64,000 nt of DNA from Embleya scabrispora DSM 41855 (GTDB lineage Bacteria; Actinomycetota; Actinomycetes; Streptomycetales; Streptomycetaceae): assembly GCF_000372745.1 (NCBI RefSeq), contig NZ_KB889697.1, positions 186,001-250,000 on the forward strand, in the 5' to 3' direction. Of the stretch, positions 1 through 64,000 are shown piece after piece (position 1 is the first letter of the stretch; the number at the start of each line of letters is the position of its first letter). A program made the position numbers and the translations under genes. The notes beneath the pieces are model-generated. The model did no database searches and was not told the origin of the DNA. It saw only the letters and a list, made by a program, of their open reading frames with translations.

Positions 1-88
1 GGTCGTCGAGGTCGACGGTCGGTGGCGGTGGGGGTGCGGCGGCGCGGGGTTCCGCGGTCGTGTCGAGGGTGCTCAGGCGCACGGCCAT
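1..88 (-). CDS. N-terminal fragment of an unrecognised protein (cut by window edge)
   Basis: An ATG at 88..86 is preceded on the minus strand by GGGAGA six bases upstream, a good ribosome site, and opens a frame that runs off the left edge of the window. The 29 visible residues begin MAVRLSTLDTT and continue into an Ala/Pro-rich stretch, which looks like a disordered N-terminus. This gives no family assignment. The gene lies downstream of the pyruvate carboxylase gene on the same strand, with a hairpin terminator between them, so it probably has its own promoter in 89-330. That it is a gene at all rests on the start site and reading direction only. Confidence 0.45.
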   Translation of the reverse strand, partial: MAVRLSTLDTTAEPRAAAPPPPPTVDLDD

Positions 89-327
89 GCAGGGTCTCCC
101 AATCCGGATGGATGGACACCGATTACCCCGAGCGACATCGAGTCTGTGACCTGGAGCACAGGAAGATCAAGAGCCCTCCGGGGGTACGTCCTGACGTCAG
201 GATCGCGACATGCGGCCCCACCTCGGGAAACGACGGACCGACGAAACGGAAAAAACGAACGAAAGCAGCCCATACGGACCAACGAAATCGGACATCAGGC
301 AATCAAACGTCTGCCATACGTGTCCAG

Positions 328-371
328 AAAAGCCACGAACCACCACCCGAATGCTCGGATGGTGGTTCGTG
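328..371 (-). terminator. Intrinsic terminator downstream of pyc
   Basis: A 12-bp perfect inverted repeat (334-345 with 360-371, CACGAACCACCA and its complement) continues after one mismatch into CCGA/TCGG around an ATGC loop. Read leftward, the direction of pyc, it is followed by GCTTTT. Stem and T-run sit about 100 bp past the pyc stop and separate it from the next leftward gene. Confidence 0.75.
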
Positions 372-412
372 TAGTACGGGCCGATCGAGAAAACGATCAA
401 GTTGGTGCGGGA

Positions 413-448
413 TTCGATCGACTTCGATCCTTCGATCGACTGCGATCC
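413..448. repeat. Two-copy 18-bp tandem repeat
   Basis: TTCGATCGACTTCGATCC at 413-430 is followed directly by a second copy at 431-448 with one mismatch. The repeat lies between the pyc stop and its terminator. No function can be inferred. Confidence 0.6.
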
Positions 449-468
449 GGGCGCCCCGGATCGGCCGC

Positions 469-3400
469 TCAGCCCAGTTCGAGCAGCAGGTCACCGGCCT
501 CGACCGAGGACACCGGGCCGATCGCCAACCGGGCCACCGTACCCGCGCTCTGCGCCGTGATCGACGCCTCCATCTTCATCGCCTCGATCGTCGCGACCGT
601 GCCGCCGGCCTCGACCTCGTCGCCCACGGCCACCTGCAGGGTGACCACACCGCTGAACGGCGCGGCCACGTGCTTGGGGTTGTCCGGGTTCGCCCGCTCG
701 CTCTCCGGACGGGCCGGCTTGACCGAGCGGTCGCGCACCGAGAGCACCCGAGGCTGGCCGTTCATCCGGCAGTACACGGTGCGGAAGCCGCGCTCGTCCG
801 CGTCGCCGACCGCCTCGACCGCGAGGTAGAGCGAGACACCCGTGGACAACTTGATGGCCAGTTCCTCGCCCTGGACCAGGCCGTACAGGAACGGCACGGT
901 CGGCACCGCGGAGACGTCGCCGTACAGCCGCTCGGCCTCGTCGTAGTCCTTGGCCGGGCCCGGGAACAGCAGCCGGTTGAGCGTGTCGCGCAGTTCGTCG
1001 CCGTCCAGGGCGGCGTCCTGCTCCGCGGTCAGTTCCACGGTGCGGGTCGAGCTCGCGGTACGACCCGCGAGCGCCCGGGTGCGGAACGGCTCGGGCCAGC
1101 CGCCGGGCGGGGTGCCCAGCTCGCCCTGGAGGAAGCCGATCACCGAGTCCGGCACGTCGAACGCGCCCGGGTCGGCCTCGAACTTGGCCGGGTCCGCGCC
1201 CACCGCGCTCAGGTGCAGGGCCAGGTCGCCGACCACCTTGCTGGACGGGGTGACCTTGACGATGTTGCCCAGGATCCGGTTCGAGGCGGCGTAGGCGTCC
1301 TCGATGTCCTCGAACTTGTGGCCCAGGCCCAGCGCGATCGCCTGCTGGCGCAGGTTGGAGAGCTGCCCGCCGGGGATCTCGTGCCGGTAGACCCGGCCGG
1401 TGGGCGCGGGCAGGCCGGACTCGAACGGCGCGTACGCCTCGCGTACGGCCGCCCAGTAGGGCTCCAGGGCGCACAGCGCGTCCAGGGACAGGCCGGTGGC
1501 GCGCTCGGTGTAGTCGGTCGCGGCCACGATCGCGGACAGCGGCGGCTGGCTGGTGGTGCCCGCCAGCGCGGCCGAGGCGCCGTCGATCGCGTCGACGCCG
1601 GCCTCGATGGCGGCGAGGTAGGTGGCCAGCTGACCACCCGCGGTGTCGTGCGTGTGCAGGTGCACCGGCAGGTCGAAGCGCTCGCGCAGCGCACCGACCA
1701 GGGTGCGGGCGGCGGGCGCCCGGAGCAGCCCGGCCATGTCCTTGACGCACAGCACGTGCACGCCGGCCTCGACCAACTGCTCGGCGAGCCGCAGGTAGTA
1801 GTCCAGCGTGTACAACTTCTCGGCCGGGTCGGACAGGTCGCCGGTGTAGCACAGCGTGCCCTCGGCGATCGCGTGCGTGCCCAGTGTGGCCTCGATCGCC
1901 GGACGCATCGCCTCGATGTCGTTGAGCGCGTCGAAGATCCGGAACACGTCGATGCCGGTGCGGGCGGCCTCCTCGACGAACTTCACGCACACCTTGTCCG
2001 GGTACGGCGTGTACCCGACGGTGTTGCGACCGCGCAGCAACATCTGAAGGTTGGTGTTGGGCATGCCCTCGCGCAGCGCCGCCAGGCGCTGCCACGGGTC
2101 CTCCTTGAGGAAGCGCAGCGCGACATCGTAGGTCGCCCCGCCCCATGCCTCGACGCTGAGCAGTTCGGGCGTCATCCGCGCGATGTAGGGGGCCGCGGCG
2201 GCGAGGTCGTAGGTGCGCACCCGGGTGGCCAGCAGCGACTGGTGAGCGTCGCGGAACGTGGTGTCGGTGACCGCCAGCGCGCTCTGCTCGCGCAGCGCCC
2301 GGGCGAAGCCGGTCGCGCCCAGTTCCAGCAGCCGGTCCCGGCCGCCCGCGGGCAGGTCGCCGGCGGGCAGGTCGGGAAGCTTGGTGCGCGGGACGGCGAT
2401 GCTCGGGGTCGGGCCGTACGGGCGGTTGACCGTGACGTCGGCCAGGTAGGCGAGCAGGCGGGTGCCGCGGTCGGCGCCGGGGCGGGAGCGGACCAGCTCG
2501 GGGTGCTCGTCGATGAACGACGTGGTGATCCGGCCGTCGCGGAAGGCCGGGTCGTCGAGCACGGCCTGCAGGAAGGGGATGTTGGTCGCGACGCCGCGGA
2601 TGCGGAACTCGGCCACCGCACGCCGGGCCCGGTTGACCGCGTCGCCGAAGGTCCGGCCCCGGCAGGTCAGCTTGACCAGCATCGAGTCGAAGTAGGGCAA
2701 TACCTCGGCGCCGGTGTAGGTGCCGCCGTCCAGGCGCACACCCGCGCCGCCGGGCGAGCGGTAGGCGGACACCGTGCCGGTGTCGGGGCGGAAGTCGGCC
2801 GCGGGGTCCTCGGTGGTGATCCGGCACTGCAGGGCCGCGCCCTGGATCCGGATCTCGCTCTGCACCAGACCCAGGTCGGCCAGGCCGGCACCGGCGGCGA
2901 CCCGCAGTTGGGCCTGGACCAGGTCGACGCCGGTGATCTCCTCGGTGACCGTGTGCTCGACCTGGATACGCGGGTTCATCTCGATGAACACGTACCGACC
3001 GCGCTCGTCGAGCAGGAACTCCACGGTGCCCGCGTTGCGATAGCCCACCGCCTCGGCGAAGCGCACCGCGTCGGCGCAGATCCGGTCCCGCAGCTCGGGG
3101 TCCAGGTTGGGCGCGGGAGCGATCTCGATGACCTTCTGATGCCGCCGCTGCATCGAGCAGTCCCGCTCGTACAGGTGCACCACACCGCCGTCGGCACCGG
3201 CGAGGATCTGCACCTCGATGTGACGCGGGCGGATCACCGCCTCCTCGAGGAAGACCGTCGGGTCGCCGAAGGCGGTCTGCGCCTCGCGCATCGCGGTCTC
3301 GATCGAGGAACGCAGGTCCTCGCGCCGATCCACCTTGCGCAACCCTCGGCCGCCACCGCCGGCGGCGGCCTTGACGAAGATCGGGAAGCCGATCGCGTCC

Positions 3401-3843
3401 GCGGCGGCCACCAGCGCGTCCACGTCGTCCTGCGGCGGCGCGGTCTGCAGGGTCGGCAGTCCGGCGCCCTTCGCGGCCTCCAGCGCGCGCACCTTGTTGC
3501 CCGCGAGCGAGAGCACATCGGCCGAGGGGCCGACGAAGGTGATCCCGTTGGCCTCGCACGCCTCGGCGAGCAGCGGGTTCTCGGAAAGGAAGCCGTAGCC
3601 GGGGTAGATCGCGTCGGCACCGCACGCGATCGCCGCTCCGACGATCGTGTCCACGTCGAGGTAGGCGCGCAGCGGGTGACCTCGCTCGCCGATCTCGTAG
3701 CTCTCGTCCGCTTTCTGGCGATGCAGGGAGTGCCGGTCCTCGTACGCGTAGACGGCGACCGTGGTGATGTCGAGCTCGGTGGCGGCGCGCAGGGCGCGCA
3801 CGGCGATTTCGCCTCGGTTGGCCACCAACAGCTTACGGATCAC
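469..3843 (-). CDS. pyc: Pyruvate carboxylase
   Basis: Biotin-dependent cytosolic enzyme that carboxylates pyruvate to oxaloacetate (anaplerosis). The 1124-residue length matches single-chain pyruvate carboxylases. An N-terminal biotin carboxylase domain begins MIRKLLVANRGEIAVRALRA and carries the Gly-rich ATP loop (AGGGGRG). The central carboxyltransferase barrel holds DTTFRDAHQSLLATR near residue 530. The C-terminal biotin carrier domain has EAMKMEA, with the biotinylated Lys at about 1090. The GTG start at 3843 is preceded by AAGGAGGT at good spacing. The gene stands alone and is divergent from a lipoprotein gene. The 387-bp upstream region presumably holds both promoters. Nothing looks damaged. 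Confidence 0.97.
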   Translation of the reverse strand: MIRKLLVANRGEIAVRALRAATELDITTVAVYAYEDRHSLHRQKADESYEIGERGHPLRAYLDVDTIVGAAIACGADAIYPGYGFLSENPLLAEACEANGITFVGPSADVLSLAGNKVRALEAAKGAGLPTLQTAPPQDDVDALVAAADAIGFPIFVKAAAGGGGRGLRKVDRREDLRSSIETAMREAQTAFGDPTVFLEEAVIRPRHIEVQILAGADGGVVHLYERDCSMQRRHQKVIEIAPAPNLDPELRDRICADAVRFAEAVGYRNAGTVEFLLDERGRYVFIEMNPRIQVEHTVTEEITGVDLVQAQLRVAAGAGLADLGLVQSEIRIQGAALQCRITTEDPAADFRPDTGTVSAYRSPGGAGVRLDGGTYTGAEVLPYFDSMLVKLTCRGRTFGDAVNRARRAVAEFRIRGVATNIPFLQAVLDDPAFRDGRITTSFIDEHPELVRSRPGADRGTRLLAYLADVTVNRPYGPTPSIAVPRTKLPDLPAGDLPAGGRDRLLELGATGFARALREQSALAVTDTTFRDAHQSLLATRVRTYDLAAAAPYIARMTPELLSVEAWGGATYDVALRFLKEDPWQRLAALREGMPNTNLQMLLRGRNTVGYTPYPDKVCVKFVEEAARTGIDVFRIFDALNDIEAMRPAIEATLGTHAIAEGTLCYTGDLSDPAEKLYTLDYYLRLAEQLVEAGVHVLCVKDMAGLLRAPAARTLVGALRERFDLPVHLHTHDTAGGQLATYLAAIEAGVDAIDGASAALAGTTSQPPLSAIVAATDYTERATGLSLDALCALEPYWAAVREAYAPFESGLPAPTGRVYRHEIPGGQLSNLRQQAIALGLGHKFEDIEDAYAASNRILGNIVKVTPSSKVVGDLALHLSAVGADPAKFEADPGAFDVPDSVIGFLQGELGTPPGGWPEPFRTRALAGRTASSTRTVELTAEQDAALDGDELRDTLNRLLFPGPAKDYDEAERLYGDVSAVPTVPFLYGLVQGEELAIKLSTGVSLYLAVEAVGDADERGFRTVYCRMNGQPRVLSVRDRSVKPARPESERANPDNPKHVAAPFSGVVTLQVAVGDEVEAGGTVATIEAMKMEASITAQSAGTVARLAIGPVSSVEAGDLLLELG

Positions 3844-4230
3844 GAGCTACGTACCTCCTTGCCCGGGGTGTCCGGGTGCGGGGGAAATCGGACGGGTGCC
3901 TCGGGACGACAGGTTGCCGTGCCCTTGGTGGGGCGACGGCATCGGGGTCGAACCTGCGTGACTTTAGGACACGTGTGCAGGTGCCCCGCAGACCCGGTCC
4001 ACATGCCGGGCACATCGGGACGGGTCCGGATGTGGGTCTCACCTGCGAATTCCAGGCTCACCGGGAGTGGTGTGAGCTTGATCGCAGCCCGCATCGCGAG
4101 ACGCGGCGGCATTGTCGCGCCGGGCGCGAACCGAGACGATCTGGGCAAGGCCGCACCGCGGGCCAAGAAATGTCGGATCATGCCGGGGCCGGGGAACGAC
4201 CCGGAGCGGAACCGGGAAATGGGGACAACC
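3844..4230. other. Divergent intergenic region pyc / lipoprotein
   Basis: 387 bp between two divergent genes, expected to carry both promoters. Open frames that cross it lack ribosome sites and family features. I could not pick convincing -35/-10 elements or an operator. Confidence 0.4.
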
Positions 4231-4785
4231 GTGAGGGTTCGGATGGGCGTGGCGGTCGCGGTCGCGGCCGTCGTGCTGCCGATGGCCGCGTGCGACGACG
4301 GTGGCGGCGGGGGCACGAAGGCGGACGGCGACAAGAGCCCGAGCCCGACCGCGGGCGGCGGCGGCGCGGGCGGCGACCTGCGCGCGGTCGACGCGTGCGC
4401 GGTGCTCACCGCCGACCAGGTTTCGCAGGCGCTGGCGATGCCGGGGCTGCGGGCCGCGCAGAACCCGCTGGGCTGCGACTACGCGGCGGCCGACGGCACT
4501 CCGGTGATCAGCACGATCGCGACCCGGTCGAAGACCTCGGGCGGCGTGGACAAGGCGCTCGATGCCTACCTGGGCACGCTGGGCGACACCCGTACCGAGA
4601 AGGTCCCGGGTCTGGGCGACGCCGCGGTGTACGTCCAGCCCGACACGATCGGCGGCGTCCTGGTGGTCGCGGCTCGTCGAGGCGACGAGACGGCGGTGTT
4701 CTCGCTCAACGCGGGCGGCGGCGATCCACCGCCGAGCAAGGACCAGCTCGTCGCACTGGCCAAGCTGGCGGTGGCGAAGCTGTGA
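4231..4785 (+). CDS. Secreted lipoprotein, DUF3558-like
   Basis: A 184-residue lipoprotein. The signal peptide MRVRMGVAVAVAAVVLPMAAC ends in a lipobox Cys, then comes a Gly/Asp/Ser/Thr-rich linker, then a globular domain that starts VDACAVLTADQVSQAL and has a second Cys in GCDYA. A 'DACALLT...CxY' pattern is typical of DUF3558-type actinobacterial lipoproteins of unknown function. The GTG at 4231 is chosen because GGGGA lies six bases upstream. An in-frame ATG at 4219 would add four residues and has a weaker site. The domain call is by pattern only. Cell-surface location is well supported; no substrate can be named. Confidence 0.75.
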   Translation: MRVRMGVAVAVAAVVLPMAACDDGGGGGTKADGDKSPSPTAGGGGAGGDLRAVDACAVLTADQVSQALAMPGLRAAQNPLGCDYAAADGTPVISTIATRSKTSGGVDKALDAYLGTLGDTRTEKVPGLGDAAVYVQPDTIGGVLVVAARRGDETAVFSLNAGGGDPPPSKDQLVALAKLAVAKL

Positions 4786-4825
4786 CTCGCCCATGACCCG
4801 AGAATAGGGCGTCGCGCCGGCTTCG

Positions 4826-4851
4826 GGAACACCGGTGATCGGCATGGAGTG
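4826..4851 (+). promoter_or_regulatory. Candidate SigR-type promoter upstream of the sigma factor gene
   Basis: GGAAC (4826-4830), an 18-bp spacer and GTG (4849-4851) resemble the SigR consensus GGAAT-N18-GTT, with two deviations. It lies about 60 bp before an in-frame GTG (4910) that would give an N-terminally extended sigma factor, as in the autoregulated long form of SigR in Streptomyces coelicolor. Weak evidence. Confidence 0.25.
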
Positions 4852-5068
4852 AACGGATTTTGACGCTCCGTCACCCAAGGCGGTCGAATATGGCCGGCCG
4901 GCGGTTCGGGTGGCCTGCGGAATCGGCATTCCCGGCAACGAAGGACCAATGGCCCGGCTGATTCCCGCGTCGGCGGGCACATTCCGGGCAGGGGAGTTTC
5001 ACACCCCCGGCGCGGTGGGGACGAACAGGCGCCGACGGGTCCGTACCTTGCGTAGCGGGAGCGACGAC

Positions 5069-5653
5069 TTGACTGATCTCCTGACCACCCCGGGCTTGCG
5101 GCAAGAGCGCTTCGAACGCGACGCCGTGCCGTTTCTGGACCCGCTCTACCCGGCCGCGCTGCGGATGACCCGCAACGCCTCGGACGCGGAGGATCTGGTC
5201 CAGGAGACGTTCACGAAGGCGTACGCGTCCTTCCACCAGTTCCGGGACGGAACCAATCTGAAAGCCTGGCTGTATCGGATCCTCACCAACACCTTCATCA
5301 CCTCCTACCGCAGGAAGCAGCGGCAGCCGGTGGCGTCGGGCGTACAGGAGATCGATGACTGGCAGCTGTACCGGGCCGGGTCGCACGAATCGACCGGGCT
5401 GCGGTCGGCGGAGACCGAGGCATTGGAGCACCTGCCCGACACGCAGGTGGTGGCCGCGCTGCGCGCGCTGCCCGAGGAGTTTCGGATCGCGGTGTATCTC
5501 GCGGACGTGGAGGGCTATCCGTACAAGGAGATCGCCGCGTTCATGGACGTGCCGCTCGGCACGGTGATGTCGCGGCTGCACCGGGGCCGGCGGCGGCTGC
5601 GCGAGACGTTGGCGGACTACGCGCACGAGCGCGGCCTCGTCACCGCGGCCTAG
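5069..5653 (+). CDS. sigR: ECF RNA polymerase sigma factor, SigR/SigH (ECF12) type
   Basis: A 194-residue sigma-70 family ECF factor. Region 2 contains [19 protein letters not shown], then [19 protein letters not shown]. Region 4 contains [20 protein letters not shown] and [16 protein letters not shown]. These blocks match the thiol-oxidative-stress factor SigR of Streptomyces almost word for word. The TTG start at 5069 has GGGAG seven bases upstream. An in-frame GTG at 4910 would add 53 residues, reminiscent of the long isoform of SigR. Family members are usually followed by the zinc-binding anti-sigma gene rsrA. Here the next gene is a converging terD, so the partner is missing locally. This could be a SigR paralogue rather than the main copy. 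Confidence 0.9.
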
Positions 5654-5721
5654 GGCCACCGGCGCGCCCGGGGTGGTGGGTGTCGCCCGGGCGCGGCGGC
5701 GTTGCGTTGTCGCCGAGTCGG

Positions 5722-6306
5722 CTACAGGTACTTCTGCACTGCGGGCAGCAGGTCGTTGACCGTGTTGCCCTTGGCCGGTTGGCCGATCGCGGTGAGCACC
5801 CAGCCGTCGGCGCCGCGGGCCAGCTTGACCATGATCTGCGCGTTGTCGTGCGAGTCGGCGGTGGAGAGTTCGTAGCGCACGATTTCGCTCTCGTCGCTCT
5901 CGTCCACCAGTCGGCAGAACGCGTTGGCGACCCGGGAGAAGTCGTCGCTGGAGAACGCGCTGACCGTGAAGACCAGGGCCGTGATGCGCAGCGGCAGCGC
6001 GGCGAGGTCCACGATGATCGACTCGTCGTCGCCATCGCCGGCACCGGTGGTGTTGTCCCCGGTGTGGGTGACCGCGCCGTCCTTGGACACCAACTGCCTG
6101 GGCCACACGGTGTCCACAAGGCGGTGATCGGCGTCGAACAGCAGACACGACGCGTCCAGGTCGACGCCGGTGAGCGCTTGCAGACCCGGGCGCAGCCCCT
6201 CGTGCTTGATCGGGTCCCAGCCCAGTCCCATCCGTACCCGGGCGGCCGAACCGGCCGTGCCCTTGCCGATGGTGACGCGCTCCCCCTGTGCGAGAACGAC
6301 CGTCAT
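5722..6306 (-). CDS. terD: TerD-family stress/calcium-binding protein
   Basis: A 194-residue protein, the usual length for TerD. It begins MTVVLAQGERVTIGKG, carries VRMGLGWDP, and has acidic loops (DADHRLVDT, GAGDGDDESI) that form the paired calcium sites in this fold. TerD proteins are cytosolic beta-sandwich proteins linked to tellurite and general stress resistance. The exact biochemical role is unknown. The start at 6306 has GGAGGGGAG six bases upstream. The gene stands alone, converging on the SigR-like gene 68 bp away. No TerC or other ter genes are nearby, so this is one of the dispersed TerD paralogues common in actinomycetes. Confidence 0.88.
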   Translation of the reverse strand: MTVVLAQGERVTIGKGTAGSAARVRMGLGWDPIKHEGLRPGLQALTGVDLDASCLLFDADHRLVDTVWPRQLVSKDGAVTHTGDNTTGAGDGDDESIIVDLAALPLRITALVFTVSAFSSDDFSRVANAFCRLVDESDESEIVRYELSTADSHDNAQIMVKLARGADGWVLTAIGQPAKGNTVNDLLPAVQKYL

Positions 6307-6457
6307 CGCAACTCCCCTCCGCGGTGGTTCCCCGATGTGCGCGCCCCGTCGACGGACGAGGCGCGTGGATGGAGAGCATCCTAAGGCGAGCCGATCACCG
6401 CGGGGCCCGGACCCAAGGGTCGGACCGATCCGGGTCGCGATCACCGGATGGCATGGG

Positions 6458-7300
6458 TCAGGCGGTGCTGCCGGGGCGGGGTGTGCTCGACGAGGTCGAG
6501 CGGTCGGGGATGTCGATCACCTCGGCGGCCGGCGGCGCGCTCACCTTGACCGGCACGTCGAAGTCGCCGTAGCTGACCGAGCCGCTGTTGGCGGTGTCCT
6601 TCGACACGATCAGGACCGGATACGGCTTGCCGCCCTGGGCCTCGATGTAGATCTTGCCCTCGTCGTCCCCGGGCGGGCCGGTGAGCGGGATCATCTTGCG
6701 GTTGTTGATCGTCTCGACGGGCAGCTTGACGCCGTCCTCGGGGAAGTTCTTCAGCGCCGCGCCCGGGTCGGCGACGGTGGTGACGTTGCGCACGCCGCGC
6801 AGCTTCTCGCTGTTCGCGTCGCCCTTGAGCCACTTCCCGGCGAGCAGCTTGGCGGCCATCTCGCCGTCCACGGTGCCGACCAGCGAGCGGTACGCCTGCT
6901 CGTCGCCGCGGACGTACATCGCCGACTGGACCCGGCGCACCTCCAGCTTGACGCCGTTTTGTTCGATGGTGCCCTGGAAGTCCTCGCTGCCCCGGTCCAC
7001 CCGCAGGTCGAGCTTGACCACCTTGCCGTCGGAGACGACGTCCGCCACCACGTGCACGGTCTTGATCCGGGCGGCGGACTGCTTGGCCCGGCGCACCAGT
7101 TCGCCGACGTCGAGGTCCTCGTTGCGGACGTTCTCGTCCAGCCCGGACCCCGCGCTCGCGCTCACCGGAGCGGTCGGCGTCGTCTTCTCGATGGTGGACA
7201 ACGGACTCTGCCCGTTGCCGCACGCGGTCAGCACACCGAGCGAAACGCACACCGCCGCCACGGCCGCGACCCTGCTCCCGTTCGCGCGATTTCGACGCAC
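6458..7300 (-). CDS. Secreted lipoprotein, LprG/LppX-like size and layout
   Basis: A 280-residue lipoprotein. A basic N-terminus (MRRNRANGSRV) is followed by a hydrophobic segment and the lipobox LGVLTAC, then a Ser/Thr/Pro linker and a beta-rich domain without Cys. It contains a DVVSDGKVVKLDLRV stretch followed by FQGTIEQNGVKLEVR, a run of antiparallel strands resembling the half-barrel of LprG/LolA-type lipid-binding lipoproteins. The GTG at 7300 is preferred because AAGGAG sits five bases before it. The GTG at 7306 overlaps that site. The gene is divergent from the MatB-like gene. A role in lipid or glycolipid handling at the cell surface is plausible but only inferred from the fold pattern. 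Confidence 0.7.
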   Translation of the reverse strand: MRRNRANGSRVAAVAAVCVSLGVLTACGNGQSPLSTIEKTTPTAPVSASAGSGLDENVRNEDLDVGELVRRAKQSAARIKTVHVVADVVSDGKVVKLDLRVDRGSEDFQGTIEQNGVKLEVRRVQSAMYVRGDEQAYRSLVGTVDGEMAAKLLAGKWLKGDANSEKLRGVRNVTTVADPGAALKNFPEDGVKLPVETINNRKMIPLTGPPGDDEGKIYIEAQGGKPYPVLIVSKDTANSGSVSYGDFDVPVKVSAPPAAEVIDIPDRSTSSSTPRPGSTA

Positions 7301-7546
7301 AACCACTCCTTGCTCACCCGAATGTCCTGCCCCTGGGACGACTCACCCCATCAACCGGTTCCCCACCCCAACGCCAAGGGCCCGCCACCCACTTGTCGCG
7401 GGGGAACCCCTCGGCCGAAGCAAAGGCCCGCGGTCGACATCGACATCGGCTCGGGTGACACGGCCGGGGCGCGGCGCCGACGGTGTCCGTGGGGTGTGGG
7501 GCGCAATAGCATCGGTGGGTCGGTTGTCGTGGCTGGAGGTCGGTTC

Positions 7547-8944
7547 GTGTCTGCTCTCGTCTCGCTTGACGGTCCCGTGCCGGATCGGCCCGACGCGGTC
7601 ACGGTGGCCGGGGAGGCGATCTCGCGCGAGGCGTTGTTCGGGGCGGCGACGGCGCTGGCCGATCGGATCGCGGGTGCGCCGGCCGTCGCGGTGCGGGCGG
7701 ACGCGAGCCTGACCACCGTGGTGGCCACGCTGGCCGGGCTGGTGGCGGCCGTACCGGTGGTCCCGGTGCCGCCGGATTCGGGTCCGCTGGAGCGCGCGCA
7801 CATCCTGTCCGACTCGGGCGCCACGCTGTTGCTCGCGCCGGGGCCGTGGACGGACGCCGGCCTGCCCACCATGCCGATCGACCTCACCGCGCGCTCGACG
7901 AGCACGCATCCGGAGCCCGCCCCGGACACGACCGCGCTGATCCTGTACACCAGCGGCACCACGGGAGCGCCGAAGGGCGTGCTGATCCCGCACACGGCGA
8001 TCGCGGCCGGGCTGGAAGGCGTCGCGGAGGCGTGGGCGTGGACGCCGGACGACGTCCTCGTGCACGGCCTGCCGTTGTTCCACGTACACGGCCTGGTGCT
8101 GGGCATACTCGGCGCACTGCGGATCGGCTCGCGCGTGGTGCACACCGGCCGCCCCCAGCCGGCGGCCTACGCGCAGGCCGGCGGCAGCCTGTACTTCGGC
8201 GTGCCCACGGTGTGGTCGCGGATCGCGCAGGACCCGGAGTCGGCGCGCGCGCTGTCGGGAGCGCGGTTGCTGGTGTCCGGGAGCGCACCGCTGCCCGTCC
8301 CGGTGTTCGAGCGACTGGCCGAACTCACCGAACACCGACCGATCGAGCGGTACGGCATGACCGAGACGCTGATCACGATCAGCACCCGGGCGGACGGCGA
8401 GCGCCGACCCGGCTTCGTCGGGCTGCCGATCACGGGCGTACGTACCCGGCTGGTCGGCGAGGACGGGTCGGCCTGTGCGCACGACGGCGAGACGGTGGGC
8501 GAGTTGCAGGTCGATTCGCCGACCCTGTTCCAGGGCTACCTGAACCGTCCCGACGCGACCGCCGAGACGCTGACCCCGGACGGCTGGTTCCGCACCGGCG
8601 ACGTCGCGGTGATCGACGCCGACGGCCGGCACCGGATCGTCGGCCGGGCGAGCACGGACCTGATCAAGACCGGCGGCTACCGGGTCGGCGCGGGCGAGGT
8701 CGAAGGTGCCCTGCTGGCCCACCCGGCGGTGCGCGAGGCGGCGGTGATCGGCGTGGCGCACGCCGACCTGGGCCAGGAGATCGTCGCCTTCGTGGTCCCG
8801 GACGGCGAGGTGACGGAGCGTCAGCTCATCGACCACGTCGCCACGGGCCTGTCCGCACACAAACGACCCAGGCGCGTGCTCTTCGTCGCCGATCTGCCGC
8901 GTAACGCGATGGGCAAGGTCCAGAAGAAGCTGCTGACGGACTGA
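7547..8944 (+). CDS. matB: Malonyl-CoA synthetase-like acyl-CoA ligase
   Basis: A 465-residue ANL-superfamily ligase. The P-loop YTSGTTGAPKG lies at about 134-144, HGLPLFHVHGLVLGILG at about 173-189, RYGMTET at 268-274, the hinge segment VGRASTDLIKTGGYRVGAGEVE near 365-385, and the C-terminal catalytic Lys in NAMGKVQKK. Length and these blocks resemble Streptomyces MatB, which makes malonyl- or methylmalonyl-CoA from the free diacid, ATP and CoA. The RYGMTET motif is typical of that subfamily. The GTG start at 7547 follows GGAGG. No polyketide genes are nearby, so a housekeeping or catabolic role is as likely as precursor supply. Substrate is unproven. Confidence 0.82.
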   Translation: MSALVSLDGPVPDRPDAVTVAGEAISREALFGAATALADRIAGAPAVAVRADASLTTVVATLAGLVAAVPVVPVPPDSGPLERAHILSDSGATLLLAPGPWTDAGLPTMPIDLTARSTSTHPEPAPDTTALILYTSGTTGAPKGVLIPHTAIAAGLEGVAEAWAWTPDDVLVHGLPLFHVHGLVLGILGALRIGSRVVHTGRPQPAAYAQAGGSLYFGVPTVWSRIAQDPESARALSGARLLVSGSAPLPVPVFERLAELTEHRPIERYGMTETLITISTRADGERRPGFVGLPITGVRTRLVGEDGSACAHDGETVGELQVDSPTLFQGYLNRPDATAETLTPDGWFRTGDVAVIDADGRHRIVGRASTDLIKTGGYRVGAGEVEGALLAHPAVREAAVIGVAHADLGQEIVAFVVPDGEVTERQLIDHVATGLSAHKRPRRVLFVADLPRNAMGKVQKKLLTD

Positions 8945-9046
8945 GCCGATCCTCGACGTCGGCCGGCCGCCGGTCGGTCGACTCGAACAAGGGCCGCTCC
9001 GGCCGAAGTTCGGGACGGTGCGGCGGCGGCCGGGGGTTCGGGACGG

Positions 9047-9532
9047 TCAGTCGCGACGGGCGATCAGGCTGGTTTCCGGGAGGCGGACCAGGGGGATTCG
9101 GCGGTCGGTGCGGGTCTGGTAGTTGTTGTAGTACTCGCGGTCGGCGGTGAGCGCGGCCCACGTCTTGGTGTACTCGTCGCCTTCGAGGATCTCGGCGGTG
9201 CTCCAGTACGTGGCGTGCTGCACCCGGACGAGCAGTTGCGGGTTGGCCGTGCGGTCGGACAGGTTCACGAACCAGGACGGGTGCTTTGCCGCGCCCGCGA
9301 AGGAGCCGACCACGACGCGGTGGCCGTTCTCGTCGGCCCAGAACGGGAGCGCGACCTTGTGCAGCTTGCCGCTTTTGCGGCCGACGGTGTGGACCAGCAC
9401 GTGGTTCATGCCGGCCAGGAGCCAGACGTCGTCGCCGTCCGACTGCTCCATCTGCGAGACGTGCTCCTTGGTGAAGAGGACGATCTCCTCGGGCGAGGGC
9501 TCGATGAACTCGTCGTTCTTCTGTTCCACCAT
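9047..9532 (-). CDS. Deazaflavin (F420)-dependent nitroreductase-family protein (Ddn-like)
   Basis: A 161-residue split-barrel protein. It contains VLVHTVGRKSGKLHKVALPF, then GHRVVVGSFAGAAKHPSWFVNL, then TADREYYNNYQTRTDRRIPL near the C-terminus. These are the hallmarks of the actinobacterial Ddn/FDOR-A family (TxGRKSG, the GG/GAxxHPxW segment and a C-terminal arginine region), which bind F420 and reduce quinones or nitro compounds. The ATG at 9532 follows GGAG by seven bases. The gene is divergent from an SDR gene 347 bp away. The natural substrate is unknown. Confidence 0.85.
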   Translation of the reverse strand: MVEQKNDEFIEPSPEEIVLFTKEHVSQMEQSDGDDVWLLAGMNHVLVHTVGRKSGKLHKVALPFWADENGHRVVVGSFAGAAKHPSWFVNLSDRTANPQLLVRVQHATYWSTAEILEGDEYTKTWAALTADREYYNNYQTRTDRRIPLVRLPETSLIARRD

Positions 9533-9879
9533 GATCGATCTCCAGGGAGCACGTGCGGCCGGTCGGTTGCGCGACTCTAGTCGGGCCCCCTCCAACCATC
9601 AATGGTCGTCCGCCGATCCGAACGTGGGCCGCGTCACGGCCGGCGAAGCGGCCCACGGATAGGCCGCCACGGCCCGCTCCGGATCGGGGCTCGGCACCTC
9701 CTCCAGCACCGCCACGACGACCGTGTCTCCCCCATGGGCCGGCTCCGGATCACCGTGTCAGCCGGTGACGTTCGCACACGTGCCCGTAATCACATCGTTG
9801 CGGGCCGAGCATGGTCGAGCCTCCTCGTAGGATCGCGTCACGTCGGCGGCGGTGGACGCGGAGAGGGCGACAATCGGTC
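9533..9879. other. Divergent intergenic region, Ddn-like / SDR
   Basis: 347 bp between divergent starts. Both promoters should lie here. I saw no convincing palindrome, hairpin or RNA gene. Open frames through it have no ribosome site. Confidence 0.35.
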
Positions 9880-10605
9880 ATGGGCGCACGGCGTTTCGTT
9901 GTGGTCAGTGGAGGCGGCAGCGGGATCGGCCGGGCCGTCGCGCGCCGGTTCGCCGCGCAGGGCGACCAGGTGACCGTGCTGGGACGGCGGCCCGAACCGA
10001 TCGCCGCCGTCGCCGAGGAGATCGGCGGCACCGCAGTCGCCGTCGACCTGACGGACCCTCATGCGGTCGAGCGGGCAAGCGCGTTGTTGCCCGCGCGGGT
10101 GGACGTCCTGGTCAACAACGCGGGCCGGCGGCTGCCCACGCCCAGCGAACCCGACCTGGCCGGGGTCGCCGACCATTGGCGGCGGATGTACGACCACATC
10201 GTGCTGCCCACCGTGCTGCTCACCGAGGCACTGCTCCCCCGCCTGGCGCGCCCCGGCGGCCGGATCGTGTCCATCGGCTCGACCGCGGGGCTGCGCGGCA
10301 ACAACGCCTACGGCGCCGCCAAGGCCGCCGTGCACGCCTGGAACCACAGCCTGGCCGCCCGGGTCGGCCCCGACGGCATCACCGCCAACATCGTCGTCCC
10401 CGGCTACATCGCCGACACCGAATTCACTTTCGACATGGTCCAGGACGCCGCCGAGCACGCCCGCCGCGCGGAGGCGACCCTGGTCAAGCGGGTCGGCCGC
10501 CCCGAGGACATCGCCGCCGCCGTCACCTTCGTGGCCTCTCCCGAAGCCGGCTACATGACGGGGGAGTTCGTCAACGTCAGCGGCGGCCACGTGCTGGGCC
10601 GCTGA
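9880..10605 (+). CDS. Short-chain dehydrogenase/reductase
   Basis: A 241-residue classical SDR. The nucleotide-binding glycine motif SGGGSGIGRAVARRF is at the N-terminus, NNAG occurs near residue 83, the catalytic serine is in SIGSTAGLRG, and YGAAK supplies the YxxxK pair. The C-terminus YMTGEFVNVSGGHVLGR is typical of 3-oxoacyl-ACP reductase-like SDRs. Basic residues after the first strand (GRRPEP) suggest NADP(H). The ATG at 9880 follows GAGAGG at a rather long spacing; a further in-frame GTG about 27 bases upstream is possible. The gene converges on two amidohydrolases. Substrate unknown. Confidence 0.85.
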   Translation: MGARRFVVVSGGGSGIGRAVARRFAAQGDQVTVLGRRPEPIAAVAEEIGGTAVAVDLTDPHAVERASALLPARVDVLVNNAGRRLPTPSEPDLAGVADHWRRMYDHIVLPTVLLTEALLPRLARPGGRIVSIGSTAGLRGNNAYGAAKAAVHAWNHSLAARVGPDGITANIVVPGYIADTEFTFDMVQDAAEHARRAEATLVKRVGRPEDIAAAVTFVASPEAGYMTGEFVNVSGGHVLGR

Positions 10606-10687
10606 CCGAAGCCGACGAACACGCCATCGGGCCGGGCCCGGTCGCACCCGTTTGCACGCGCCCCGGCCGGCCCGACCCGCGGGCCCC

Positions 10688-11893
10688 TCAGGGCCGGGTG
10701 AACGCCGGGCTGTTGCTGTCCGCCGGGACATCCGTCAGCGGCTCGGCGAGTTCCGCGTGCGTCGGTCCGACCTCGGCCGCGAGAGCGTCCAGGGCGGGCA
10801 GGTCGAACCCGTACAGCGTCGCCGCGTTCCCGGCCAGGATCGCCCGCAGCTCGGTCGGCGAGGCATCGTGGAAGGATCGGCGCAACGCCTCGCGCGTGTA
10901 CGGATACGTGCCCTCGTCGTGCGGGTAGTCCGCACCCCACATGTACCGGTCCACCCCCAGCTCATGCCGCGCGGCGGCCTCGCTCGGCGACGGGAAGCTC
11001 GCGCCCACCCAGCAGTTCCGCGCGAAGTACACGCTCGGCGGCTCCGGCAGCCGATCGGCCTCGGTGTATTTGAGTTCACCGATGCGACCGGTCGCCATCT
11101 GCGCGTGGTAGCCGTCCAACTGTCGCAGCACCGGCGGGATCCAGGCCGCGCCCTGCTCGGTGATCGCGAACTTCAGCCGGGGGAACCGCGCGAACGCCCC
11201 GGACAGCAACATGTGGGTCAGCGGTCGGCGGGAGAACAGCGTCGCCTCGGCGATCCACAGGAAGGTCGACGCCGGGTAGGCGCCGTAGTCGGGGCTGCCG
11301 GATCCGCCGTGGTTGACCACCGCCAACTCCAGGTCCTGGCAGACCTCCCAGAGTCGGTCCCACTCCGGCGCGTACAGCGGCAGGATGCCGCTCACGTCCG
11401 GCGGCGTGGTCGGGATCAGGATGCCCGCCAAGCCGTGCTCCCCGGCCCAGATCGCCTCCGCGACCGCGTCCTCGATGTTGTTCAGGAACACCTGGGCCAG
11501 CCCGGCCCGGCGCACCGCGTTCGCCCCGCCGCACCATTGGGCCAGCCAGCGGTTGTGCGCCCGGATCCCGGCCAGCCGGCGGGCGTAGGAGCGCGCCGAC
11601 GGCGGACGGGCGAGCAGTTGTCCGGTCGGGAAGAACGGCGGCACCGTATTGGGGAACACCACCTCCGCGACGATCCCGTCCGCGGCCAACTCGGCGATCC
11701 GCCGGTCGTCGTCCCAGTTGCGGGTGCGCCGATCCCCCTGGAGGTCGCGGAACGGATTGCGGTAGCGCTCTCGCCAGTCGTCGAACTCCGCACGCCAGGA
11801 CGGGTCCAGGAACTCGCGATAGGTGTCCATCCCGGCACCGGCGTGCCCGTCCGCCGAGATGATGGTGTGGCGCTCCAGGGACACGGCGCTCAC
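10688..11893 (-). CDS. Amidohydrolase-family protein (second gene of pair)
   Basis: A 401-residue metal-dependent hydrolase of the amidohydrolase-2 (ACMSD-like) type. The start has ISADGHAGAG, where DGH supplies the first metal/active-site residues. Later come VVNHGGSG, the strand FAITEQGAAW, and MWGADYPHDEGTYPY near residue 345, in which the Asp is the expected metal ligand. The GTG start at 11893 overlaps the stop of the upstream gene by GTGA, so the two proteins are translationally coupled. Members of this family decarboxylate or hydrolyse ring-derived acids, and paired copies occur in degradation clusters. The true substrate cannot be read from the sequence. Confidence 0.8.
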   Translation of the reverse strand: MSAVSLERHTIISADGHAGAGMDTYREFLDPSWRAEFDDWRERYRNPFRDLQGDRRTRNWDDDRRIAELAADGIVAEVVFPNTVPPFFPTGQLLARPPSARSYARRLAGIRAHNRWLAQWCGGANAVRRAGLAQVFLNNIEDAVAEAIWAGEHGLAGILIPTTPPDVSGILPLYAPEWDRLWEVCQDLELAVVNHGGSGSPDYGAYPASTFLWIAEATLFSRRPLTHMLLSGAFARFPRLKFAITEQGAAWIPPVLRQLDGYHAQMATGRIGELKYTEADRLPEPPSVYFARNCWVGASFPSPSEAAARHELGVDRYMWGADYPHDEGTYPYTREALRRSFHDASPTELRAILAGNAATLYGFDLPALDALAAEVGPTHAELAEPLTDVPADSNSPAFTRP

Positions 11894-12765
11894 ACCTCGC
11901 CCAGCTTGAACACCCGCATCGCGTTCTCGCGCAGGAACTTCGCCCGCACCTCGGGCTTGAACGGCACGTCCGGCAGCTCGCGGAAGATCCGCTCCAGGGA
12001 CAGGCCCATCGGGTAGTAGCCCGCGTACATCACCTTGTCCGCGCCACGCGTGTTCGCGTAGTCGACGATCGCCTTGGGGTAGTACTTGGGCGCGAACGCC
12101 GACGTCATGTAGTACAGCCCGGGCCACTTGAGCATCAGCTTGACCGCGAGGTCCTCCCACGGCTCCGCGCCGTGCCGCATCACGATGCGCAACTCCGGGA
12201 AGTCGTAACAGACTTGATCGAAGTGCATGACGTCCTGACACGCGGACGGCACGCGCGGTCCGGCGATGCCGGCGTTGGAGACGATCGGCAGATCCAGGTC
12301 GACGCAGGTCTGGTAGATCGGGTAGTAGCGCCGATCGCTGACCGGCACCTGCGGATTGCAGCCGGCCGGGAACGTGGTCACCGCGACGATGTGGTGCTCC
12401 TCGTACGCCTGCCGGATCCGGCGGACCGTCGTGGTGATGTCGTTCGGGTCCACCTCCAGCGTGGGCCGAAAGCGCTTCGGGTGCTCGGCGATCGCGCGCA
12501 GCGCGGTCTCGCTCAGCCCGACCAGGCCCATCTCGACACCACAGGCGTCCATTCGACCGAGCGTCACCGCGACCGGATCGACACCCTCGTCCAGCCGATT
12601 CGGCACGCCCTTGAACATGTACTCGGCGGGGAACTCCATCTCGCCGCTCTCCGCGTCGCGCAGTTGCGGCTTCAGGAAGTCGTAGTGGCTCTTGGCCTGT
12701 GCGCTCGGGAAGCCGATCATCAAATCGATCGCCCCCGGCCCGGCCGTGGACCCGACAGCGGACAT
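11890..12765 (-). CDS. Amidohydrolase-family protein (first gene of pair)
   Basis: A 291-residue amidohydrolase-2 type protein, shorter than its partner. It has IDLMIGFPS at the N-terminus, FRPTLEVDPNDI, LPIVSNAGIAGPRVPSAC, the strand RIVMRHGAEPWEDLAV and a C-terminal ADKVMYAGYYPMG. The usual N-terminal DxH metal motif is degenerate (IDLMIGF), so it may depend on the downstream subunit or bind metal differently. The ATG at 12765 follows AGGGGG. The operator-like palindrome at 12783-12805 lies just upstream, so transcription is likely repressor-controlled. Confidence 0.75.
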   Translation of the reverse strand: MSAVGSTAGPGAIDLMIGFPSAQAKSHYDFLKPQLRDAESGEMEFPAEYMFKGVPNRLDEGVDPVAVTLGRMDACGVEMGLVGLSETALRAIAEHPKRFRPTLEVDPNDITTTVRRIRQAYEEHHIVAVTTFPAGCNPQVPVSDRRYYPIYQTCVDLDLPIVSNAGIAGPRVPSACQDVMHFDQVCYDFPELRIVMRHGAEPWEDLAVKLMLKWPGLYYMTSAFAPKYYPKAIVDYANTRGADKVMYAGYYPMGLSLERIFRELPDVPFKPEVRAKFLRENAMRVFKLGEV

Positions 12766-12782
12766 GGCAAACCCCCTGCATC

Positions 12783-12805
12783 AAGTTGATTGACTCCATC
12801 AACTT
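12783..12805. promoter_or_regulatory. Operator-like palindrome upstream of the amidohydrolase operon
   Basis: AAGTTGAT and ATCAACTT form 8-bp arms separated by seven bases. Inside lies TTGACTCCATCAA (12790-12802), which matches the TTGAC-N3-GTCAA sites at the marR gene and at the enoyl-CoA hydratase gene with one change. It sits 25 bp before the start codon, where a bound repressor would block transcription. Confidence 0.6.
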
Positions 12806-12881
12806 AACAGCAGCGGGAGGAACGAGCCATAGCCGAAGCGGCGCGCCGGCAGCCGAGCCCGTCGACAGCAGGCGCGGCGCG

Positions 12882-14261
12882 TCAGCGGTTGCTCATCGCC
12901 TGCTTGATCAGCGTCCGCCCGAAGTCCCACATCAGCCCGGTGCCCTTGTGCGCGTCGTCCATCACGTCCACGAAGCCAGCGACGAAGTGCGCCACGTCCT
13001 GCGGCCCGACCACATACGGCGGCAGCAGCTTGATCACGTCCATGTGGTCGCCCGCGACCTGGGTCAGCACCCGATGCCGCTGGAACATCGGCACCACCAC
13101 CATCTGCGCGAACAGCCCGTGTCGGGCCGCCTGCAAGGCCGTCCACCCGGCGCGCAGCTTGAGCGAGCGCGGCTTGCCGAACTCCAGGCCGATCATCAGG
13201 CCCCGCCCGCGCACCTCGGCGAACAGCTCGTACTTGTCGATCAGCGGGGCCAGCCCGGCCACGAACGCGTCGCCCATCCGCGCGCTGTTGCCGATCAGGT
13301 CCTCGTCGTCGAGCACCGCCAAGGTGGCCAGACCCGCCGCCATCGCCTGGTTGTTGCCGCCGAACGTGCAGTCGTGCACGAGCACGCGGTCCATCGTCGA
13401 ATAGACCTTCTTGAACACCCAGTCCCGGGTCAGCGTCGCGCCGATCGGCACGTATCCGCCCGACAGCGCCTTGGCGACCGTGACGATGTCCGGCTCGACG
13501 CCGTCCTCCCACTGGTACGCGAAGAATTTGCCGGTGCGGCCCATCCCGGTCTGCACCTCGTCGGCGATCAACAGCGCGCCGTGCTCGCGCAGCAACTTCT
13601 GCGCGGCGGCCAGCCAGCCGGGCGGCGGCGCGAGCACGCCCTTGCCCAGGATCGGCTCGATGATCAGCGCCGCGACGTCACCGCGCTTCAACTCCCGGGC
13701 CAGCGCGTCCAGATCGCCGAGCGCGATGCCCACGTCCGGCAGCAGCGGCTCGAAGCCCTTGCGGAACTCGGCCGCGCCGTTGACCGAGAGCGCGCCGGTG
13801 GTCAGGCCGTGGAAGGCGTGGTCGATATAGACGATCCGGCGCCGCCCGGTGGCGAAGCGGGCGAACTTCAGCGCGGCCTCGACCGCCTCGGTGCCGCTGT
13901 TGCAGAAGTACACCCGGTCCATCCCCGGCGCCCGGGCGAGCAGCCGCTCCGCCAACGCGGCGGCCAGCGGCGGGGTGTGGAAGTGCACGATGTCCGGCAG
14001 GTCGAGCGCGATCACGTCCTGCATCGCCTTGCGCACCACCGGGTGGTGCCGGCCCACCCCGTAGGTGCCGAACCCGGACAGGAAGTCCAGGTACCGATCG
14101 CCCTTGTCGTCGTACAGGTACGGCCCCTCGGCCCGGACGTAGTCGCGGTCCATGCCGATGGTCCGCAGCACGCGCGGGAGTTGCGGGTTGAGGTGCTTCG
14201 CGTGCAGCTCGAAGCCGCGGTCCGCGTACGCCTCGTACGTCTCACCCAGATCGAACGTCAT
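12882..14261 (-). CDS. hpnO: Class III aminotransferase, hopanoid HpnO-type
   Basis: A 459-residue PLP-dependent class III aminotransferase. It has YFCNSGTEAVEAALKFAR near 118-136, DEVQTGMGRTG near 234-244, and the Schiff-base Lys in TVAKALSGGY at about 264. In hopanoid clusters this enzyme converts formyl/ribosyl-hopane to aminobacteriohopanetriol, giving the amino side chain. The ATG at 14261 (MTFDLGETYE) follows AGGAGGT. A longer reading from 14309 would lie inside hpnG. It overlaps the hpnG stop by 20 bp and is the last gene of the leftward hopanoid operon. In Streptomyces hpnH, ispG and dxs usually lie between hpnG and this gene; here they are absent. Confidence 0.88.
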   Translation of the reverse strand: MTFDLGETYEAYADRGFELHAKHLNPQLPRVLRTIGMDRDYVRAEGPYLYDDKGDRYLDFLSGFGTYGVGRHHPVVRKAMQDVIALDLPDIVHFHTPPLAAALAERLLARAPGMDRVYFCNSGTEAVEAALKFARFATGRRRIVYIDHAFHGLTTGALSVNGAAEFRKGFEPLLPDVGIALGDLDALARELKRGDVAALIIEPILGKGVLAPPPGWLAAAQKLLREHGALLIADEVQTGMGRTGKFFAYQWEDGVEPDIVTVAKALSGGYVPIGATLTRDWVFKKVYSTMDRVLVHDCTFGGNNQAMAAGLATLAVLDDEDLIGNSARMGDAFVAGLAPLIDKYELFAEVRGRGLMIGLEFGKPRSLKLRAGWTALQAARHGLFAQMVVVPMFQRHRVLTQVAGDHMDVIKLLPPYVVGPQDVAHFVAGFVDVMDDAHKGTGLMWDFGRTLIKQAMSNR

Positions 14262-14880
14262 CGCCCGCCGTACCTCCTGACTTGGTTCGCTCGTCGTTGG
14301 CCCAGTCAAGCAGGGCCGGGGTGGCGTGGCGCAACGTGCGGAACGCCTTGAACCCGTCCACCAGCAGGCGGGGCCGGAGCAGTTCCCGCTCCGGCGTGTC
14401 CGTGATCACCCGGACCACCCCGGCCGGCCGATCGCCCGCCGCCGCGAGCAGGTACGCCGACTCCATGTCGGCCGCCAGCACACCACGCTCGCGCAGCGCC
14501 TGCCGTCCCCGGCCCTTGACCAGCTTGTCCACGGTCTCGATCGGGCCGTGGTGCAGCCTCAGCTTGGGCGAGACCCGGTGCATCCACTCCAACAGCACGC
14601 CGGAGGTGGGCAGTTCGACCACGGTCCCATCCGCGCCACGCACCTCGGAGGCGATGACGACGTCACCCACCCCGACCCCCGCACCCACGCCTGCGGCAAA
14701 ACCCGCGACCGCGAGCGAGCCGTACTCCCACCGCGGGAGCGCGGACAAGGCCCGCGCCCGAGCGCGAGCCTTGTCCGGTCCCATCCCCGCGCGCACCACA
14801 CGTATGTCGAACGCGCCCATCAGCCCCGCCTCGACCGCGCGCATCTCGATCCGCAGCGGAGTGACCACCATCAGGGGCAT
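14242..14880 (-). CDS. hpnG: Hopanoid-associated nucleosidase/phosphorylase HpnG
   Basis: A 212-residue member of the purine nucleoside phosphorylase/MTA-SAH nucleosidase family. It has MVVTPLRIEMRAVE at the N-terminus, a Gly/Val-rich strand VAGFAAGVGAGVGVGDVVIASEV, and AADMESAYLL near 145, the MES motif that contacts ribose. HpnG removes adenine from adenosylhopane to give ribosylhopane. The ATG at 14880 lies three bases after the shc stop. An in-frame ATG nine bases downstream is an alternative. Its substrate is made by HpnH, whose gene is not in this operon, so either hpnH is elsewhere or this enzyme is orphaned. Confidence 0.85.
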   Translation of the reverse strand: MPLMVVTPLRIEMRAVEAGLMGAFDIRVVRAGMGPDKARARARALSALPRWEYGSLAVAGFAAGVGAGVGVGDVVIASEVRGADGTVVELPTSGVLLEWMHRVSPKLRLHHGPIETVDKLVKGRGRQALRERGVLAADMESAYLLAAAGDRPAGVVRVITDTPERELLRPRLLVDGFKAFRTLRHATPALLDWANDERTKSGGTAGDDVRSG

Positions 14881-14883
14881 CGT

Positions 14884-16827
14884 TCAGCCTGTCGTCCTGA
14901 CGGCCGTCGCCTCGGCGGCCGTCGACCCGGCGTACCGACCGAGCGCCATCACGGGGAAGACCAGTCGGTACATGTGGTACTTGATGTAGAAGTCGCCGGG
15001 GAAGCCGGTGCCGGTGAACTGCGGCTCGTCCCACCCGCCCAGCGCGTTCTGATGGTCGGTCAGCCAGTCGATCCCGCGCTGCGCGACCTCGCCGAACTCG
15101 CCCGCCGCATGCAGCGCCAGCAGCGCCCACGCGGTCTGCGACGCGGTGGACTCGCCGCGCCCGGACCAGGTCCGGGGCTGATCGTAGCTGCGCAGATCCT
15201 CGCCCCAACCGCCGTCCGGGTTCTGCCGGATCTCCAGCCAGCGCACCGCGCGCCGGATCGCGGCATGCCGCGGATCCACGCCGGCGGTGACCAGGGCCGG
15301 CACCACCGCGCCGGTGCCGTAGATGTAGTTCGCGCCCCAGCGGCCGAACCAGGAGCCGTCGCTCTCCTGATGCTCCATCAGCCATTTGACGCCGTCCACG
15401 ACATACGAGCTGTAGCGGGCACCACCGTCGGCGAGCATCTCCACGATGTGCGCGGTGACATCGGCCGAGGGCGGGTCGGTGACCGCGCCGAAATCACAGA
15501 ACGGCAGCTTGAGCGGCAGGATGCTGACGTTGTCCGCGTCGAACGCCCCCCAACCGCCGTCCTTGCTGCGCATCCCCGCCGTCCACCGCTCGGCCCGGTC
15601 CAGCACCGCGTCCTTGCGCGCGCCGTCCGGGTGGTCGGTGTAGCGCAGGGCCATCACGATCTCGGCGGTGTCGTCGGTGTCCGGGTAGTAGTCGTTGGCG
15701 AACTCGAAGGCCCAGCCGCCCGGTTCCAGATCCGGCCGCTGCACCGCCCAGTCGCCGACCTCGCGGATCTCCTCGTCCATCAGCCACCCGGCGGCCTTGA
15801 CCACGCGCGGGTCGGAGGCCGGAACTCCCGCATCCCGCAGGGCGACCAGCGTCAACCCGGTGTCCCACACCGGCGACTGGCACGCCTCGAACCGGCGGCG
15901 CAGCTCGCCGTCCTCGTCGGTGTCCACGATGGTGAACCCGTCCAGGCCCTTGATTCCCTGCGCCATCACCGGGTGGTTGAGCGGGTATCCCATCAGCCGC
16001 AACGCGATCAGCGAGTAGACCCACGGCGGCTGGATCCCGCCCCAGCCCCCGTCCGCCTCCTGACGCTGCACGATCCACTGCGCGGCCTTGCGCCGCGCCG
16101 CCTGCCGGAAGGGCTTGAACGGTGCCTTGTGGTACTGGTGCAGCACCGCGTCGAGTGCGCGGAAGACCTTGGACCAGGGGTCGTCGGCCGTCGGCCGGGC
16201 CTTGACCGCGCCGGTGGGGCGCAACTCGGCGAGGTCGAACGGCGCGGGCCGCACCGGGCGCATCGAGCTGACGATGGTCAGCGGCACGATCGTCTGCCGG
16301 GCCCAGCAGGCGAAGTCGTAGACGTTGAGCGGGAACCACTTGGGCAGGTGGATGATCTCCGGCGGGAGCACCGGCAGGTCGTCCCAGGACCACCAGCCGA
16401 AGAAGGCCAGCCAGAACCGGGTGAACACGCGGGTGTTGGCGAGGCCGCCGCCGTCGCGGATGAAGGCGGCCGCGGCGGCCATGTGCTTGGCGTCCGGGTC
16501 GTCACCGGCCAGCTTGAGCGCGACGTACGCCTCGACGGTCACCGACAGGTCGGCGGGACCGCCGAAGAAGGTCGCCCAGGTGCCGTCCGAGCGCTGGTTC
16601 GCGCGGATCCACCGCGCGCCGGCCGCCGTCTGCTCCTCGGTGCGGATGCCCAGGAACTCGCGGAAGAGCAGATCCTCCGCGTCCATCGTGACGTTGGTCT
16701 CCAACTCCCCCTTCCACCAGCCCGCATCGTCCTGAAGCTCCATCAGGTGGGCAACGGCCCTGTCGAGCGCACCCTTGACCCTGTCGTCGTCGACGTCGCC
16801 GATTCCCGGCTGGACGGTCACTGTCAT
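14884..16827 (-). CDS. shc: Squalene-hopene cyclase
   Basis: A 647-residue class II triterpene cyclase that folds squalene into hopene/hopanol at the membrane. The catalytic acid motif is DTDDTA at 383-388 (DxDDTA in the family). QW-type repeats recur, for example QRSDGTWATFFGG, QEADGGWGG, QNPDGGWGEDL and QESDGSWFGRWG. The ending FTGTGFPGDFYIKYHMYRLVFP is the usual C-terminus. Length agrees with bacterial SHC. It starts five bases past the prenyl synthase stop, with GGGAG upstream, and is followed closely by hpnG, so it sits in the middle of one operon. Confidence 0.96.
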   Translation of the reverse strand: MTVTVQPGIGDVDDDRVKGALDRAVAHLMELQDDAGWWKGELETNVTMDAEDLLFREFLGIRTEEQTAAGARWIRANQRSDGTWATFFGGPADLSVTVEAYVALKLAGDDPDAKHMAAAAAFIRDGGGLANTRVFTRFWLAFFGWWSWDDLPVLPPEIIHLPKWFPLNVYDFACWARQTIVPLTIVSSMRPVRPAPFDLAELRPTGAVKARPTADDPWSKVFRALDAVLHQYHKAPFKPFRQAARRKAAQWIVQRQEADGGWGGIQPPWVYSLIALRLMGYPLNHPVMAQGIKGLDGFTIVDTDEDGELRRRFEACQSPVWDTGLTLVALRDAGVPASDPRVVKAAGWLMDEEIREVGDWAVQRPDLEPGGWAFEFANDYYPDTDDTAEIVMALRYTDHPDGARKDAVLDRAERWTAGMRSKDGGWGAFDADNVSILPLKLPFCDFGAVTDPPSADVTAHIVEMLADGGARYSSYVVDGVKWLMEHQESDGSWFGRWGANYIYGTGAVVPALVTAGVDPRHAAIRRAVRWLEIRQNPDGGWGEDLRSYDQPRTWSGRGESTASQTAWALLALHAAGEFGEVAQRGIDWLTDHQNALGGWDEPQFTGTGFPGDFYIKYHMYRLVFPVMALGRYAGSTAAEATAVRTTG

Positions 16828-16831
16828 CTCT

Positions 16832-17860
16832 TCACAACTCCCGAGTGGTGGTGAAGGCCGCGAGTGAGGTCAGGTCCGTGTAGGTACCTTGCGGAACGTC
16901 CAGGGAGTCCAGGCAGGCCATGGCCTGCTCCAGGCGCCGTGCCGCCTCGGTCTCGGTACGGGCACGTCCGCCCGCCTCCTCGACCAGGCGGGCGGTCAGG
17001 GCGAGTCCCTCCTCGTTGCGCGGTCCTTCGTCCGTGTAGATGCGCGCCAGCTCACGTCCGGCGGTCGTGTCGCTCGAGAGGGCGACGACGACCGGGACGG
17101 ATTTCTTGCGCCGGCGCAGGTCGTTCCAGGCGGGTTTGCCGGTCACCTCGGGTCGCCCCCAGATGCCCAGCAGATCGTCCACCGCCTGGAAGGCGACGCC
17201 GAGGTGATGCCCGAAGCCGTACAGCGCCTGCACGGTGCGCTCGTCGGCGCCCGCGAGGGCCGCCCCGATCGCCGACGCGCAGGCCAGCAGGGCCCCGGTC
17301 TTGTTGCCCGCCATGATCAGGCACTCCTCGACGGTGACATCGAGTCGGGCCTCGAAGGACAGGTCCTGGGACTGTCCGTCGATCAACCGGGCGGTGGCCT
17401 CGGTGAGCAGGCGGGCGGCCCGATCGCCGTCCGCGTCGTCGGCGTCCATCAGGACCTGTTCGGCCAACACGAGCAGACCGTCGCCGGCCAGGACGGCGAG
17501 GCCCGGACCGAAGACCTTCCACGCGGTGGGCCGATGCCGGCGTTCCTCGTCGCCGTCCATGAGGTCGTCGTGGATCAGTGAGAAGTTGTGCACGAGTTCG
17601 ACCGCGACGGCGCCGGGCACGCCGACCCGGGTGGGCGCGCCGACCGCCTCGGCGGAGAGCAGCGCGAGCGCGGGGCGCAGCGCCTTGCCACCGTTGCCGG
17701 GCAACTCGCGACCGGCCTCGTCGGCCCACCCCATGTGGTACGCCGCCACCCGGGCCAGCGGCGGTTCGAGTCGGGCCGTCGCGACCCGCAGCGCGGGGCG
17801 ACTCGCCTCGCGCGCGCGATCGAGCACGGCGGGGGCGATCGATGCGTCGGCGAGCGTCAT
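16832..17860 (-). CDS. Polyprenyl (farnesyl-type) diphosphate synthase of the hopanoid operon
   Basis: A 342-residue trans-prenyltransferase that condenses isopentenyl diphosphate with an allylic primer. The first Asp-rich motif is DDLMD (98-102), the second is DDLLG (228-232), with GNKTGALL between and a DLRRRKKSVPVV segment after. The position before the first Asp-rich motif (HNFSLIHDD) fits short- to medium-chain synthases. In this operon the product is expected to be farnesyl diphosphate, the substrate for HpnC/HpnD. The ATG at 17860 overlaps the hpnE stop (ATGA), so translation is coupled. Chain length is inferred from context, not proven. Confidence 0.88.
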   Translation of the reverse strand: MTLADASIAPAVLDRAREASRPALRVATARLEPPLARVAAYHMGWADEAGRELPGNGGKALRPALALLSAEAVGAPTRVGVPGAVAVELVHNFSLIHDDLMDGDEERRHRPTAWKVFGPGLAVLAGDGLLVLAEQVLMDADDADGDRAARLLTEATARLIDGQSQDLSFEARLDVTVEECLIMAGNKTGALLACASAIGAALAGADERTVQALYGFGHHLGVAFQAVDDLLGIWGRPEVTGKPAWNDLRRRKKSVPVVVALSSDTTAGRELARIYTDEGPRNEEGLALTARLVEEAGGRARTETEAARRLEQAMACLDSLDVPQGTYTDLTSLAAFTTTREL

Positions 17861-19230
17861 AGCGGCGTCGTCCTCTCCGGAATGGCACGGGTGCGGCCGA
17901 GATGCGGGAGGGCCTCGCGCGCGGCGGAAAGGCCGCTTCGAACGGCACCCTCCATCGTCGCGGGCCATCCGGTGGCGGTCCACGCCCCGGCCAGGGCGAG
18001 ACCGGGGAGCGCGGTCCGAGGCCCGGGGCGAAGCCGGCCCGAACCGGGGGCGGGACGAAAGGTCGCGGCGCGTTCCTTGGTCACCACGAACCGCTCGACC
18101 CGGGCATCCCGGGCCGAGGGCAGCACACGGGCCAGCTCCGGGACGAACCTATCCCGCAGCTGCGCACTCGTCAGGTCGATTTCCCGACTCGCCGCGGACA
18201 GCGACACGGCCACGTAGCGGCCCGCGGCCAGACCGTGACCGGCGCTTCGGTCGAACATCCACTGCACCGGGCTGCCGATGCCCGCGGCGAGCGGGACGTC
18301 CAGCACCGGACGGTCGTAGACCACGTGCAGGTTCACGATCGGCGAGGTGCCCAGCCCGGCCAGCAGGGTCGGGTCGGCGGGCATGTCACCCAGGAGCAGG
18401 GCGTTCGCGGGCAACAACCTGGCCGCGTCGTAGTGCGGTACGGCCAGCACCACCGCGTCCGCCTCGATCCGCTCGCCGCCGGTGAGTATCGAGAAGCCGC
18501 CCGTGCCGAGGTCGAGCGTGTCCACCCGGGTGCGCAGGTGCACCCGCACGCCCGCACGCTCCAGCGCGCGGGTCGCGGCGTCGCCGTGCAGTTCCTGGAG
18601 CGGGACCAGGCTCCAGCCGATGTCGGCACCGTCGTTGCGGTCGAGCACGCCGGTGCGAAAGACCTTGACGGCCATCCCGAGCGAAGCCTCGGTCGCGGGC
18701 AGGTTGAGCGTGGCGATCCCGATCAGGTCCCACATCGCCTCGCGCTCGCGGGCGGTGACGCCGAAGCGGTCCAGCCACGCGGCGAAGGTGAGGTCGTCCA
18801 GGGCCGGGTCGGCCGGATCCAGCCGGCGCAGGGCGAGCGCGGCCCGGCCCACCCGGGCCCGGCCGGCCATGGTCAGCAGCGGGTAGCGGGCCAGCGCGGA
18901 GGACAGGTGCAGCGGGGCGGGCAGGGCGGAGCGGCGCAGCCGGGTGCGGGTGCCCCAGGGGGTGCGTACCGGGACGTCCATCCGGGGCTGGAGGAAGACC
19001 TTGTCGGCGCTGCCGATCCGCTCCAGGAAGGAGATGTACTCGGTACAGCAGCGCAGGAAGACGTGTTGCCCGTTGTCGAGCCACATGTCGTCGCGGCGCA
19101 GCGAGAACGTGGCGCCGCCCAGCCTGGGCCGGCCCTCCAAAAGGGTGACCTCGACGCCGGTGTCGGCGGCGGCCAACGCGGCGGTGATGCCCGCCAGGCC
19201 GCCCCCGATCACCACCATGCGTGCGCTCAT
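17857..19230 (-). CDS. hpnE: Hydroxysqualene dehydroxylase HpnE (FAD-dependent)
   Basis: A 457-residue flavoprotein of the phytoene-desaturase-like amine oxidase family. The N-terminus MSARMVVIGGGLAGITAALAA is the FAD-binding GxGxxG region, followed by TLLEGRPRLGGATFSL. The C-terminal FAD motif is LALAGAWTATGWPATMEGAVRSG. HpnE reduces hydroxysqualene to squalene after HpnC and HpnD. The ATG at 19230 is chosen because GGAG lies six bases upstream and the dinucleotide motif follows at once. A start near 19308 would add 26 unconserved residues. It begins about 100 bp after hpnD and overlaps the prenyl synthase start. Confidence 0.92.
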   Translation of the reverse strand: MSARMVVIGGGLAGITAALAAADTGVEVTLLEGRPRLGGATFSLRRDDMWLDNGQHVFLRCCTEYISFLERIGSADKVFLQPRMDVPVRTPWGTRTRLRRSALPAPLHLSSALARYPLLTMAGRARVGRAALALRRLDPADPALDDLTFAAWLDRFGVTAREREAMWDLIGIATLNLPATEASLGMAVKVFRTGVLDRNDGADIGWSLVPLQELHGDAATRALERAGVRVHLRTRVDTLDLGTGGFSILTGGERIEADAVVLAVPHYDAARLLPANALLLGDMPADPTLLAGLGTSPIVNLHVVYDRPVLDVPLAAGIGSPVQWMFDRSAGHGLAAGRYVAVSLSAASREIDLTSAQLRDRFVPELARVLPSARDARVERFVVTKERAATFRPAPGSGRLRPGPRTALPGLALAGAWTATGWPATMEGAVRSGLSAAREALPHLGRTRAIPERTTPL

Positions 19231-19330
19231 GCCTTGCTCCGTACCCACGTGATCAATCCCTGTACCGACCCCTGCGGCCGGCTTGCCGCTCCGGTCCCGG
19301 GCGGTCATCGATCCAGCGCCGTGACCGGGC

Positions 19331-20212
19331 TCACCGCCTGCGCGCCAGCAGCGAGTGGGCACCGACCGGCAGGCCGGCGAGCGCGCGCGTGGCGATCTCG
19401 GCCTTCTCCCAGTTCGGGAGGGAAAGCCGACCTATCAGCACCTGGCCGGGCTCCTCCAGGATCCTGGTCAGCAGTCGGCGGTAGATACCCGCCATCGCGC
19501 CGGTGCTGGCGGCGCTGCGCCGGTCGAGCAGCGGGAGCAGGGTCAGTCCCCGCTCGAAGAGCTGCTCGGCGCGCGCGCCCTCGAACCGGACCAGGTCCTC
19601 GAACGCCGCGCTCCGGGTGAACCGCCCGTCCTTGTGCCACGCGTCCTCGAGGCCGAACTTGGCCAGGTCCTCGCGGGGCAGGTAGACCCGGCCGTTGTCC
19701 TTGTCCTCCTTGATGTCGCGGAGGATGTTGGTGATCTGCAACGCGATGCCGAGAGTGTCCGCGAGGTCGGGCGCGTGCAGCGAGTCGCGCGAGCCGAAGA
19801 TGCCCAGCGAGAGTCGACCGACGGTGCCCGCGACGCAGCGGCAGTAGACGCGCAGCTCGTCGAAGGTCTCGTACTCGGTCTCGCGCACGTCCATCTCGAC
19901 GCCGTCGATCAGTTCGTCGAGCGCGCCGAGCGGGATCGGGAACCGGGTCGCGGCATCGGCGAGCGCGACCGCGACGGGATCTCGATCCGCGCTCAGGTCC
20001 TTGAGCTGCTTGCGCATCCGGGCCAGCTCCGCGACCTTGCGATCCGCCGGCAGGTCGCCGTCGCCGATGTCGTCGATCTCTCGCGCGAAGGCGTATACGG
20101 CGCTGAGCGCGAGGCGCTTGGGCTCGGGCAGCAGCCTGATGCCGTAGTAGAAGTTGCGTGCCTGATTGCGGGTCAGGCGCTCGCAATACGCATACGAAGC
20201 GTCGACGTCCAT
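19331..20212 (-). CDS. hpnD: Presqualene diphosphate synthase HpnD
   Basis: A 293-residue squalene/phytoene synthase family protein. The first Asp-rich motif is AREIDDIGD (44-51), with FYYGIRLLP preceding it, as in HpnD. The second lies in QITNILRDIKEDKDNGRVYLP. HpnD couples two farnesyl diphosphates into presqualene diphosphate. The ATG at 20212 follows AGGGGAACC. It lies ten bases after the hpnC stop, so hpnC and hpnD are co-translated from one mRNA. The C-terminus GAHSLLARRR is short and basic. Distinction from HpnC is by gene order and by the YYGIRLLP motif. Confidence 0.92.
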   Translation of the reverse strand: MDVDASYAYCERLTRNQARNFYYGIRLLPEPKRLALSAVYAFAREIDDIGDGDLPADRKVAELARMRKQLKDLSADRDPVAVALADAATRFPIPLGALDELIDGVEMDVRETEYETFDELRVYCRCVAGTVGRLSLGIFGSRDSLHAPDLADTLGIALQITNILRDIKEDKDNGRVYLPREDLAKFGLEDAWHKDGRFTRSAAFEDLVRFEGARAEQLFERGLTLLPLLDRRSAASTGAMAGIYRRLLTRILEEPGQVLIGRLSLPNWEKAEIATRALAGLPVGAHSLLARRR

Positions 20213-20222
20213 GGTTCCCCTT

Positions 20223-21122
20223 TTACCTCTTTCGTACCAGTACGCCGGACAGCTCGCGCAGCAGGGTGGCCTTGCCGGGCTTCGCCCGGTGGGCCAGGAC
20301 GTCGAAACCGGCGTCCTTGATCGCGGCAACGGCCGCTCGTCCACCGGCCACGAACCCGGCGATCGCGAGGTACTCGCGCCCTCGCAGTGTCCGCGCGAGC
20401 GGTGCGCCGGAGCGCAGCAACTGCGTCGCGCGGTGTGTTTCGTAGGCGATCAGTCGCCGCACCGCGGGTGCGGCGGCGGGCGCCGCCAGGTCCGCCTCGG
20501 TGACACCGAACCGGTCCATGTCCTGCTTGGGGAGGTAGATCCGGTCGCGTTCGAGGTCCTCGACCACGTCCTGGAGGTGCTCGACGATCTGGAGCGCGGT
20601 GCAGATCTCGTCCGAGCGCGCGATGCGTTCCTCGGTGGCACGGCCGAACACGTGCAGCACGAGCCGGCCGACCGGGTTCGCGGACAGCGCGCAGTAGGCG
20701 GCGAGGTCCTCGTACGTCGCGTAGCGGCGCACCACCTGGTCCTGTCGGTTGGCCTCGATCAGGCCCAGAAACGGTTCGATCGGCAGGTCCAGTTCGCGCA
20801 CGCTCGGTTGCAACCGGCGCAGCACCTCCAGCTCGGGAGTGCCGGTGAACACCCGACGCAAATCACCTTCGAAGGCGTCGAGCTGGGCGACCCGGTCCCC
20901 CTCGGCCTCGTCGCCGATGTCGTCCACCAGGCGGGCGAACCCGTAGACGGCGAGCAGGTGGCGCCGGTGATCGGGGCGCAGGATCCCCATCGCCACGGGA
21001 AAGTTCTCGTGGCCGGCCTGACGCATGACCACGTCCGGGTCGATGACCGCGGCGTCGATGCCCGCCGTGTCGTCGCCGCTCGCGCCGGGCGCGCGCTCGA
21101 GACCGCGGGAATCACTCCCCAT
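20223..21122 (-). CDS. hpnC: Hydroxysqualene synthase HpnC
   Basis: A 299-residue squalene/phytoene synthase family protein. It has GHENFPVAMGILRPDHRRHL before the first Asp-rich motif LVDDIGDEAEGD (66-76), and LQIVEHLQDVVEDLERDRIYLP as the second. The HENFPV motif separates HpnC from HpnD. It converts presqualene diphosphate to hydroxysqualene. The ATG at 21122 follows AGGGAGA. It is the first gene of the seven-gene leftward hopanoid operon, and its promoter should lie in 21123-21682. Confidence 0.92.
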   Translation of the reverse strand: MGSDSRGLERAPGASGDDTAGIDAAVIDPDVVMRQAGHENFPVAMGILRPDHRRHLLAVYGFARLVDDIGDEAEGDRVAQLDAFEGDLRRVFTGTPELEVLRRLQPSVRELDLPIEPFLGLIEANRQDQVVRRYATYEDLAAYCALSANPVGRLVLHVFGRATEERIARSDEICTALQIVEHLQDVVEDLERDRIYLPKQDMDRFGVTEADLAAPAAAPAVRRLIAYETHRATQLLRSGAPLARTLRGREYLAIAGFVAGGRAAVAAIKDAGFDVLAHRAKPGKATLLRELSGVLVRKR

Positions 21123-21682
21123 ATCTCTCCCTGGACCCCCGAAAACATTCCCAACATTACAGTTGGCCAGGAATTCGTGCCGTCCCGGTCGGTCTGACGG
21201 TTCAGCTTGCCCGATCGAAGTCGGATCGATCAAGCACCGAGAACACGCGTGTCATAGCTCACCCGGACTTTTCCTTCGCGAAACACTTTTGTTATCACCA
21301 CGAACCTCTCGCTTGCCTCCGACGATCCCCGTACCACTCAGGACGTCCGGTGTGCCCGGGTGGTTTCCGGGCACCTGAGGAGGTTTCGTCTCCCGATCCC
21401 CTCCCTGCGGAGTAGTGCGGAGTTCCGCCTTCCGCATGAGGAGTACGGCGATTATCCGTGCGCAATGGACCAAGTGGGGTCGATAAAGCGAGTGGCCGGC
21501 GAAATGTTGATCAACTTTCCGGATTTGCGGAATACCCGGAGGATAGCGGTGCGCGCCGACACGCCGCCGTACACCGAATCGATACCCGAATGCGTTGGGC
21601 CGGGTCGACCCCGCTCGTCCGATGGTCCGCGCATCCGGGACGGCTCGGGCGTCGGCCGGCGAATCCTGGTGGAGCCAGAGGT
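21123..21682. other. Intergenic region between ABC importer operon and hopanoid operon
   Basis: 560 bp that should contain the end of the ABC importer transcript and the hopanoid promoter. GTGCCCGG (21352-21359) and CCGGGCAC (21367-21374) form an 8-bp hairpin without a T-run. The stretch 21280-21300 is comparatively AT-rich and could be promoter DNA. No gene is supported. Confidence 0.4.
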
Positions 21683-22663
21683 TCATCGAGGGTGGTGGCA
21701 GGCCACGTCGACCTCGCCGAGCGACTCGATCGGCGGGCGGTGACCGGCGCACACCTCGGTCGCGAACGGGCAGCGCGGGTGGTACGCACAGCCCGGCGGC
21801 GGCGCCGTGACCGAGGGCACCTCGCCGACGATGCCCGCGCCGAGTGCCGCCGCGCTCGCCCGGCCGGTCCGCTGCGGATCGGGCACCGGCACGCTCGCGA
21901 GCAACATCCGCGGATAGGGATGCCGCGGGTTCGACAACACCCGCTCGGCCGGGCCCGACTCGACGATCCGGCCCAGGTACATCACCGCCGCACGATCGGC
22001 GAGCCGCCGGGCGATGTCGATCTCGTGGGTGATCACCACGATCGCCAGGTCGAGCTCGGTGCGCAGCCGCAGCAGCAGGTTGACCACCGTCGCCTTGACG
22101 CTCGCGTCCAGACTCGCGGTCGGCTCGTCCAGGACCAGCACCCGCGGACGCACCAACAGGGCCCGCGCGAGCACCAGGCGGGCGAGTTCGCCGCCGCTGA
22201 CCTCGCCGGGCAACCGGTCCAGGTGATCCGCGCTCAGCCCGACCCGCTCCACCATCGCGAGCACCAGCTCGTCCCGCTCGGCCCGGTCCGCACCCAGTCC
22301 GTGTACGCGCAGCGGCTGATGCAGCGCGTGCCGCAACGTGCGACGCCGGTTGAACGCGGCACGCGGATTTTGCGTGACGAGTTGGACCAGCCGTTGATCG
22401 GCGGGGGTGCGGTCGCCGGACAACACCCGGCCGGCCACCGTGACGGTGCCCGACGTCGCGGTGTCCAGACCCGCGAGCAGCCGCGCGACGGTGGTCTTGC
22501 CGGAGCCCGACTCGCCGACGACGGCAAGCACCTCGCCGGCCGCGACCGCGAACGAGACGTCCTCGGCGGCGGGCACGATCCGCGGCTCGGCCCGACGCCG
22601 GCCGAACGACCCGGGCAGGGCGAACCGGCGGGTCAGCCCGTCCACGCTCAGCAGCGCACTCAC
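21683..22663 (-). CDS. Oligopeptide/dipeptide-type ABC transporter ATPase, DppF-like
   Basis: A 326-residue ATPase. Walker A is GESGSGKTTVARLLAG near 53-68, signature VSGGELARLVLARAL, Walker B VLVLDEPTASLD, and the H-loop VVITHEIDIA. The C-terminal extension CAYHPRCPFATEVC with four cysteines is typical of Dpp/Opp ATPases. The GTG start at 22663 overlaps the previous stop by GTGA. It is the last gene of the operon dppB-dppC-SBP-dppD-dppF. The extension and gene order place it in the peptide/opine/nickel family. The possible link to heme is argued in the findings. Confidence 0.92.
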   Translation of the reverse strand: MSALLSVDGLTRRFALPGSFGRRRAEPRIVPAAEDVSFAVAAGEVLAVVGESGSGKTTVARLLAGLDTATSGTVTVAGRVLSGDRTPADQRLVQLVTQNPRAAFNRRRTLRHALHQPLRVHGLGADRAERDELVLAMVERVGLSADHLDRLPGEVSGGELARLVLARALLVRPRVLVLDEPTASLDASVKATVVNLLLRLRTELDLAIVVITHEIDIARRLADRAAVMYLGRIVESGPAERVLSNPRHPYPRMLLASVPVPDPQRTGRASAAALGAGIVGEVPSVTAPPPGCAYHPRCPFATEVCAGHRPPIESLGEVDVACHHPR

Positions 22664-23634
22664 CGGCCGGCCTCCCGATCCACCCAGTGGCAGCGCACGT
22701 CGGCCGCGCCGTGCCGCACCGCGGCGGGCATGCGCTCGCGGCACACGTCCGCGACGTGCGGGCAGCGCGGCGCGAACGGGCAGCCGGGCAGCAGGTTCGC
22801 GCCCTCCGCGCTGCCCTCGACGGCGCGCAGCGGCCGGTCCGCCGGTGTCGTCGCGGGCATCGCGGCGATCAGCGCCCGGGTGTACGGGTGCCGCGGCGCG
22901 GCGAAGAGCTCGCGCACCGGCGCGGTCTCCACCAGCCGGCCGCCGTACATCACTCCGACCCGGTCGCAGATCGTGGACACCACCGCGAGGTCGTGCGAGA
23001 CGTAGACCATGGCGAGCCCGAGCTTGTCCCGCAGGGTCAACAACAGGCGCAACACCTGCGCCTGCACGGTCGCGTCCAGGGTCGTGGTCGGCTCGTCGGC
23101 GAGCAGCAGCGCGGGCTCGTGCGCGAGCACCGCGATCGCGATCACCACCCGCTGGAGCTGACCGCCGGAGAAGCTGCCGGGCAGGTCGCGCGGCCGGTCC
23201 AGGACCGGGCCCAGGCCGATCCCGATCAGCGTCTCGCGCACCTCGACGTCGTCGAGGCGATCGCCCAAATACCAGCGCAGTTGGCGCAGCACGGGGGTGG
23301 TCGGCGCCAGCGAGGTCATCGGCTGTTGCGGTACCAGGGCCAGCCTGCGTCCGCGCACCCGGCGCAGGTCCCGCTCGCGCATCGCGGCCAGGTCCTCGCC
23401 CTGGAACTCGATGCCGCCCGTGCGCGTCGCGCCGTCCGGCAGCAGGCCCATCAGTGCGGTGCACACGCTGCTCTTGCCGCTGCCGGATTCGCCGACCAGG
23501 CCCAGGATCTCGCCGGGCGCCACGTCGAAGCAGACCCCGCGCACCGCGGGCACCGGCCCGAACGGCCCGCGATAGCCGACGTCGAGGTCGCGCACCCGCA
23601 GCAGCGGCTCCTCGGCCGTACTCGCGTTCGTCAT
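22660..23634 (-). CDS. Oligopeptide/dipeptide-type ABC transporter ATPase, DppD-like
   Basis: A 324-residue ATPase. Walker A is GESGSGKSSVCTALMG, the Q-loop LVPQQPMTSL, signature FSGGQLQRVVIAIAV, Walker B LLLADEPTTTLD and H-loop VYVSHDLAVV. It ends with the Cys-bearing cap LLPGCPFAPRCPHVADVC. The ATG at 23634 shares one base with the stop of the substrate-binding protein gene (TGATG). It pairs with the downstream ATPase to energise the two permeases encoded upstream. Confidence 0.92.
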   Translation of the reverse strand: MTNASTAEEPLLRVRDLDVGYRGPFGPVPAVRGVCFDVAPGEILGLVGESGSGKSSVCTALMGLLPDGATRTGGIEFQGEDLAAMRERDLRRVRGRRLALVPQQPMTSLAPTTPVLRQLRWYLGDRLDDVEVRETLIGIGLGPVLDRPRDLPGSFSGGQLQRVVIAIAVLAHEPALLLADEPTTTLDATVQAQVLRLLLTLRDKLGLAMVYVSHDLAVVSTICDRVGVMYGGRLVETAPVRELFAAPRHPYTRALIAAMPATTPADRPLRAVEGSAEGANLLPGCPFAPRCPHVADVCRERMPAAVRHGAADVRCHWVDREAGR

Positions 23635-25217
23635 CACACGAATCGCAGGTGTTGCGGGTCGAGCCGGCTGATCCGCAACATCGTCGGGTCGAGCGGGGAC
23701 AGTTCGGTGCGCTGGGCCAGCGCGAGCTTGGGATACACCGGCGGGGTGATCACCGCGTCCTCGGCGAGCAGCCGGTCCACCCGGCCGAGCGCGGCCACCC
23801 GTTCGGCGTGGTCCGAGGTCTGCCAGATGGTGTCGATCAGCCGGTCCACCTCGGGGTTGGCGTAGCCGCAGGAGAGCACGTTGGCGGAGCCGGCCGGCGC
23901 GAGCGTCAGGTAGTTCGCCGGGCCCGAGGTGAAGCCGGACGAGAATGTGTTCATCAACATGTCGTAGTCGCGCGACAGCCACTTGTTCGACCACGGCCCA
24001 CCCGCGAGTTGTTCGATGGTGACGTCGAGACCGACCTGCTTCCAGCCCGCCACCAGCACCTGGGCGATGTCGCGGATGCCCTGGTTGGTGCCGATGGTCA
24101 CGGTGAACGAGCGCTTGCTCGTCTTCGCCCGGGCCAACAGCGCGCGGGCCTGGGCCGGGTCGGGTGCGGGCGGGAACGGCTTCAGCGTCGCGTCCCAGCC
24201 GAGTTCGGCGGGCCCGATCGGGCCCTGACCGATGGTGCCCTCGCCGCCGTACACCCGTTGCAGCACGCCCTGGCGGTCCATCGACAGCGCGACCGCCTTG
24301 CGGAAGTCGGGGTCGGCGAACGGCTCCTTCTTCATCATCACGTAGCTGAGCACGTCCAACGGCGCCTCGGTGAGCACGAGCGCGAGCGACTTGTCCTTGC
24401 GGATCGTGTCGAAGGTGGCGAAGGACGGCGCGGTGATCAGGTCGACCTTGCCCTGCCGCAGGCTCAGCACGCGCGTGTTGGCATCGGCGAAGACGGTGTA
24501 CTCCATGCCGGCGAACGCGGGCTTCGCGCCGCCGGAGTACTGGCCGCCGTGGTAGCGGTCGAAGCGGGAGAGGGTGAAGCTCTGGCCGGCCACGAACTTG
24601 TCCAGCCGGTACGGCCCGGTGCCCATCATCGTGTCCTTGCGGGCCACGAAGTCGCGGTGGGTGATCGGCAGGTTGGTCAGGTGCGAGCGCAGCAGGCCGT
24701 ACGGCTTGCTCAGCACGATCCGTACGGTGTGCGCGTCGACCTTCTCGAACCGGGAGAGGTAGCCGAGCATGTACGTGATCCACTCGCTGCCGGCGGCGAG
24801 GTCGAGCATGTGCGCCAGGGTGGCCACCACATCGTCGGCGGTGAACGCACTGCCGTCGTGCCACAGCACGCCCTGCCGCAGTCGGATCGTCCAGGCCAGC
24901 TTGTCCTCGCTGATCTGCGGTTCGCCGTCGGCGAGCAGCGGCACCGAGGCGAGCTTCGCGTCGTAGCCGTACAGGCTCTCCATGATCGGCTCGGCGATCC
25001 ATCGGGTGATCTCCGAGCCGGAGTCGAGCGGGTTCAGGCTGCTCGGCGCGGACGCGACACCGATCCGCAGGATCCCGTCCCGATGCCGATCGGCCACCCG
25101 CTTGCTCCCGGAGGAACTCGAACACGCGGTGAGCACGCCCGTGCCGCCGGCCGCCGCGAGCGCCGCGAGGCCGAGGAAGCCTCGGCGGTTCAGGCCGACT
25201 GTGCGCACCGGGGTCAC
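23634..25217 (-). CDS. ABC transporter substrate-binding lipoprotein, family 5 (DppA/OppA-like)
   Basis: A 527-residue periplasmic-type binding protein anchored as a lipoprotein. The N-terminus LNRRGFLGLAALAA is a twin-arginine signal, followed by the lipobox GVLTACSSSS. The family-5 core includes LAWTIRLRQGVLWHDGSAFTADDVV near 120 and PDFRKAVALSMDR near 300. The GTG start at 25217 overlaps the dppC stop by GTGA. It gives the importer its specificity. Family 5 binds di- and oligopeptides, nickel chelates, opines and, in DppA/HbpA, heme. Co-linearity with the heme oxygenase gene makes heme or a porphyrin-peptide plausible here. Confidence 0.9.
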   Translation of the reverse strand: MTPVRTVGLNRRGFLGLAALAAAGGTGVLTACSSSSGSKRVADRHRDGILRIGVASAPSSLNPLDSGSEITRWIAEPIMESLYGYDAKLASVPLLADGEPQISEDKLAWTIRLRQGVLWHDGSAFTADDVVATLAHMLDLAAGSEWITYMLGYLSRFEKVDAHTVRIVLSKPYGLLRSHLTNLPITHRDFVARKDTMMGTGPYRLDKFVAGQSFTLSRFDRYHGGQYSGGAKPAFAGMEYTVFADANTRVLSLRQGKVDLITAPSFATFDTIRKDKSLALVLTEAPLDVLSYVMMKKEPFADPDFRKAVALSMDRQGVLQRVYGGEGTIGQGPIGPAELGWDATLKPFPPAPDPAQARALLARAKTSKRSFTVTIGTNQGIRDIAQVLVAGWKQVGLDVTIEQLAGGPWSNKWLSRDYDMLMNTFSSGFTSGPANYLTLAPAGSANVLSCGYANPEVDRLIDTIWQTSDHAERVAALGRVDRLLAEDAVITPPVYPKLALAQRTELSPLDPTMLRISRLDPQHLRFV

Positions 25218-26188
25218 TGGGTCTCCTTCGGGGTCGGGATCTGGGTCGGGATCTGGGCCGGGATCTGCCTGGGGGTCTCTTCGGGGATCTCTTCGGGGGT
25301 CTGCTCGGGCGCGCGCCGGCGGACCGGGCCGGTGCCGACGGCGCGCGGCCGGCCGGCCCCGGCCGTTTCACCGAGCAGGTTGAAGCCCAGGATGCCGAGC
25401 ACCAGCACCGTGCCGGGCAGCGTCGCATACCACCAGTCGCCGCCGATGATCTGGCCGCCGGCGTCGGCGATCAGGTTGCCCAGAGTGGCCTGGGGCGGGG
25501 CCACGCCCAGGCCGAGGAAGCTCAGGCCGCCCTCGGCGAAGACCGCGATGGCCATCGCCAGCAGCGCCTGCCCGAGCACCGGCGGCCAGACGTTGACCAG
25601 CACTTCGCGAAAGAGGATCTCCCGGGTGGGCACGCCCAGACCGCGCAGGTTGGTGACGTAGTCCTCGCGCATCTCCACCACCGTGGCGCCGCGGGCGACC
25701 CTGGCGAAGTAGGGCACGAAGCCCAGTCCGATGGCGAACGCGACGCGCGGCCCGTTGCCGACGGTGACCGGACCGAAGTGCATGTCCGCCGTGCCCATCA
25801 GCCCGATCAGGAACATCACGAAAACGAACTGCGGCAGCGCCTGGAGGGTCTCCACCGAGCGCATCAGCACACCGTCGAGACGACCGCCGTGCCGGTATCC
25901 GGCGAGCACCCCCAGCGGCATGCCCACCGCCACCGCGAAGCCGATCGAGGTCACACAGATCCACAGCGAGGTCCAGGCGCCCTCGGCGGTGCGGGCCAGC
26001 AGGTCGCGACCGAGATGGTCGGTGCCGAAGGGGTGCGCGAACGAGGGCGCCTCGGGGCCGGGGGTGACCAGCGCCACGGGGTCGCCGTGCAGCCGGCCGA
26101 CGGTGGCGACCAGGAGGTAGAGCACGACGCAGGCCAGGCCGATCCAGCCGGCCACGCCCAGGCGCGGCAGGCGCGGGCGGGGCCTCAC
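25214..26188 (-). CDS. ABC transporter permease, DppC-like
   Basis: A 324-residue inner-membrane permease. A first membrane segment (WIGLACVVLYLLVATVG) is followed by HPFGTDHLGRDLLARTAEGA, the classic DppC periplasmic loop, and more membrane helices. The EAA-type coupling loop is NLRGLGVPTREILFREVLVN. The GTG start at 26188 overlaps the dppB stop by GTGA. The C-terminal ~45 residues are an unusual charged/Pro tail with repeats such as EEIPEET and QIPAQIPTQIPT. DNA repeats of GGGATCTGGG type lie beneath. The tail is not part of the family core. Confidence 0.9.
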   Translation of the reverse strand: MRPRPRLPRLGVAGWIGLACVVLYLLVATVGRLHGDPVALVTPGPEAPSFAHPFGTDHLGRDLLARTAEGAWTSLWICVTSIGFAVAVGMPLGVLAGYRHGGRLDGVLMRSVETLQALPQFVFVMFLIGLMGTADMHFGPVTVGNGPRVAFAIGLGFVPYFARVARGATVVEMREDYVTNLRGLGVPTREILFREVLVNVWPPVLGQALLAMAIAVFAEGGLSFLGLGVAPPQATLGNLIADAGGQIIGGDWWYATLPGTVLVLGILGFNLLGETAGAGRPRAVGTGPVRRRAPEQTPEEIPEETPRQIPAQIPTQIPTPKETQ

Positions 26189-27168
26189 GCGGCCCGTCCG
26201 AGCTTGTCCCGGGTGACGCCGGCCGCGGTGCGCGGATCCACGAGCGGGTACAGCAGGTCGACCACCAGGTTCAACAGCAGGAAGATCGCCGAGGTCGCCA
26301 CGCAGGCGCCGAGCGCGAGCGGATAGTCCTGGCGCTGGAACGCGGTGACCATCAGTTGGCCGATCCCCGGGATCTGGAACACGTTCTCGATCAACACGGT
26401 GCCCGACAGCAGCCCGCCGATCAGGACGCCGGCCACGGTCAGTGTCGGCACGAGCGCGCCGCGCAGCGCCACCCGACGCAACGTGAGCAGCCGTGAACCG
26501 CCCATCGCACGCGCGAACAGCACATGGTCGGAGGCCATCGCGTCGGCGAGCCCGCCGCGCAACGAGCGGGTGAGCATCGCGAACGTGGCCAGTGCGAGCA
26601 CGATCGCGGGCAACACGAGCACCTTGAGGTTGGTCGCGGGATCCTCGGTGAAGGTGACGAAGCCACCCGCGTTCGGCAAAAGGTCCGGATGACTGTCACC
26701 GACCACCACGAGCGCGATCACGGCCAGCCAGTAGCCGGGCAGGGACATCGCCAACACACTCAGCACACGCGTGCCGTGGTCGACCACGCCGCCGCGGCGC
26801 AGCACCGACCACGCACCGAGCGCGGTGGCCGGGATCACCGCGAACACGGAAGCGAGCAGCCCGAGTTCCAGCGAGATGGGCAGCGCACGGCCGATCTGGT
26901 CGGCGACCGGGGAGCCGTCGTAGAGCGAGGTGCCGAAATCACCGCGCAGCGCGTCGCCGACATAGTCGAGGTACTGGGTCACCAACGGCCGGTCCAGACC
27001 CATCCGGTGTTCGACCGCGGCGCGGGCCACCGGATCGGCCGCGACCTGCGGCGCGAGTTGGTTGACCGGGCTCACCGGGGACGCGTGCAGCAGCAGGAAC
27101 AGGCCGGTCACGACGGCAAACATCACCACGACGACGCCCAGGACGCGCCGCACCAGGTAGTTCGTCAT
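26185..27168 (-). CDS. ABC transporter permease, DppB-like
   Basis: A 327-residue permease with about six membrane helices. The N-terminus MTNYLVRRVLGVVVVMFAVV, the motif HRMGLDRPLVTQYLDYVGDALRGDFGTSL and the C-terminal VFQIPGIGQLMVTAFQRQDYP are diagnostic of DppB/OppB. The coupling loop is MGGSRLLTLRRVALRGAL. The ATG at 27168 follows GGGAGAG. It begins 102 bp after the heme oxygenase stop with no evident terminator between, so the heme oxygenase and the importer may share one transcript. Confidence 0.92.
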   Translation of the reverse strand: MTNYLVRRVLGVVVVMFAVVTGLFLLLHASPVSPVNQLAPQVAADPVARAAVEHRMGLDRPLVTQYLDYVGDALRGDFGTSLYDGSPVADQIGRALPISLELGLLASVFAVIPATALGAWSVLRRGGVVDHGTRVLSVLAMSLPGYWLAVIALVVVGDSHPDLLPNAGGFVTFTEDPATNLKVLVLPAIVLALATFAMLTRSLRGGLADAMASDHVLFARAMGGSRLLTLRRVALRGALVPTLTVAGVLIGGLLSGTVLIENVFQIPGIGQLMVTAFQRQDYPLALGACVATSAIFLLLNLVVDLLYPLVDPRTAAGVTRDKLGRAA

Positions 27169-27270
27169 CACTCTCCCGCCGATCCGATGCGCCATCCATT
27201 GTCGGACGGCGCATCGGACGGTGGGCCCCCGGGGCATGCTGTGCCGGCGGAAGCGGCGTTCCGCGCTGGA

Positions 27271-27960
27271 TCAGGCGCTCTTGCGGAACCGCTCCAGGTC
27301 CCGACCGAGCTCGCGCAGTACGGCGCTGTTGATGTCGTACGCGAACAGCACCTCCTGGATCACCAGTTCCTGCTCCTCGGCGTCCCACGGCGCGTTGTTC
27401 ATCGCCGCGCGGTAGGCGTCCTTCCACGCGGTCAGGTCGCCGAGTCCGTCGAACACGTAGAAGTCGCTGCCTTGGGTGCCCGGCAGGTCGTAGTGCTTGC
27501 GCATCTGCTTGGCGATGAACTGGCCACCGGACATGTCGCCGAGGTAGCGGGTGTAGTGGTGGGCCACGAAGCCGCCGGCCCAGTCGTAGCACTTGTCCCG
27601 CATCCGGTCGGTATAGCGCCGGGTGGCCTCGTTCGCGGGCCACTCCTGCTTCCAGTTCTCGCCGGCCAGGAAAAGCATGTCGGCTTCGAGCACGGCCCGG
27701 CGGTCCAGTCGCGCGTCGGCGAACGGGGCGCCGATCGGGTCGTTGCGCATCGTGTCCGCGGCGTCGTCGAGCACGAGATAGGCCCAGTAGTGCTGGGCCA
27801 CCATCGCGGTGTAGGCGTCCCGGGTCAGTTCGCCCTTCATCAGCGCCTCCAGGAAGCCCGAGCCCTCGGCTTCCTGGTGAAAGGCCCACGAGCGCTTGCG
27901 CAGCGACTCGGCGAAGGTCGGGGTGGCACCGGCGGTTTCGGCGGTCTCGGTCGTGGTCAT
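27271..27960 (-). CDS. hmuO: Biliverdin-producing heme oxygenase (HmuO/HO-1 type)
   Basis: A 229-residue cytosolic enzyme that opens heme to biliverdin, CO and Fe2+. The proximal heme-ligand His is in SWAFHQEAEGSGF at residue 28. The distal-helix motif is HHYTRYLGDMSGGQFIAK near 143-160, with the conserved GDxSGGQ kink. Length is normal. The ATG at 27960 follows AGGGGAAACC. It is divergent from the iron-box-controlled surface protein genes and lies upstream of the Dpp-type importer on the same strand. The expected role is release of iron from imported heme. Confidence 0.95.
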   Translation of the reverse strand: MTTTETAETAGATPTFAESLRKRSWAFHQEAEGSGFLEALMKGELTRDAYTAMVAQHYWAYLVLDDAADTMRNDPIGAPFADARLDRRAVLEADMLFLAGENWKQEWPANEATRRYTDRMRDKCYDWAGGFVAHHYTRYLGDMSGGQFIAKQMRKHYDLPGTQGSDFYVFDGLGDLTAWKDAYRAAMNNAPWDAEEQELVIQEVLFAYDINSAVLRELGRDLERFRKSA

Positions 27961-28161
27961 GAGGTTTCCCCTAGGTGCGACAAGATCTACCGAACACGCA
28001 CGAATGGTGCGGACGGTGCGAACTGTGATGAGCCAGGCGGCTTCGCCCGTGCGGATTCGACACTTCGCCCAGGGCGCAGCGCCGGCAGCGATTCGGGTCG
28101 CCGCCCGTTTCCGCTGGTCCTCGCAGTCTGTGTGGCGCCAGGCGGTGCCGTCAATAAGTTA

Positions 28162-28187
28162 CCGACAACTTGTCGGCACGTTGTCGG
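28162..28187. promoter_or_regulatory. Three-half-site operator of unknown regulator
   Basis: CCGACAA, one base, TTGTCGG form a perfect 15-bp palindrome (28162-28176). A third TTGTCGG half-site follows four bases later (28181-28187). The array sits between the heme oxygenase start and the iron box. No known actinobacterial operator is confidently matched. Confidence 0.55.
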
Positions 28188-28322
28188 CGGGGCTCGGCCC
28201 GCCTCCGCTCGCCCGAGTCGGCGCCGCCGGCCGGCCGGAGCCCGCCCCGCGGCGCGAGCCGAGCGCTCGATCGCGGCCGTCTCCCGGGCAACCCCCGGCA
28301 GTTCCGCCGATTCGACCCGGTC

Positions 28323-28341
28323 TTAGGATAGCCTCACCTCC
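28323..28341. promoter_or_regulatory. DmdR/IdeR-type iron box
   Basis: TTAGGATAGCCTCACCT agrees closely with the actinobacterial iron box TTAGGTTAGGCTCACCTAA bound by DmdR1/IdeR with Fe2+. It lies 45 bp before the GTG of the first surface protein gene, where binding would repress transcription in iron-replete cells. Confidence 0.8.
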
Positions 28342-28385
28342 CATCATTCCGTACGCAGTCGTACGGTCGGCCCAGAGGAAACAAC

Positions 28386-29084
28386 GTGAGCCCTGCCCGC
28401 ACCGGACGCCTCGGCGGCGCCGTCGCCGCCGTCGCGACGCTCCTCCTCGCCTGGTCGCTCGGCGGCCCGGCGAGTCCCGCGCACGCGACCGGTACCCCGG
28501 CAGCGGGCAAAGCCACCCTGACCGCGGAGAAGACCACCGGACTGGACCCGGCGGGCGACGTGGTCAAGCTGGTCGGCAAGGGCTTCACGCCGGGCGTCCG
28601 GCTGTTCATCCTGCCGTGCGATCCCGCCCAGGGCGCGGGCCGCGCATGCGACATGGGCTCGTTCTCCGGTCCCACCGAGGCGGACGCGACCGGCTCGTTC
28701 GGCACGGACGTCAAGGTCGCCGCAAAGTTCGGCGCCGTCGACTGCCTCAAGACCCGATGCGCCATCGCCACGTCCAACTCGGCCAACGGCAAGGACCGCA
28801 CGCAGGAGGTCTACCTGCCGATCGGCTTCCGGGGCGAGGACCCGGGCCTGCCGGCGAGCCCGCCGCCGGCCACCGCCGCGCCCCAGGCCGGGGCGCCCGG
28901 CGCCGGCGCGCCGAAGACGTCGGCCGCCCCGCCCGCAGCGGCGCCGAGCACCGCTCCCACGAAGTCCGCGGCCGAGGACGAGGACGACGGCAAGGGCGGC
29001 CTGATCATCGGGCTGATCGCCGCCGTCGTGGTGGTCCTGGTGGTCGTCGGCGTCGTCGTCAAGCGCCGTCGCCCGAGCGCCTGA
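28386..29084 (+). CDS. Membrane-anchored neocarzinostatin-fold surface protein
   Basis: A 232-residue exported protein of the heme/iron locus. A signal peptide (about 1-35, ending PAHA) precedes a domain of about 110 residues resembling the neocarzinostatin/macromomycin Ig-like fold: TTGLDPAGDVVKLVGKGF, then a C-terminal VDCLKTRCAIATSNSANG. Its cysteines (78, 88, 120, 125) repeat the 10- and 5-residue spacing of the two disulfides of neocarzinostatin. A Pro/Ala linker leads to a transmembrane helix (about 207-227) and KRRR. The GTG at 28386 follows GAGGAAA. It lies behind the iron box and is first of three co-directional genes. It could be a surface receptor for heme or another iron compound. 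Ligand binding is inference. Confidence 0.75.
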   Translation: MSPARTGRLGGAVAAVATLLLAWSLGGPASPAHATGTPAAGKATLTAEKTTGLDPAGDVVKLVGKGFTPGVRLFILPCDPAQGAGRACDMGSFSGPTEADATGSFGTDVKVAAKFGAVDCLKTRCAIATSNSANGKDRTQEVYLPIGFRGEDPGLPASPPPATAAPQAGAPGAGAPKTSAAPPAAAPSTAPTKSAAEDEDDGKGGLIIGLIAAVVVVLVVVGVVVKRRRPSA

Positions 29085-29166
29085 CCCGCGGCTCCTCGCC
29101 CTGTCGACCTCCCATCCAACGAGCCACCGAGCCGACCGGCTCGTCCTCAACCCCCGGAGACCGCAC

Positions 29167-29778
29167 ATGCGCACATCCCGTACCGCCGCCGCCGTTGCCG
29201 CCACCGCGATCGCCGGCCTCGGCGTACTCGCCGCCTCTCCCGCGTCGGCCGCGGACGCGCCGACGATCTCCCTGTCCAAGGCGACCGGCATCGCCGTCGG
29301 CGGCGAGGAGATCACCGTCACCGGCAAGAACTTCAAGCCGGGCAAGGGCGTGTACATCGCGCAGACCGTGGCCAAGCCGGCCGGCGGCGTGCCGACCCAG
29401 TACGGCAACGCCGGCTACGTCCCGCAGGTCGGTCCGGACGGCACCTTCTCGGTCAAGATCAAGCCCGCGCAGAGCTTCGAGGGCAAGGACAAGAAGAAGG
29501 TCGACTGCGCCGCCACCGCGTGCTTCGTGGCGACCTTCAACGACCACACCGACATCGCCAACCGCGATCAGGACGTGTGGGTCCCGGTGACCTTCGGCAC
29601 CGCCGCGCCGGCCGCCGCCACACCGCAGACCGGTGCCACCACCGAGGCCGGCGACCCGAAGCTGCCCAAGACCGGCTCGTCGAGCACGCAGCTCGCCTAC
29701 GTGGGTGCGGGCATGCTGGTGGTCGGCGTGGGCGCGGTGGCCGCGTCCCGTCGGCGCCGCGACTCCGCGCGCGCCTGA
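29167..29778 (+). CDS. LPKTG-anchored neocarzinostatin-fold surface protein
   Basis: A 203-residue protein. The signal peptide (1-29, ASPASAAD) is followed by a domain like that of its upstream neighbour (ATGIAVGGEEITVTGKNF; VDCAATACFVATFNDHTD). It keeps only the second cysteine pair (114 and 119). A Pro/Thr/Ala linker leads to a sortase signal: LPKTG at 166-170, a hydrophobic helix and RRRR. It is therefore expected to be covalently attached to peptidoglycan. The ATG follows GGAGACC. Together with the membrane-anchored paralogue it would form a wall-to-membrane relay, as the HtaA/HmuT heme proteins do in corynebacteria. That analogy is inference; HtaA motifs are not present. Confidence 0.78.
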   Translation: MRTSRTAAAVAATAIAGLGVLAASPASAADAPTISLSKATGIAVGGEEITVTGKNFKPGKGVYIAQTVAKPAGGVPTQYGNAGYVPQVGPDGTFSVKIKPAQSFEGKDKKKVDCAATACFVATFNDHTDIANRDQDVWVPVTFGTAAPAAATPQTGATTEAGDPKLPKTGSSSTQLAYVGAGMLVVGVGAVAASRRRRDSARA

Positions 29779-29819
29779 CCACCCGGGCCATCCCACCCCT
29801 ACCGCCGGAGGCGACCCGC

Positions 29820-30143
29820 ATGAGCGAGGCGACCGTCAACCCGTTCGGAGCGGACGCGATCACCGCGGTCTGCAAGCACATGAACGACGACCACCCCGAG
29901 GACTGCCTGTTGATCTCGCGTGGTCTCGGCGGGCAGCCGGACGCCACCTCGGCCACCATGACCGGCCTGGACGGCGACGCGGCGTACTACTCGGCGATCG
30001 TGGCCGGGCAGCCGATCGCGGTACGGGTGCCGTGGAGCCGCTCGATCACCGAGCGTCGGGACGTGCGGATCGAGGTCGTCACGCAGTACAACGAGGCGTG
30101 CAAGGCACTGGGGCTGCCGGCCCGCGGCGAGGGCGAGCACTGA
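29820..30143 (+). CDS. DUF2470 domain protein (heme-utilisation associated)
   Basis: A 107-residue protein consisting of one DUF2470 domain: NPFGADAITAVCKHMNDDHPEDCL at the N-terminus is the signature (HxxxDHxxD type), followed by GLDGDAAYY and an IRVPWSR-like strand VRVPWSRSITER. The same domain forms the C-terminal part of HugZ/HutZ heme-degrading proteins, where the conserved His binds heme. The ATG at 29820 follows GGAGGCG. It is the third gene of the iron-box transcript and is followed by two strong hairpins. A role in binding heme, or handing it to the heme oxygenase encoded divergently, fits but is unproven. Confidence 0.82.
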   Translation: MSEATVNPFGADAITAVCKHMNDDHPEDCLLISRGLGGQPDATSATMTGLDGDAAYYSAIVAGQPIAVRVPWSRSITERRDVRIEVVTQYNEACKALGLPARGEGEH

Positions 30144-30183
30144 GCCGGGAAGACCGAGCCGGGACGACGGGCGGGAACCGACA

Positions 30184-30212
30184 GGCCGGCCGGCCCGACT
30201 GTCCGGCCGGCC
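30184..30212. terminator. Hairpin after the DUF2470 gene
   Basis: GGCCGGCCGG (30184-30193) and CCGGCCGGCC (30203-30212) form a perfect 10-bp stem with a 9-base loop, 40 bp after the stop codon. There is no T-run. Confidence 0.5.
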
Positions 30213-30234
30213 CTCCATCTGTAACAAGCGTCAC

Positions 30235-30278
30235 GCCGACGGCCCGGGAGGACTTCCTCCCGGGCCGTCGGCGTTGTT
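30235..30278 (+). terminator. Strong intrinsic terminator of the surface-protein operon
   Basis: An 18-bp perfect inverted repeat (30235-30252 with 30255-30272) with a minimal loop is followed by GTTGTT. It ends the iron-box transcript before the MFS gene. Confidence 0.8.
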
Positions 30279-30419
30279 GCATCGGGTGAGAGAGGCGCTG
30301 AGGGGGCGCACCGGCGCCGGAAAAACCTGCCGGCTACACCTGTACAAAAAGATATAGTGAGCTTTGCTCAGCATAAGGCTCCGCCCACCCACTTCCCCAA
30401 AGCGAAGGCCCTCTGCCGT

Positions 30420-31886
30420 ATGCCGCCCATATCCGCGTCCCGCCTCAGTCAGAAGGTCGTGGTCGGCGCCGTCTTCGTCGCCGCGATGTTCGTCAACATC
30501 CTCGACATCACCATCATCAACGTCGCGCTCCCCGCGATCGGCAAGGACCTCGGCGCGTCGCAGGCGAGCCTGGCCACGGTCGCGGTGGGCTACCTGGTCA
30601 GCCTCGCGGTGTTCATTCCCGCGTCCGGCTGGCTCGGCGACCGCTTCGGCACCAAGCGGATCTTCCTGATCGCACTGGCCCTGTTCACCGGCGCGTCCGC
30701 GCTGTGCGGACTGGCGCAGAACATCGACCAACTGGTGCTCTTCCGGATCCTGCAGGGCGCCGGCGGCGGCATGCTGACGCCGGTCGGCATGGCGATGATG
30801 TTCCGGGTCTTCCCGCCCGAGGAGCGGGTGCGCGCGTCCCGCATCCTGATGGTCCCCACCGCACTGGCCCCCGCCCTCGGTCCGGTGCTCGGCGGCCTGC
30901 TCGTGGACAAGGCGTCCTGGCACTGGGTCTTCTACATCAACCTGCCGGTCGGGGTGGCCGCGTTCGTGTTCGGCCTGGTCTTCCTGGAGGAGTACGAGAA
31001 CCCCAAGGCGGGTCGCTTCGACCTGCCCGGTTTCGTCCTGTCCGGAGCCGGCTTCGCACTGCTGATGTACGCACTGAGCGAGGGCGCGACCAAGGGTTGG
31101 GGCTCGCCGATCATCCTGTCCACCGGAATCGCCGGACTGATCCTGTGCATCGCGATGGTCTTCGTCGAGCTGCGGGTCAAGGAGCCGATGCTGCACCTGC
31201 GGCTGCTCCGCGACCGGCTGTTCGTCAGCACCAACGTGGTGTCGATGGTCAACTCCGCCGCGTTCCTGGGCGTGCTGTACGTCTTCCCGCTGATGCAGCA
31301 GCAGGCATTCGGCAAGTCGGCCCTGGAGACCGGCCTGCTCACCTTCCCGGAGGCGTTCGGTGTGGTGATCGCCACCCAGTGGGTCTCGCGCCTGTACCCG
31401 GTGGTCGGACCGCGCCGGCTGATGGCGGGCGGCCTGCTCGGCATCGGCGCGTGCGCGGCGCTGCTCGCCCTGGTCGACGGCGATACCGCGCCCGCGCTGA
31501 TCGTGGTGCTGATGTTCTGCACCGGCGCCTCGATGGCGCACGTGATGATCCCGATGCAGGCGGCCGCGTTCGCGCGGACCGCGCCTGCCGACAACGGCCG
31601 CGCCTCGACCATCTTCAACGTGCAGCGCCAGCTCGGCTCGGCCCTGGGCGTCGCGCTCCTGGCGAGCGTGCTCGCGGGGATCGGCACGATGACGACCCGC
31701 TCCGGCGGCGCCCCGAGCCCGAACCTGCACGCGTACCACGTGGCCTTCCTGGTCGCCGCCGGCCTCGCGGTCCTGGGCGCGATCGCCGCCCTGACCATCC
31801 GCGACGCGGACGCCGCCTCCACCCTCCGCAGGAAGACGGAGGTCGTCCCCGCCCCCGAGCCGGCCACGGAGAACGCCACGGTCTGA
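30420..31886 (+). CDS. MFS transporter, DHA2 (EmrB/QacA) family
   Basis: A 488-residue drug:proton antiporter-type membrane protein with about 14 helices. Motif A is GWLGDRFGTKR near 75, motif D1 NILDITIINVALPAIG near 30, and motif C PALGPVLGGLL near 150. The ATG at 30420 (MPPISASRL) is preferred. An earlier in-frame GTG at 30357 lies directly after the AT-rich stretch AAAAAGATATA, which looks like a promoter, so that start would be leaderless. It follows the strong terminator of the heme locus and is read as a separate unit. Export substrate unknown. Confidence 0.88.
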   Translation: MPPISASRLSQKVVVGAVFVAAMFVNILDITIINVALPAIGKDLGASQASLATVAVGYLVSLAVFIPASGWLGDRFGTKRIFLIALALFTGASALCGLAQNIDQLVLFRILQGAGGGMLTPVGMAMMFRVFPPEERVRASRILMVPTALAPALGPVLGGLLVDKASWHWVFYINLPVGVAAFVFGLVFLEEYENPKAGRFDLPGFVLSGAGFALLMYALSEGATKGWGSPIILSTGIAGLILCIAMVFVELRVKEPMLHLRLLRDRLFVSTNVVSMVNSAAFLGVLYVFPLMQQQAFGKSALETGLLTFPEAFGVVIATQWVSRLYPVVGPRRLMAGGLLGIGACAALLALVDGDTAPALIVVLMFCTGASMAHVMIPMQAAAFARTAPADNGRASTIFNVQRQLGSALGVALLASVLAGIGTMTTRSGGAPSPNLHAYHVAFLVAAGLAVLGAIAALTIRDADAASTLRRKTEVVPAPEPATENATV

Positions 31887-31907
31887 GGCCCCGCCCGTCT
31901 CGGTCCG

Positions 31908-33179
31908 CTAGGCCCGGAAGCGCCAGGCCACATGCGCGGAGCGCCTGCGCATCGTCTCGCGTCGCTCCGGCCCGGTGATCGAGCGCGTGCTCACCGCGAG
32001 GTGACCCCGTACCTCGTGCCGCGGGACCACCCGCGCCCGGACCGTGGGCTGTTCGCGCGGATCGAGCCAGCGGTGCGTGGCGAAGACCTCGGTACGGCCC
32101 TCGGTGTCCAGCCAGTTCGGCACACCGGGATCCAGCGCGCCGATCACGACCCGGATCAGACCGTCCGGATCGGCCTCCGCCTGCACGTGGTTGAGCGAGG
32201 TCTGCCGGTTGGCGAAGTCGAGCGACTCGAACCAACCGGGGCTGTACAGCTGGAGATCCCACTGCGCCGAGACGCGCGGATCGGTCTCCACGATCAGCAC
32301 CTGATCATCCGTCAGCCGTACTCGCGCAAAGCCGTACACGACCTCCTTGACTCCGCCGGCCACCGTGGCCGGTGTGCTGAAGGTGTTCACCGGCTGCCGA
32401 TCACCGGTGGTGCGCACCCAGTCGTTCCACACCTCGATCGAGTTCTCCACCGACGTCGCCGCGCCGTTCAGCATCCCCGCGACCCGCTCCGGGGTGACCC
32501 GCGTGGCCGGTTGCCCCTGGGTGTCCAGGCGTTCGAGGGCCAGCATGGCCGGTTGTTCCGGCTTCCAGTCGAAGTAGTAGTCGCGCACATGCAGGACCCG
32601 GGCGTCCGGGGTCAGGCGGACCCAGTTCCCGGGTTGCTCGTCGGCGCTGAGGATGATCTCGACGGTGTCGCCGGGGCCGACACCCAGTGCGGTCGAGGAG
32701 GTCTCCGCGACGATGTCGGTGCGCCCGGCGTGCATGTCCCCCGGCTTGACCTGGAGGACGAACTTCTCGCACGCGTTCATCGTCACGGTGAGCCGGTACA
32801 CGCCGTCCCCGGCGATCGGCGCGCGGCGCGCGTTCTGGTCCACGTTCGGCCCGCCCCAGCGGTACGCGAGGTCGTTGTGGGTGAAGAACGCCGGGTTCTG
32901 CGGATCGGTCGCGGCGAGTTGGTAGGTCAGCCAGCAGGCGACCTGATTGGCCAGGTGCCGGATCCCCTCGGCCCGGTCGGCGTCGGTCGCACCGGGAAAG
33001 TCGGCCTCCAGGATGCGATCGCCGAGCGCGGCCATGCGCTCGCAATAGGCGCGCCACGCGGTGCCGTTGACCACCTCGCGCGCGCTCGGGTCGTTGCGCT
33101 GTGGGTCGTTGCGCTGTGGGTCGCGGCGGTGGGGGTCGTCGCGGTGCGGGTCGTTCGTGTGCCGCAGGCTCGGGTGCAC
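31908..33179 (-). CDS. DUF1214-domain protein
   Basis: A 423-residue protein of unknown function. The C-terminal half shows the DUF1214 pattern: VRLTDDQVLIVETDPRVSAQ, WDLQLYSPGWFESLDFANRQ and SLNHVQAEADPDGLIRVVIG. The family is often found beside lipid or aromatic degradation genes. The N-terminus is odd: about 20 residues built from DPHR/DPQRN units, matching a DNA array of GGGTCG-type repeats at about 33090-33165. The true start may lie downstream of this tail. The GTG at 33179 is one base from the sulfotransferase stop, so the two genes are co-transcribed and probably act together. Confidence 0.75.
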   Translation of the reverse strand: MHPSLRHTNDPHRDDPHRRDPQRNDPQRNDPSAREVVNGTAWRAYCERMAALGDRILEADFPGATDADRAEGIRHLANQVACWLTYQLAATDPQNPAFFTHNDLAYRWGGPNVDQNARRAPIAGDGVYRLTVTMNACEKFVLQVKPGDMHAGRTDIVAETSSTALGVGPGDTVEIILSADEQPGNWVRLTPDARVLHVRDYYFDWKPEQPAMLALERLDTQGQPATRVTPERVAGMLNGAATSVENSIEVWNDWVRTTGDRQPVNTFSTPATVAGGVKEVVYGFARVRLTDDQVLIVETDPRVSAQWDLQLYSPGWFESLDFANRQTSLNHVQAEADPDGLIRVVIGALDPGVPNWLDTEGRTEVFATHRWLDPREQPTVRARVVPRHEVRGHLAVSTRSITGPERRETMRRRSAHVAWRFRA

Positions 33180-33180
33180 G

Positions 33181-34434
33181 TCAGATCTCTTCCGTCGGGA
33201 CCAGGAACCGCTTCTGATACTCCGTCAGCCGAGATCGTACGTCCTCCCGGTCCAGTCCGAGGTCCTCGAACGAGTAGTTGTGCCGACCGTGCCTGCCCTG
33301 CGGACGATCGGCCAGGTACGCGCGCATCGCGTCCTCGGCCTCGGCGGTGAGGTCGAGGCCGAATGTGGTGTACAAGTCGCGCACCACCGCGATCGGGTCG
33401 CGCATGAAGTCGGCGTAGGCCGAATCGTGCCAGTCGGCCTCGGCGATCCGGCCCGCGTCGTGAAACGCGGTGAGCCGGTCGTAGGCGCCGCACCACAGGT
33501 CGCTCTGGGTGCGGGCGACGTCGCGAATGTCGGACGCGTTGCCGTACGCGTGGTGAATCGTGGCGATCAGGCTGCTCAGCGACGCGAGCACGGTGAGCGG
33601 GTCGCGGTGGGTCACCGCCAGGCGCGCGTCCGGGTAGACGTCGACCAGCGCGTCCAGGGTGAGCAGGTGGGCGGGCGACTTGAGCACCCAGCGGGTCCGC
33701 CCCGGCGTGCGGCGCTGGAGGATTTGCAGCACGAGTCGGTGGTAGGCGTACGCGGGCCGCATGTCGCACTCGGCCAGCCACGCGGCGTAGGACGGAATCG
33801 CGAACTGCCCGGTGAAGTCCTCGGACCGGAACGCGAGCGCGTGTGCGCTGATGCACTCCTTGGGCAGCGTGCCGCTCTTCTCGTGGATCGCGTCCATGGC
33901 CGGCACCGCGCCGGTGATGAACCGGATCTCGCGCTCGGCGAGCCCGATCCGCGGGTCGGCGTCCCGGGTCGCGGGCTCCGGCGGCGGTACGGGTCGCAGG
34001 AACTCCCAGGTGGTCGGCACCCGGTTCGCCGGGTCCCGGGCCAGCAGCGCGTGCAGGATCGAGGTACCGGTCCGCGGGCCGCCGGTGACGAAGATCGGCC
34101 GGTGGATCGGCTCGTCCGACACGCCGGGGTCGTCCCTTACGTAGCGGGCGATCTGGAGCCGCACCTCCAGGAGGCGGGAGACCCACGTGTGCGCCCACCA
34201 GCGGCCGACCCGGTCGAGGTTCGCCTCGTGCTCGAGTGCGTACAGCAGCCGGTCCAGGCCCTCGCGAAAGCCCGGCTCGTCCTCGCCCGGGTCGCTCAGC
34301 CCGGTCCTGGCCCGCGCCTCGCCGAGCAGCGCGTCGGCGGCGAACGGCCGGTCGAGGTCGTCGGTGAGCGGCGGAATGTCGCCGGCGGCGAGGGTCCGGG
34401 TCCAGGCGGCGCGCTGCGGTGGTGTCCAGGGCAT
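33181..34434 (-). CDS. PAPS-dependent sulfotransferase family protein
   Basis: A 417-residue protein of the actinobacterial sulfotransferase family. The PAPS 5'-phosphosulfate loop is FVTGGPRTGTSIL near 115-127. The 3'-phosphate segment is RWVLKSPAHLLTLDALVDVYPDARLAVTHRDP, giving the later Ser/Arg contacts. The ATG at 34434 follows GGGAG. It is divergent from cysC, whose product makes PAPS, with 192 bp between. It is followed at one base by the DUF1214 gene. Sulfation of a lipid, sterol or hydroxylated small molecule is likely; acceptor unknown. A CTGAAG-AGC-CGTCAG palindrome lies 89 bp upstream. Confidence 0.87.
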   Translation of the reverse strand: MPWTPPQRAAWTRTLAAGDIPPLTDDLDRPFAADALLGEARARTGLSDPGEDEPGFREGLDRLLYALEHEANLDRVGRWWAHTWVSRLLEVRLQIARYVRDDPGVSDEPIHRPIFVTGGPRTGTSILHALLARDPANRVPTTWEFLRPVPPPEPATRDADPRIGLAEREIRFITGAVPAMDAIHEKSGTLPKECISAHALAFRSEDFTGQFAIPSYAAWLAECDMRPAYAYHRLVLQILQRRTPGRTRWVLKSPAHLLTLDALVDVYPDARLAVTHRDPLTVLASLSSLIATIHHAYGNASDIRDVARTQSDLWCGAYDRLTAFHDAGRIAEADWHDSAYADFMRDPIAVVRDLYTTFGLDLTAEAEDAMRAYLADRPQGRHGRHNYSFEDLGLDREDVRSRLTEYQKRFLVPTEEI

Positions 34435-34520
34435 GGCTGGGTGTCTCCCTCACATTCGGAGTCGTGGGCGAGCGCCGAGCCGGCGTGACCCTGGCGCAGG
34501 TTAGCTCTTTGTGAAGGTAA

Positions 34521-34539
34521 ATCTGAAGAGCCGTCAGAT
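34521..34539. promoter_or_regulatory. Palindromic operator between sulfotransferase and cysC
   Basis: ATCTGAAG-AGC-CGTCAGAT is an 8-bp-arm palindrome with one mismatch. Its core CTGAAG-N3-CGTCAG is one base from the CTGACG-N3-CGTCAG sites at 37428, 52443 and 61224. It lies about 90 bp from both divergent starts and could control both. Confidence 0.5.
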
Positions 34540-34626
34540 ACTTGTCCCGGGCGGCGGGCCGGATCCGGGTCGCGGGGCGGCGCCCCGTACGGTACGAATC
34601 CTCGATATCAATGCGGATGGAGAGTC

Positions 34627-35217
34627 GTGAGCGAGCGCAACGTGGTCTGGCACGAGGGCGGAGTGACGCGCGAGCAGCGTCCGGCGCCCGGGGCGACGAT
34701 CTGGTTCACCGGTCTGTCGGGCTCCGGCAAGTCGACGGTCGCGGTGATCGCCGAGCGGCTCCTGGTCGAGCGCGGGATCACCGCCTACCGGCTGGACGGC
34801 GACAACGTCCGGCTCGGCCTGAACGGCGACCTGGGCTTCGGCGCCGAGGACCGTACCGAGAACATCCGCCGGGTCGGCGAGGTGGCCCGCCTGTTCGCCG
34901 ACGCGGGCGTGATCGCGATCGTCCCGGTGATCAGCCCGTACCGCGCCGACCGCGACCGGGTCCGCGCCCTGCACGCCCGGGACGGTCTGCCGTTCCTGGA
35001 GGTGTTCGTGGACACTCCGATCGAGGAGTGCGAACGCCGCGACCCGAAGGGCCTGTACGCCAAGGCCCGGCGCGGCGAGATCGGTGACTTCACCGGCATC
35101 TCGGCCCCGTACGAGGCCCCGGAGAAGCCGGAGTTGCGTCTCACCCCGGCGGACGGCGACCCGGAGCAGCAGGCGGAGCGGCTGCTCGCACTGCTGGAGA
35201 CACTGGTCGCCGGATAG
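34627..35217 (+). CDS. cysC: Adenylylsulfate (APS) kinase
   Basis: A 196-residue kinase that phosphorylates APS to PAPS. The P-loop is GLSGSGKST (29-37), YRLDGDNVRLGLNGDLGF and EDRTENIRRVGEVARLF form the APS site, then IVPVISPYRADRDRVR and VDTPIEECERRDPKGLYAKAR. All are family hallmarks. The GTG at 34627 follows GGAGAG. No sulfate-assimilation genes (cysD/cysN/cysH) adjoin it. The divergent neighbour is a sulfotransferase, so this copy probably supplies PAPS for sulfation rather than for sulfate reduction. Confidence 0.93.
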   Translation: MSERNVVWHEGGVTREQRPAPGATIWFTGLSGSGKSTVAVIAERLLVERGITAYRLDGDNVRLGLNGDLGFGAEDRTENIRRVGEVARLFADAGVIAIVPVISPYRADRDRVRALHARDGLPFLEVFVDTPIEECERRDPKGLYAKARRGEIGDFTGISAPYEAPEKPELRLTPADGDPEQQAERLLALLETLVAG

Positions 35218-35499
35218 GGCGAGCGAAGCTCGGCGGGGTGTTGGTCGCGTCGCGGGGTCTCTCGCGTCGGGGCCCGCGGTGCGGCCGCTTCGGCCGGCCC
35301 CCACGTCGATCGGTTCGGTGACCTCGCGAGCCTGCGGGGTCGTCGGCCCGGTGGCCGGTGGCCGGTGGCCGGTGACCTGCCGTCAGGGCCCGGGTATCCC
35401 CCCTCGGATCCCCGAGCCCTGAGGCCCTGTCGGATGGCTCGTGTGCCGCGCGGCCGACCGCTTCGACGGTTGCCGACCCGCTTGGTTGCGGCCGGCCGC

Positions 35500-37170
35500 T
35501 CAGTGCAGCAGACCGCCCGTGGCGGGCTTGCGGCCGTGCTTCATCAACAGCGCGATCACGAGGGCCAGCACGCCGCACGCGATCAGGATCCAAAAGCCGG
35601 TGGTGAAGGCGTCCGTGGTGTAGGTGCAGCCACGCGGGTCACACGCGTCGACCGTGGCCGTGCCCTGACCGGTCGGCGACGGACCGGTGATCCGCAGGCG
35701 GTTGTCGGTGAAGATCGGGGAGAGCAGCGCGACGCCGACCGAGGCGCCGAACGACTGGGCGACGACCAGCATGCTGGACGAGATGCCCTGCTGCTCCTGC
35801 GGTACGGCCTCGATGATCAGGTTCGGCGCGGCGGCGTAGTACATCCCGAAGCCGATGCCGTAGACCACGCCGCAGATCAGCATGAGCTGCCACGAGTCGT
35901 GCAGGAACAGGTACATGAAGCCCGCGACGGCCAGCGTGGCGACACCGACGATCATCGGCATCCGCAGCCCGCGACGCTGCCCCCACAGCCCGGCCAGCGG
36001 GCCGGCGATCATGCTGGACATGGACTGCCAGATCAGTACGTGCAGGGCAAGCCCGAGCAGGGTGAAGCCGAGCGCGTAGTCGAGCGAGTCGTTGAAGGAG
36101 ACGGTCGCCTTGACCTGGTCGGCGATACTCGCCCACATCGCCTCGGGCGCGCCCATCGCCTTGGCGCCCTGGACGGCGCCGTCGCCGTACTTGTCGAGCG
36201 TGCTCTGCTTGACGTTGTCCGGAGTCAGGCCCATGTAGCTGGTGAGGTAGTTCTGGATGCCGATGATCATGTTCGCCAGGAACGCGATCCCGAGTACGAG
36301 TGCCACGCGCGGGGCGGTCAGCAGCTTGAGGTCGATGATCGGGTTCTCCACCCGCTTCTCCCACAACACCCACAGGCCGATCACCACGATGCCGAGGATC
36401 GCGTATCCGAACGCGGACGGCTTGCTCCAGCCCCAGGTCTGACCCTGGCTGATGTAGAGCAGGATCAGCGCGAGTCCGACACCGAGGATGACGCCGCCGA
36501 CGTAGTCCACCTTTTGCGGGACGCGCAGCTTGGACTCCGGCACCACGACCAGCAGCAGCGGGATCAGCACGAGCATGTAGACGACCAGGAACCAGAACAG
36601 CGAGCGCCACGAGTAGTGCTCGGTGAGCAGCCCGCCGACGACCGGCGCGAGCGCGGCGGACAGGCCGAGCCCGGTGGCCGAGATGCCGATCGCGACCGGG
36701 ATGAACTTGCGCGGCATCAGGTCGCGGATGAGCCCGTATACGACGGCGGTCATGCCGAACGCGACCGCCTGGAGTGCGCGGCCGACCAGGAACAGCGGCC
36801 ACGAGCTGGTGAGCGCACAGATCAGCGAGCCGAGCAGGAACGAGACGCTGGTCGCGAGCAGCAACCGCTTCTTGCCGTAGACGTCGGAGAGCTTGCCGAT
36901 CAGCGGGCTGACCGCGCCGCCGACCAGGCCCAGGATCACCACCATCCACGTGATGCTCTCGCCGACGGACCGGAACGACGGGGCGATCTCCGGCACGGCC
37001 GAGGAGATCATCGCGTACTGGAGTGGCACGACCTCGGAGAACATGACCACGACGGCCAGGACGGCGAAAACTCGGCCCTTGGACACCCCCTCCAGTCGAC
37101 CGGTGTCGACCGAGGACGGGTCGGATTCGGGCTCCGGCGGCTTCGCGGATACTTCAACGGTCGCAGACAT
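35500..37170 (-). CDS. MFS transporter, DHA2-like
   Basis: A 556-residue membrane protein with about 14 helices. Motif A is GKLSDVYGKKRLLLATS near 95, motif C APVVGGLLTEHYSWRS near 165. It carries an unusually long extracytoplasmic loop near 320-365 (TPDNVKQSTLDKYGDGAVQG) and another near 505-525 with a cysteine pair (VDACDPRGCTYTTD). The ATG at 37170 follows GGAAAG. It converges with cysC. A CTGACG-ACC-CGTCAG palindrome lies 258 bp upstream. Drug or metabolite export is likely. Confidence 0.88.
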   Translation of the reverse strand: MSATVEVSAKPPEPESDPSSVDTGRLEGVSKGRVFAVLAVVVMFSEVVPLQYAMISSAVPEIAPSFRSVGESITWMVVILGLVGGAVSPLIGKLSDVYGKKRLLLATSVSFLLGSLICALTSSWPLFLVGRALQAVAFGMTAVVYGLIRDLMPRKFIPVAIGISATGLGLSAALAPVVGGLLTEHYSWRSLFWFLVVYMLVLIPLLLVVVPESKLRVPQKVDYVGGVILGVGLALILLYISQGQTWGWSKPSAFGYAILGIVVIGLWVLWEKRVENPIIDLKLLTAPRVALVLGIAFLANMIIGIQNYLTSYMGLTPDNVKQSTLDKYGDGAVQGAKAMGAPEAMWASIADQVKATVSFNDSLDYALGFTLLGLALHVLIWQSMSSMIAGPLAGLWGQRRGLRMPMIVGVATLAVAGFMYLFLHDSWQLMLICGVVYGIGFGMYYAAAPNLIIEAVPQEQQGISSSMLVVAQSFGASVGVALLSPIFTDNRLRITGPSPTGQGTATVDACDPRGCTYTTDAFTTGFWILIACGVLALVIALLMKHGRKPATGGLLH

Positions 37171-37427
37171 ACCGGTACTTTCCGTTCTGTGCAGGGGCGC
37201 GCGCCGGACACGTGTCACCACTGCGACACGTCCGGTTTTGTACGGAATCTTTGGGGGCAAAACGCCGCTCGGCCTCGATGGGGCGGGCGCGCATCTCGTG
37301 GACGCTGCCAACCGGACCGGTGCTCTCCAGCCGAACTGGTTGACAGTGTTTAGCACGCCGACGAGGCGCGGGGAAGAGCAACAACCGAGTCGGCGCACGT
37401 TTGGTCCCGATATACACCGAAAATTCC

Positions 37428-37442
37428 CTGACGACCCGTCAG
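37428..37442. promoter_or_regulatory. Operator-like palindrome upstream of MFS gene
   Basis: CTGACG-ACC-CGTCAG, a perfect 6-3-6 palindrome with arms identical to those at 61224-61238. It is 258 bp upstream of the MFS start in a region without genes. Confidence 0.5.
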
Positions 37443-37849
37443 CTAACTGTCGCGGTCGGGGTGGGGCACGCGGTGGGGGCGCGCGGTGGAACGCGGTCGG
37501 GGACGGCGCTGCCGCGGACGGGGCGTGGGCGCGAACGGGACGCGGACACGGACACGAACGGAGAGGCGGGCGTGGTTGGAGGGGAGGGCGTGTGGTCGCG
37601 GCGAAGCCGAGTCGGGTCTGGGGTCGCCGGTCGTCGTGGGGCTTGGGATTCCCGGCGAGATGGGGATGCCGGTCGGGCGGGAGGGGCGCCGGCGGCGGAG
37701 GGATGGGGCGGGCGTCCGGTTGGGTCTGCCGAGAGTGCGGTGCCCGAGTGGGCCCACGCATTCGGGCCGACGATGGGCCGGCAGGGTGACGGGGCGTCAC
37801 GAAGCAGGGTGCCGTTGGGGTTTGCGGCTTCGTTGCGCTTGAAAAGCGC

Positions 37850-37986
37850 AGGTCGGGTCGAGCGCGGAGCGAGACGAGCACGTCGGGATCCGGGTTCCGG
37901 CTCCCCTGACGCGTCCCCCAGCCCTCGTCATCGGCCTCGAAGACCACAGATCTTCGTCCTCGAAGTAGGTGCGGAACCACGTCGTC
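37850..37986 (-). pseudogene. Frameshifted remnant of a small conserved actinomycete protein
   Basis: From ATG 37986 the frame reads MTTWFRTYFEDEDLW. The next codons continue sensibly only in another frame (VVFEADDEGWGTRQ). The composite looks like the start of a small acidic, aromatic-rich protein I recall as common in Streptomyces. The join at about 37942 needs an insertion or deletion. Past about 37900 no likeness continues. It is either a pseudogene or a sequencing error. The 3' boundary is arbitrary. Confidence 0.4.
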
Positions 37987-38159
37987 ATGACGCAACCCTC
38001 ACCGCCCCCCTGACGAAGCCCCCGCCACCTGGGCCGAACACCTATGGGACCCGCCGTTGTCGGCACCTGTCCCGGCAAGGACGACCCGCATCTCGCCGGA
38101 GTCCGCAAGGCTCCTGACCGTCGGTGACTTGGGACCAGGACGATGGACACCGGCCTACG

Positions 38160-38478
38160 TCGACCGGTGGGCACAAAGCCACCCGCACCCGAACCCAACC
38201 GAAGCGCACCGCTTGCCGAGCGCACCGCTTGCCGCTTGCCGCGAACTGCCCTGCCGCCCGGGATGGTTCATCGGCGAGCCTCACCGGATCGCCCGCTCTC
38301 TCTGCGCCTTTGCCGGCGCCTTTCCTGCCTGGCAGGAACGACGCCTCGCCACAGGACCCCAGGCAACTGGCCGTCGGCGGCTCGGGATCGGGGTGGTCGG
38401 CACCGTCCTGTCTCGACCGGTGGGCACAAGCCGTCCTCGCCCGGTCCGACCGAAGTGCACGGCGTGCCGTGAACTGCC
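38160..38478. repeat. Two diverged copies of a non-coding direct repeat
   Basis: TCGACCGGTGGGCACAA occurs at 38160-38176 and 38413-38429. Downstream of each come matching blocks: ACCGAAG(C/T)GCAC(C/G)G, then GAACTGCC at 38243-38250 and 38471-38478. The spacing differs by about 25 bp, so the copies have diverged with indels. Confidence 0.5.
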
Positions 38479-38629
38479 GACCCGGCCGGGAGGATCCCTC
38501 GGTAACGACTCGCACCTTGGCTTCGGGCTCCGGATCCGGCGATCTCCAACCGAAGCCATCCACGCCCGCGCCCGCCGAGGCGCAGCCGCGAAGTCCCCCG
38601 CCCGCCCCGTGATCTGCGCCCCCGATCCC

Positions 38630-39655
38630 TCAGCCCAGGTCGTGAAAGGCTGCGGCGACCTCCGTCCAGCGTTCGACCGCTTCGGTGTTCTCGCGCCAGG
38701 TGCTCACTGCCGAGTACGCGACGACGCGTGTGGCGACTCCGCGGTATCGGCTCATCAGTGCCTCCGCCAAGCCGTCCCACGGAGCACTCACCGTCAAGGT
38801 GTCCAGCACCTCGTCGTCGATCGCGGCGGCCATGCCGGCGCGGTCCTTGGCGCCGAAGAGGCGGTGCAGGCGGGGCTGGAGGTCGTCCCAGCCGTGTGTC
38901 TCGAAGACCTTGGCGTAGCCGGGCGTCGAGCCGTAGAAGGCCAGCCGCAAGCGCAACTTGGCGCGTTCGGCCTCGATCTCCTCCTCGGTGTCACCGGTCG
39001 CGGTCATCACCGGGCAGACCAGCGCGAAGTCCTCGGCCGCACCGCCGGCGGCGAGTTCGGGGCGGACCACGTCCCGGATGTAGCGGACACTGTGCAGCGG
39101 GTGGATGTGCAGGCCGTCGGCCACCTCCCCGATCATCCGCAACATCCACGGGTTGACCCCGGCCAGGTAGATCGGCGGGTCGGCGATCGAACCGCCCGGC
39201 GTCCACTCCGGCGTCATCAGCGTGAACTGATAGAAGTCGCCCTTGAAGCGCAGTCGTTCCTCGCCCCGGAAGGCCGCCCAGATCGCCCGCAACGCGCCGA
39301 CGTACTCGCGCAGTCGCGGCCCCGGCCGGTCGAACTCCGCCGAGTAGCGCCGCTCGATGTGCGGTCGCACCTGGGTGCCCAGACCCAGCACGAATCGGCC
39401 GCCGGTGGCCTCGGACAGTTCCCAGGCCGCCGACGCGGTGACCATCGGACTGCGTGCGAACGCGACCGCGATGCCGGTGCCGACGGTCAGGCTCTCGGTC
39501 GCCAGCGCCGCGGCGGTCGCGGCGGTGTACGCGGTGCGGCCGCCTTCGGTGAGCCATAGCCCGTCGAAGCCGGCCCGCTCGGTGGCGGCTGCGGCGCGTT
39601 GCATGCCGCGCAGGGTGAGGCCGGCTGCCATGACATCGAGCTGAGGGGGCGTCAC
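38630..39655 (-). CDS. LLM-class F420-dependent oxidoreductase
   Basis: A 341-residue TIM-barrel luciferase-like monooxygenase-family protein, by pattern F420-dependent. It has AAAATERAGFDGLWLTEGGRTAYT near 20-45, GTGIAVAFARSPMVTASAAWEL, then GRFVLGLGTQVRPHIERRYS, and PPIYLAGVNPWMLRMIGEVADGLHIHPL near 160-190. The GTG at 39655 overlaps the enoyl-CoA hydratase stop by GTGA with AGGAG upstream, so the two are translationally coupled. Such pairs occur in lipid, sterol or terpenoid degradation. Substrate unknown. Confidence 0.88.
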   Translation of the reverse strand: MTPPQLDVMAAGLTLRGMQRAAAATERAGFDGLWLTEGGRTAYTAATAAALATESLTVGTGIAVAFARSPMVTASAAWELSEATGGRFVLGLGTQVRPHIERRYSAEFDRPGPRLREYVGALRAIWAAFRGEERLRFKGDFYQFTLMTPEWTPGGSIADPPIYLAGVNPWMLRMIGEVADGLHIHPLHSVRYIRDVVRPELAAGGAAEDFALVCPVMTATGDTEEEIEAERAKLRLRLAFYGSTPGYAKVFETHGWDDLQPRLHRLFGAKDRAGMAAAIDDEVLDTLTVSAPWDGLAEALMSRYRGVATRVVAYSAVSTWRENTEAVERWTEVAAAFHDLG

Positions 39656-40533
39656 TTGTTCTCCTGTACAGAGGATTCCGCGGATTCCGCTTCGCGTACA
39701 CGGTCCCATGCGCCGGTGACCGTGCCGGTCCAGCGCGGCGCACGCCGTTCCGACCACGCGCGCGGACCCTCGCGCGCGTCGTCGGTGCCCATCAGGATGC
39801 GGTGGTACGCGGTTTCCAGCCGTTCCACCTCGTCCGGGCCGGCATCCGCCCACAACAGGCGCTTGGTCAGCGCGGCCGATACCGGGTGGACGTTGGTGGC
39901 GATGTCGTGGGCGATCTCCAGCGCGGCGGGCAGTACCTCGGCCGCGGGCAGCGCGCGCGACGCGAGCCCCAGCGCGAGCGCCTCGCTGCCGCGGAACGTA
40001 CGCCCGGTCAGCAGGATGTCGGCGGCCACCGCCCGCGAGGTGGCGGCCGGCACCGTCCAGTGCGACTGGGCGTCGGGCACCATGCCGCGCCGGACCTGGG
40101 GAATCGCCAACTTGGCGTCCTCGGCCACGATCCGGATGTCGCACTGCATCGCCAGGGTGAACCCGATGCCGATCGCGTGCCCGTTGATCGCCGCGATCAC
40201 CGGCTTGCGCACCGCCCAGGCGGGCGGCTGTACGGGCGATGCGCTGAAGGCCCGCGCGCGGGGTTCCGACGCCGGTTCCGACGCCGGTTCAGGCCCGGGC
40301 CTCGATGCGGGCCCCGGCCCCGCGAACGTGTCCGCGGCCGGCGACATGTCGGCGCCCGCGCAGAACGCCCGCCCCGCACCGGTCAGCACCACCACCCGCA
40401 CCGCATCGTCCGCATCGCACCGCGCATAGGCGTCCCCCAACGCGAGGCCCATTCCCCCGGAGAACACGTTGAGCCGGTCGGGTCGGTCGAGCGTGACGAC
40501 GGCTACGCCGTCGTGGATGGCAAATCGGATCAC
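39652..40533 (-). CDS. Enoyl-CoA hydratase/isomerase (crotonase) family protein
   Basis: A 293-residue crotonase-fold enzyme. The first oxyanion-hole segment is VVVLTGAGRAFCAGADM near 48-64, the second AAINGHAIGIGFTLAMQCDIRIVAEDAKLAIPQ near 113-145. A Pro/Glu/Ala insertion of about 35 residues with PASEPASEP repeats lies between the two, and is absent from ordinary family members. The usual catalytic Glu positions are replaced or shifted (RRGMVPDAQSHW), so the reaction may differ from hydration. The GTG start at 40533 has no close ribosome site (AAGGAG is 22 bases away). A TTGAC-AAG-GTCAA site lies 23 bp upstream. Confidence 0.85.
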   Translation of the reverse strand: MIRFAIHDGVAVVTLDRPDRLNVFSGGMGLALGDAYARCDADDAVRVVVLTGAGRAFCAGADMSPAADTFAGPGPASRPGPEPASEPASEPRARAFSASPVQPPAWAVRKPVIAAINGHAIGIGFTLAMQCDIRIVAEDAKLAIPQVRRGMVPDAQSHWTVPAATSRAVAADILLTGRTFRGSEALALGLASRALPAAEVLPAALEIAHDIATNVHPVSAALTKRLLWADAGPDEVERLETAYHRILMGTDDAREGPRAWSERRAPRWTGTVTGAWDRVREAESAESSVQENK

Positions 40534-40555
40534 TCTGGGACGGTAGGCCGACTCC

Positions 40556-40568
40556 TTGACAAGGTCAA
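40556..40568. promoter_or_regulatory. Operator-like site TTGAC-AAG-GTCAA
   Basis: A perfect 5-3-5 palindrome (7 bp on the outside with flanking C/G) 23 bp before the enoyl-CoA hydratase start. It matches the site at 49790-49802 in front of marR. Confidence 0.6.
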
Positions 40569-40644
40569 GCGAAAGATTCGAGCGGACGACCCGACCCGAC
40601 GATGCCTTCGATTTCCGACGCGGAGGTGGCGGCAGAGCAGATTG

Positions 40645-40657
40645 TTGACCAGATCAA
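40645..40657. promoter_or_regulatory. Second operator-like site TTGAC-CAG-ATCAA
   Basis: Same pattern as 12790-12802 (TTGAC-N3-ATCAA), 51 bp before the divergent SDR start. A regulator bound here and at 40556 could control both transcripts. Confidence 0.45.
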
Positions 40658-40707
40658 GGAGCGATCCCTAGGGTCTGATCAACCACTGTCACGAGGGGGA
40701 CTTCACC

Positions 40708-41523
40708 ATGACCGACCCGTTCGGGTTCGAAGGCAAGCGCGTTGTCGTTACGGGGGGCTTCTCGGGTGTGGGGGCCGCCCTGGTCGAGGTGTTGGCCGAG
40801 CAGGGCGCCGAGCACATCACCGTGCTCGACCTCAAGGAGCCGACCGGTTCGGCGCAGACGTTCATCCGGACCGACCTGTCGGACCCCGCCTCGGTGGACG
40901 CCGCCGTCGCCGCGATCGAGGGCCCGGTGCACGCCCTGTTCAACAACGCGGGCGTGGCCGGCACGCTGCCCGCACCCACCGTGTTCGCGATCAACTACCT
41001 CTCGCTGCGCCGGTTGACCGAGGCGCTCGTGGCCGAGGACGCGCTGCCCGAGGGGGCAGCGATCGTGAACACCGCCTCGATCGCGGGCATTTCGTGGCCG
41101 GCTCACCTGGAGGCGATCAAGCAACTGATCGCGATCGAGGACTGGGACGCCGCGCAGGAATGGCTCGCGAGCAACGAACTCGGCAGTGACGCCTACAGCT
41201 ACAGCAAGGAACTCGTCCAGGTTTACACGATGCACTACGCCCGCACGGCCTCCGCAAAGGGCCTGCGGATCAACAGCGTGTGCCCGTCGCCGATCGACAC
41301 CCCGCTGCTGCCGGACTTCCGCAAGACGATCTCCGACAAGGTGATCGACTGGAACATCTCCCAGGGCAACGGCCGACTCGCCACCGGCCGCGACGTCGCA
41401 CTCGCACTCGCATTCCTGGGCTCGGACGCGTCCGGCTTCCTCAACGGCGTCAACATCAACCTGGACGGCGGCTTCAACGCCGGCCTCACAGTCGGCAACC
41501 TCGACTTCTCCGGCCTCGCGTAA
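40708..41523 (+). CDS. Short-chain dehydrogenase, 3-alpha-hydroxysteroid dehydrogenase/carbonyl reductase-like
   Basis: A 271-residue SDR. The cofactor motif is VVVTGGFSGVGAALVEVL, the acidic DLKEP after strand 2 favours NAD(H), NNAG occurs near 87, the catalytic Ser is in NTASIAGISW, and SYSKE supplies the YxxxK pair after an insertion of about 30 residues. That insertion and the overall layout match HsdA-type 3-alpha-hydroxysteroid dehydrogenases. The ATG at 40708 follows GAGGGGG. It is divergent from the enoyl-CoA hydratase/LLM operon. A 95-bp part of this gene (41202-41297) recurs as decayed copies at about 42400 and 47977. Confidence 0.88.
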   Translation: MTDPFGFEGKRVVVTGGFSGVGAALVEVLAEQGAEHITVLDLKEPTGSAQTFIRTDLSDPASVDAAVAAIEGPVHALFNNAGVAGTLPAPTVFAINYLSLRRLTEALVAEDALPEGAAIVNTASIAGISWPAHLEAIKQLIAIEDWDAAQEWLASNELGSDAYSYSKELVQVYTMHYARTASAKGLRINSVCPSPIDTPLLPDFRKTISDKVIDWNISQGNGRLATGRDVALALAFLGSDASGFLNGVNINLDGGFNAGLTVGNLDFSGLA

Positions 41524-41683
41524 CCCGCGAACGCCCCCCGACACGCGCCCGTCACCCACCGAATCCGGGTGACGGAGCGCCGCGTGTTCGGCAGAGAGTC
41601 AGTGCCGTGCGCTGTCCGGGAGGCCGCGGGGACAACGAGGTTGCCCGACACTCGGGTCCTTCGAGCCGCAGACCGCCCGCCGA

Positions 41684-41923
41684 TCACAGTCCATGAACGC
41701 GCACCACGGTGATGGTGAGCACTCCGGCACTCACTATGTACTCGGCGATCACCGAGCCGCACGTCACGATGCGCCTGTCCTTGTGGTAGGTCTGCGAACT
41801 ACCGCAGCCGTAGGGGTCTTTCGCTACGCGGGCCATGCCGATGTCCAAGTCCCTGCGCTGCGAACCGCCGAGACCCCTAACGGCCCTCTCGCACTCCGGA
41901 CTGAAAGTCACCCTGTACGACAT
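41684..41923 (-). CDS. RelE/ParE-type toxin of a type II toxin-antitoxin pair
   Basis: A 79-residue basic protein. MSYRVTFSPECERAVRGL at the N-terminus, the central RVAKDPYGCGSSQTYHKDRRIVTCGS and the C-terminal strands VIAEYIVSAGVLTITVVRVHGL fit the RelE/ParE fold. Its gene overlaps the upstream antitoxin-like gene by 47 bp, with the order antitoxin then toxin. It is likely an mRNA interferase or gyrase-targeting toxin; which of these cannot be told. It lies at the left edge of the accessory island. Confidence 0.7.
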   Translation of the reverse strand: MSYRVTFSPECERAVRGLGGSQRRDLDIGMARVAKDPYGCGSSQTYHKDRRIVTCGSVIAEYIVSAGVLTITVVRVHGL

Positions 41924-42227
41924 CAGGGTCCTCCCCCATGATGATGCGTGCTTCGGCGGCGAGGGCCAGGGCTTCCACCCTGTCCTGTTCCCTGCGGGTG
42001 GCCTCGTCGATTTCGGGCCGCAGGGTTCGTGCCCATTGATTCAGGACAAGGGGCAGATTCCGCGCAGGTGTGTCCTCAACGGTCTTGGTGAATTCGTCGC
42101 GTTGTTCGATCGGAAGGGCTTCCCGAATGCTCGCGATCGTGGCGGGCGTTTCGATCCACTCGTCACCCACCAGGGTTCTGAAAGTCCGCCCGTCCGGTTC
42201 CGACCCGCCCTCGTCTTGCTCGTCCAT
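41877..42227 (-). CDS. DUF6247-like antitoxin partner
   Basis: A 116-residue acidic protein. TPATIASIREALPIEQRDEF and VLNQWARTLRPEID match the pattern I associate with DUF6247 proteins, small actinomycete proteins found upstream of RelE-like toxins. The ATG at 42227 follows AAGGA. Acidic composition and position before a RelE-type gene support an antitoxin role. It has no obvious DNA-binding motif. The family name is by recollection of pattern. Confidence 0.6.
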   Translation of the reverse strand: MDEQDEGGSEPDGRTFRTLVGDEWIETPATIASIREALPIEQRDEFTKTVEDTPARNLPLVLNQWARTLRPEIDEATRREQDRVEALALAAEARIIMGEDPDVVQGDFQSGVREGR

Positions 42228-42316
42228 AGGCGTCCTTCTCGTGTCATGGCCCGACTACACACAGTATGCCCTCGAATGCACCTCGTGAAGCACCAGGCGA
42301 CCCAACCGGCGGCGCA

Positions 42317-42488
42317 CCCCAACGAGCCACCTGCTCCGCGCGGTTACCGCCGATGCGTCCAACGGAGCATGAGAGGCACGGTGACCTCACCCTCGTTCAA
42401 GCAAGAAACGCGCCCAGCTCACCCGATGCGCCACGCCCCCACCGGGTCCGCAGAGGGCCTGCGGATCAACAGCGTGCGCCGATCGCCG
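42317..42488 (+). repeat. Island repeat, left copy (contains decayed SDR piece)
   Basis: Aligns with 47893-48070 over its whole length with scattered changes. The right part (from about 42400) aligns with codons of the SDR gene at 41202-41297, including GGCCTGCGGATCAACAGCGT. It lies just behind the antitoxin promoter at the left side of the island. Confidence 0.65.
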
Positions 42489-42498
42489 CCGAGTTGCG

Positions 42499-42696
42499 TC
42501 AGCCGCGCAACGACGCCGTGAGCGCACCCCAGGAGGCGGAAGGCACGACCAGGCACCCGACGCTCGGGTCCTTGCTGTCTCGGACGGGGACGATGCCGGG
42601 GAGGTCGTCGCTGACTTCGACGCACGCGCCTTGGTCAGGGTTGCTGTGGGTCGACTTACGCCACGTGACTGCGCTTATGTCGGGAGATGTGAACAT
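42499..42696 (-). CDS. DUF397 protein
   Basis: A 65-residue protein with the DUF397 pattern: WRKSTHSNPDQGACVEVSDDLPGIVPVRDSKDPSVGCLVV, then the C-terminal W...L segment. DUF397 proteins are encoded next to XRE regulators in streptomycetes and are thought to modulate them. The ATG at 42696 overlaps the end of the XRE gene by 22 bp, the usual arrangement. A longer frame exists, but its upstream part lies inside the regulator gene. Confidence 0.9.
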   Translation of the reverse strand: MFTSPDISAVTWRKSTHSNPDQGACVEVSDDLPGIVPVRDSKDPSVGCLVVPSASWGALTASLRG

Positions 42697-43520
42697 GCTT
42701 CGTACTCCTTGATAGCCGCACAGATCATGGCCGCCGACTCCCTTGGGGCAAGGGCATAGGCGCATGCACGATCGTAGGCCAGCCTGCGCACTCGGATGAT
42801 GTCCGGATCTTCCACGATCTGCCCGAACATGCCTCCCTCAACGTAGACGACAGTCACGTCTTCCAGCTCGATTACGATCTGGGTTACGTCACTGATTCCA
42901 AACTCGGCATAGCGGTAGGGCAGCACTCTGATCATTCCGTGCTCGTGATCCACGAGCGGCAGGAGTGATTCGAGCTGTGTGCGCATCACCTCGGCCCCGC
43001 CGATCCGCCGGTGCAGCACCGCCTGATCGATGATTGCCGTGAAGTAGGAGCATTCCTTGTCGAAGATGTGCCGTCTGCCCATTCGTGCGGCTACCCGCAC
43101 GTCGAGCTCCTCGTCTGTGGCGCCCAAGTCCGCCTTTCGGAACAAGGCGCGAGCGTAGGCCGGCGTCTGAAGCAGACCGGGGACGTACAACCCTGCCCAC
43201 TCGCCGAGACTCAGCGCATCGTTCTCCAGGCCCATGTACTCCAAGTAGCGATCCGGGAATCGTACGCCGCGTAGCATCTCGAACAGAGCGGTGAACAGTC
43301 CGTTCGTTCCGAACGCAGCGTCGAGCTTCGGGCACAGTTCTTCGGGAACCGGACTGTCGCAGGTCTCGAAGCGGCTCATCGACGCCTTGCTGTAGCCCAC
43401 GACGTCCGCCAACTCCGTTACGGACATACCGGCTCGCGTTCGGTGCTCGCGAATCTGAGCGGCCACGCGTTGACGAGGTGATCCGTTTGTCGGATCGGTC
43501 GGACGCTCCCGGAATCGCAC
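42675..43520 (-). CDS. XRE-family regulator with DUF5753 (WhiJ-like)
   Basis: A 281-residue DNA-binding protein. The N-terminal helix-turn-helix is RVAAQIREHRTRAGMSVTEL followed by ADVVGYSKASMSRFET. The C-terminal DUF5753 region has WAGLYVPGLLQTPAYARALFR and AAIIDQAVLHRRIGG-like text (TAIIDQAVLHRRIGG). The GTG at 43520 follows AGAGGGG. A longer start at 43556 has no ribosome site. It forms the standard pair with the DUF397 gene. Such pairs control development or secondary metabolism in streptomycetes. Confidence 0.9.
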   Translation of the reverse strand: MRFRERPTDPTNGSPRQRVAAQIREHRTRAGMSVTELADVVGYSKASMSRFETCDSPVPEELCPKLDAAFGTNGLFTALFEMLRGVRFPDRYLEYMGLENDALSLGEWAGLYVPGLLQTPAYARALFRKADLGATDEELDVRVAARMGRRHIFDKECSYFTAIIDQAVLHRRIGGAEVMRTQLESLLPLVDHEHGMIRVLPYRYAEFGISDVTQIVIELEDVTVVYVEGGMFGQIVEDPDIIRVRRLAYDRACAYALAPRESAAMICAAIKEYEACSHLPT

Positions 43521-43845
43521 GCACGTACCCCTCTTTCGTTCCAATTGCATCCGCAACGGTGGGCTTCTTCAAAGGTTAGGCCGATTCGCCGATCCTGAAT
43601 CACAGAGTGGCCGAATCGCCACCCACCGCAACCGAAAGGGTCACTCCGGCGCGCGATGAACTCCCGCGTGCGCCAAGGCTGAACCTGATCCCCTCCCCGA
43701 CCGACCGCGCGGGGTACGGGAGTCGGGGCCGCCGTTCCGTGGTGGAACGGCGGCGCGACGAGAGATGGGAGGTAGGGGGCGAGTGAATGCCTGGACAGCG
43801 TCCCGCCCCCTACGTGCCCCAAACGAGAAAGGACACGACATCACG
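43521..43845. other. Intergenic region with a hairpin (43728-43754)
   Basis: GCCGCCGTTCC and GGAACGGCGGC form a perfect 11-bp stem with a five-base loop at 43728-43754. It could be a terminator of upstream read-through or an attenuator before the small gene at 43846. The rest of the 325 bp holds the XRE promoter; nothing else is recognised. Confidence 0.5.
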
Positions 43846-44091
43846 ATGACAGATCGCATCGGATGGACCCAACGAAGCTCGGCACGCGCGTCTGTGGTGG
43901 ATCGCGATCGGCAGGACGCACGGTTGTGGTCGCCGGCCCGGCAGTACACCGACGGGCCGCGCGTCGACGCTCCCTCGCTCGCCCCACGCCCGACGCTGCT
44001 TCGGCGCCTGCGTCCGCGTCGGTTGTGGCGGGCCTGGCGGTTGTCGGCGCGGTTTCGCGCGCTGCACTCGGGCGGGCGGGACGCGCGATGA
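43846..44091 (+). CDS. Small hypothetical protein, Arg-rich C-terminus
   Basis: An 81-residue protein (MTDRIGWTQRSSARASVVDR...) with a strongly basic C-terminal part (LRRLRPRRLWRAWRLSARFR). I recognise no family. The ATG follows AAAGGA at a long spacing, and the stop overlaps the next gene's ATG (ATGA), which is the main reason to accept it. The basic tail could bind nucleic acid or membrane. Confidence 0.5.
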   Translation: MTDRIGWTQRSSARASVVDRDRQDARLWSPARQYTDGPRVDAPSLAPRPTLLRRLRPRRLWRAWRLSARFRALHSGGRDAR

Positions 44092-44534
44092 CCACTCGGG
44101 AGCGGCTTTCCGGGAGTACGCAGGAGGACCTCGACAAGGGCCGCGCGTTCTTCGAGCGCTACCGGCACGCGTGGTGTCGGGACGCGTACTCGGGTCGTGA
44201 GGGCGTACTCATGGACGTGCAGGGTCGGCAGGTCTATCTGCGCCTGCGGACCGGCATCGAATTCGTATGCCACGTCGGGGACTTGGTAATTCTCCGGCTC
44301 CCTCCTCCGGTCCTGCACGGGCGCGTTGCGTACGTCGGGGCGGAAGACGCGACGAAGCGGCCGGATGGCACGCTCATGGAGATGTGGGCCGTGGACAAGG
44401 GCACCTTGGCGATCGTCCAACCACCCAACGGTCCCGCGTGGTTCGCGCTGTTGGCGGACCTCGAACCGGTCGACTGCCCGTTGGGCCCCGTAGCGGAGTG
44501 GGCGAATCCCCCGTTTCCGAATGCAACGCCTTGA
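44088..44534 (+). CDS. Hypothetical protein
   Basis: A 148-residue protein. It starts MTTRERLSGSTQEDL, then a helix DKGRAFFERYRHAW, then beta-rich segments (VLMDVQGRQVYLRLRTGIEFV, LVILRLPPPVLHGRVAYVG). No signal peptide, membrane helix or known motif. It is translationally coupled (ATGA) to the small upstream gene. It is typical of strain-specific genes in accessory islands. Function unknown. Confidence 0.6.
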   Translation: MTTRERLSGSTQEDLDKGRAFFERYRHAWCRDAYSGREGVLMDVQGRQVYLRLRTGIEFVCHVGDLVILRLPPPVLHGRVAYVGAEDATKRPDGTLMEMWAVDKGTLAIVQPPNGPAWFALLADLEPVDCPLGPVAEWANPPFPNATP

Positions 44535-45388
44535 GGCGCCGGCCGACGGGCCGACCACGAGGTGGCGCCCGGAATCGACTCGCCGAGCAGGCGCCTCCGC
44601 GCCACAGCCCGCCACGCACGTTCGCCGCCGGAATCCGCGTGATCGAACTGCTGCCACCGGCGGTCCTGAAGCGTGAACGGGCCGCCATGCCTATGCCGCC
44701 GACGAGCTGTGGTGGGTGGGTGGGGTAAGTACGGGTCAACACGAACGACGAGCGTGCAGGGCAGCCGGATGCCCGGACGCTGTATGACCGTTCAGCCCCG
44801 GGCCATACCGTCTCCTGGCTCAGGTGGAAGAACGAGGTTCACCACGTGCCACGCCCACACGGCCGCTGGAAGGCCGATGCGGACGAGCCGCCACATGCGG
44901 TCCGAAGCGGGCCATATATCCGCCAAGGCGGCGGCAGTCGTGTGGAACGTCTCGGCCGGCAAGCGTAGTTCGTCCGGGGCATGAGCCCCCCGTCGTCCGA
45001 GACCGGTGTGACGCGGGCCGCTCTGACAGCGGCCCCGGCGGCAATGCCGACCGAGGCTCCCGCACTCGGCGTCGGAACGATCAGGGCTTTCTTCCGCAAT
45101 GCATGACTCAACGGAGCGATGTCGTAGCGCAACGACACGTGTCTTGGATATCCCTGACCCCATGACAAGCGTTACATCGACATCATTTGGCTCCTTGCTG
45201 TGGGGCCGATGCGGGGAGTTGTAGGTTCCAGATGCCACCAACCGGTCGGCTTCATGGAAGCCGAAGGCAACGGCGCCTACCGCATCCCGCCGATGAGCCT
45301 GTGCTGATCTGATCCACGCGTGGCCGGGACTCCGCCCCGGCCACGCGGCCCGTTACGACCTGTCGGCCCCTGCACTTGCGAGATTCCT
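44535..45388. other. 854-bp region without a supported gene
   Basis: Fragments of coding character appear in more than one minus-strand frame (for example a hydrophobic run VRIGLPAAVWAWHVVNLVL near 44830), but no frame has start, ribosome site and length together. Base composition is slightly lower in GC than in neighbouring genes. GCGTGGCCGGG (45318-45328) and its complement (45336-45346) form an 11-bp hairpin before the VanZ-like gene, probably a terminator. Confidence 0.4.
45318..45346. terminator. Hairpin upstream of the VanZ-like gene
   Basis: Perfect 11-bp stem with a seven-base loop, no T-run. It argues against a VanZ start at 45320, which would lie inside the stem. Confidence 0.45.
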
Positions 45389-46699
45389 TTGCTCACGGCG
45401 ATATTTCGTGACAACACGTCCCTGTGGACTGCCCTGATCGTGGCGATCGCCGTTCTGGTACCCGTGGGCGCGGTCGTCGCCCGACGCTGCGGGCACGCCG
45501 GAATTCTCGGCGCCCTGTTCGCCGGCAGCCTCGCCGTCGAACTGGCGGCCACGCTGCATCCCGAGGGTGCTTTATCGAGGGGCAGCCGGGGCTGTGTCGT
45601 CAACGGCGACATGTTCCTCGCGGTCGGCACCTGGCAGTGGCTGCTGAACCTGGCGATGTTCGTACCCGTCGCCCTGTTCGCCGGCCTGCTGTTCCGGAAC
45701 ACCTTCCTGGCCGTGGCCACGCCGATACTGCTGTCGGCGGCCACCGAGGTCGCCCAGGCCCTGGTGGGCCTGGGCCGGGCCTGCGACTCGGACGACGTCG
45801 TCGCCAACTCCGCCGGAGCGGTGGTCGGCGCCGTCCTGGCGTTCGGGATCAACCGATTCCGACCCAAGGACGACCCGCCGCGGTCACGGCACCGTGCGGG
45901 GACGGAAACGCAGTTCGCACGCGCCGTGGCCCCGGCCGCTCCCCTGTACGGCACGATCGCCGGCTTCGTCGTCCTGGCGATCGTGTGGGCCGGATGGATC
46001 GAGCGTCTCCCCTACGGGGTGGACGGCGCGTTCGAGGCGGACGGCAGGCAGCGGGCCGTCGCCGAGCGCGTCACCCGTTCCTTCCTCGGAGCCGACACCG
46101 ACATCCGGCGAATCCAATACATCAAGAGCGCGAACGGCATGCCGCCGATCCTGGCCGTCTCGACACCGGGCAAGTCCCTGGAAATCCAATGGCCCAGCGG
46201 CGAGTTGAGCCAACTGTCGGACAACCGGCCCGTCACCCCGATCCCCGCAGCGGAGCGCCTGCCAGCCCCGAGGATCGAGGCGAACGCGATCGCGTTCATG
46301 CGCGAACACTTCCCCTGGGCGGCCGACGCGCGCCGCCGGATGGACGCGAGCGGGGAGTGGGGTGATCAGCACATCGGCTGGACTTCCGTCGTGGACGGCG
46401 TCCTGATGCCCAAACGCCTGGACATCGTCCTGGACGCACGAGGCAATGTCGCCACGATCAGCGCCCGCAACACCCCCGACCCCGTGCTGCCCCCGGTCCG
46501 CATCCGTGACGAATCGGCGGCCCGCCAAGCGATGCAGCAAGCCCGCCCCGACCTGACCCCACAGGCCGGCGTCCTGCTCGCCGTCGAACACCGCGGCCGG
46601 TGGCGACCCGCCTGGCGCTTCCCGCTCACCGACGCCACCCACCCCAATCCGATCGCGATCGGCATGCTCGACGCCGAAACCGGCGAAGTCCTCCGGTAG
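45389..46699 (+). CDS. VanZ-like membrane protein with C-terminal extracytoplasmic domain
   Basis: A 436-residue protein. The N-terminal ~140 residues form a VanZ-type four-helix membrane domain: GDMFLAVGTWQWLLNLAMFVPVALFAGLLF, then LLSAATEVAQALVGLGRACDSDDVVANSAGAVVGAVLAF, whose E..Q and D.DD..N pattern marks VanZ. A further helix (about 185-205) precedes a soluble domain of about 230 residues of unknown function. VanZ-like proteins are linked to low-level teicoplanin resistance and envelope stress. A TTA leucine codon at 45572-45574 makes it a bldA-dependence candidate. The TTG at 45389 is the best start I can see, but it has a poor ribosome site. Confidence 0.78.
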   Translation: MLTAIFRDNTSLWTALIVAIAVLVPVGAVVARRCGHAGILGALFAGSLAVELAATLHPEGALSRGSRGCVVNGDMFLAVGTWQWLLNLAMFVPVALFAGLLFRNTFLAVATPILLSAATEVAQALVGLGRACDSDDVVANSAGAVVGAVLAFGINRFRPKDDPPRSRHRAGTETQFARAVAPAAPLYGTIAGFVVLAIVWAGWIERLPYGVDGAFEADGRQRAVAERVTRSFLGADTDIRRIQYIKSANGMPPILAVSTPGKSLEIQWPSGELSQLSDNRPVTPIPAAERLPAPRIEANAIAFMREHFPWAADARRRMDASGEWGDQHIGWTSVVDGVLMPKRLDIVLDARGNVATISARNTPDPVLPPVRIRDESAARQAMQQARPDLTPQAGVLLAVEHRGRWRPAWRFPLTDATHPNPIAIGMLDAETGEVLR

Positions 46700-46717
46700 T
46701 CCCAACCTCGCGCGCGC

Positions 46718-47880
46718 GAGGTGTTCGGCCCGGTGGCGTCCGACCCGACCCTCTCGCGCCTGGTCACCGCCCTGGCCGCTGCGGGGCCGTGACCGCGATC
46801 CGGGCGGCCCGCGCCGCGGCCCGGGAACGGGCCCGGAATCTCGCGGGGACGGCGTCGCCGGTCGCGGGCGGGCGGCTGACGATCGACCTCGACGGCGTCC
46901 TGGTCACCGCGCACTCCGACAAGGAAGGCGCGTGCCCGACGTGGAAGAGGACGTTCGGGTTCCACCCGTTGCGGGCGTTCGCCGACCACGGCCCGCAAGG
47001 TTCCGGCGAGCCGCTCGCGGTGCTGCTCCGGCCGGAAAACGCCGGGTCGAACACAGTCGCCGACCACATTGAGGTCACTCGTCAGGCCCTGCTCCGAATC
47101 CCGAAACGGCACCGTCGGGGCGGGAACACACTGATCCGCACGGATTCGGCCGGCGGCGCCCACGACTTCCTCGCCTGGCTCACCCGACGGGGCCGGTGGC
47201 TCTCGTACTCGGTCGGGTTCACGATCACCGACCGGATCCACGCGGCGATCCTCCGTGTGCCGAGGGCCGCGTGGACGCCGGCATACGACGCGGACGGTCG
47301 TCCGCGCGATGGCGCGTGGATCGCGGAGGTCACCGACATGCTCGACCTCACCGCGTGGCCGAAGGGCATGCGGGTGATCGTGCGCAAGGAACGCCACCAC
47401 CCCGGCGCGCAGTTGCGGATCACCGACGTCGACGCAACCGCTGCGTCGCCTTCGCCACCAACACGCGAGGCGGGCAGCTCGCGGACCTCGAACTCCGCCA
47501 CCGCCGACGCGCCCGCGCCCGCGCCCGCGCCGAGGAACGCGTCCGCCAGGCGAGGGCAACCGGGCTGCGGAACCTGCCCCTGCACGGCTTCGCACAAAAC
47601 CGGGTGTGGTATGAACTCGTTTTCCTCGCCCGCGAGTTGGTTGCCTGGATCCAGATGCTCGCCCTGACCGGCGACGCCCGGCGGTGGGAGATCAAGAAGC
47701 TCCGCTTTCGCCTGTTCGCAGCCGCCGCCCGCCTGGTCCGCTCCGGCAGACGGGCCATCGTCCGCCTGCCGGAGCGACGGCCCTGGACCGAGCACGTCCT
47801 CGACGGCATCGCCCGACTCGCCGAACTCGCCGCACCCACCCGACCGACCGCCCCAAACACCTCGACGAGCCGAGACGGAA
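46718..47880 (+). pseudogene. IS1380-family transposase remnant (truncated, frameshifted)
   Basis: Three reading frames join into an IS1380-type transposase. EVFGPVASDPTLSRLVTALAAAG comes first. After a shift at about 46789 come VTAIRAARAAARERAR, LTIDLDGVLVTAHSDKEGA (catalytic DGVL...AHS), ENAGSNTVADHIE, LIRTDSAGGAHDFLAWL and VRKERHHPGAQLR. After a one-base deletion at about 47434 come CVAFATNTRGGQLADLELRH and ATGLRNLPLHGFAQNRVWYE. Roughly the first 100 residues are missing. It starts 18 bp after the VanZ stop and ends against the right-hand island repeat. It is inactive. Confidence 0.88.
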
Positions 47881-47892
47881 CTCCGGAGACGG

Positions 47893-48070
47893 CCCAACGA
47901 ATTACCTACTCCGGGGTGTTGCCCCGCCGAAGCATTCAACGGGGCGTGAGAGGCGCCGTGACCTCGTTCTCGTCCAAGCAAGAACCTCGCCCAGCTCACC
48001 GGATGCGCCACATCCCCACGGCCTCCGCAAAGGGCTTGCGGATCAACAGCGTGCGCCCGTCGCCGATCGA
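47893..48070 (+). repeat. Island repeat, right copy (contains SDR-derived piece)
   Basis: Direct-orientation partner of 42317-42488. Over 48017-48070 it matches the SDR gene (41244-41297) at 52 of 54 positions. One base is missing further upstream, so it no longer encodes the SDR frame. It lies between the transposase remnant and the right-hand toxin-antitoxin pair. Confidence 0.75.
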
Positions 48071-48160
48071 GGGAACGGGGCACCAGGGCTTCAGGGCGAA
48101 ACAGTCGCATCGGGTTCACTTCGTCCGCAGAAGTCCAACATCCGAGCTACTGTGGATGTC

Positions 48161-48634
48161 ATGACAACGGCTTATGAGGACGTGCCCTTCAGCGAGCTGC
48201 TCCACCACCCCGCCGCGACCACCCGCAGGCTGGACTCCGTCCGCGCGCTACGACTGCGGCGACGCGATGCAGGAGATCTCGCTCTGATGCGCGTCGACCA
48301 GATGGAGCAAGACACCTCGGTCATGGATTTCGCCTCACGCCTGCTGGCCGGGCTGGTGCGGACCGAGAACATCGCCGCTTTGCGCCAGGCACTGCCCGAG
48401 GCCCTGCCGTGGAGCACGTTCCTGCCCGCCGATGACATAGACACCCTGCTGTCCGAACTGGTGGACACGGCGCGCGGCGCGGTGGCCCTGGACAACCTCG
48501 CCCCGATCGCGCTCCTGCTCACCCAGTGGCGGCACAGCGCCGAGATCTACGCTGATCCCGCCCTGCTCGACATCCTCACCCGCGAGCCGGATGGCGACCT
48601 CGGATCGGTCCCCACGCCCGAGGCTGCGGAGTGA
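48161..48634 (+). CDS. Antitoxin of a type II toxin-antitoxin pair (actinobacterial Phd-like)
   Basis: A 157-residue acidic protein starting MTTAYEDVPFSELLHHPAAT, then a short basic patch RALRLRRRDAGDLALM, then a helical C-terminal half (LLAGLVRTENIAALRQALPEALPW) with LPLxW-like text. This layout is known from streptomycete proteins annotated as prevent-host-death antitoxins. There is no good ribosome site. TACTGT lies seven bases before the ATG, so the mRNA may be leaderless. Its stop overlaps the toxin start by GTGA. Confidence 0.7.
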   Translation: MTTAYEDVPFSELLHHPAATTRRLDSVRALRLRRRDAGDLALMRVDQMEQDTSVMDFASRLLAGLVRTENIAALRQALPEALPWSTFLPADDIDTLLSELVDTARGAVALDNLAPIALLLTQWRHSAEIYADPALLDILTREPDGDLGSVPTPEAAE

Positions 48635-48984
48635 GCCCAAAGCGCGGAGACCGGGCCGCGCCACCCCCTTTCGGCGACGAGTACGATCTCCGTTTCGCCA
48701 ACACCGAGGCAGCCGACGGTTGGGAGCACTTGGGCCGCCAGGCAGCGGGTAACCTGCGCCGCGCGTTCGAGAAGATCCGAGCAACTCCCCGCGCCGTCGA
48801 CAACCCCCACCGTCAGCACCGCCTCAAGGGAAAGCTCGGCATCTGCACCTTCAAAGGCCAGGAACTGGAACGTTGGCAATACGAGGTCACCGGCGGCGGA
48901 CGCATCTGGTACCTGCTCGACGACGTCAACGGCATCGTCTGGATCACCTATGCGGGCACCGGCCACCCCAAGGCCACCGACTGA
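48631..48984 (+). CDS. RelE-like toxin partner
   Basis: A 117-residue basic protein: GWEHLGRQAAGNLRRAFEKIRATPRAVDNPHRQHRLKG, then WQYEVTGGGRIWYLLDDVNGIVWITYAGTGHPKATD. The strand order and the basic residues in RQHRLKG fit RelE/HigB-like ribonuclease toxins. The GTG start overlaps the antitoxin stop (GTGA). It is the right boundary gene of the island and is followed by a long perfect palindrome terminator. Confidence 0.75.
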   Translation: MSPKRGDRAAPPPFGDEYDLRFANTEAADGWEHLGRQAAGNLRRAFEKIRATPRAVDNPHRQHRLKGKLGICTFKGQELERWQYEVTGGGRIWYLLDDVNGIVWITYAGTGHPKATD

Positions 48985-49191
48985 GCCGATCCCCACCCAT
49001 CAACCGCCGCAGGTACGGGCGCGTCGGGGTTGTGAATGTGAAGTCGAGTGGCGGATTCAACGTCGGACAGGCGGTGGAATCCTCGACTTCTCCGGCTTGG
49101 CATGGCACGGATCGGATTTGGGATAGGACACCGATAAACCGGTGACCGGACAGGTGATCCGCGCAGGGTGATGTATGTGGGTGATGCACAC

Positions 49192-49241
49192 AATTGCCAG
49201 GGCCTCTTGTCGACGACGGTCGACAAGAGGCCCTGGCAATT
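49192..49241. terminator. Long perfect palindrome, bidirectional terminator
   Basis: A 23-bp perfect inverted repeat (49192-49214 with 49219-49241) around a GACG loop. It begins AATTGCCAGGGCC. It lies between the converging toxin and marR genes, with AATT ends on both sides to serve as T-runs. GATGTATG occurs on both flanks. The remaining 200 bp of the 48985-49290 gap show nothing. Confidence 0.85.
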
Positions 49242-49290
49242 TGATGTATGACGAATAGTCGGGCGCTCTTCGCGAAGGCGCCGACCGCGC

Positions 49291-49770
49291 TCAGACGGCG
49301 GGGTCCTCGACGGCTGCGGGAATCTCGCCCTGGGCCATCTCCTCGACGAATCGTTGCAACAGCGTGGCGAACGTCTCGCGGTCCGTGTCGCTCCAGCGGT
49401 CGAGCATCTCGCTCATCCGCCGATCCATGACGTCGTTGAGCCGGCGCCGGACCGAGTCGCCGCGCGGCGTGAGCGAGACGAGGCTGACCCGTCCGTCGTC
49501 CGGGCTGGGCGAACGTCGTACGTAGCCCTCCCGCTCCAGTTGACCCACCTGGCGCGCGGTGGCGCCCGGGTCCATGTTCGTCATGCGCGCCAACTCCCCC
49601 ATCGGGAGCGGGCCTTGCTTCTCAATGCGGCGCAGCAGCACATAGGCGGGCTGCGAAATGGTCGCGCCCGCCGCGGCGGCCTGGCCCGCGTACACTCGGC
49701 GGCTGGCGTGGCGCCGAAGCAGGGCCTCCAGCGCCCGCTGGATCGCTTCGACGTTTTCGGTGGAGTTCAC
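49291..49770 (-). CDS. MarR-family transcriptional regulator
   Basis: A 159-residue winged-helix repressor. It has ISQPAYVLLRRIEKQGPLPMGELARMTNMDPGATARQVGQLEREGYVRRSPSPDDGRVSLVSLTPRG, the complete MarR helix-turn-helix plus wing (DxR motif in PDDGRV). The GTG start at 49770 lies 20 bp from the palindrome TTGACTGCGTCAA, so it is probably autoregulated. Similar sites in front of two distant operons suggest it also controls catabolic genes in this window. Ligand unknown. Confidence 0.92.
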   Translation of the reverse strand: MNSTENVEAIQRALEALLRRHASRRVYAGQAAAAGATISQPAYVLLRRIEKQGPLPMGELARMTNMDPGATARQVGQLEREGYVRRSPSPDDGRVSLVSLTPRGDSVRRRLNDVMDRRMSEMLDRWSDTDRETFATLLQRFVEEMAQGEIPAAVEDPAV

Positions 49771-49789
49771 CCGACCATGATAGCAGTCC

Positions 49790-49802
49790 TTGACTGCGTC
49801 AA
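49790..49802. promoter_or_regulatory. Putative MarR operator TTGAC-TGC-GTCAA
   Basis: A perfect 5-3-5 palindrome 20 bp before the marR start, placed for autorepression. It is the reference site for the pattern also seen at 12790, 40556 and 40645. Confidence 0.65.
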
Positions 49803-49964
49803 TTTAATACTGTGCGATAACGTGCATAACTCGGATCGGATTCCGAATCCGTCGCACATCACGACCAGAGGGCGCATTGGTGGGCGCGCGAACGGGGCTT
49901 CGGATCCCGGAAGAGATCCGCCTGGCGGGGTCTGCGGTACACGGCGGTACGCGACGCACCCGCG

Positions 49965-49986
49965 ATCATGTGTGATCACACGTGAT
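49965..49986. promoter_or_regulatory. 22-bp palindrome around TGTGATCACA
   Basis: ATCATGTGTGA / TCACACGTGAT have 10 of 11 matching arm positions with no spacer. It lies 195 bp upstream of marR and downstream of the cyclase gene. It resembles CRP/FNR- or GntR-type sites. The rest of 49771-50089 has no gene. Confidence 0.45.
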
Positions 49987-50089
49987 TGTTATCCGCGGCC
50001 GAGCGGCCTGGCTAAGCGGTCGCCTCGGTCCCGACGGAGGAAACGAGACCGAGACGACCTGCCCATGGACTATGTCAGTCGTCAGACGA

Positions 50090-51067
50090 TCAGACAATGG
50101 CAACCGGATTGATGGGGCTGCCTGTCGCGCCTGTGACCGGAAGTGGGGCCACACACAACAGACACGAATAGGCGCCGGCTTCCGCCATCACCTCGGCAAG
50201 CTCGCTCAACCACAGGTGTTCGAGGAGCGGGACACCGGATTCGACGAGCAACGCGATGTGCACCGACAGAAACCGATCGTCGAACGGAATGCACTCGATC
50301 GCGCTGTTGTCCGCGCCGACGACGCTGATGTCGTGGGCCCGGACGTACTCCACCGCGTCGAGCGACAGCCCGGGCTGCGCGAACGAGGGTTCGCGGCCTG
50401 CGGCGACCGTGGCCCGGTACTCGTCCAGGTAGCCGGTGCGAACCAACAGCGCGTCGCCGGAGCGCACTTCGACACCCTGCCGCTCGGCGCACCCGGCCAG
50501 GTCGGCACCGGTGATCCGGTATCCGCCCTCCAGGTACGGCGTATCGAAGTGGCGCGGCAGGTCGAGCAGCACCGCCCGGCTCGCGAACGCGCCGAGCTTG
50601 TCGATCCCGCAGCGTCCGGCACCGGTGTGTGAGCGGAAGCTGTCGGCCGGGAAGCCGTTGTAGAACCGCCCCTTGGCCTGCACGTGGCACAGGGCGTCCA
50701 TATGCGTGAGGTTGTGCGACGGGATGATCAGCACGTCCTCGTTCGAGCCGACGTCGTCGCCGCCCTCGAACCCCTCGTACATCGCGTCGGTCTGACTGAC
50801 GAGCGTCAGCCGCTGCGGTGTGCCCCGGAAGTCGAAGGCGGGTTGGTTGCCGCGCACGATGGGCAGGGCGAGCGAGTACGACCGCCCGGTCCGGATCTCG
50901 TGCGCGGCGGCCCGGACGCCGGCGGGCTCGATCAGGTTGAGTGCCCCGCGTTCGTCCTCGGCGCCCCAGCGGCCCCAGTTGCCGGCGGCGGGCGGGGGCT
51001 CGGGCGTGGATGCGGGTGCGGATGCGGACCCGGGTGCGTCCGTACCGGATCGGGTGTCGTCCGTCAT
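50090..51067 (-). CDS. Cyclase-family protein (kynurenine-formamidase-like metal hydrolase)
   Basis: A 325-residue protein of the cyclase/formamidase fold. The metal motif appears as IPSHNLTHMDALCH near 118-131 (HxGTHxD in the family, here HNLTHMD). Other blocks are GNWGRWGAEDERGALNLI at the N-terminus, YRITGADLAGCAER, and VVGADNSAIECIP near 255. Long variants beginning NWGRWGxxDExGxLN are common in actinobacterial degradation clusters. The start has a Ser/Ala/Pro-rich tail. It follows the alcohol dehydrogenase gene by 108 bp on the same strand. Substrate unknown. Confidence 0.88.
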   Translation of the reverse strand: MTDDTRSGTDAPGSASAPASTPEPPPAAGNWGRWGAEDERGALNLIEPAGVRAAAHEIRTGRSYSLALPIVRGNQPAFDFRGTPQRLTLVSQTDAMYEGFEGGDDVGSNEDVLIIPSHNLTHMDALCHVQAKGRFYNGFPADSFRSHTGAGRCGIDKLGAFASRAVLLDLPRHFDTPYLEGGYRITGADLAGCAERQGVEVRSGDALLVRTGYLDEYRATVAAGREPSFAQPGLSLDAVEYVRAHDISVVGADNSAIECIPFDDRFLSVHIALLVESGVPLLEHLWLSELAEVMAEAGAYSCLLCVAPLPVTGATGSPINPVAIV

Positions 51068-51096
51068 GCGTCGGGCGGTCCTCTCGGGCGGCCGGG

Positions 51097-51150
51097 CGGA
51101 TCGGCGATCCGCGGCCGGCGGGCGGGCGGGCCGGGCGGATCGGCGATCCG
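51097..51150. repeat. Duplicated hairpin between alcohol dehydrogenase and cyclase genes
   Basis: CGGATC-GGC-GATCCG occurs at 51097-51111 and 51136-51150, each within a GGCCGGGCGGATCGGCG context. Both can form small stems. They may attenuate read-through or stabilise mRNA ends. Confidence 0.5.
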
Positions 51151-51175
51151 GCCGGGCGGTCCGGTCGGGCGGGCC

Positions 51176-52282
51176 TCAGAACGCGATGACGCCGCGCGCG
51201 ATCCGTCCGTTGTGCATGTCGTCGAGCACGTCGTGGAAGCCGTCGGCCGGGTAGACCTTGGAAACCAGGGCGTCCAGGTCGAACTTGCCCTGGCGGTACA
51301 GCTCGACGATCGCCCGGATGTCCTCGTGCGGACGTACGCCGCCGGCGCGCGTGCCCAGAATGCCCCGGTCGCACTGGAGCAGGTTGGCGATCCGGATGTT
51401 GGCGGTCGCGGTCTGCGCGGGCTGGCCGACGGCGATCAGCGTGCCGCCCCAGTCCAGCGCCTCCATGGCGTTCTCCAGTACGGCCGGAATGCCGGTGCAC
51501 TCGAAGATCCAGTCCACGCCGCCCGCGCCGAAGACGCCGACCTTGACCTCGTCGCTGTACGGGAAGAGGGTGCGGATCTCGTCCGCGACGTCCACGCCCT
51601 TCCCGGACTTGACGAAGTCGGTCGCGCCGAACTTCCCGGCCAACTCGAACTTGCCGGGCACGGTGTCGATGCCGACCACGCGGCCGGCGCCCTTGAGCCG
51701 AAGTGCCTGGACGGCGGACAGGCCGACGCCGCCGAGGCCGATCACGGCCGCGGTCTGGCCGGGCAGTACGTTCGCCCGGTTGAGCACCGCGCCCGCGCCG
51801 GTGACCACGCCGCACGGGACCAGGCACGCGGAGGTCAGCGGCACATCCTTGGGGATGGTCACGCACTGGATCTCCTTGACCAGGGTCAGCTCGGCGAAGG
51901 TGGACGCGCCGGCGAAGTTCCACACCGGCTCGTCGCCGATCGCGAACGGCGTGCCCCGGTTGCCCAGCGTCTGGCGACAACGGTTGGGGTGTCCGGTCTG
52001 GCAGTGCCGACACATCCCGCATGCCGCGATCGTGGTGATCACCACGTGGTCGCCGGGTGCCACCGACCCGACTCCCGCGCCGACCTTCTCCACGATGCCG
52101 GCGCCCTCGTGCCCGAGCACCGACGGCGTGGGCCACTCGATGACGCCCTCCAGCACGCTCACGTCGCTGTGGCAGACCCCGGTCGCGACGATCCGTACCA
52201 GGACCTCACCGGCCTCCGGGTCACGTACGGTGACATCGTCCCGGATCTCGGCGCCCGTGGCGGTGTGCAGGATCGCGCGCAT
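51176..52282 (-). CDS. Zinc-dependent alcohol dehydrogenase (MDR family)
   Basis: A 368-residue class III-like medium-chain dehydrogenase. The catalytic zinc ligands are in ATGVCHSDVSVLEG (Cys) and LGHEGAGIVEKVG (His). The structural zinc cysteines are in CGMCRHCQTGHPNRC, then the catalytic CGVVTGAGAVLNRANVLPG. The nucleotide loop is AVIGLGGVGLSAVQALRLKGAGRVVGIDT, with Asp favouring NAD(H). The ATG at 52282 follows GGAGACGG. It is likely co-transcribed with the downstream cyclase gene. A CTGACG-GAC-CGTCGG element lies 161 bp upstream. Substrate unknown; the family includes mycothiol-dependent formaldehyde dehydrogenase relatives. Confidence 0.93.
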   Translation of the reverse strand: MRAILHTATGAEIRDDVTVRDPEAGEVLVRIVATGVCHSDVSVLEGVIEWPTPSVLGHEGAGIVEKVGAGVGSVAPGDHVVITTIAACGMCRHCQTGHPNRCRQTLGNRGTPFAIGDEPVWNFAGASTFAELTLVKEIQCVTIPKDVPLTSACLVPCGVVTGAGAVLNRANVLPGQTAAVIGLGGVGLSAVQALRLKGAGRVVGIDTVPGKFELAGKFGATDFVKSGKGVDVADEIRTLFPYSDEVKVGVFGAGGVDWIFECTGIPAVLENAMEALDWGGTLIAVGQPAQTATANIRIANLLQCDRGILGTRAGGVRPHEDIRAIVELYRQGKFDLDALVSKVYPADGFHDVLDDMHNGRIARGVIAF

Positions 52283-52740
52283 GTACCGTCTCCTCGTTCC
52301 GGGCGGACGGCCCGCCGCGAGGTGTGTTCGCCGCGCACCGGACCGGCCCACCCCAAGCCGAACTTCCACATCCTTGATCTTTACAACCGATGTCGATTAT
52401 TCACCGGTCACCGGAGAGGTCAAGGCATACCGGACCCGGGAACTGACGGACCGTCGGATAATCGCGAACGCATACGGAGGGTGATCTTCCGTCTACTTCG
52501 TATAGCGGAGATGGGGCAGACCCCAATAGTGCGTCAAGGACTGCGCCCGGCCGGTCCCCGCGCTCCCCGCACCGTTCGGACTCGGTTGGCTTCGTGAGCC
52601 GGAACTCGCCGGGGGAGGCACGTTCACGTGAACATGCGAATGGACACGGACGCGACAGGAGCAGGGCGTGGTCGGGCTTCCGGTTGGCCGAAGTGGTCAC
52701 CCCGTTCCGCACTCCCGCCGTATACCGCCGCGACGTCGGG
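52283..52740. other. 458-bp region upstream of alcohol dehydrogenase
   Basis: Contains the alcohol dehydrogenase promoter and the 3' end of the GNAT transcript. The palindrome-like CTGACG-GAC-CGTCGG is at 52443-52457. No gene is supported. Confidence 0.45.
52443..52457. promoter_or_regulatory. Operator-like element CTGACG-GAC-CGTCGG
   Basis: One mismatch from the perfect palindromes at 37428 and 61224. It is 161 bp before the alcohol dehydrogenase start. Confidence 0.4.
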
Positions 52741-53262
52741 TCAGTCGATCGTTGGGCTGCGGCGTTCCAGGAGGGTTACGTCGCGCCATCGGTCGTGGTG
52801 GCGGCCGACTCGCTCGCGGGTGCCGATGATGCGGAAGCCGAGGGCCGTGTGCAGGGCCAGGCTGCCGGTGTTCTCCGGGAAGATGCCGGCCTGGATGGTC
52901 CATACGCCTGCCGCCTCGGTGGAGGCGACCTGGGCGGCGAGCAGGGCACGGCCCACCCCTCGGCCCGACGCGTCGGGGTGGACGTAGATCGAGGTCTCCA
53001 CCACACCGCGGTAGACCGCGCGCTTGGAGGTCTCGCTCGCGGCCACCCATCCCAGTACCGCGCCGGTCCCCTCGTCGAGCGCGACGAAGCGGTGGTCGGG
53101 CAGTTTGCCCGCGTCGAATTCCGCCCACTCCGGCGCGCTCTCCTGGAACGTGGCGTCCCCGGTGTCGATGCCGAGTTGATAGATCGCGAGCACCCGGTCG
53201 GCGTGCTCGGGTCGCATCGGCACGATCGTCAAGGCGGTGGTGGCGGCGGCAGCGGTGGTCAT
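52741..53262 (-). CDS. GNAT-family N-acetyltransferase (phosphinothricin acetyltransferase-like)
   Basis: A 173-residue acetyl-CoA-dependent acetyltransferase. The core has IVPMRPEHADRVLAIYQLGI at the N-terminus, VETSIYVHPDASGRGVGRALL near 98-118 (the acetyl-CoA loop RGVGRA), AGIFPENTGSLALHTALGF and RDVTLLERRS. This is the layout of the Pat/Bar and methionine-sulfoximine acetyltransferases. The ATG at 53262 follows GGAGAG. A role in detoxifying an amino-acid-like compound is possible; substrate not proven. Confidence 0.85.
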   Translation of the reverse strand: MTTAAAATTALTIVPMRPEHADRVLAIYQLGIDTGDATFQESAPEWAEFDAGKLPDHRFVALDEGTGAVLGWVAASETSKRAVYRGVVETSIYVHPDASGRGVGRALLAAQVASTEAAGVWTIQAGIFPENTGSLALHTALGFRIIGTRERVGRHHDRWRDVTLLERRSPTID

Positions 53263-53342
53263 GGCGCTCTCTCCGGGGACGCGGTGGCCGGCAGAACCCC
53301 CATCCTGACGCAAATGCACATGCGCCCCCGCACCCGCCCCGG

Positions 53343-53355
53343 TATAAATCGCCGG
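53343..53355 (+). promoter_or_regulatory. -10 element for a probable leaderless transcript
   Basis: TATAAAT at 53343-53349 ends six bases before the ATG at 53356, and no ribosome site is present. Transcription would begin at or beside the start codon. A matching -35 element was not identified. Confidence 0.5.
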
Positions 53356-53949
53356 ATGGGAACACAGGCAGCACAGGACGTGGAATCGACGGTCGCACAC
53401 GCCGTCGCGGTATTGACCGAGGCCACCGAGGGCGAGCGGGACTGGTCGCGCCCGGCGGGCGGCTTGGACTGGGACTGTTGGTACACGCTGGTGCACGTGG
53501 TCGGCGACCTCTACGCGTACGCCGGCCAGGTCGCGTCCGGCCGGATGGACGACTACGTCCCGGTGGACATCCACGCCGACGACGACGCGACGCCGAGCAC
53601 GATGTTGCACGCCGTGCGCGCAGGCGGCACGATGCTCGCGACCGTGGTTGCCGCGCGCCCCGACTCGGCCCGCGCGTTCCACCCGTACGGGATCTCCGAC
53701 CCGGACGGCTTCGCGGGAATGGGCATGATCGAGGTCATGGCCCACATGCACGATCTGGCCGCCGGCCTCGACCTGACCTACGAGCCCGATCCACAGATCT
53801 GCGCCCGGGTGCTGGCGCGGATGTTCCCCGACGCCCCCACCGGCTTCGCCCCGTGGCCCGCCCTGCTGTGGTGCACCGGTCGTGTCGAACTCCCGGGCCA
53901 CCCGCGCCGGGTCGGCAAGTGGCGCTGGCAGGGCCTGCCCGACGCATAG
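53356..53949 (+). CDS. DinB-like / mycothiol-dependent maleylpyruvate isomerase N-terminal domain protein
   Basis: A 197-residue four-helix-bundle protein. It has DWSRPAGGLDWDCWYTLVHVVGDLYAYAGQVASG near 28-62 (the W...T..HV.D motif with the first metal His) and GMIEVMAHMHDLAAGL near 125-140 (the HxHD metal motif). Such proteins bind Zn/Fe and often act as mycothiol S-transferases. The start has no ribosome site and a TATAAAT element six bases upstream, so it is probably leaderless. Substrate unknown. Confidence 0.78.
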   Translation: MGTQAAQDVESTVAHAVAVLTEATEGERDWSRPAGGLDWDCWYTLVHVVGDLYAYAGQVASGRMDDYVPVDIHADDDATPSTMLHAVRAGGTMLATVVAARPDSARAFHPYGISDPDGFAGMGMIEVMAHMHDLAAGLDLTYEPDPQICARVLARMFPDAPTGFAPWPALLWCTGRVELPGHPRRVGKWRWQGLPDA

Positions 53950-54108
53950 ACCCGGCCCGGGCACGACCGCCGACCGCGCCCGCAGCGCCGATCGAGACGG
54001 CCCGCGTCTACGCTGCTCGCGTCGAGATGTGCAAGTGCCCGCGCGTCCGAGTACCTCCGCGTCCGCGCGGCGGCGCGTGCGCCTCCCCTACCGCCCCTGG
54101 AGGACCCC

Positions 54109-54462
54109 ATGCCCGCACCGTCCCTGGACGGACTCGGTTTCGCCCCGCTCGATCGTCCCGAGCACGGCGAAGTGGACGCGTCCACGTTCTTCACGTATCA
54201 CGAGGCCGACGGAGTGGTCTGGGCCGAGTACAGCGGCGGCGACATCGTGCGCGGCCATCTGATCGGCACCCGGGACGGTGACACCCTGGACTTCCGCTAC
54301 ACGCAGCTCAACCGGTCCGGCACCACCGCGTCCGGGCACTGTACGAGTGCCGTCGTGGTGCTGCCGGACGGTCGTATCCGGCTGGAGGAGACGTGGGAGT
54401 GGGAGTCCCGGGAGGGCAGCGGTACCAGTGCCGTCGAGCAGGTCCTCGACGTGCGGACCTGA
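54109..54462 (+). CDS. Small beta-sheet protein of the 'N-acetylglutamate synthase'-annotated family
   Basis: A 117-residue protein. HGEVDASTFFTYHEADGVVWAEYSGGDIVRGHLIGTRDGDTLDFRY, then SGHCTSAVVVLPDGRIRLEETWEWES. This VWAEYSGGxIVxGxLIG...LPDGRIRLxExWxW pattern belongs to a widespread family often labelled N-acetylglutamate synthase without evidence for that activity. It lacks a GNAT motif. The ATG follows TGGAGGACC. Function unknown; single gene. Confidence 0.8.
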   Translation: MPAPSLDGLGFAPLDRPEHGEVDASTFFTYHEADGVVWAEYSGGDIVRGHLIGTRDGDTLDFRYTQLNRSGTTASGHCTSAVVVLPDGRIRLEETWEWESREGSGTSAVEQVLDVRT

Positions 54463-54532
54463 CACCCGGTCGGTTGTCGGACGCGGTATCTACGTTGAAC
54501 CCCAACGGACATCGCGACCGAAGGGGTGGGCC

Positions 54533-55099
54533 ATGGGATTCAACGGGGACATCGTCGTATTACGCGCACGGACGCCGTTGCCGGACCTGGCACCCCACGT
54601 CGGCGGAAACGGACACCCGGTCTACGGCGAGTGGTCCTACGCGGACGGCTGGCGCGCGGTGCACGTGCGTCACTTCGAGGACCCGTACGCCTTCCAGGGG
54701 CCCTGGCTGACCGATCTGGCCGCCCGGACCGGCTCGCCCGTGTTGGTCTGCGGGGTGTTCGAGAGCGATGTCGCGCACGTCCAGGGGTTGAGCGGGACGG
54801 ACTTCTGGGAGGGGTGGCTCGATCCGGGCAGCGCCGCCACGCAGTTGGCCGGGGACCGGTGGAACAGGGCCGGGCAGCAGGGCGACTTCGCCCGCTTCCG
54901 GGACGAGGCCGCGGCGTGGCTGGAGGAGGACCGGCCGCGCGTCGCCGAGGCGGCCGTGCGGTGGGCCGCGGCGGCCGGATACCGCGTACGCCCCGAACCG
55001 ATCCTGGAGTTGCTCGGTCTGAAGCGGGACCCGTTCGTGCAGGATCTGTTCTTCGATCTGCTGACCTGCCTCGGGCTGGTGTCGGCGCCGGAGGGGTGA
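54533..55099 (+). CDS. Conserved hypothetical protein
   Basis: A 188-residue protein starting MGFNGDIVVLRARTPL, with YADGWRAVHVRHFEDPYAF, VLVCGVFESDVAHVQGLSG, DFWEGWLDPGSAATQL and a helical C-terminal half rich in Glu/Ala. I recall similar actinomycete hypothetical proteins but no function. The ATG at 54533 follows AAGGGG. No signal peptide or membrane helix. It converges with the hxlR gene. Confidence 0.75.
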   Translation: MGFNGDIVVLRARTPLPDLAPHVGGNGHPVYGEWSYADGWRAVHVRHFEDPYAFQGPWLTDLAARTGSPVLVCGVFESDVAHVQGLSGTDFWEGWLDPGSAATQLAGDRWNRAGQQGDFARFRDEAAAWLEEDRPRVAEAAVRWAAAAGYRVRPEPILELLGLKRDPFVQDLFFDLLTCLGLVSAPEG

Positions 55100-55166
55100 A
55101 CGGGCGAGGCGGGGGTTCACCCCAGCCTCGCGGGTTCGCTCGAACCTTGCGGGGTCCACCCGAAGT

Positions 55167-55640
55167 TCACTCGAACCCCGCCGCCTCGGTGTCCTCCGGC
55201 ACCTTTTCCACCTCCGTGTCCTCCGGCCGGATTCGGCGGCCGTCCGCGGCGCGTACCTCCAGTGTCCGCAGCGGGCGGCCCTGGCGCCGATCCAGCAGCC
55301 TGGACTGCGGCTCGGCCGGCTCGAACCAGTGCGCCTCGCCCCACTGGCGCAGTGCGACGATCACGGTGAACAGGTCGCGGCCCTTGGCGGTCAGTACGTA
55401 CTCGTTGTAGGCGCTGCCGTCGGATGCCGGGACCACCTCCAGGATCCCGCCGGCCACGAGCGCACGCAGTCGCGTGGTCAGGATGTTCTTGGCCACGCCC
55501 AAACTGCGCTGGAACTCGCCGAATCGCCGGCTTCCGTCGAACGCGTCGCGCACGATCAACAGCGACCACCAGTCGCCGATCGCATCCACCGAGCGCGCCA
55601 CCGGACAGGTGCTCTCGTCGAACCGGGTGCGGTGCACCAT
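55167..55640 (-). CDS. HxlR-family transcriptional regulator
   Basis: A 157-residue winged-helix regulator. CPVARSVDAIGDWWSLLIVRDAFDGSRRFGEFQRSLGVAKNILTTRLRALVAGGIL is the full HxlR signature, including the N-terminal Cys (in STCPVAR) that can sense electrophiles or oxidants. The ATG at 55640 is preferred over GTG 55643. GGAGAGG lies upstream. It is divergent from an MFS exporter gene, with an inverted-repeat element between them, the usual arrangement for HxlR control of an efflux pump. Confidence 0.92.
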   Translation of the reverse strand: MVHRTRFDESTCPVARSVDAIGDWWSLLIVRDAFDGSRRFGEFQRSLGVAKNILTTRLRALVAGGILEVVPASDGSAYNEYVLTAKGRDLFTVIVALRQWGEAHWFEPAEPQSRLLDRRQGRPLRTLEVRAADGRRIRPEDTEVEKVPEDTEAAGFE

Positions 55641-55685
55641 CACTGGTCCTCTCCTCGTGCCGGGTGATCACCCGCTCCCAGCATG

Positions 55686-55742
55686 GTTGCAACATGCTAC
55701 CAAGCTCGTCTAGCGTAAGCATCCGGTAGCAACTTGAAACCG
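55686..55742. promoter_or_regulatory. Interrupted inverted repeat between hxlR and MFS genes
   Basis: GGTTGCAACATGCTACC (55686-55702) and GGTAGCAACTTGAAACC (55726-55742) are complementary at 14 of 17 positions with 23 bp between. Each arm contains a near-palindrome. It is a likely double operator for the HxlR protein. Confidence 0.6.
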
Positions 55743-55788
55743 TATCCGGCCGGGGCGGCAGAGATACCACAGGCGCGAGGAGCGTGGC

Positions 55789-57240
55789 ATGGCGGTCGAG
55801 CAGGGCATTCCGGAGCAGGACCTTCCCGAGCGGTGCATTCCGGAGCGGATCGAGGCGGGTACGGGCCGGGCCGAGGCGGGGACGGGCGAGGCCGAGGCAG
55901 GTGCCCGGACACACGAGGCGGGGACGGGCCCGGCCCGGGCAGACCCCGCGACACATCAGGCCCGAGTCGCCGGCCGGCCGGGGTCCCTGTCCCGCGTGCA
56001 CACCCTCCTGTTCGCGGTCGCCGCCGGTGTCGCCGTGGCCGGCGTCTACCTCGCGCAACCGCTCCTGGTGACCATGGGCCACGATCTCGGCCTCGCCCCG
56101 GGCACCGTCGGCGTGGTGGTCGCGCTCACCCAGGTCGGTTACGGCCTCGGGCTGTTCCTGCTCGTCCCGCTCGGCGACCTGGTCGACCGTCGCCGGCTGA
56201 TCGTGACCCAATTCGGGCTGCTGGCCGTCGCGTTGGCCGCCGTCGGCCTGGCCGGCCACGCCGCCCTGTTGCTGGTCGCGATGATCGGCGTCGGCCTGCT
56301 CGCCGTGGTCACCCAGGCGGTCGTCGCCTACGCGGCCGCACTCGCGGCCCCGGCCGAACGCGGTGGCGTCGTCGGCGCGGTCACCAGCGGCGTGGTGATC
56401 GGCATCCTGCTCGCCCGCACCGTCTCCGGAACGGTGGCCGACCTGGCGGGCTGGCGTGCGGTGTACCTCGGCGCCGCCGCGCTGGTCCTGGCCCTGGCCG
56501 GGACGTTGTATCGAGTGCTGCCCCGCGCGCACGACCACCGCGCCTCGGCGACCGGCGTCGCCCCACCGTCCTATCGGAGGCTGCTCGTCTCGACACCGAC
56601 CCTGTTCCTGGAGGAACGCCTCTTCCGGGTCCGGGCGCTGTTCGCGCTGCTGATCTTCGCCTCCTTCAGCACCCTGTGGAGCAGCATCGCACTCCCGCTC
56701 AGCGAGCCGCCGCTGTCCCTGTCGCACAGCGCGATCGGTGCCTTCGGCCTGGCCGGCGCCGCCGGTGCGCTCGGCGCGATCCCGGCCGGCCGACTGAGCG
56801 ATCGGGGCCACGCGAACCGGGTCACCGGGATCGCCCTGCTCCTGCTCACCCTGTCCTGGCTGCCACTGGCCTTCACCCGCCAGTCGTTGTGGGCGCTGAT
56901 GGTGGGCACGATCGTGCTCGACCTCGCCGTCCAGGCGGTACACGTGACCAACCAGACGCTGATCCACCCGCTGCGCCCGGATGCCGGCAGCCGCCTGATC
57001 GGCGGCTACATGATCTTCTACTCGATCGGCAGCGCCGGCGGGGCGATCGCCTCCACCACCCTGTACGCGGCGGCCGGCTGGCCGGCGGTGTGCCTGCTGG
57101 GTGCGGCCTTCGGGGCCCTGGCGTTGGTGGTGTGGGCGGTGGATTCCCGCGGGAAGCGGGGGGAGGACGACACGCCGCCCGAGCCGGCCGTCACGCCGTC
57201 GACAAGCACATCCGCGACATCTTCGCGAAACTCGGCCTGA
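55789..57240 (+). CDS. MFS transporter (DHA1-like) with repeat-rich N-terminal tail
   Basis: A 483-residue membrane protein with 12 predicted helices. VYLAQPLLVTMGHDLGLAPGTVGVVVALTQVGYGLGLFLLVPLGDLVDRRRLI near 85-135 contains motif A (GDLVDRRR). SHSAIGAFGLAGAAGALGAIPAGRLSDRG is the second motif A. The first ~65 residues are a hydrophilic tail with repeated EAGTG units, unusual for the family. The last ~20 residues (TPSTSTSATSSRNSA) are read from DNA that in another frame encodes the end of a LuxR regulator, so the original stop was probably lost. Divergent from hxlR. Confidence 0.88.
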   Translation: MAVEQGIPEQDLPERCIPERIEAGTGRAEAGTGEAEAGARTHEAGTGPARADPATHQARVAGRPGSLSRVHTLLFAVAAGVAVAGVYLAQPLLVTMGHDLGLAPGTVGVVVALTQVGYGLGLFLLVPLGDLVDRRRLIVTQFGLLAVALAAVGLAGHAALLLVAMIGVGLLAVVTQAVVAYAAALAAPAERGGVVGAVTSGVVIGILLARTVSGTVADLAGWRAVYLGAAALVLALAGTLYRVLPRAHDHRASATGVAPPSYRRLLVSTPTLFLEERLFRVRALFALLIFASFSTLWSSIALPLSEPPLSLSHSAIGAFGLAGAAGALGAIPAGRLSDRGHANRVTGIALLLLTLSWLPLAFTRQSLWALMVGTIVLDLAVQAVHVTNQTLIHPLRPDAGSRLIGGYMIFYSIGSAGGAIASTTLYAAAGWPAVCLLGAAFGALALVVWAVDSRGKRGEDDTPPEPAVTPSTSTSATSSRNSA

Positions 57241-57299
57241 CACCCGACGACGCGGGGCATCGACGGGTGCCGACCGTGCTCGCCCATCCGAACAGTTGA
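57180..57299 (+). pseudogene. C-terminal remnant of a LuxR/NarL-type regulator
   Basis: In a frame different from the MFS gene, 57192-57299 reads HAVDKHIRDIFAKLGLTPDD, then AGHRRVPTVLAHPNS and a stop. This is the recognition-helix end of a LuxR helix-turn-helix (AVDKHIRxIFxKLxLxPxDxxHRRVLAVL). Nothing upstream extends it, so only about 36 codons remain. It marks a deletion junction at the 3' end of the MFS gene. Confidence 0.8.
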
Positions 57300-57463
57300 A
57301 CAGCCGGGCCGGGCGGATGCCAAGCGCGCGGCCGCGGAGCGGGCGGAGGGCAGAGCGGGTGGATCCGGAGCGGGCGGCGGGACATCCCGTGTCGCCCGAC
57401 CCGGTCAGCCTGTTGTCACACGCAAGCGGCCGCCCGTCCGCCCGGCCGCACGGCCCTGTCGAC

Positions 57464-58441
57464 TCACGCGTCGAAGGCGTCCCGGCGGGTGCGTGGGCGC
57501 TTGCGTGCGGCCGGGATCGGCTGCGGGGCGGCACCCTCGACCACCGTGTTGGTCAACGTGCCGATCCCCTCGACCGTGAGCGCGACCGTGTCACCGGGCT
57601 TCAGGGGCGCCAACTCCCGCCCCAGACCCCACAGTTCGCCGAGGCAACCGCCGTTGCCGCAGGTGCCGGTGCCCAGCACGTCGCCCGGTCGGATCCAGGT
57701 GCCGCGCGAGGCGTAGGCGACCAGTTCGGCGGGCGGCCAGCCCATGTTGACCAGCGAGTCCCGGCCGATCTCGACACCGTTGACCGAGGCACGCAGCGCG
57801 ATGTCCAGGAAGCCGTCCGCATCCCGGTACGCCTCGAACTCGTCGGCGGTCACCAGCCACGGGCCGAGCGTGGTCGCGGTGTCCTTGCCCTTGCACGGGC
57901 CCAGGCCGACTCGCATCTCGCGGGCCTGGAGGTCGCGCGCCGACCAGTCGTTGAAGATGGTGTAGCCGACGATGTGTTCCGCCGCCTGCTCGACCGTCAG
58001 GTCCTTGCCCGCGCGGCCGATCACGATGCCGACCTCCAACTCGAAGTCGAGCACGCTCGACCCCGGCGGCATCGGCACCACGTCGTCGGGGCCGATGATC
58101 GCGTAGGGGTTGGTGAAGTAGAAGGTGGGCAGCTCGTACCACTCGGGCACCACCGTCGCGTCCGGCCCCTGCACGGTGATCGCGACACCCTCGACGTGCT
58201 CCTCGAACGCCACGAAGTCACGCACGGTGGGCGGCTGTAGCGGCGGCAGCAACCGCACGTCGACGAGCGCGACCGAGGGTTGCGACAGGGCCTGCTCGCC
58301 GGCCGCACGCAGCGCTTCGCCGCCGCGCTCGATCAGGGCCGCCAGGGTTTCGCCCGCCGGCAGCGGGTGCACGGCGTCGCCACCGGTCGACACCACCCCG
58401 GAGTGGATCGAGCCATTGAGGTCGAAGGTCGCGAACTTCAC
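57464..58441 (-). CDS. Fumarylacetoacetate hydrolase (FAH) family protein
   Basis: A 325-residue member of the FAH superfamily (hydrolases, decarboxylases and isomerases of 2-oxo acids). It starts MKFATFDLNGSIHSGVV, has RDFVAFEEHVEGV near 77, the metal residues in LDFELEVGIVIGRAGKDL (E-x-E) near 140 and FNDWSARDLQAREM near 170, and GDVLGTGTCGNGGCLGELWG. The GTG at 58441 follows AAGGAG. It lies downstream of CoA-transferase genes and probably acts on a ring-cleavage product. Substrate unknown. Confidence 0.9.
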   Translation of the reverse strand: MKFATFDLNGSIHSGVVSTGGDAVHPLPAGETLAALIERGGEALRAAGEQALSQPSVALVDVRLLPPLQPPTVRDFVAFEEHVEGVAITVQGPDATVVPEWYELPTFYFTNPYAIIGPDDVVPMPPGSSVLDFELEVGIVIGRAGKDLTVEQAAEHIVGYTIFNDWSARDLQAREMRVGLGPCKGKDTATTLGPWLVTADEFEAYRDADGFLDIALRASVNGVEIGRDSLVNMGWPPAELVAYASRGTWIRPGDVLGTGTCGNGGCLGELWGLGRELAPLKPGDTVALTVEGIGTLTNTVVEGAAPQPIPAARKRPRTRRDAFDA

Positions 58442-58547
58442 GATTGTTGCTCCTTGTTCCGTACGTGCCGAGGACCGGCGACGGTGCGTCGGTGTCGCTA
58501 AATGATCACATCGGCGCGGCCGGGGCGTGGCCCACCGTCCGCCGAAC

Positions 58548-58582
58548 GGTGGATGGTGGATGGTGGATGGTGGATGGTGGAC
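58548..58582. repeat. Seven-base tandem repeat (GGTGGAT)5
   Basis: Four exact GGTGGAT units and a fifth ending in C, between the CoA-transferase B stop and the FAH start. Such arrays change length by slippage. It could alter spacing in the FAH upstream region. Confidence 0.8.
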
Positions 58583-58601
58583 GAGTTTTCGACGCGTCGT
58601 T

Positions 58602-59231
58602 TCAGGACCGCAGTTCGGCGCCGGTCTTCGCGCGGACCTCGTCCTCGGTGACATCCGGGGCGGTCTCGACCAGGACCAGGCCGCGCTCGGTCACGTCGAG
58701 CACCGCGAGATCGGTGATGATCCGCTGGACACAACGCTTGCCGGTGAGCGGCAGCGAGCAGGTCTCGACGATCTTGTGGTCACCCTCGCGGGACACGTGC
58801 TCCATCAGCACCATCACCCGACGAACGCCGTGCACGAGGTCCATCGCGCCGCCCATGCCCTTGATCATCTTGCCGGGGATGGTCCAGTTCGCCAGGTCGC
58901 CGACCGCGCTGACCTGCATCGCGCCCAGGATCGCGGCGTCGATGTGGCCGCCTCGGATCATTCCGAAGGACAACGCCGAGTCGAAGAAGGAGGCACCCGG
59001 CAGGACCGTGACGGTCTCCTTGCCGGCGTTGATCAGGTCCGCGTCGACCTCGTCCTCGGTCGGGTACGGCCCGACCCCGAGCAGCCCGTTCTCCGAGTGC
59101 AGAACCACGTGCACGCCGGGCGGGAGGTGGTTGGGCACCAGCGTGGGCAGCCCGATGCCGAGGTTCACGTACGAGCCGTCGGTCAGCTCGGTCGCCGCCC
59201 GGGCGGCCATCTCGTCCCTGGTCCAGGCCAT
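58602..59231 (-). CDS. 3-oxoacid CoA-transferase subunit B
   Basis: A 209-residue family-I CoA-transferase subunit. [18 protein letters not shown] precedes [13 protein letters not shown], in which the Glu forms the thioester with CoA. Further blocks are [29 protein letters not shown] and [21 protein letters not shown]. It starts three bases after subunit A stops. It transfers CoA from succinyl-CoA to a 3-oxoacid (ScoAB, PcaIJ and similar). Which acid cannot be told; a ring-degradation product is likely, given the FAH and hydrolase neighbours. Confidence 0.93.
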
Positions 59232-59234
59232 CGG

Positions 59235-60014
59235 TCACACACCGTCCCCCCGCGCCCGCGGCGCGGTGAGCGTGGTCTTCTCGATCTGCTTCCCGGCGAC
59301 CTGCTCCGCGCTCAGCACCACCACCCGCTGGACGAACACTCCGGGCAGGTGCACCACGTCCGGGTCGAGTTCGCCCGGTTCGACCAGTTCCTCGACCTCG
59401 GCGACGGTGATCCGGCCGGCCATCGCGGCGAGCGGGTTGAAGTTGCGCGCCGACTTGTCGAACACCAGGTTGCCGTGCCGGTCGCCGCGCGCCGCGCGGA
59501 CCAGTGCGTAGTCGGTGGTGATCGATTCCTCCAGCACGTACTCGACGCCGTCGAAGGTGCGCACCTCCTTGCGCGGCGAGGCCACCAGTACGTTGCCGGC
59601 CGCGTCGTAGCGCCAGGGCAGACCGCCCTCGGCGATCTGGGTGCCGACGCCGGCCGGCGTGAAGAAGGCCGGAATGCCGCAACCGCCGGCGCGCAGCCGT
59701 TCGGCGAGGGTGCCCTGCGGGGTGAGTTCGAGCTCCAACTCGCCGGACAGGTACTGCCGGGCGAACTCCTTGTTCTCGCCGACATAGCTGCCGGTCGCGC
59801 GCGAGATACGGCCGGCGTGCAACAGGATGCCGAGCCCCCATCGGTTTACGCCGCAGTTGTTGGAGACGACCCGCAGATCGCCGGCGCCCTGCGCGTACAG
59901 GGCACCGATCAGAACCGACGGAACTCCACACAGCCCGAACCCGCCGACCGCGATCGAGGCCCCGTCCCCGATATCGGCCACCGCCGCCTCGGCCGTACCG
60001 ACCACCTTGTCCAT
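59235..60014 (-). CDS. 3-oxoacid CoA-transferase subunit A
   Basis: A 259-residue family-I CoA-transferase subunit. The N-terminus MDKVVGTAEAAVADIGDGASIAVGGFGLCGVPSVLI has the Gly-rich CoA loop. SNNCGVNRWGLGILL, SYVGENKEFARQYLSGELE and GIPAFFTPAGVGTQIAEG are further family blocks. The ATG at 60014 follows GGAGTCGG. It pairs with subunit B immediately downstream. A 207-bp gap separates it from the metallo-beta-lactamase gene upstream on the same strand. Confidence 0.93.
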   Translation of the reverse strand: MDKVVGTAEAAVADIGDGASIAVGGFGLCGVPSVLIGALYAQGAGDLRVVSNNCGVNRWGLGILLHAGRISRATGSYVGENKEFARQYLSGELELELTPQGTLAERLRAGGCGIPAFFTPAGVGTQIAEGGLPWRYDAAGNVLVASPRKEVRTFDGVEYVLEESITTDYALVRAARGDRHGNLVFDKSARNFNPLAAMAGRITVAEVEELVEPGELDPDVVHLPGVFVQRVVVLSAEQVAGKQIEKTTLTAPRARGDGV

Positions 60015-60221
60015 CCGACTCCGATCGCCCGGCCGGCCCGACCCACCGACGCCATGCGCCCGACAAAGCGGCCCCGCCCCCGCCTCCCACCCACCGGAAG
60101 CCAACCAACGGCGCCGACCGAGCCATCCCCCAACCCGACCGGCGCCTCCCCGACCCTCCACCACTCGGCCCGGCCGGCACTCAAGGCAACTCGGCCCGGC
60201 CGGCGCCTGAGGCCGAACCCG

Positions 60222-61157
60222 TCACGCGTAGCAGGAAAGCGGCTTGCCGTCATTGAACGCGATCATGTCCCCGAGCGCGCCGTAGATGTCGATCGACGCC
60301 GCCCGCTCCGTCCCGTTCAGCTCCGCGTACGCCCGGTGCAGGTTGCCGACGATGCGCTCCGAGTCGGACAGCGCCGCGTACTCGCCCAGGTCCGTCTCGC
60401 GCGCCAGACTCAGCGGGTCCAGGCCCGCTTCCAGACCCTTGCGGGCGGTCTCCAGAAGGAAGTTCGTGTACCCGATCGCGTAGTCGATCTGCTCGGGGCC
60501 ACACACCTCGCCGTGCCCGGGAACCAGCGTGGTCGCGCCCAACTCCTTGATTCGTTGGAGCACTTCGAGGTAGCCGGCGGGCGAACCCATCAGCAGGAAC
60601 GGCGTACCGCCGTTGAAGATCAGGTCGCCCGTGTACAGGACACTCTGCTCCTCCAGCCACACCACCGAGTCGTTCGAGGTGTGCGCCGGACCGAAGTGCC
60701 GTACCTGTGCCCGCAGTTCGCCCGCGTACACGGTGACGCCGTCGGTGAAGGTCAAAAACGGCGGCACCGCGCGCACACCACCCCAGCCGACGCCCGGCCA
60801 GATCGCCTCGACCTCCATGATGCCGAGGTTGAGGATCTCCGCCCGGGTGTTCTCGTGCGCCACGATGGTGGCCGACTCGAACAGGTAGTTCCCGTTCGTG
60901 TGGTCGCCGTGATGGTGCGTGTTGATCAGGGTGCGCACCGGGGCGTCGGTGTGCTTGGCGATGGTCTCCTGGAACATCCGGGTCCGGGCCTCGGTGGCGC
61001 AACCGTCGATCGCGACGACGCCCTCCGGACCGACCAGGAAGCCGGTGTTGTTGATCCACCAGGTGCCGTCCGGCTGGATGTACGCGTACGCTCCGTCGGC
61101 CACCTCCTGGACGCGAGGCGGATCCATCCGGCCGTGATCGTGCTGCGACGTGCTCAT
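60222..61157 (-). CDS. Metallo-beta-lactamase-fold hydrolase
   Basis: A 311-residue MBL-fold enzyme. The metal motif is NTHHHGDHTNGNYLF near 83-97 (HxHxDH as HHHGDH). Later ligands are in HFGPAHTSNDSVVWL and YTGDLIFNGGTPF (Asp), plus VPGHGEVCGPEQID (His). The N-terminus carries GAYAYIQPDGTWWINNTGFLVG, typical of a subfamily near CoA-thioester and ring-degradation genes. The ATG at 61157 follows GGGAG. The palindrome at 61224-61238 lies 67 bp upstream. It is probably the first gene of the MBL, CoA-transferase, FAH set. Confidence 0.9.
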   Translation of the reverse strand: MSTSQHDHGRMDPPRVQEVADGAYAYIQPDGTWWINNTGFLVGPEGVVAIDGCATEARTRMFQETIAKHTDAPVRTLINTHHHGDHTNGNYLFESATIVAHENTRAEILNLGIMEVEAIWPGVGWGGVRAVPPFLTFTDGVTVYAGELRAQVRHFGPAHTSNDSVVWLEEQSVLYTGDLIFNGGTPFLLMGSPAGYLEVLQRIKELGATTLVPGHGEVCGPEQIDYAIGYTNFLLETARKGLEAGLDPLSLARETDLGEYAALSDSERIVGNLHRAYAELNGTERAASIDIYGALGDMIAFNDGKPLSCYA

Positions 61158-61223
61158 CGATACTCCCGATCGACTGGGGGTGTGCGTTGACGTGCATACA
61201 CCGCCGACCACCCGGTGCGCAGC

Positions 61224-61238
61224 CTGACGAGCCGTCAG
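61224..61238. promoter_or_regulatory. Operator-like palindrome CTGACG-AGC-CGTCAG
   Basis: Perfect 6-3-6 palindrome 67 bp before the MBL-fold gene. Its arms are identical to the site at 37428-37442. The form is typical of TetR-family operators. Confidence 0.55.
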
Positions 61239-61298
61239 TTGCCGCGTCCGGTAGGGCTTGCCCCGGGATGTCCGGGGGCCCGGCGGGGCGATTCGGGC

Positions 61299-61838
61299 TC
61301 AGTTCACCGCGCGACCGGTGAACGCGGCAAGCCGATCCGCGGCCGACGCGTCCGCGCCGACCGGCTGTTGCGGGCCGAACGCGCGGCCCTCGCCGCGCGC
61401 GGCGTCCGGCAGGGTGGTGCGCATGCGCTCCAGGAGCGTTTCGGCGAGTTCGGGATCCAGATCGGTCGACTTGCCCAGTGCCCGAGCCAGGTCCCACGCG
61501 TGCACGAAGATGTCGCCGGTGGCCAGGCCGAGCAGGAACCCGCCGGTCCGGTCGCCGAACGGGGTCTTGATCGACGCGGCGATCCGCTCCGGCGTGAAGG
61601 TCGCCAGCATCGTCTCGACCACCGCCTCGAAGTCTTCCCGAGGGTCCTCGGAGACCGGCTCGGTCGGCCCGGTCAGGGCAGCCGCGAGGCCGCGCTGGGC
61701 ACCGGTGGCGTGGCCGAGCAGACCCCGTACGTCCCATTCGTCACACGGACACGCGAGTCCGAGCTTGGCGTCGTCCACCTCGGCGAGCAGCGGGCGGAAG
61801 GCGTCGACGGCGCGCTTGTACTGGGTTATCTGATCCAC
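61299..61838 (-). CDS. TIGR03086-type DinB-fold protein (mycothiol-associated)
   Basis: A 179-residue four-helix protein. PCDEWDVRGLLGHATGAQRGLAAALTG near 30-57 and ATGDIFVHAWDLARALGKSTDLDPELAETLL near 105-135 give the W.V...L.H and HxWDLA..LG motifs of TIGR03086, a family related to mycothiol-dependent maleylpyruvate isomerase. The GTG at 61838 follows GAAGGAG. It lies upstream of the MBL-fold gene on the same strand, but the operator between them suggests separate control. It may isomerise or conjugate a catabolic intermediate. Confidence 0.87.
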   Translation of the reverse strand: MDQITQYKRAVDAFRPLLAEVDDAKLGLACPCDEWDVRGLLGHATGAQRGLAAALTGPTEPVSEDPREDFEAVVETMLATFTPERIAASIKTPFGDRTGGFLLGLATGDIFVHAWDLARALGKSTDLDPELAETLLERMRTTLPDAARGEGRAFGPQQPVGADASAADRLAAFTGRAVN

Positions 61839-62097
61839 GGGGGCTCCTTCGAGGGCTGACGCCGCGCTGACACGGCGTGCTTTCGGGGTGACGCACGACG
61901 GGCAGCGGTCAGGCTACGCCCGGGCTCAGCCGGCGGATACGGCCGGTTGGGGAATGTTTGGCGGCTGCACGTATGTTTCCTTTTCGGTGCGTCCGCCGCC
62001 GTGACCGTCGGTACGTCCGTCCTGTCCGTCGCCCCGGGCGCCGTCGCCGTCGTGCGCCGAGTGCCCGCGACCACCGAGCAAGGAAGCCGGAGAGCAA

Positions 62098-62799
62098 GTG
62101 AAGGTCGAGATCTACAGCGATATCGCGTGTCCGTGGTGCTACGTCGGGAAGCGGCGCTTCGAGCGCGCGCTCGCGGCGTTCCCGGGCGCCGAGGACATCC
62201 GGGTCACGTACCGTCCCTACCAGCTGGACCCGAGCACGCCCACGGAGCCGTCGCCGCTGCGCGAGCGGCTGGCCGAGAAGTTCGGTGCGGCCAACCTCGA
62301 CGGGATGAACGCGCGGCTCGCCGACGTGGGCAGCGCCGAGGGCATCACCTTCGACTTCACCCGGGCCCTGTCGGTGAACACGCTGACCGCGCACCGGGTG
62401 TTGTGGCTCGCGCTGACCGAGTTCGGTCCCGCCGCCCAGGCCGCGCTCAAGGATCGGCTGCTCTCGGCGTACTTCGCCGAGGGCGAGAACGTCGCCGACC
62501 ATGCCCGGTTGACCGAGTTCGCGGTCGAGGCCGGCCTGGACCGCGACCGCGTGGTCGCCTTCCTGGCCTCCGACGAGGGCACCGACGAGGTCCGGCGCGA
62601 GATCGCCGAGGCGCAGGAGATGGGTGTCACCGCGGTGCCGACCTTCGTGTTCGAGGGCAAGTGGGCGGTGCAGGGTGCCCAGGAGGCGTCCACGTTCCTC
62701 CAGGTCCTGGAGCAGGTGCGGGAGCAGAGCGGCGAGTCGGCCGCATCGCAGGCGGCGGCCGACGGCGACGCGTGCGCCGACGGTTCCTGCGCGGTGTGA
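62098..62799 (+). CDS. DsbA-family oxidoreductase, FrnE-like
   Basis: A 233-residue thioredoxin-fold protein. MKVEIYSDIACPWCYVGKRRFERAL has the CPWC redox site at 11-14. Other blocks are SVNTLTAHRVLWLA, the cis-Pro segment MGVTAVPTFVFEGKWAVQGAQ near 180-200, and a Cys-bearing C-terminus DACADGSCAV. There is no signal peptide, so it is cytosolic, as is normal for FrnE. The GTG at 62098 follows GGAG. The stop overlaps the next gene's start (GTGA), coupling it to an MFS transporter. Confidence 0.92.
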   Translation: MKVEIYSDIACPWCYVGKRRFERALAAFPGAEDIRVTYRPYQLDPSTPTEPSPLRERLAEKFGAANLDGMNARLADVGSAEGITFDFTRALSVNTLTAHRVLWLALTEFGPAAQAALKDRLLSAYFAEGENVADHARLTEFAVEAGLDRDRVVAFLASDEGTDEVRREIAEAQEMGVTAVPTFVFEGKWAVQGAQEASTFLQVLEQVREQSGESAASQAAADGDACADGSCAV

Positions 62800-64000
62800 G
62801 CGTCCCGGGGGGAACGACCGGGCAGTTGTCCGTCGAGCGCCTGCAACGGGCGCGCTGGGCCGCGCTGTCGGTGTTCTTCGCGTTCAGCGCCGCGGTGGCG
62901 GACTTCCTGGCCCGGATCCCGCAGTTCAAGGAGGATCTGGCGCTCGACGACGCCCAGTTGGGGCTGGCCCTGCTGGGTTCGCCGGTGGGCGCGTTGGTGG
63001 CGGTTCAGCTCGCGGGCACCGCCGCCGGGCGCTGGGGCAGCAGGCGGGTCGCGCGGGTGTCGGTGATCGGCGGGTGTCTGGCGCTGTTCCTGCCCGCGTT
63101 CGCCTGGAACCTGCCCTCGCTGGCGGTCGGTCTGCTGGTCCTGGGCGCGCTGATGGGTTTCACCGATGTCGCGGCGAACGCGCAGGGTGTCGCGATCGAG
63201 CAGCGGTTGCGCCGCCCGATCATGAACGGCCTGCACGGCGGCTACAGCCTCGGCGGGTTGTTCGGCGCGCTGGTCGGCTCCGGAGCGGCGGCCCTGGGGA
63301 TCACGCCCAGGGTGCATCTGTCGGTGATGGCGCTCGTGCTCGCGGTCGCGGTGTGGGCGAGTTCGCGCGAGCTGCTGGGCGTCGCGGACGATCCGCACGT
63401 GCGCCCGCCGGCCGAGCCGGACGAGGCGGCGGAGGCGGCGGAGGCGACCGAGCCGGCCATACCTGTCACGGGCGGTCTGGTCCGGCTGCTCGCCGGCTAT
63501 CGCGCGGTGGTTCTGCTCGCCCTGATCGGGCTGTGCTCGTTCGTCGGCGAGGGCGCGGTCGCCGACTGGAGCGGGGTGCATCTGCGCGAGACGCTGGACA
63601 ATTCGGCGGGTGTCGCCGGGCTGGGCTTCGCGGGCATGTCGGTGGCGATGGCGGCCGGCCGGTTCGCGGGCGATCGGGTGGTGGAACGGTTCGGTCCGGT
63701 ACGGGTGTTGCGGATCGGCGCGCTGATCGGCGCGCTGGGCATGGCGCTCGCGCTGGCCACGCCGTGGCCGGCGGTGTCGGTGCTCGGATTCACGCTGTTC
63801 GGTGTCGGGGTGGCCCCGGTCGCCCCGGTGACGTTCAGCGCGGCCGGCAACACCCCGGGGGTGCCCGCCGCGTGGGCCATCTCGCGGGTGACCGGCATCG
63901 CCTACATCGGGCTGCTCGCGGGTCCGCCGGTGATCGGCTTCATCGCCCATCACACCAGCCTGACCACGGCGCTGGCCGTCCCGGCGGTACTGGTCGCGAT
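62796..64000 (+). CDS. MFS transporter (runs off the window end)
   Basis: At least 401 codons without a stop. It starts at the GTG overlapping the FrnE-like stop. Blocks include FFAFSAAVADFLARIPQFKEDLALDDAQLGLALLG near the N-terminus, GRWGSRRVARVSVIGGC (motif A), ANAQGVAIEQRLRRPIMNGLHGGYSLGGLFGALVG, then after an acidic loop GEGAVADWSGVHLRETL and AAGRFAGDRVVERFG. This resembles the MFS subgroup with fucose-permease/YbjJ-like features (DVAANAQ, N..H..YS.G...G). Twelve helices are expected; the last is cut. Substrate unknown. Confidence 0.9.
   Translation, partial: MSVPGGTTGQLSVERLQRARWAALSVFFAFSAAVADFLARIPQFKEDLALDDAQLGLALLGSPVGALVAVQLAGTAAGRWGSRRVARVSVIGGCLALFLPAFAWNLPSLAVGLLVLGALMGFTDVAANAQGVAIEQRLRRPIMNGLHGGYSLGGLFGALVGSGAAALGITPRVHLSVMALVLAVAVWASSRELLGVADDPHVRPPAEPDEAAEAAEATEPAIPVTGGLVRLLAGYRAVVLLALIGLCSFVGEGAVADWSGVHLRETLDNSAGVAGLGFAGMSVAMAAGRFAGDRVVERFGPVRVLRIGALIGALGMALALATPWPAVSVLGFTLFGVGVAPVAPVTFSAAGNTPGVPAAWAISRVTGIAYIGLLAGPPVIGFIAHHTSLTTALAVPAVLVA

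Follow-up and report, generated by a model that had tools for sequence, protein, structure and literature searches.

Heme import by actinobacteria is usually described in terms of surface proteins with HtaA/CR domains together with the HmuTUV transporter, and the staphylococcal Isd system combines sortase-anchored beta-sandwich (NEAT) receptors with an ABC importer and a heme oxygenase. As NEAT domains are described, they would belong to a different domain family from the one discussed here, and the likeness would be one of working plan. The HtaA/HtaB/ChtA receptors found with HmuTUV in Corynebacterium, Dietzia and other Streptomycetaceae are likewise comparable, being iron-boxed surface proteins encoded beside HmuTUV and heme oxygenase. 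The accessible text of PMC12494546 describes the CR domain as a beta-sandwich in which hemin is bound through an axial tyrosine; HtaA is described both there and in PMC8027190, and PMC6868719 reports a Leucobacter with hmuTUV and without htaABC. A second comparison is with the apoproteins of the enediyne antibiotics neocarzinostatin, macromomycin, C-1027 and actinoxanthin (PF00960, NF040680); seven of the predicted nine-membered enediyne gene clusters carry apoprotein genes, according to the accessible part of PMC5181780. The literature searched contains no link of the neocarzinostatin fold to heme uptake, which the wider literature may mention, and nothing that treats neocarzinostatin together with HtaA. 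Neocarzinostatin with heme, iron and Streptomyces surfaces through a reference entry in the available text of PMC7411666, and the available text of PMC13251363 describes a neocarzinostatin-like domain in CwpG, a sortase-dependent protein of Actinoplanes, with the word heme absent from it.

The locus described here lies in a 64-kb stretch of the Embleya scabrispora DSM 41855 genome (the window), and its features are listed in Table 1. Two genes, here called NCS1 and NCS2, occur in tandem where the first-pass annotation placed them, followed by a DUF2470 gene and an MFS transporter gene, and the spacing of the first three looks like that of an operon. The opposite strand carries a heme oxygenase gene together with an Opp/Dpp/Nik-type ABC importer encoded by five genes whose ends touch or overlap. 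All 12 of the NCBIfam matches of the family-5 binding protein fall under their cut-offs, and the DUF2470 protein is only weakly like the HugZ heme oxygenase (TIGR04109, 18.6 bits against a cut-off of 240) and is therefore a non-member. The MFS transporter is a doubtful member of the same system. Further left in the window, two adjacent leftwards-oriented open reading frames (19331–21233) read as squalene/phytoene synthase-like members of a hopanoid cluster.

Table 1. Features of the NCS locus; coordinates are window positions.
Feature	Coordinates	Strand	Remarks
ABC ATPase 2	21683..22669	-	open frame; named by reading
ABC ATPase 1	22660..23634	-	ORF position; named by reading
Extracellular solute-binding protein family 5	23634..25217	-	PF00496, 242.7 bits
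Opp/Dpp/Nik-type ABC permease 2	25214..26188	-	PF00528
Opp/Dpp/Nik-type ABC permease 1	26185..27237	-	PF00528, PF19300
Heme oxygenase	27271..27960	-	divergent; PF01126, 169.1 bits
Putative DtxR/IdeR-like iron box	28323..28341	+	upstream of NCS1; 15/19 to the consensus used for scoring
NCS1	28386..29084	+	232 aa; signal peptide (by reading), domain about residues 41-150, Pro/Ala-rich linker, tail
NCS1 C-terminus			hydrophobic tail and KRRRPSA, read from sequence
NCS2	29167..29778	+	203 aa; signal peptide (by reading), domain about residues 31-145, LPKTG
NCS2 motif within domain			FNDHT...RDQD
DUF2470 protein	29820..30143	+	PF10615, 64.2 bits
MFS transporter	30357..31886	+	PF07690; after DUF2470 in conserved order in relatives

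That NCS1 and NCS2 have the neocarzinostatin fold, as the first-pass annotation had proposed, is supported by profile scores and by the predicted structures. Both exceed the PF00960 cut-off of 25 (NCS1 40.4 bits, E 3.1e-10; NCS2 36.2 bits, E 6.5e-9), and against single solved sequences NCS1 gives a weak match to neocarzinostatin (1nco, E 0.0065) while NCS2 matches no chromoprotein. AlphaFold2 models, which are predictions built from ten-row alignments of window and related-locus sequences, have a pLDDT of 83.6 and pTM of 0.76 for NCS1, and 84.1 and 0.79 for NCS2. All Foldseek matches at E 0.001 or better are to chromoproteins or engineered neocarzinostatin (9/9 for NCS1, 11/11 for NCS2), and VIA-align superimposes both models on 1nco (NCS1 Z 13.1, rmsd 1.8, 103 residues aligned; NCS2 Z 14.8, rmsd 1.9, 105 aligned), with the first unrelated structures at Z 8.5 and 8.0, respectively, and the NMR model of kedarcidin at only 6.5 and 6.9. 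The expected seven strands are seen in the NCS1 model; the NCS2 model departs from that count, with nine strand elements of at least three residues and one short helix, although both match the family structurally. Because the cysteines of NCS1 lie at positions 78, 88, 120 and 125, and the only two of NCS2 are Cys114 and Cys119, the earlier observations of neocarzinostatin-like spacings of 10 and 5 residues, and of loss of the first pair from NCS2, are correct. NCS1 Cys78 and Cys88 align opposite Cys37 and Cys47 of 1nco, as counted on the printed alignment, and the VDC...C pair is present in NCS1, NCS2 and the enediyne apoproteins.

A further correspondence concerns a conserved aromatic residue. 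Profile A5 finds solved neocarzinostatin (1nco, 9e-9), C-1027 (5e-5), and kedarcidin and actinoxanthin (0.03), and its alignment puts NCS2 Tyr63 opposite neocarzinostatin residue 33. The testosterone-binding variant 2cbt differs from wild type at residues 33, 35, 37, 45, 47, 52, 78, 94, 96 and 98 (counted on printed rows), and the conserved aromatic residue is therefore at a site altered by engineers for a change of ligand. NCS1 has Phe74 at this position, counting through Cys78. Homology to the chromoproteins is real, and routine Pfam annotation would already name the family; the finding proper is that the domain sits among heme genes, does so repeatedly in different parts of the phylum, and has a conserved motif.

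NCS1 and NCS2 differ from the enediyne apoproteins in being anchored, in having a putative iron box and heme genes nearby, in scoring below the 86-bit cut-off of the enediyne chromoprotein equivalog model NF040680 (39.5 bits for NCS1, 56.6 for NCS2) and, for NCS2, in lacking the first cysteine pair. The anchors claimed for both proteins hold up on inspection. The NCS2 tail combines its LPKTG with a hydrophobic stretch and RRRR, exceeds the cut-offs of PF00746 (25.5 bits) and TIGR01167, and so qualifies as a sortase substrate; NCS1 has no LPXTG and instead has a membrane-type tail, as its orthologues are likewise considered to have. Neither protein matches PF04213 (HtaA/CR) at E values up to 1, and the profile separates them from CR domains. 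The structures listed by VIA-align include no CR fold, which carries no weight either way.

PF00960 is present in 20 of 61 relatives, counting the genome itself. NCS1 and NCS2 are adjacent in all four genomes of the window's genus (G000–G003), and three genomes of a sister genus have a single NCS1-type gene at the equivalent place. The heme oxygenase, DUF2470, MFS and both permease genes flank NCS1 (with or without NCS2) in all seven, as does the family-5 binding protein in six, the 18-kb contig of G003 having no match to it or to the ATPases. A genome of another family (G260, locus L131) likewise combines an NCS1-type gene with DUF2470, heme oxygenase and an Opp/Dpp-type importer of the same kind. 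An HtaA-HmuTUV-heme oxygenase arrangement is seen instead in six genomes of other Streptomycetaceae genera, both HtaA and NCS are missing from another 13 heme oxygenase loci, and no HtaA is found at the NCS locus in the window's own genus. A separate HmuTUV in the same genome (contig C101; L183 6178–9453) lies in a 16-kb stretch with no HtaA or NCS match, and the only HtaA match in the genome is a weak one (C117, 30.8 bits). We considered the idea that in this genus NCS proteins have fully replaced HtaA as well as HmuTUV, and rejected it in view of the HmuTUV at C101. Because an NCS1-like paralogue at C58 (L042) has no heme gene in its region, heme genes cannot be predicted from resemblance to NCS1 by itself. 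The genome contains a second iron-boxed cluster (16/19) at L114 (G000:C187, 5982–10205), with no heme gene in the stretch; it encodes NCS domains in tandem that end in a WxL wall-binding part, a protein resembling WxL-interacting proteins, and a further NCS protein, which has LPLTG. A search of viral contigs for NCS2 yielded no match.

More widely, a profile of the NCS2 domain (A3) has matches in 82 of 394 genomes of the class; an earlier scan of genome contigs gave six loci only. Two genomes were treated apart, G000 because its best match is the window itself (its further cluster, L114, being heme-less) and G025 because its best match is an HtaA fusion, and 16 without a listed best place were not taken in. 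One region per genome was fetched for the remaining 64, and one (L171) lacks the domain by the domain model, leaving 63, many of them from closely related genomes. At least one of HmuT, HmuU, HmuV, heme oxygenase, DUF2470 or HtaA is present in 53 of these 63 regions (HmuT with HmuU in 47, HmuV in 36, HtaA in 28, heme oxygenase in 23 and DUF2470 in 15), with all models except that of HtaA seeded from Streptomyces or the window and trained partly on the same loci. Because HmuT and HmuU matches can include siderophore importers, the safer figure is the 33 regions with heme oxygenase, DUF2470 or HtaA, the other 20 positives having Hmu genes alone. By chance, judging from ten HmuU-like matches in the 11.39-Mb genome of the window, an HmuU-like gene would be expected in about 1% of 13-kb regions. 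The ten regions with no heme gene are L122, L126, L134–L137, L144, L145, L152 and L178, and L135 holds a gene above the enediyne-carrier cut-off (G325, 156 bits). As a comparison set, we took 12 PF00960 regions of relatives outside the island, of which L044 and L048 lack the domain by the model; nine of the other ten, the L042 paralogue among them, have no heme genes, and one (L046) has HtaA fused to the domain.

The association extends to single proteins and beyond the class. HtaA and NCS domains are joined in proteins of Streptomyces cyaneofuscatus NRRL B-2570, S. microflavus JCM 4496 and S. uncialis DCA2648, with further fusions in L115–L119, L121, L123, L125, L130 and L133. Fusion to HtaA is thus common for NCS domains, which elsewhere often occupy its place. 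In a phylum sample the rate is low, with 10 of 396 genomes matching profile A6 at E 1e-10; at five out-of-class loci (L208–L212) HmuTUV is adjacent in all five and heme oxygenase is present in four. The heme setting of the NCS genes is supported by their neighbors in relatives, in the class sample and at the out-of-class loci, and because related domains recur beside heme-import genes in many actinobacteria, the fold is probably a little-noticed part of actinobacterial iron uptake from heme.

Several individual loci deserve mention. One open reading frame (L123, 7645–15162) encodes 2506 residues that comprise three HtaA domains, seven domains of NCS type and a terminal LPDTG, and it adjoins HmuTUV and heme oxygenase genes. 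At a second locus in G025 (L213), two domains are accompanied by an iron box scoring 16/19 and by no heme gene. In family f27, whose genomes are very small (1.3–1.8 Mb), NCS-domain genes lie beside HmuT/HmuU in 13 of 14 regions (L129, L138, L140, L143, L153, L155, L160, L165, L169, L170, L172, L173 and L177, the exception being L144), a pattern fitting reliance on outside heme. Two family f6 loci (L122 6306–7694 and L126 5571–6935) encode two-domain NCS proteins with hydrophobic tails and no heme genes in the stretch, and these we take to be another use of the fold.

The first-pass annotation also claimed an iron-controlled operon; a putative DtxR/IdeR-like box upstream of NCS1, kept in relatives, agrees with the iron control, while the operon is judged from spacing. 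The 19-letter consensus used for scoring is the one we take to be that of DtxR/IdeR, and a strict search with it at up to three mismatches found no site in the window. The site at 28323 scores 15/19, the best in the 64 kb, with a runner-up of 13 and no score above 13 in eight shuffles; a pattern fitted to this site proves nothing by its zero mismatches, and the 15/19 score is used instead. Five of six orthologous same- and sister-genus loci score 15/19 (L032, L033, L034, L035 and L041; L038 scores 13), and L131 scores 11. Among the regions with both heme genes and NCS domains, 29 of 53 have a box of at least 15/19, as compared with 0/53 in each of five shuffles; a box of this score is also present in two of the ten NCS regions without heme genes, one of nine PF00960 comparison regions, two of 13 plain heme oxygenase loci and 6/6 HtaA loci. 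At L208–L212 the top forward-strand score is 14, in one locus.

A D-H-T/L motif is present in 75 of 225 domain hits and is distributed unevenly: it occurs in 47 of the 53 regions with heme genes, in two of the ten without (L136 and L152), and in none of the ten comparison regions. When one top-scoring domain per region is taken from the 63 regions, blind to the motif, six positions are well kept (Tyr 55, Trp 52, Asp 52, His 54, Arg 59 and Asp 57). In 56 domains picked by their D-H pattern, NCS2 orthologues included, four more residues never vary (Tyr, Pro, Arg and a second Asp), mostly along with a C-C pair and a W-I-S-S-N-P-P-x-Y loop; invariance of the D and H is here by choice, as it is in the 21 rows of A6. 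Profile A6 aligns with A5 (hhalign 99.9%, E 3.5e-36) and with A1 (98.9%, 1e-17), and directly against neocarzinostatin it has no significant match (2cbt, E 0.63). Because A6 alone misses neocarzinostatin, the motif type is tied to the drug carriers via NCS2-like domains. Pfam under-scores proteins of this type, five of six scanned being below the PF00960 cut-off or without a match (e.g. L120 at 20.5 bits and L124 with none; L131 is over).

The two window proteins stand differently towards this motif. NCS2 Tyr63 and D126-H127-T128 line up with residues conserved in the heme-locus domains, and of the features of the motif (RADHT) subfamily NCS2 has the Tyr, DHT, R and D and lacks the C-C pair and WISSNPPxY loop; in NCS1 the C-C pair and R are present, and the DHT and loop are missing. 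On these alignments both are sisters of the subfamily rather than members. The only Tyr, internal Met and His of NCS1 are Tyr143, Met90 and His33, the last lying in the signal peptide, and in a nine-row alignment (seven orthologues, two paralogues) none of the His, Tyr or Met positions is kept throughout, so that ordinary axial heme ligation by NCS1 is unsupported, and we have dropped the idea that every copy binds heme through an axial ligand. NCS1 may bind without an axial ligand, bind something else, or be a partner protein. In our judgement, pocket binding of heme by NCS2 falls somewhat short of an even chance, and by NCS1 it is doubtful.

Our preferred reading, with a probability of about 0.72, is that the island serves heme acquisition under iron repression, with the NCS-fold domains as surface heme-handling modules that act as receptor or relay. 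At low iron, to judge from the box, DtxR/IdeR would leave its site and NCS1, NCS2 and the DUF2470 protein would be made; the sequence signals suggest that sortase would then tie NCS2 to the wall and that NCS1 would be held in the membrane. From gene order, NCS1 and NCS2 would pick up heme or a heme carrier at the cell surface and hand it on to a solute-binding protein. The recipient here would be either the family-5 binding protein of the Opp/Dpp-type importer or the separately located HmuTUV, and in many other actinobacteria presumably the neighboring HmuT; heme oxygenase would afterwards liberate the iron. NCS2-type domains would probably grip heme via the conserved Tyr/His, and NCS1 would more likely bind without a classical axial ligand or serve as a docking partner. 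Several observations count against a heme module: the lack of a ligand in NCS1, the 10/63 heme-less regions (two with D-H-T), the restriction of D-H-T/L to 75/225 domains, the HmuTUV of the same genome with neither NCS nor HtaA, the kinship among genomes, the 20/53 positives with Hmu genes only, the low phylum rate, and long tandem arrays (L123), as in structural spacers.

The last of these points to an alternative that we consider rather unlikely, in which the domain, as an immunoglobulin-like spacer or a module for adhesion, presents the true heme receptors and has no ligand of its own. The tandem copies with HtaA in the 2506-residue frame of L123, and the 150 of 225 domain copies with no D-H-T/L, are what it would predict, but it sits poorly with single-domain proteins adjoining HmuT (e.g. 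L120 and L132), with retention of the Tyr, His, Arg and Asp in 54–59 of the 63 best domains, which is unlike a spacer, and with the window's genus having no HtaA at the NCS locus to present. Equally unlikely, in our view, is that the ligand is a different iron compound (a siderophore, an opine or histidine-nickel metallophore, or free porphyrin) taken up through the Opp/Nik-type importer, with the heme oxygenase incidental. The importer class, whose models cover nickel, opine and peptide carriers, would suit this, as would the lack of an axial ligand candidate in NCS1 and the presence of HmuTUV elsewhere in the genome; against it, heme oxygenase and DUF2470 are kept adjacent in two genera and another family, and NCS2 has relatives that are joined to HtaA and lie beside HmuTUV.

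An enediyne-type drug carrier or self-resistance role for NCS1 and NCS2, already disfavored, is very improbable: the fold and Pfam family are shared, but both proteins score below the chromoprotein cut-off, have membrane and wall anchors, and fall outside the chromoprotein group in a tree. A scan of the genome for PF08012, which we take to be an enediyne marker, also gave zero matches, in a search with no match anywhere and no positive control. The tree contains 82 domains of at least 35 bits from selected loci and is unrooted, with deep forks unsettled and 38 of its 79 branches open; within it, the 12 genes above the enediyne cut-off form one group (SH-aLRT 85), the motif type groups with two other rows (SH-aLRT 99), and the L131 gene joins the window NCS1 type (SH-aLRT 81).

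Genes above the enediyne chromoprotein cut-off are found in 12 of 394 Streptomycetaceae genomes. Because the enediyne carriers are rare and form one narrow group, and heme-locus domains reach other classes, the reuse of a drug pocket for an iron ligand proposed in the first-pass annotation may run the other way round, from heme-locus domains to drug carriers. A bolder version, in which the neocarzinostatin fold binds heme throughout the phylum as a module of heme uptake, using a Tyr on the drug-pocket strand and the His of D-H-T, and the enediyne carriers are a late offshoot whose heme pocket was converted to hold a drug, we regard as speculative and probably too strong. If the preferred heme-acquisition reading is true, a second recurrent surface domain would amount to a type of heme receptor or relay that has gone unrecognised, found beside heme genes even in families with very small genomes, and the heme-locus domains would give a testable origin for the neocarzinostatin and C-1027 carriers.

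A further relative is ThiX of the Corynebacterium glutamicum bcc-aa3 supercomplex (PDB 7qhm_M), which is matched by A6 (E 5e-10, with D-H-T) and by A5 (5e-5), and which differs from NCS1 and NCS2 in being a lipoprotein of a respiratory complex. The accessible text of PMC8795186 gives its soluble domain as unresolved and its activity as unknown. On these profile matches ThiX may be a heme-linked neocarzinostatin-fold lipoprotein, which would provide a first functional lead for this component of the corynebacterial respiratory supercomplex.
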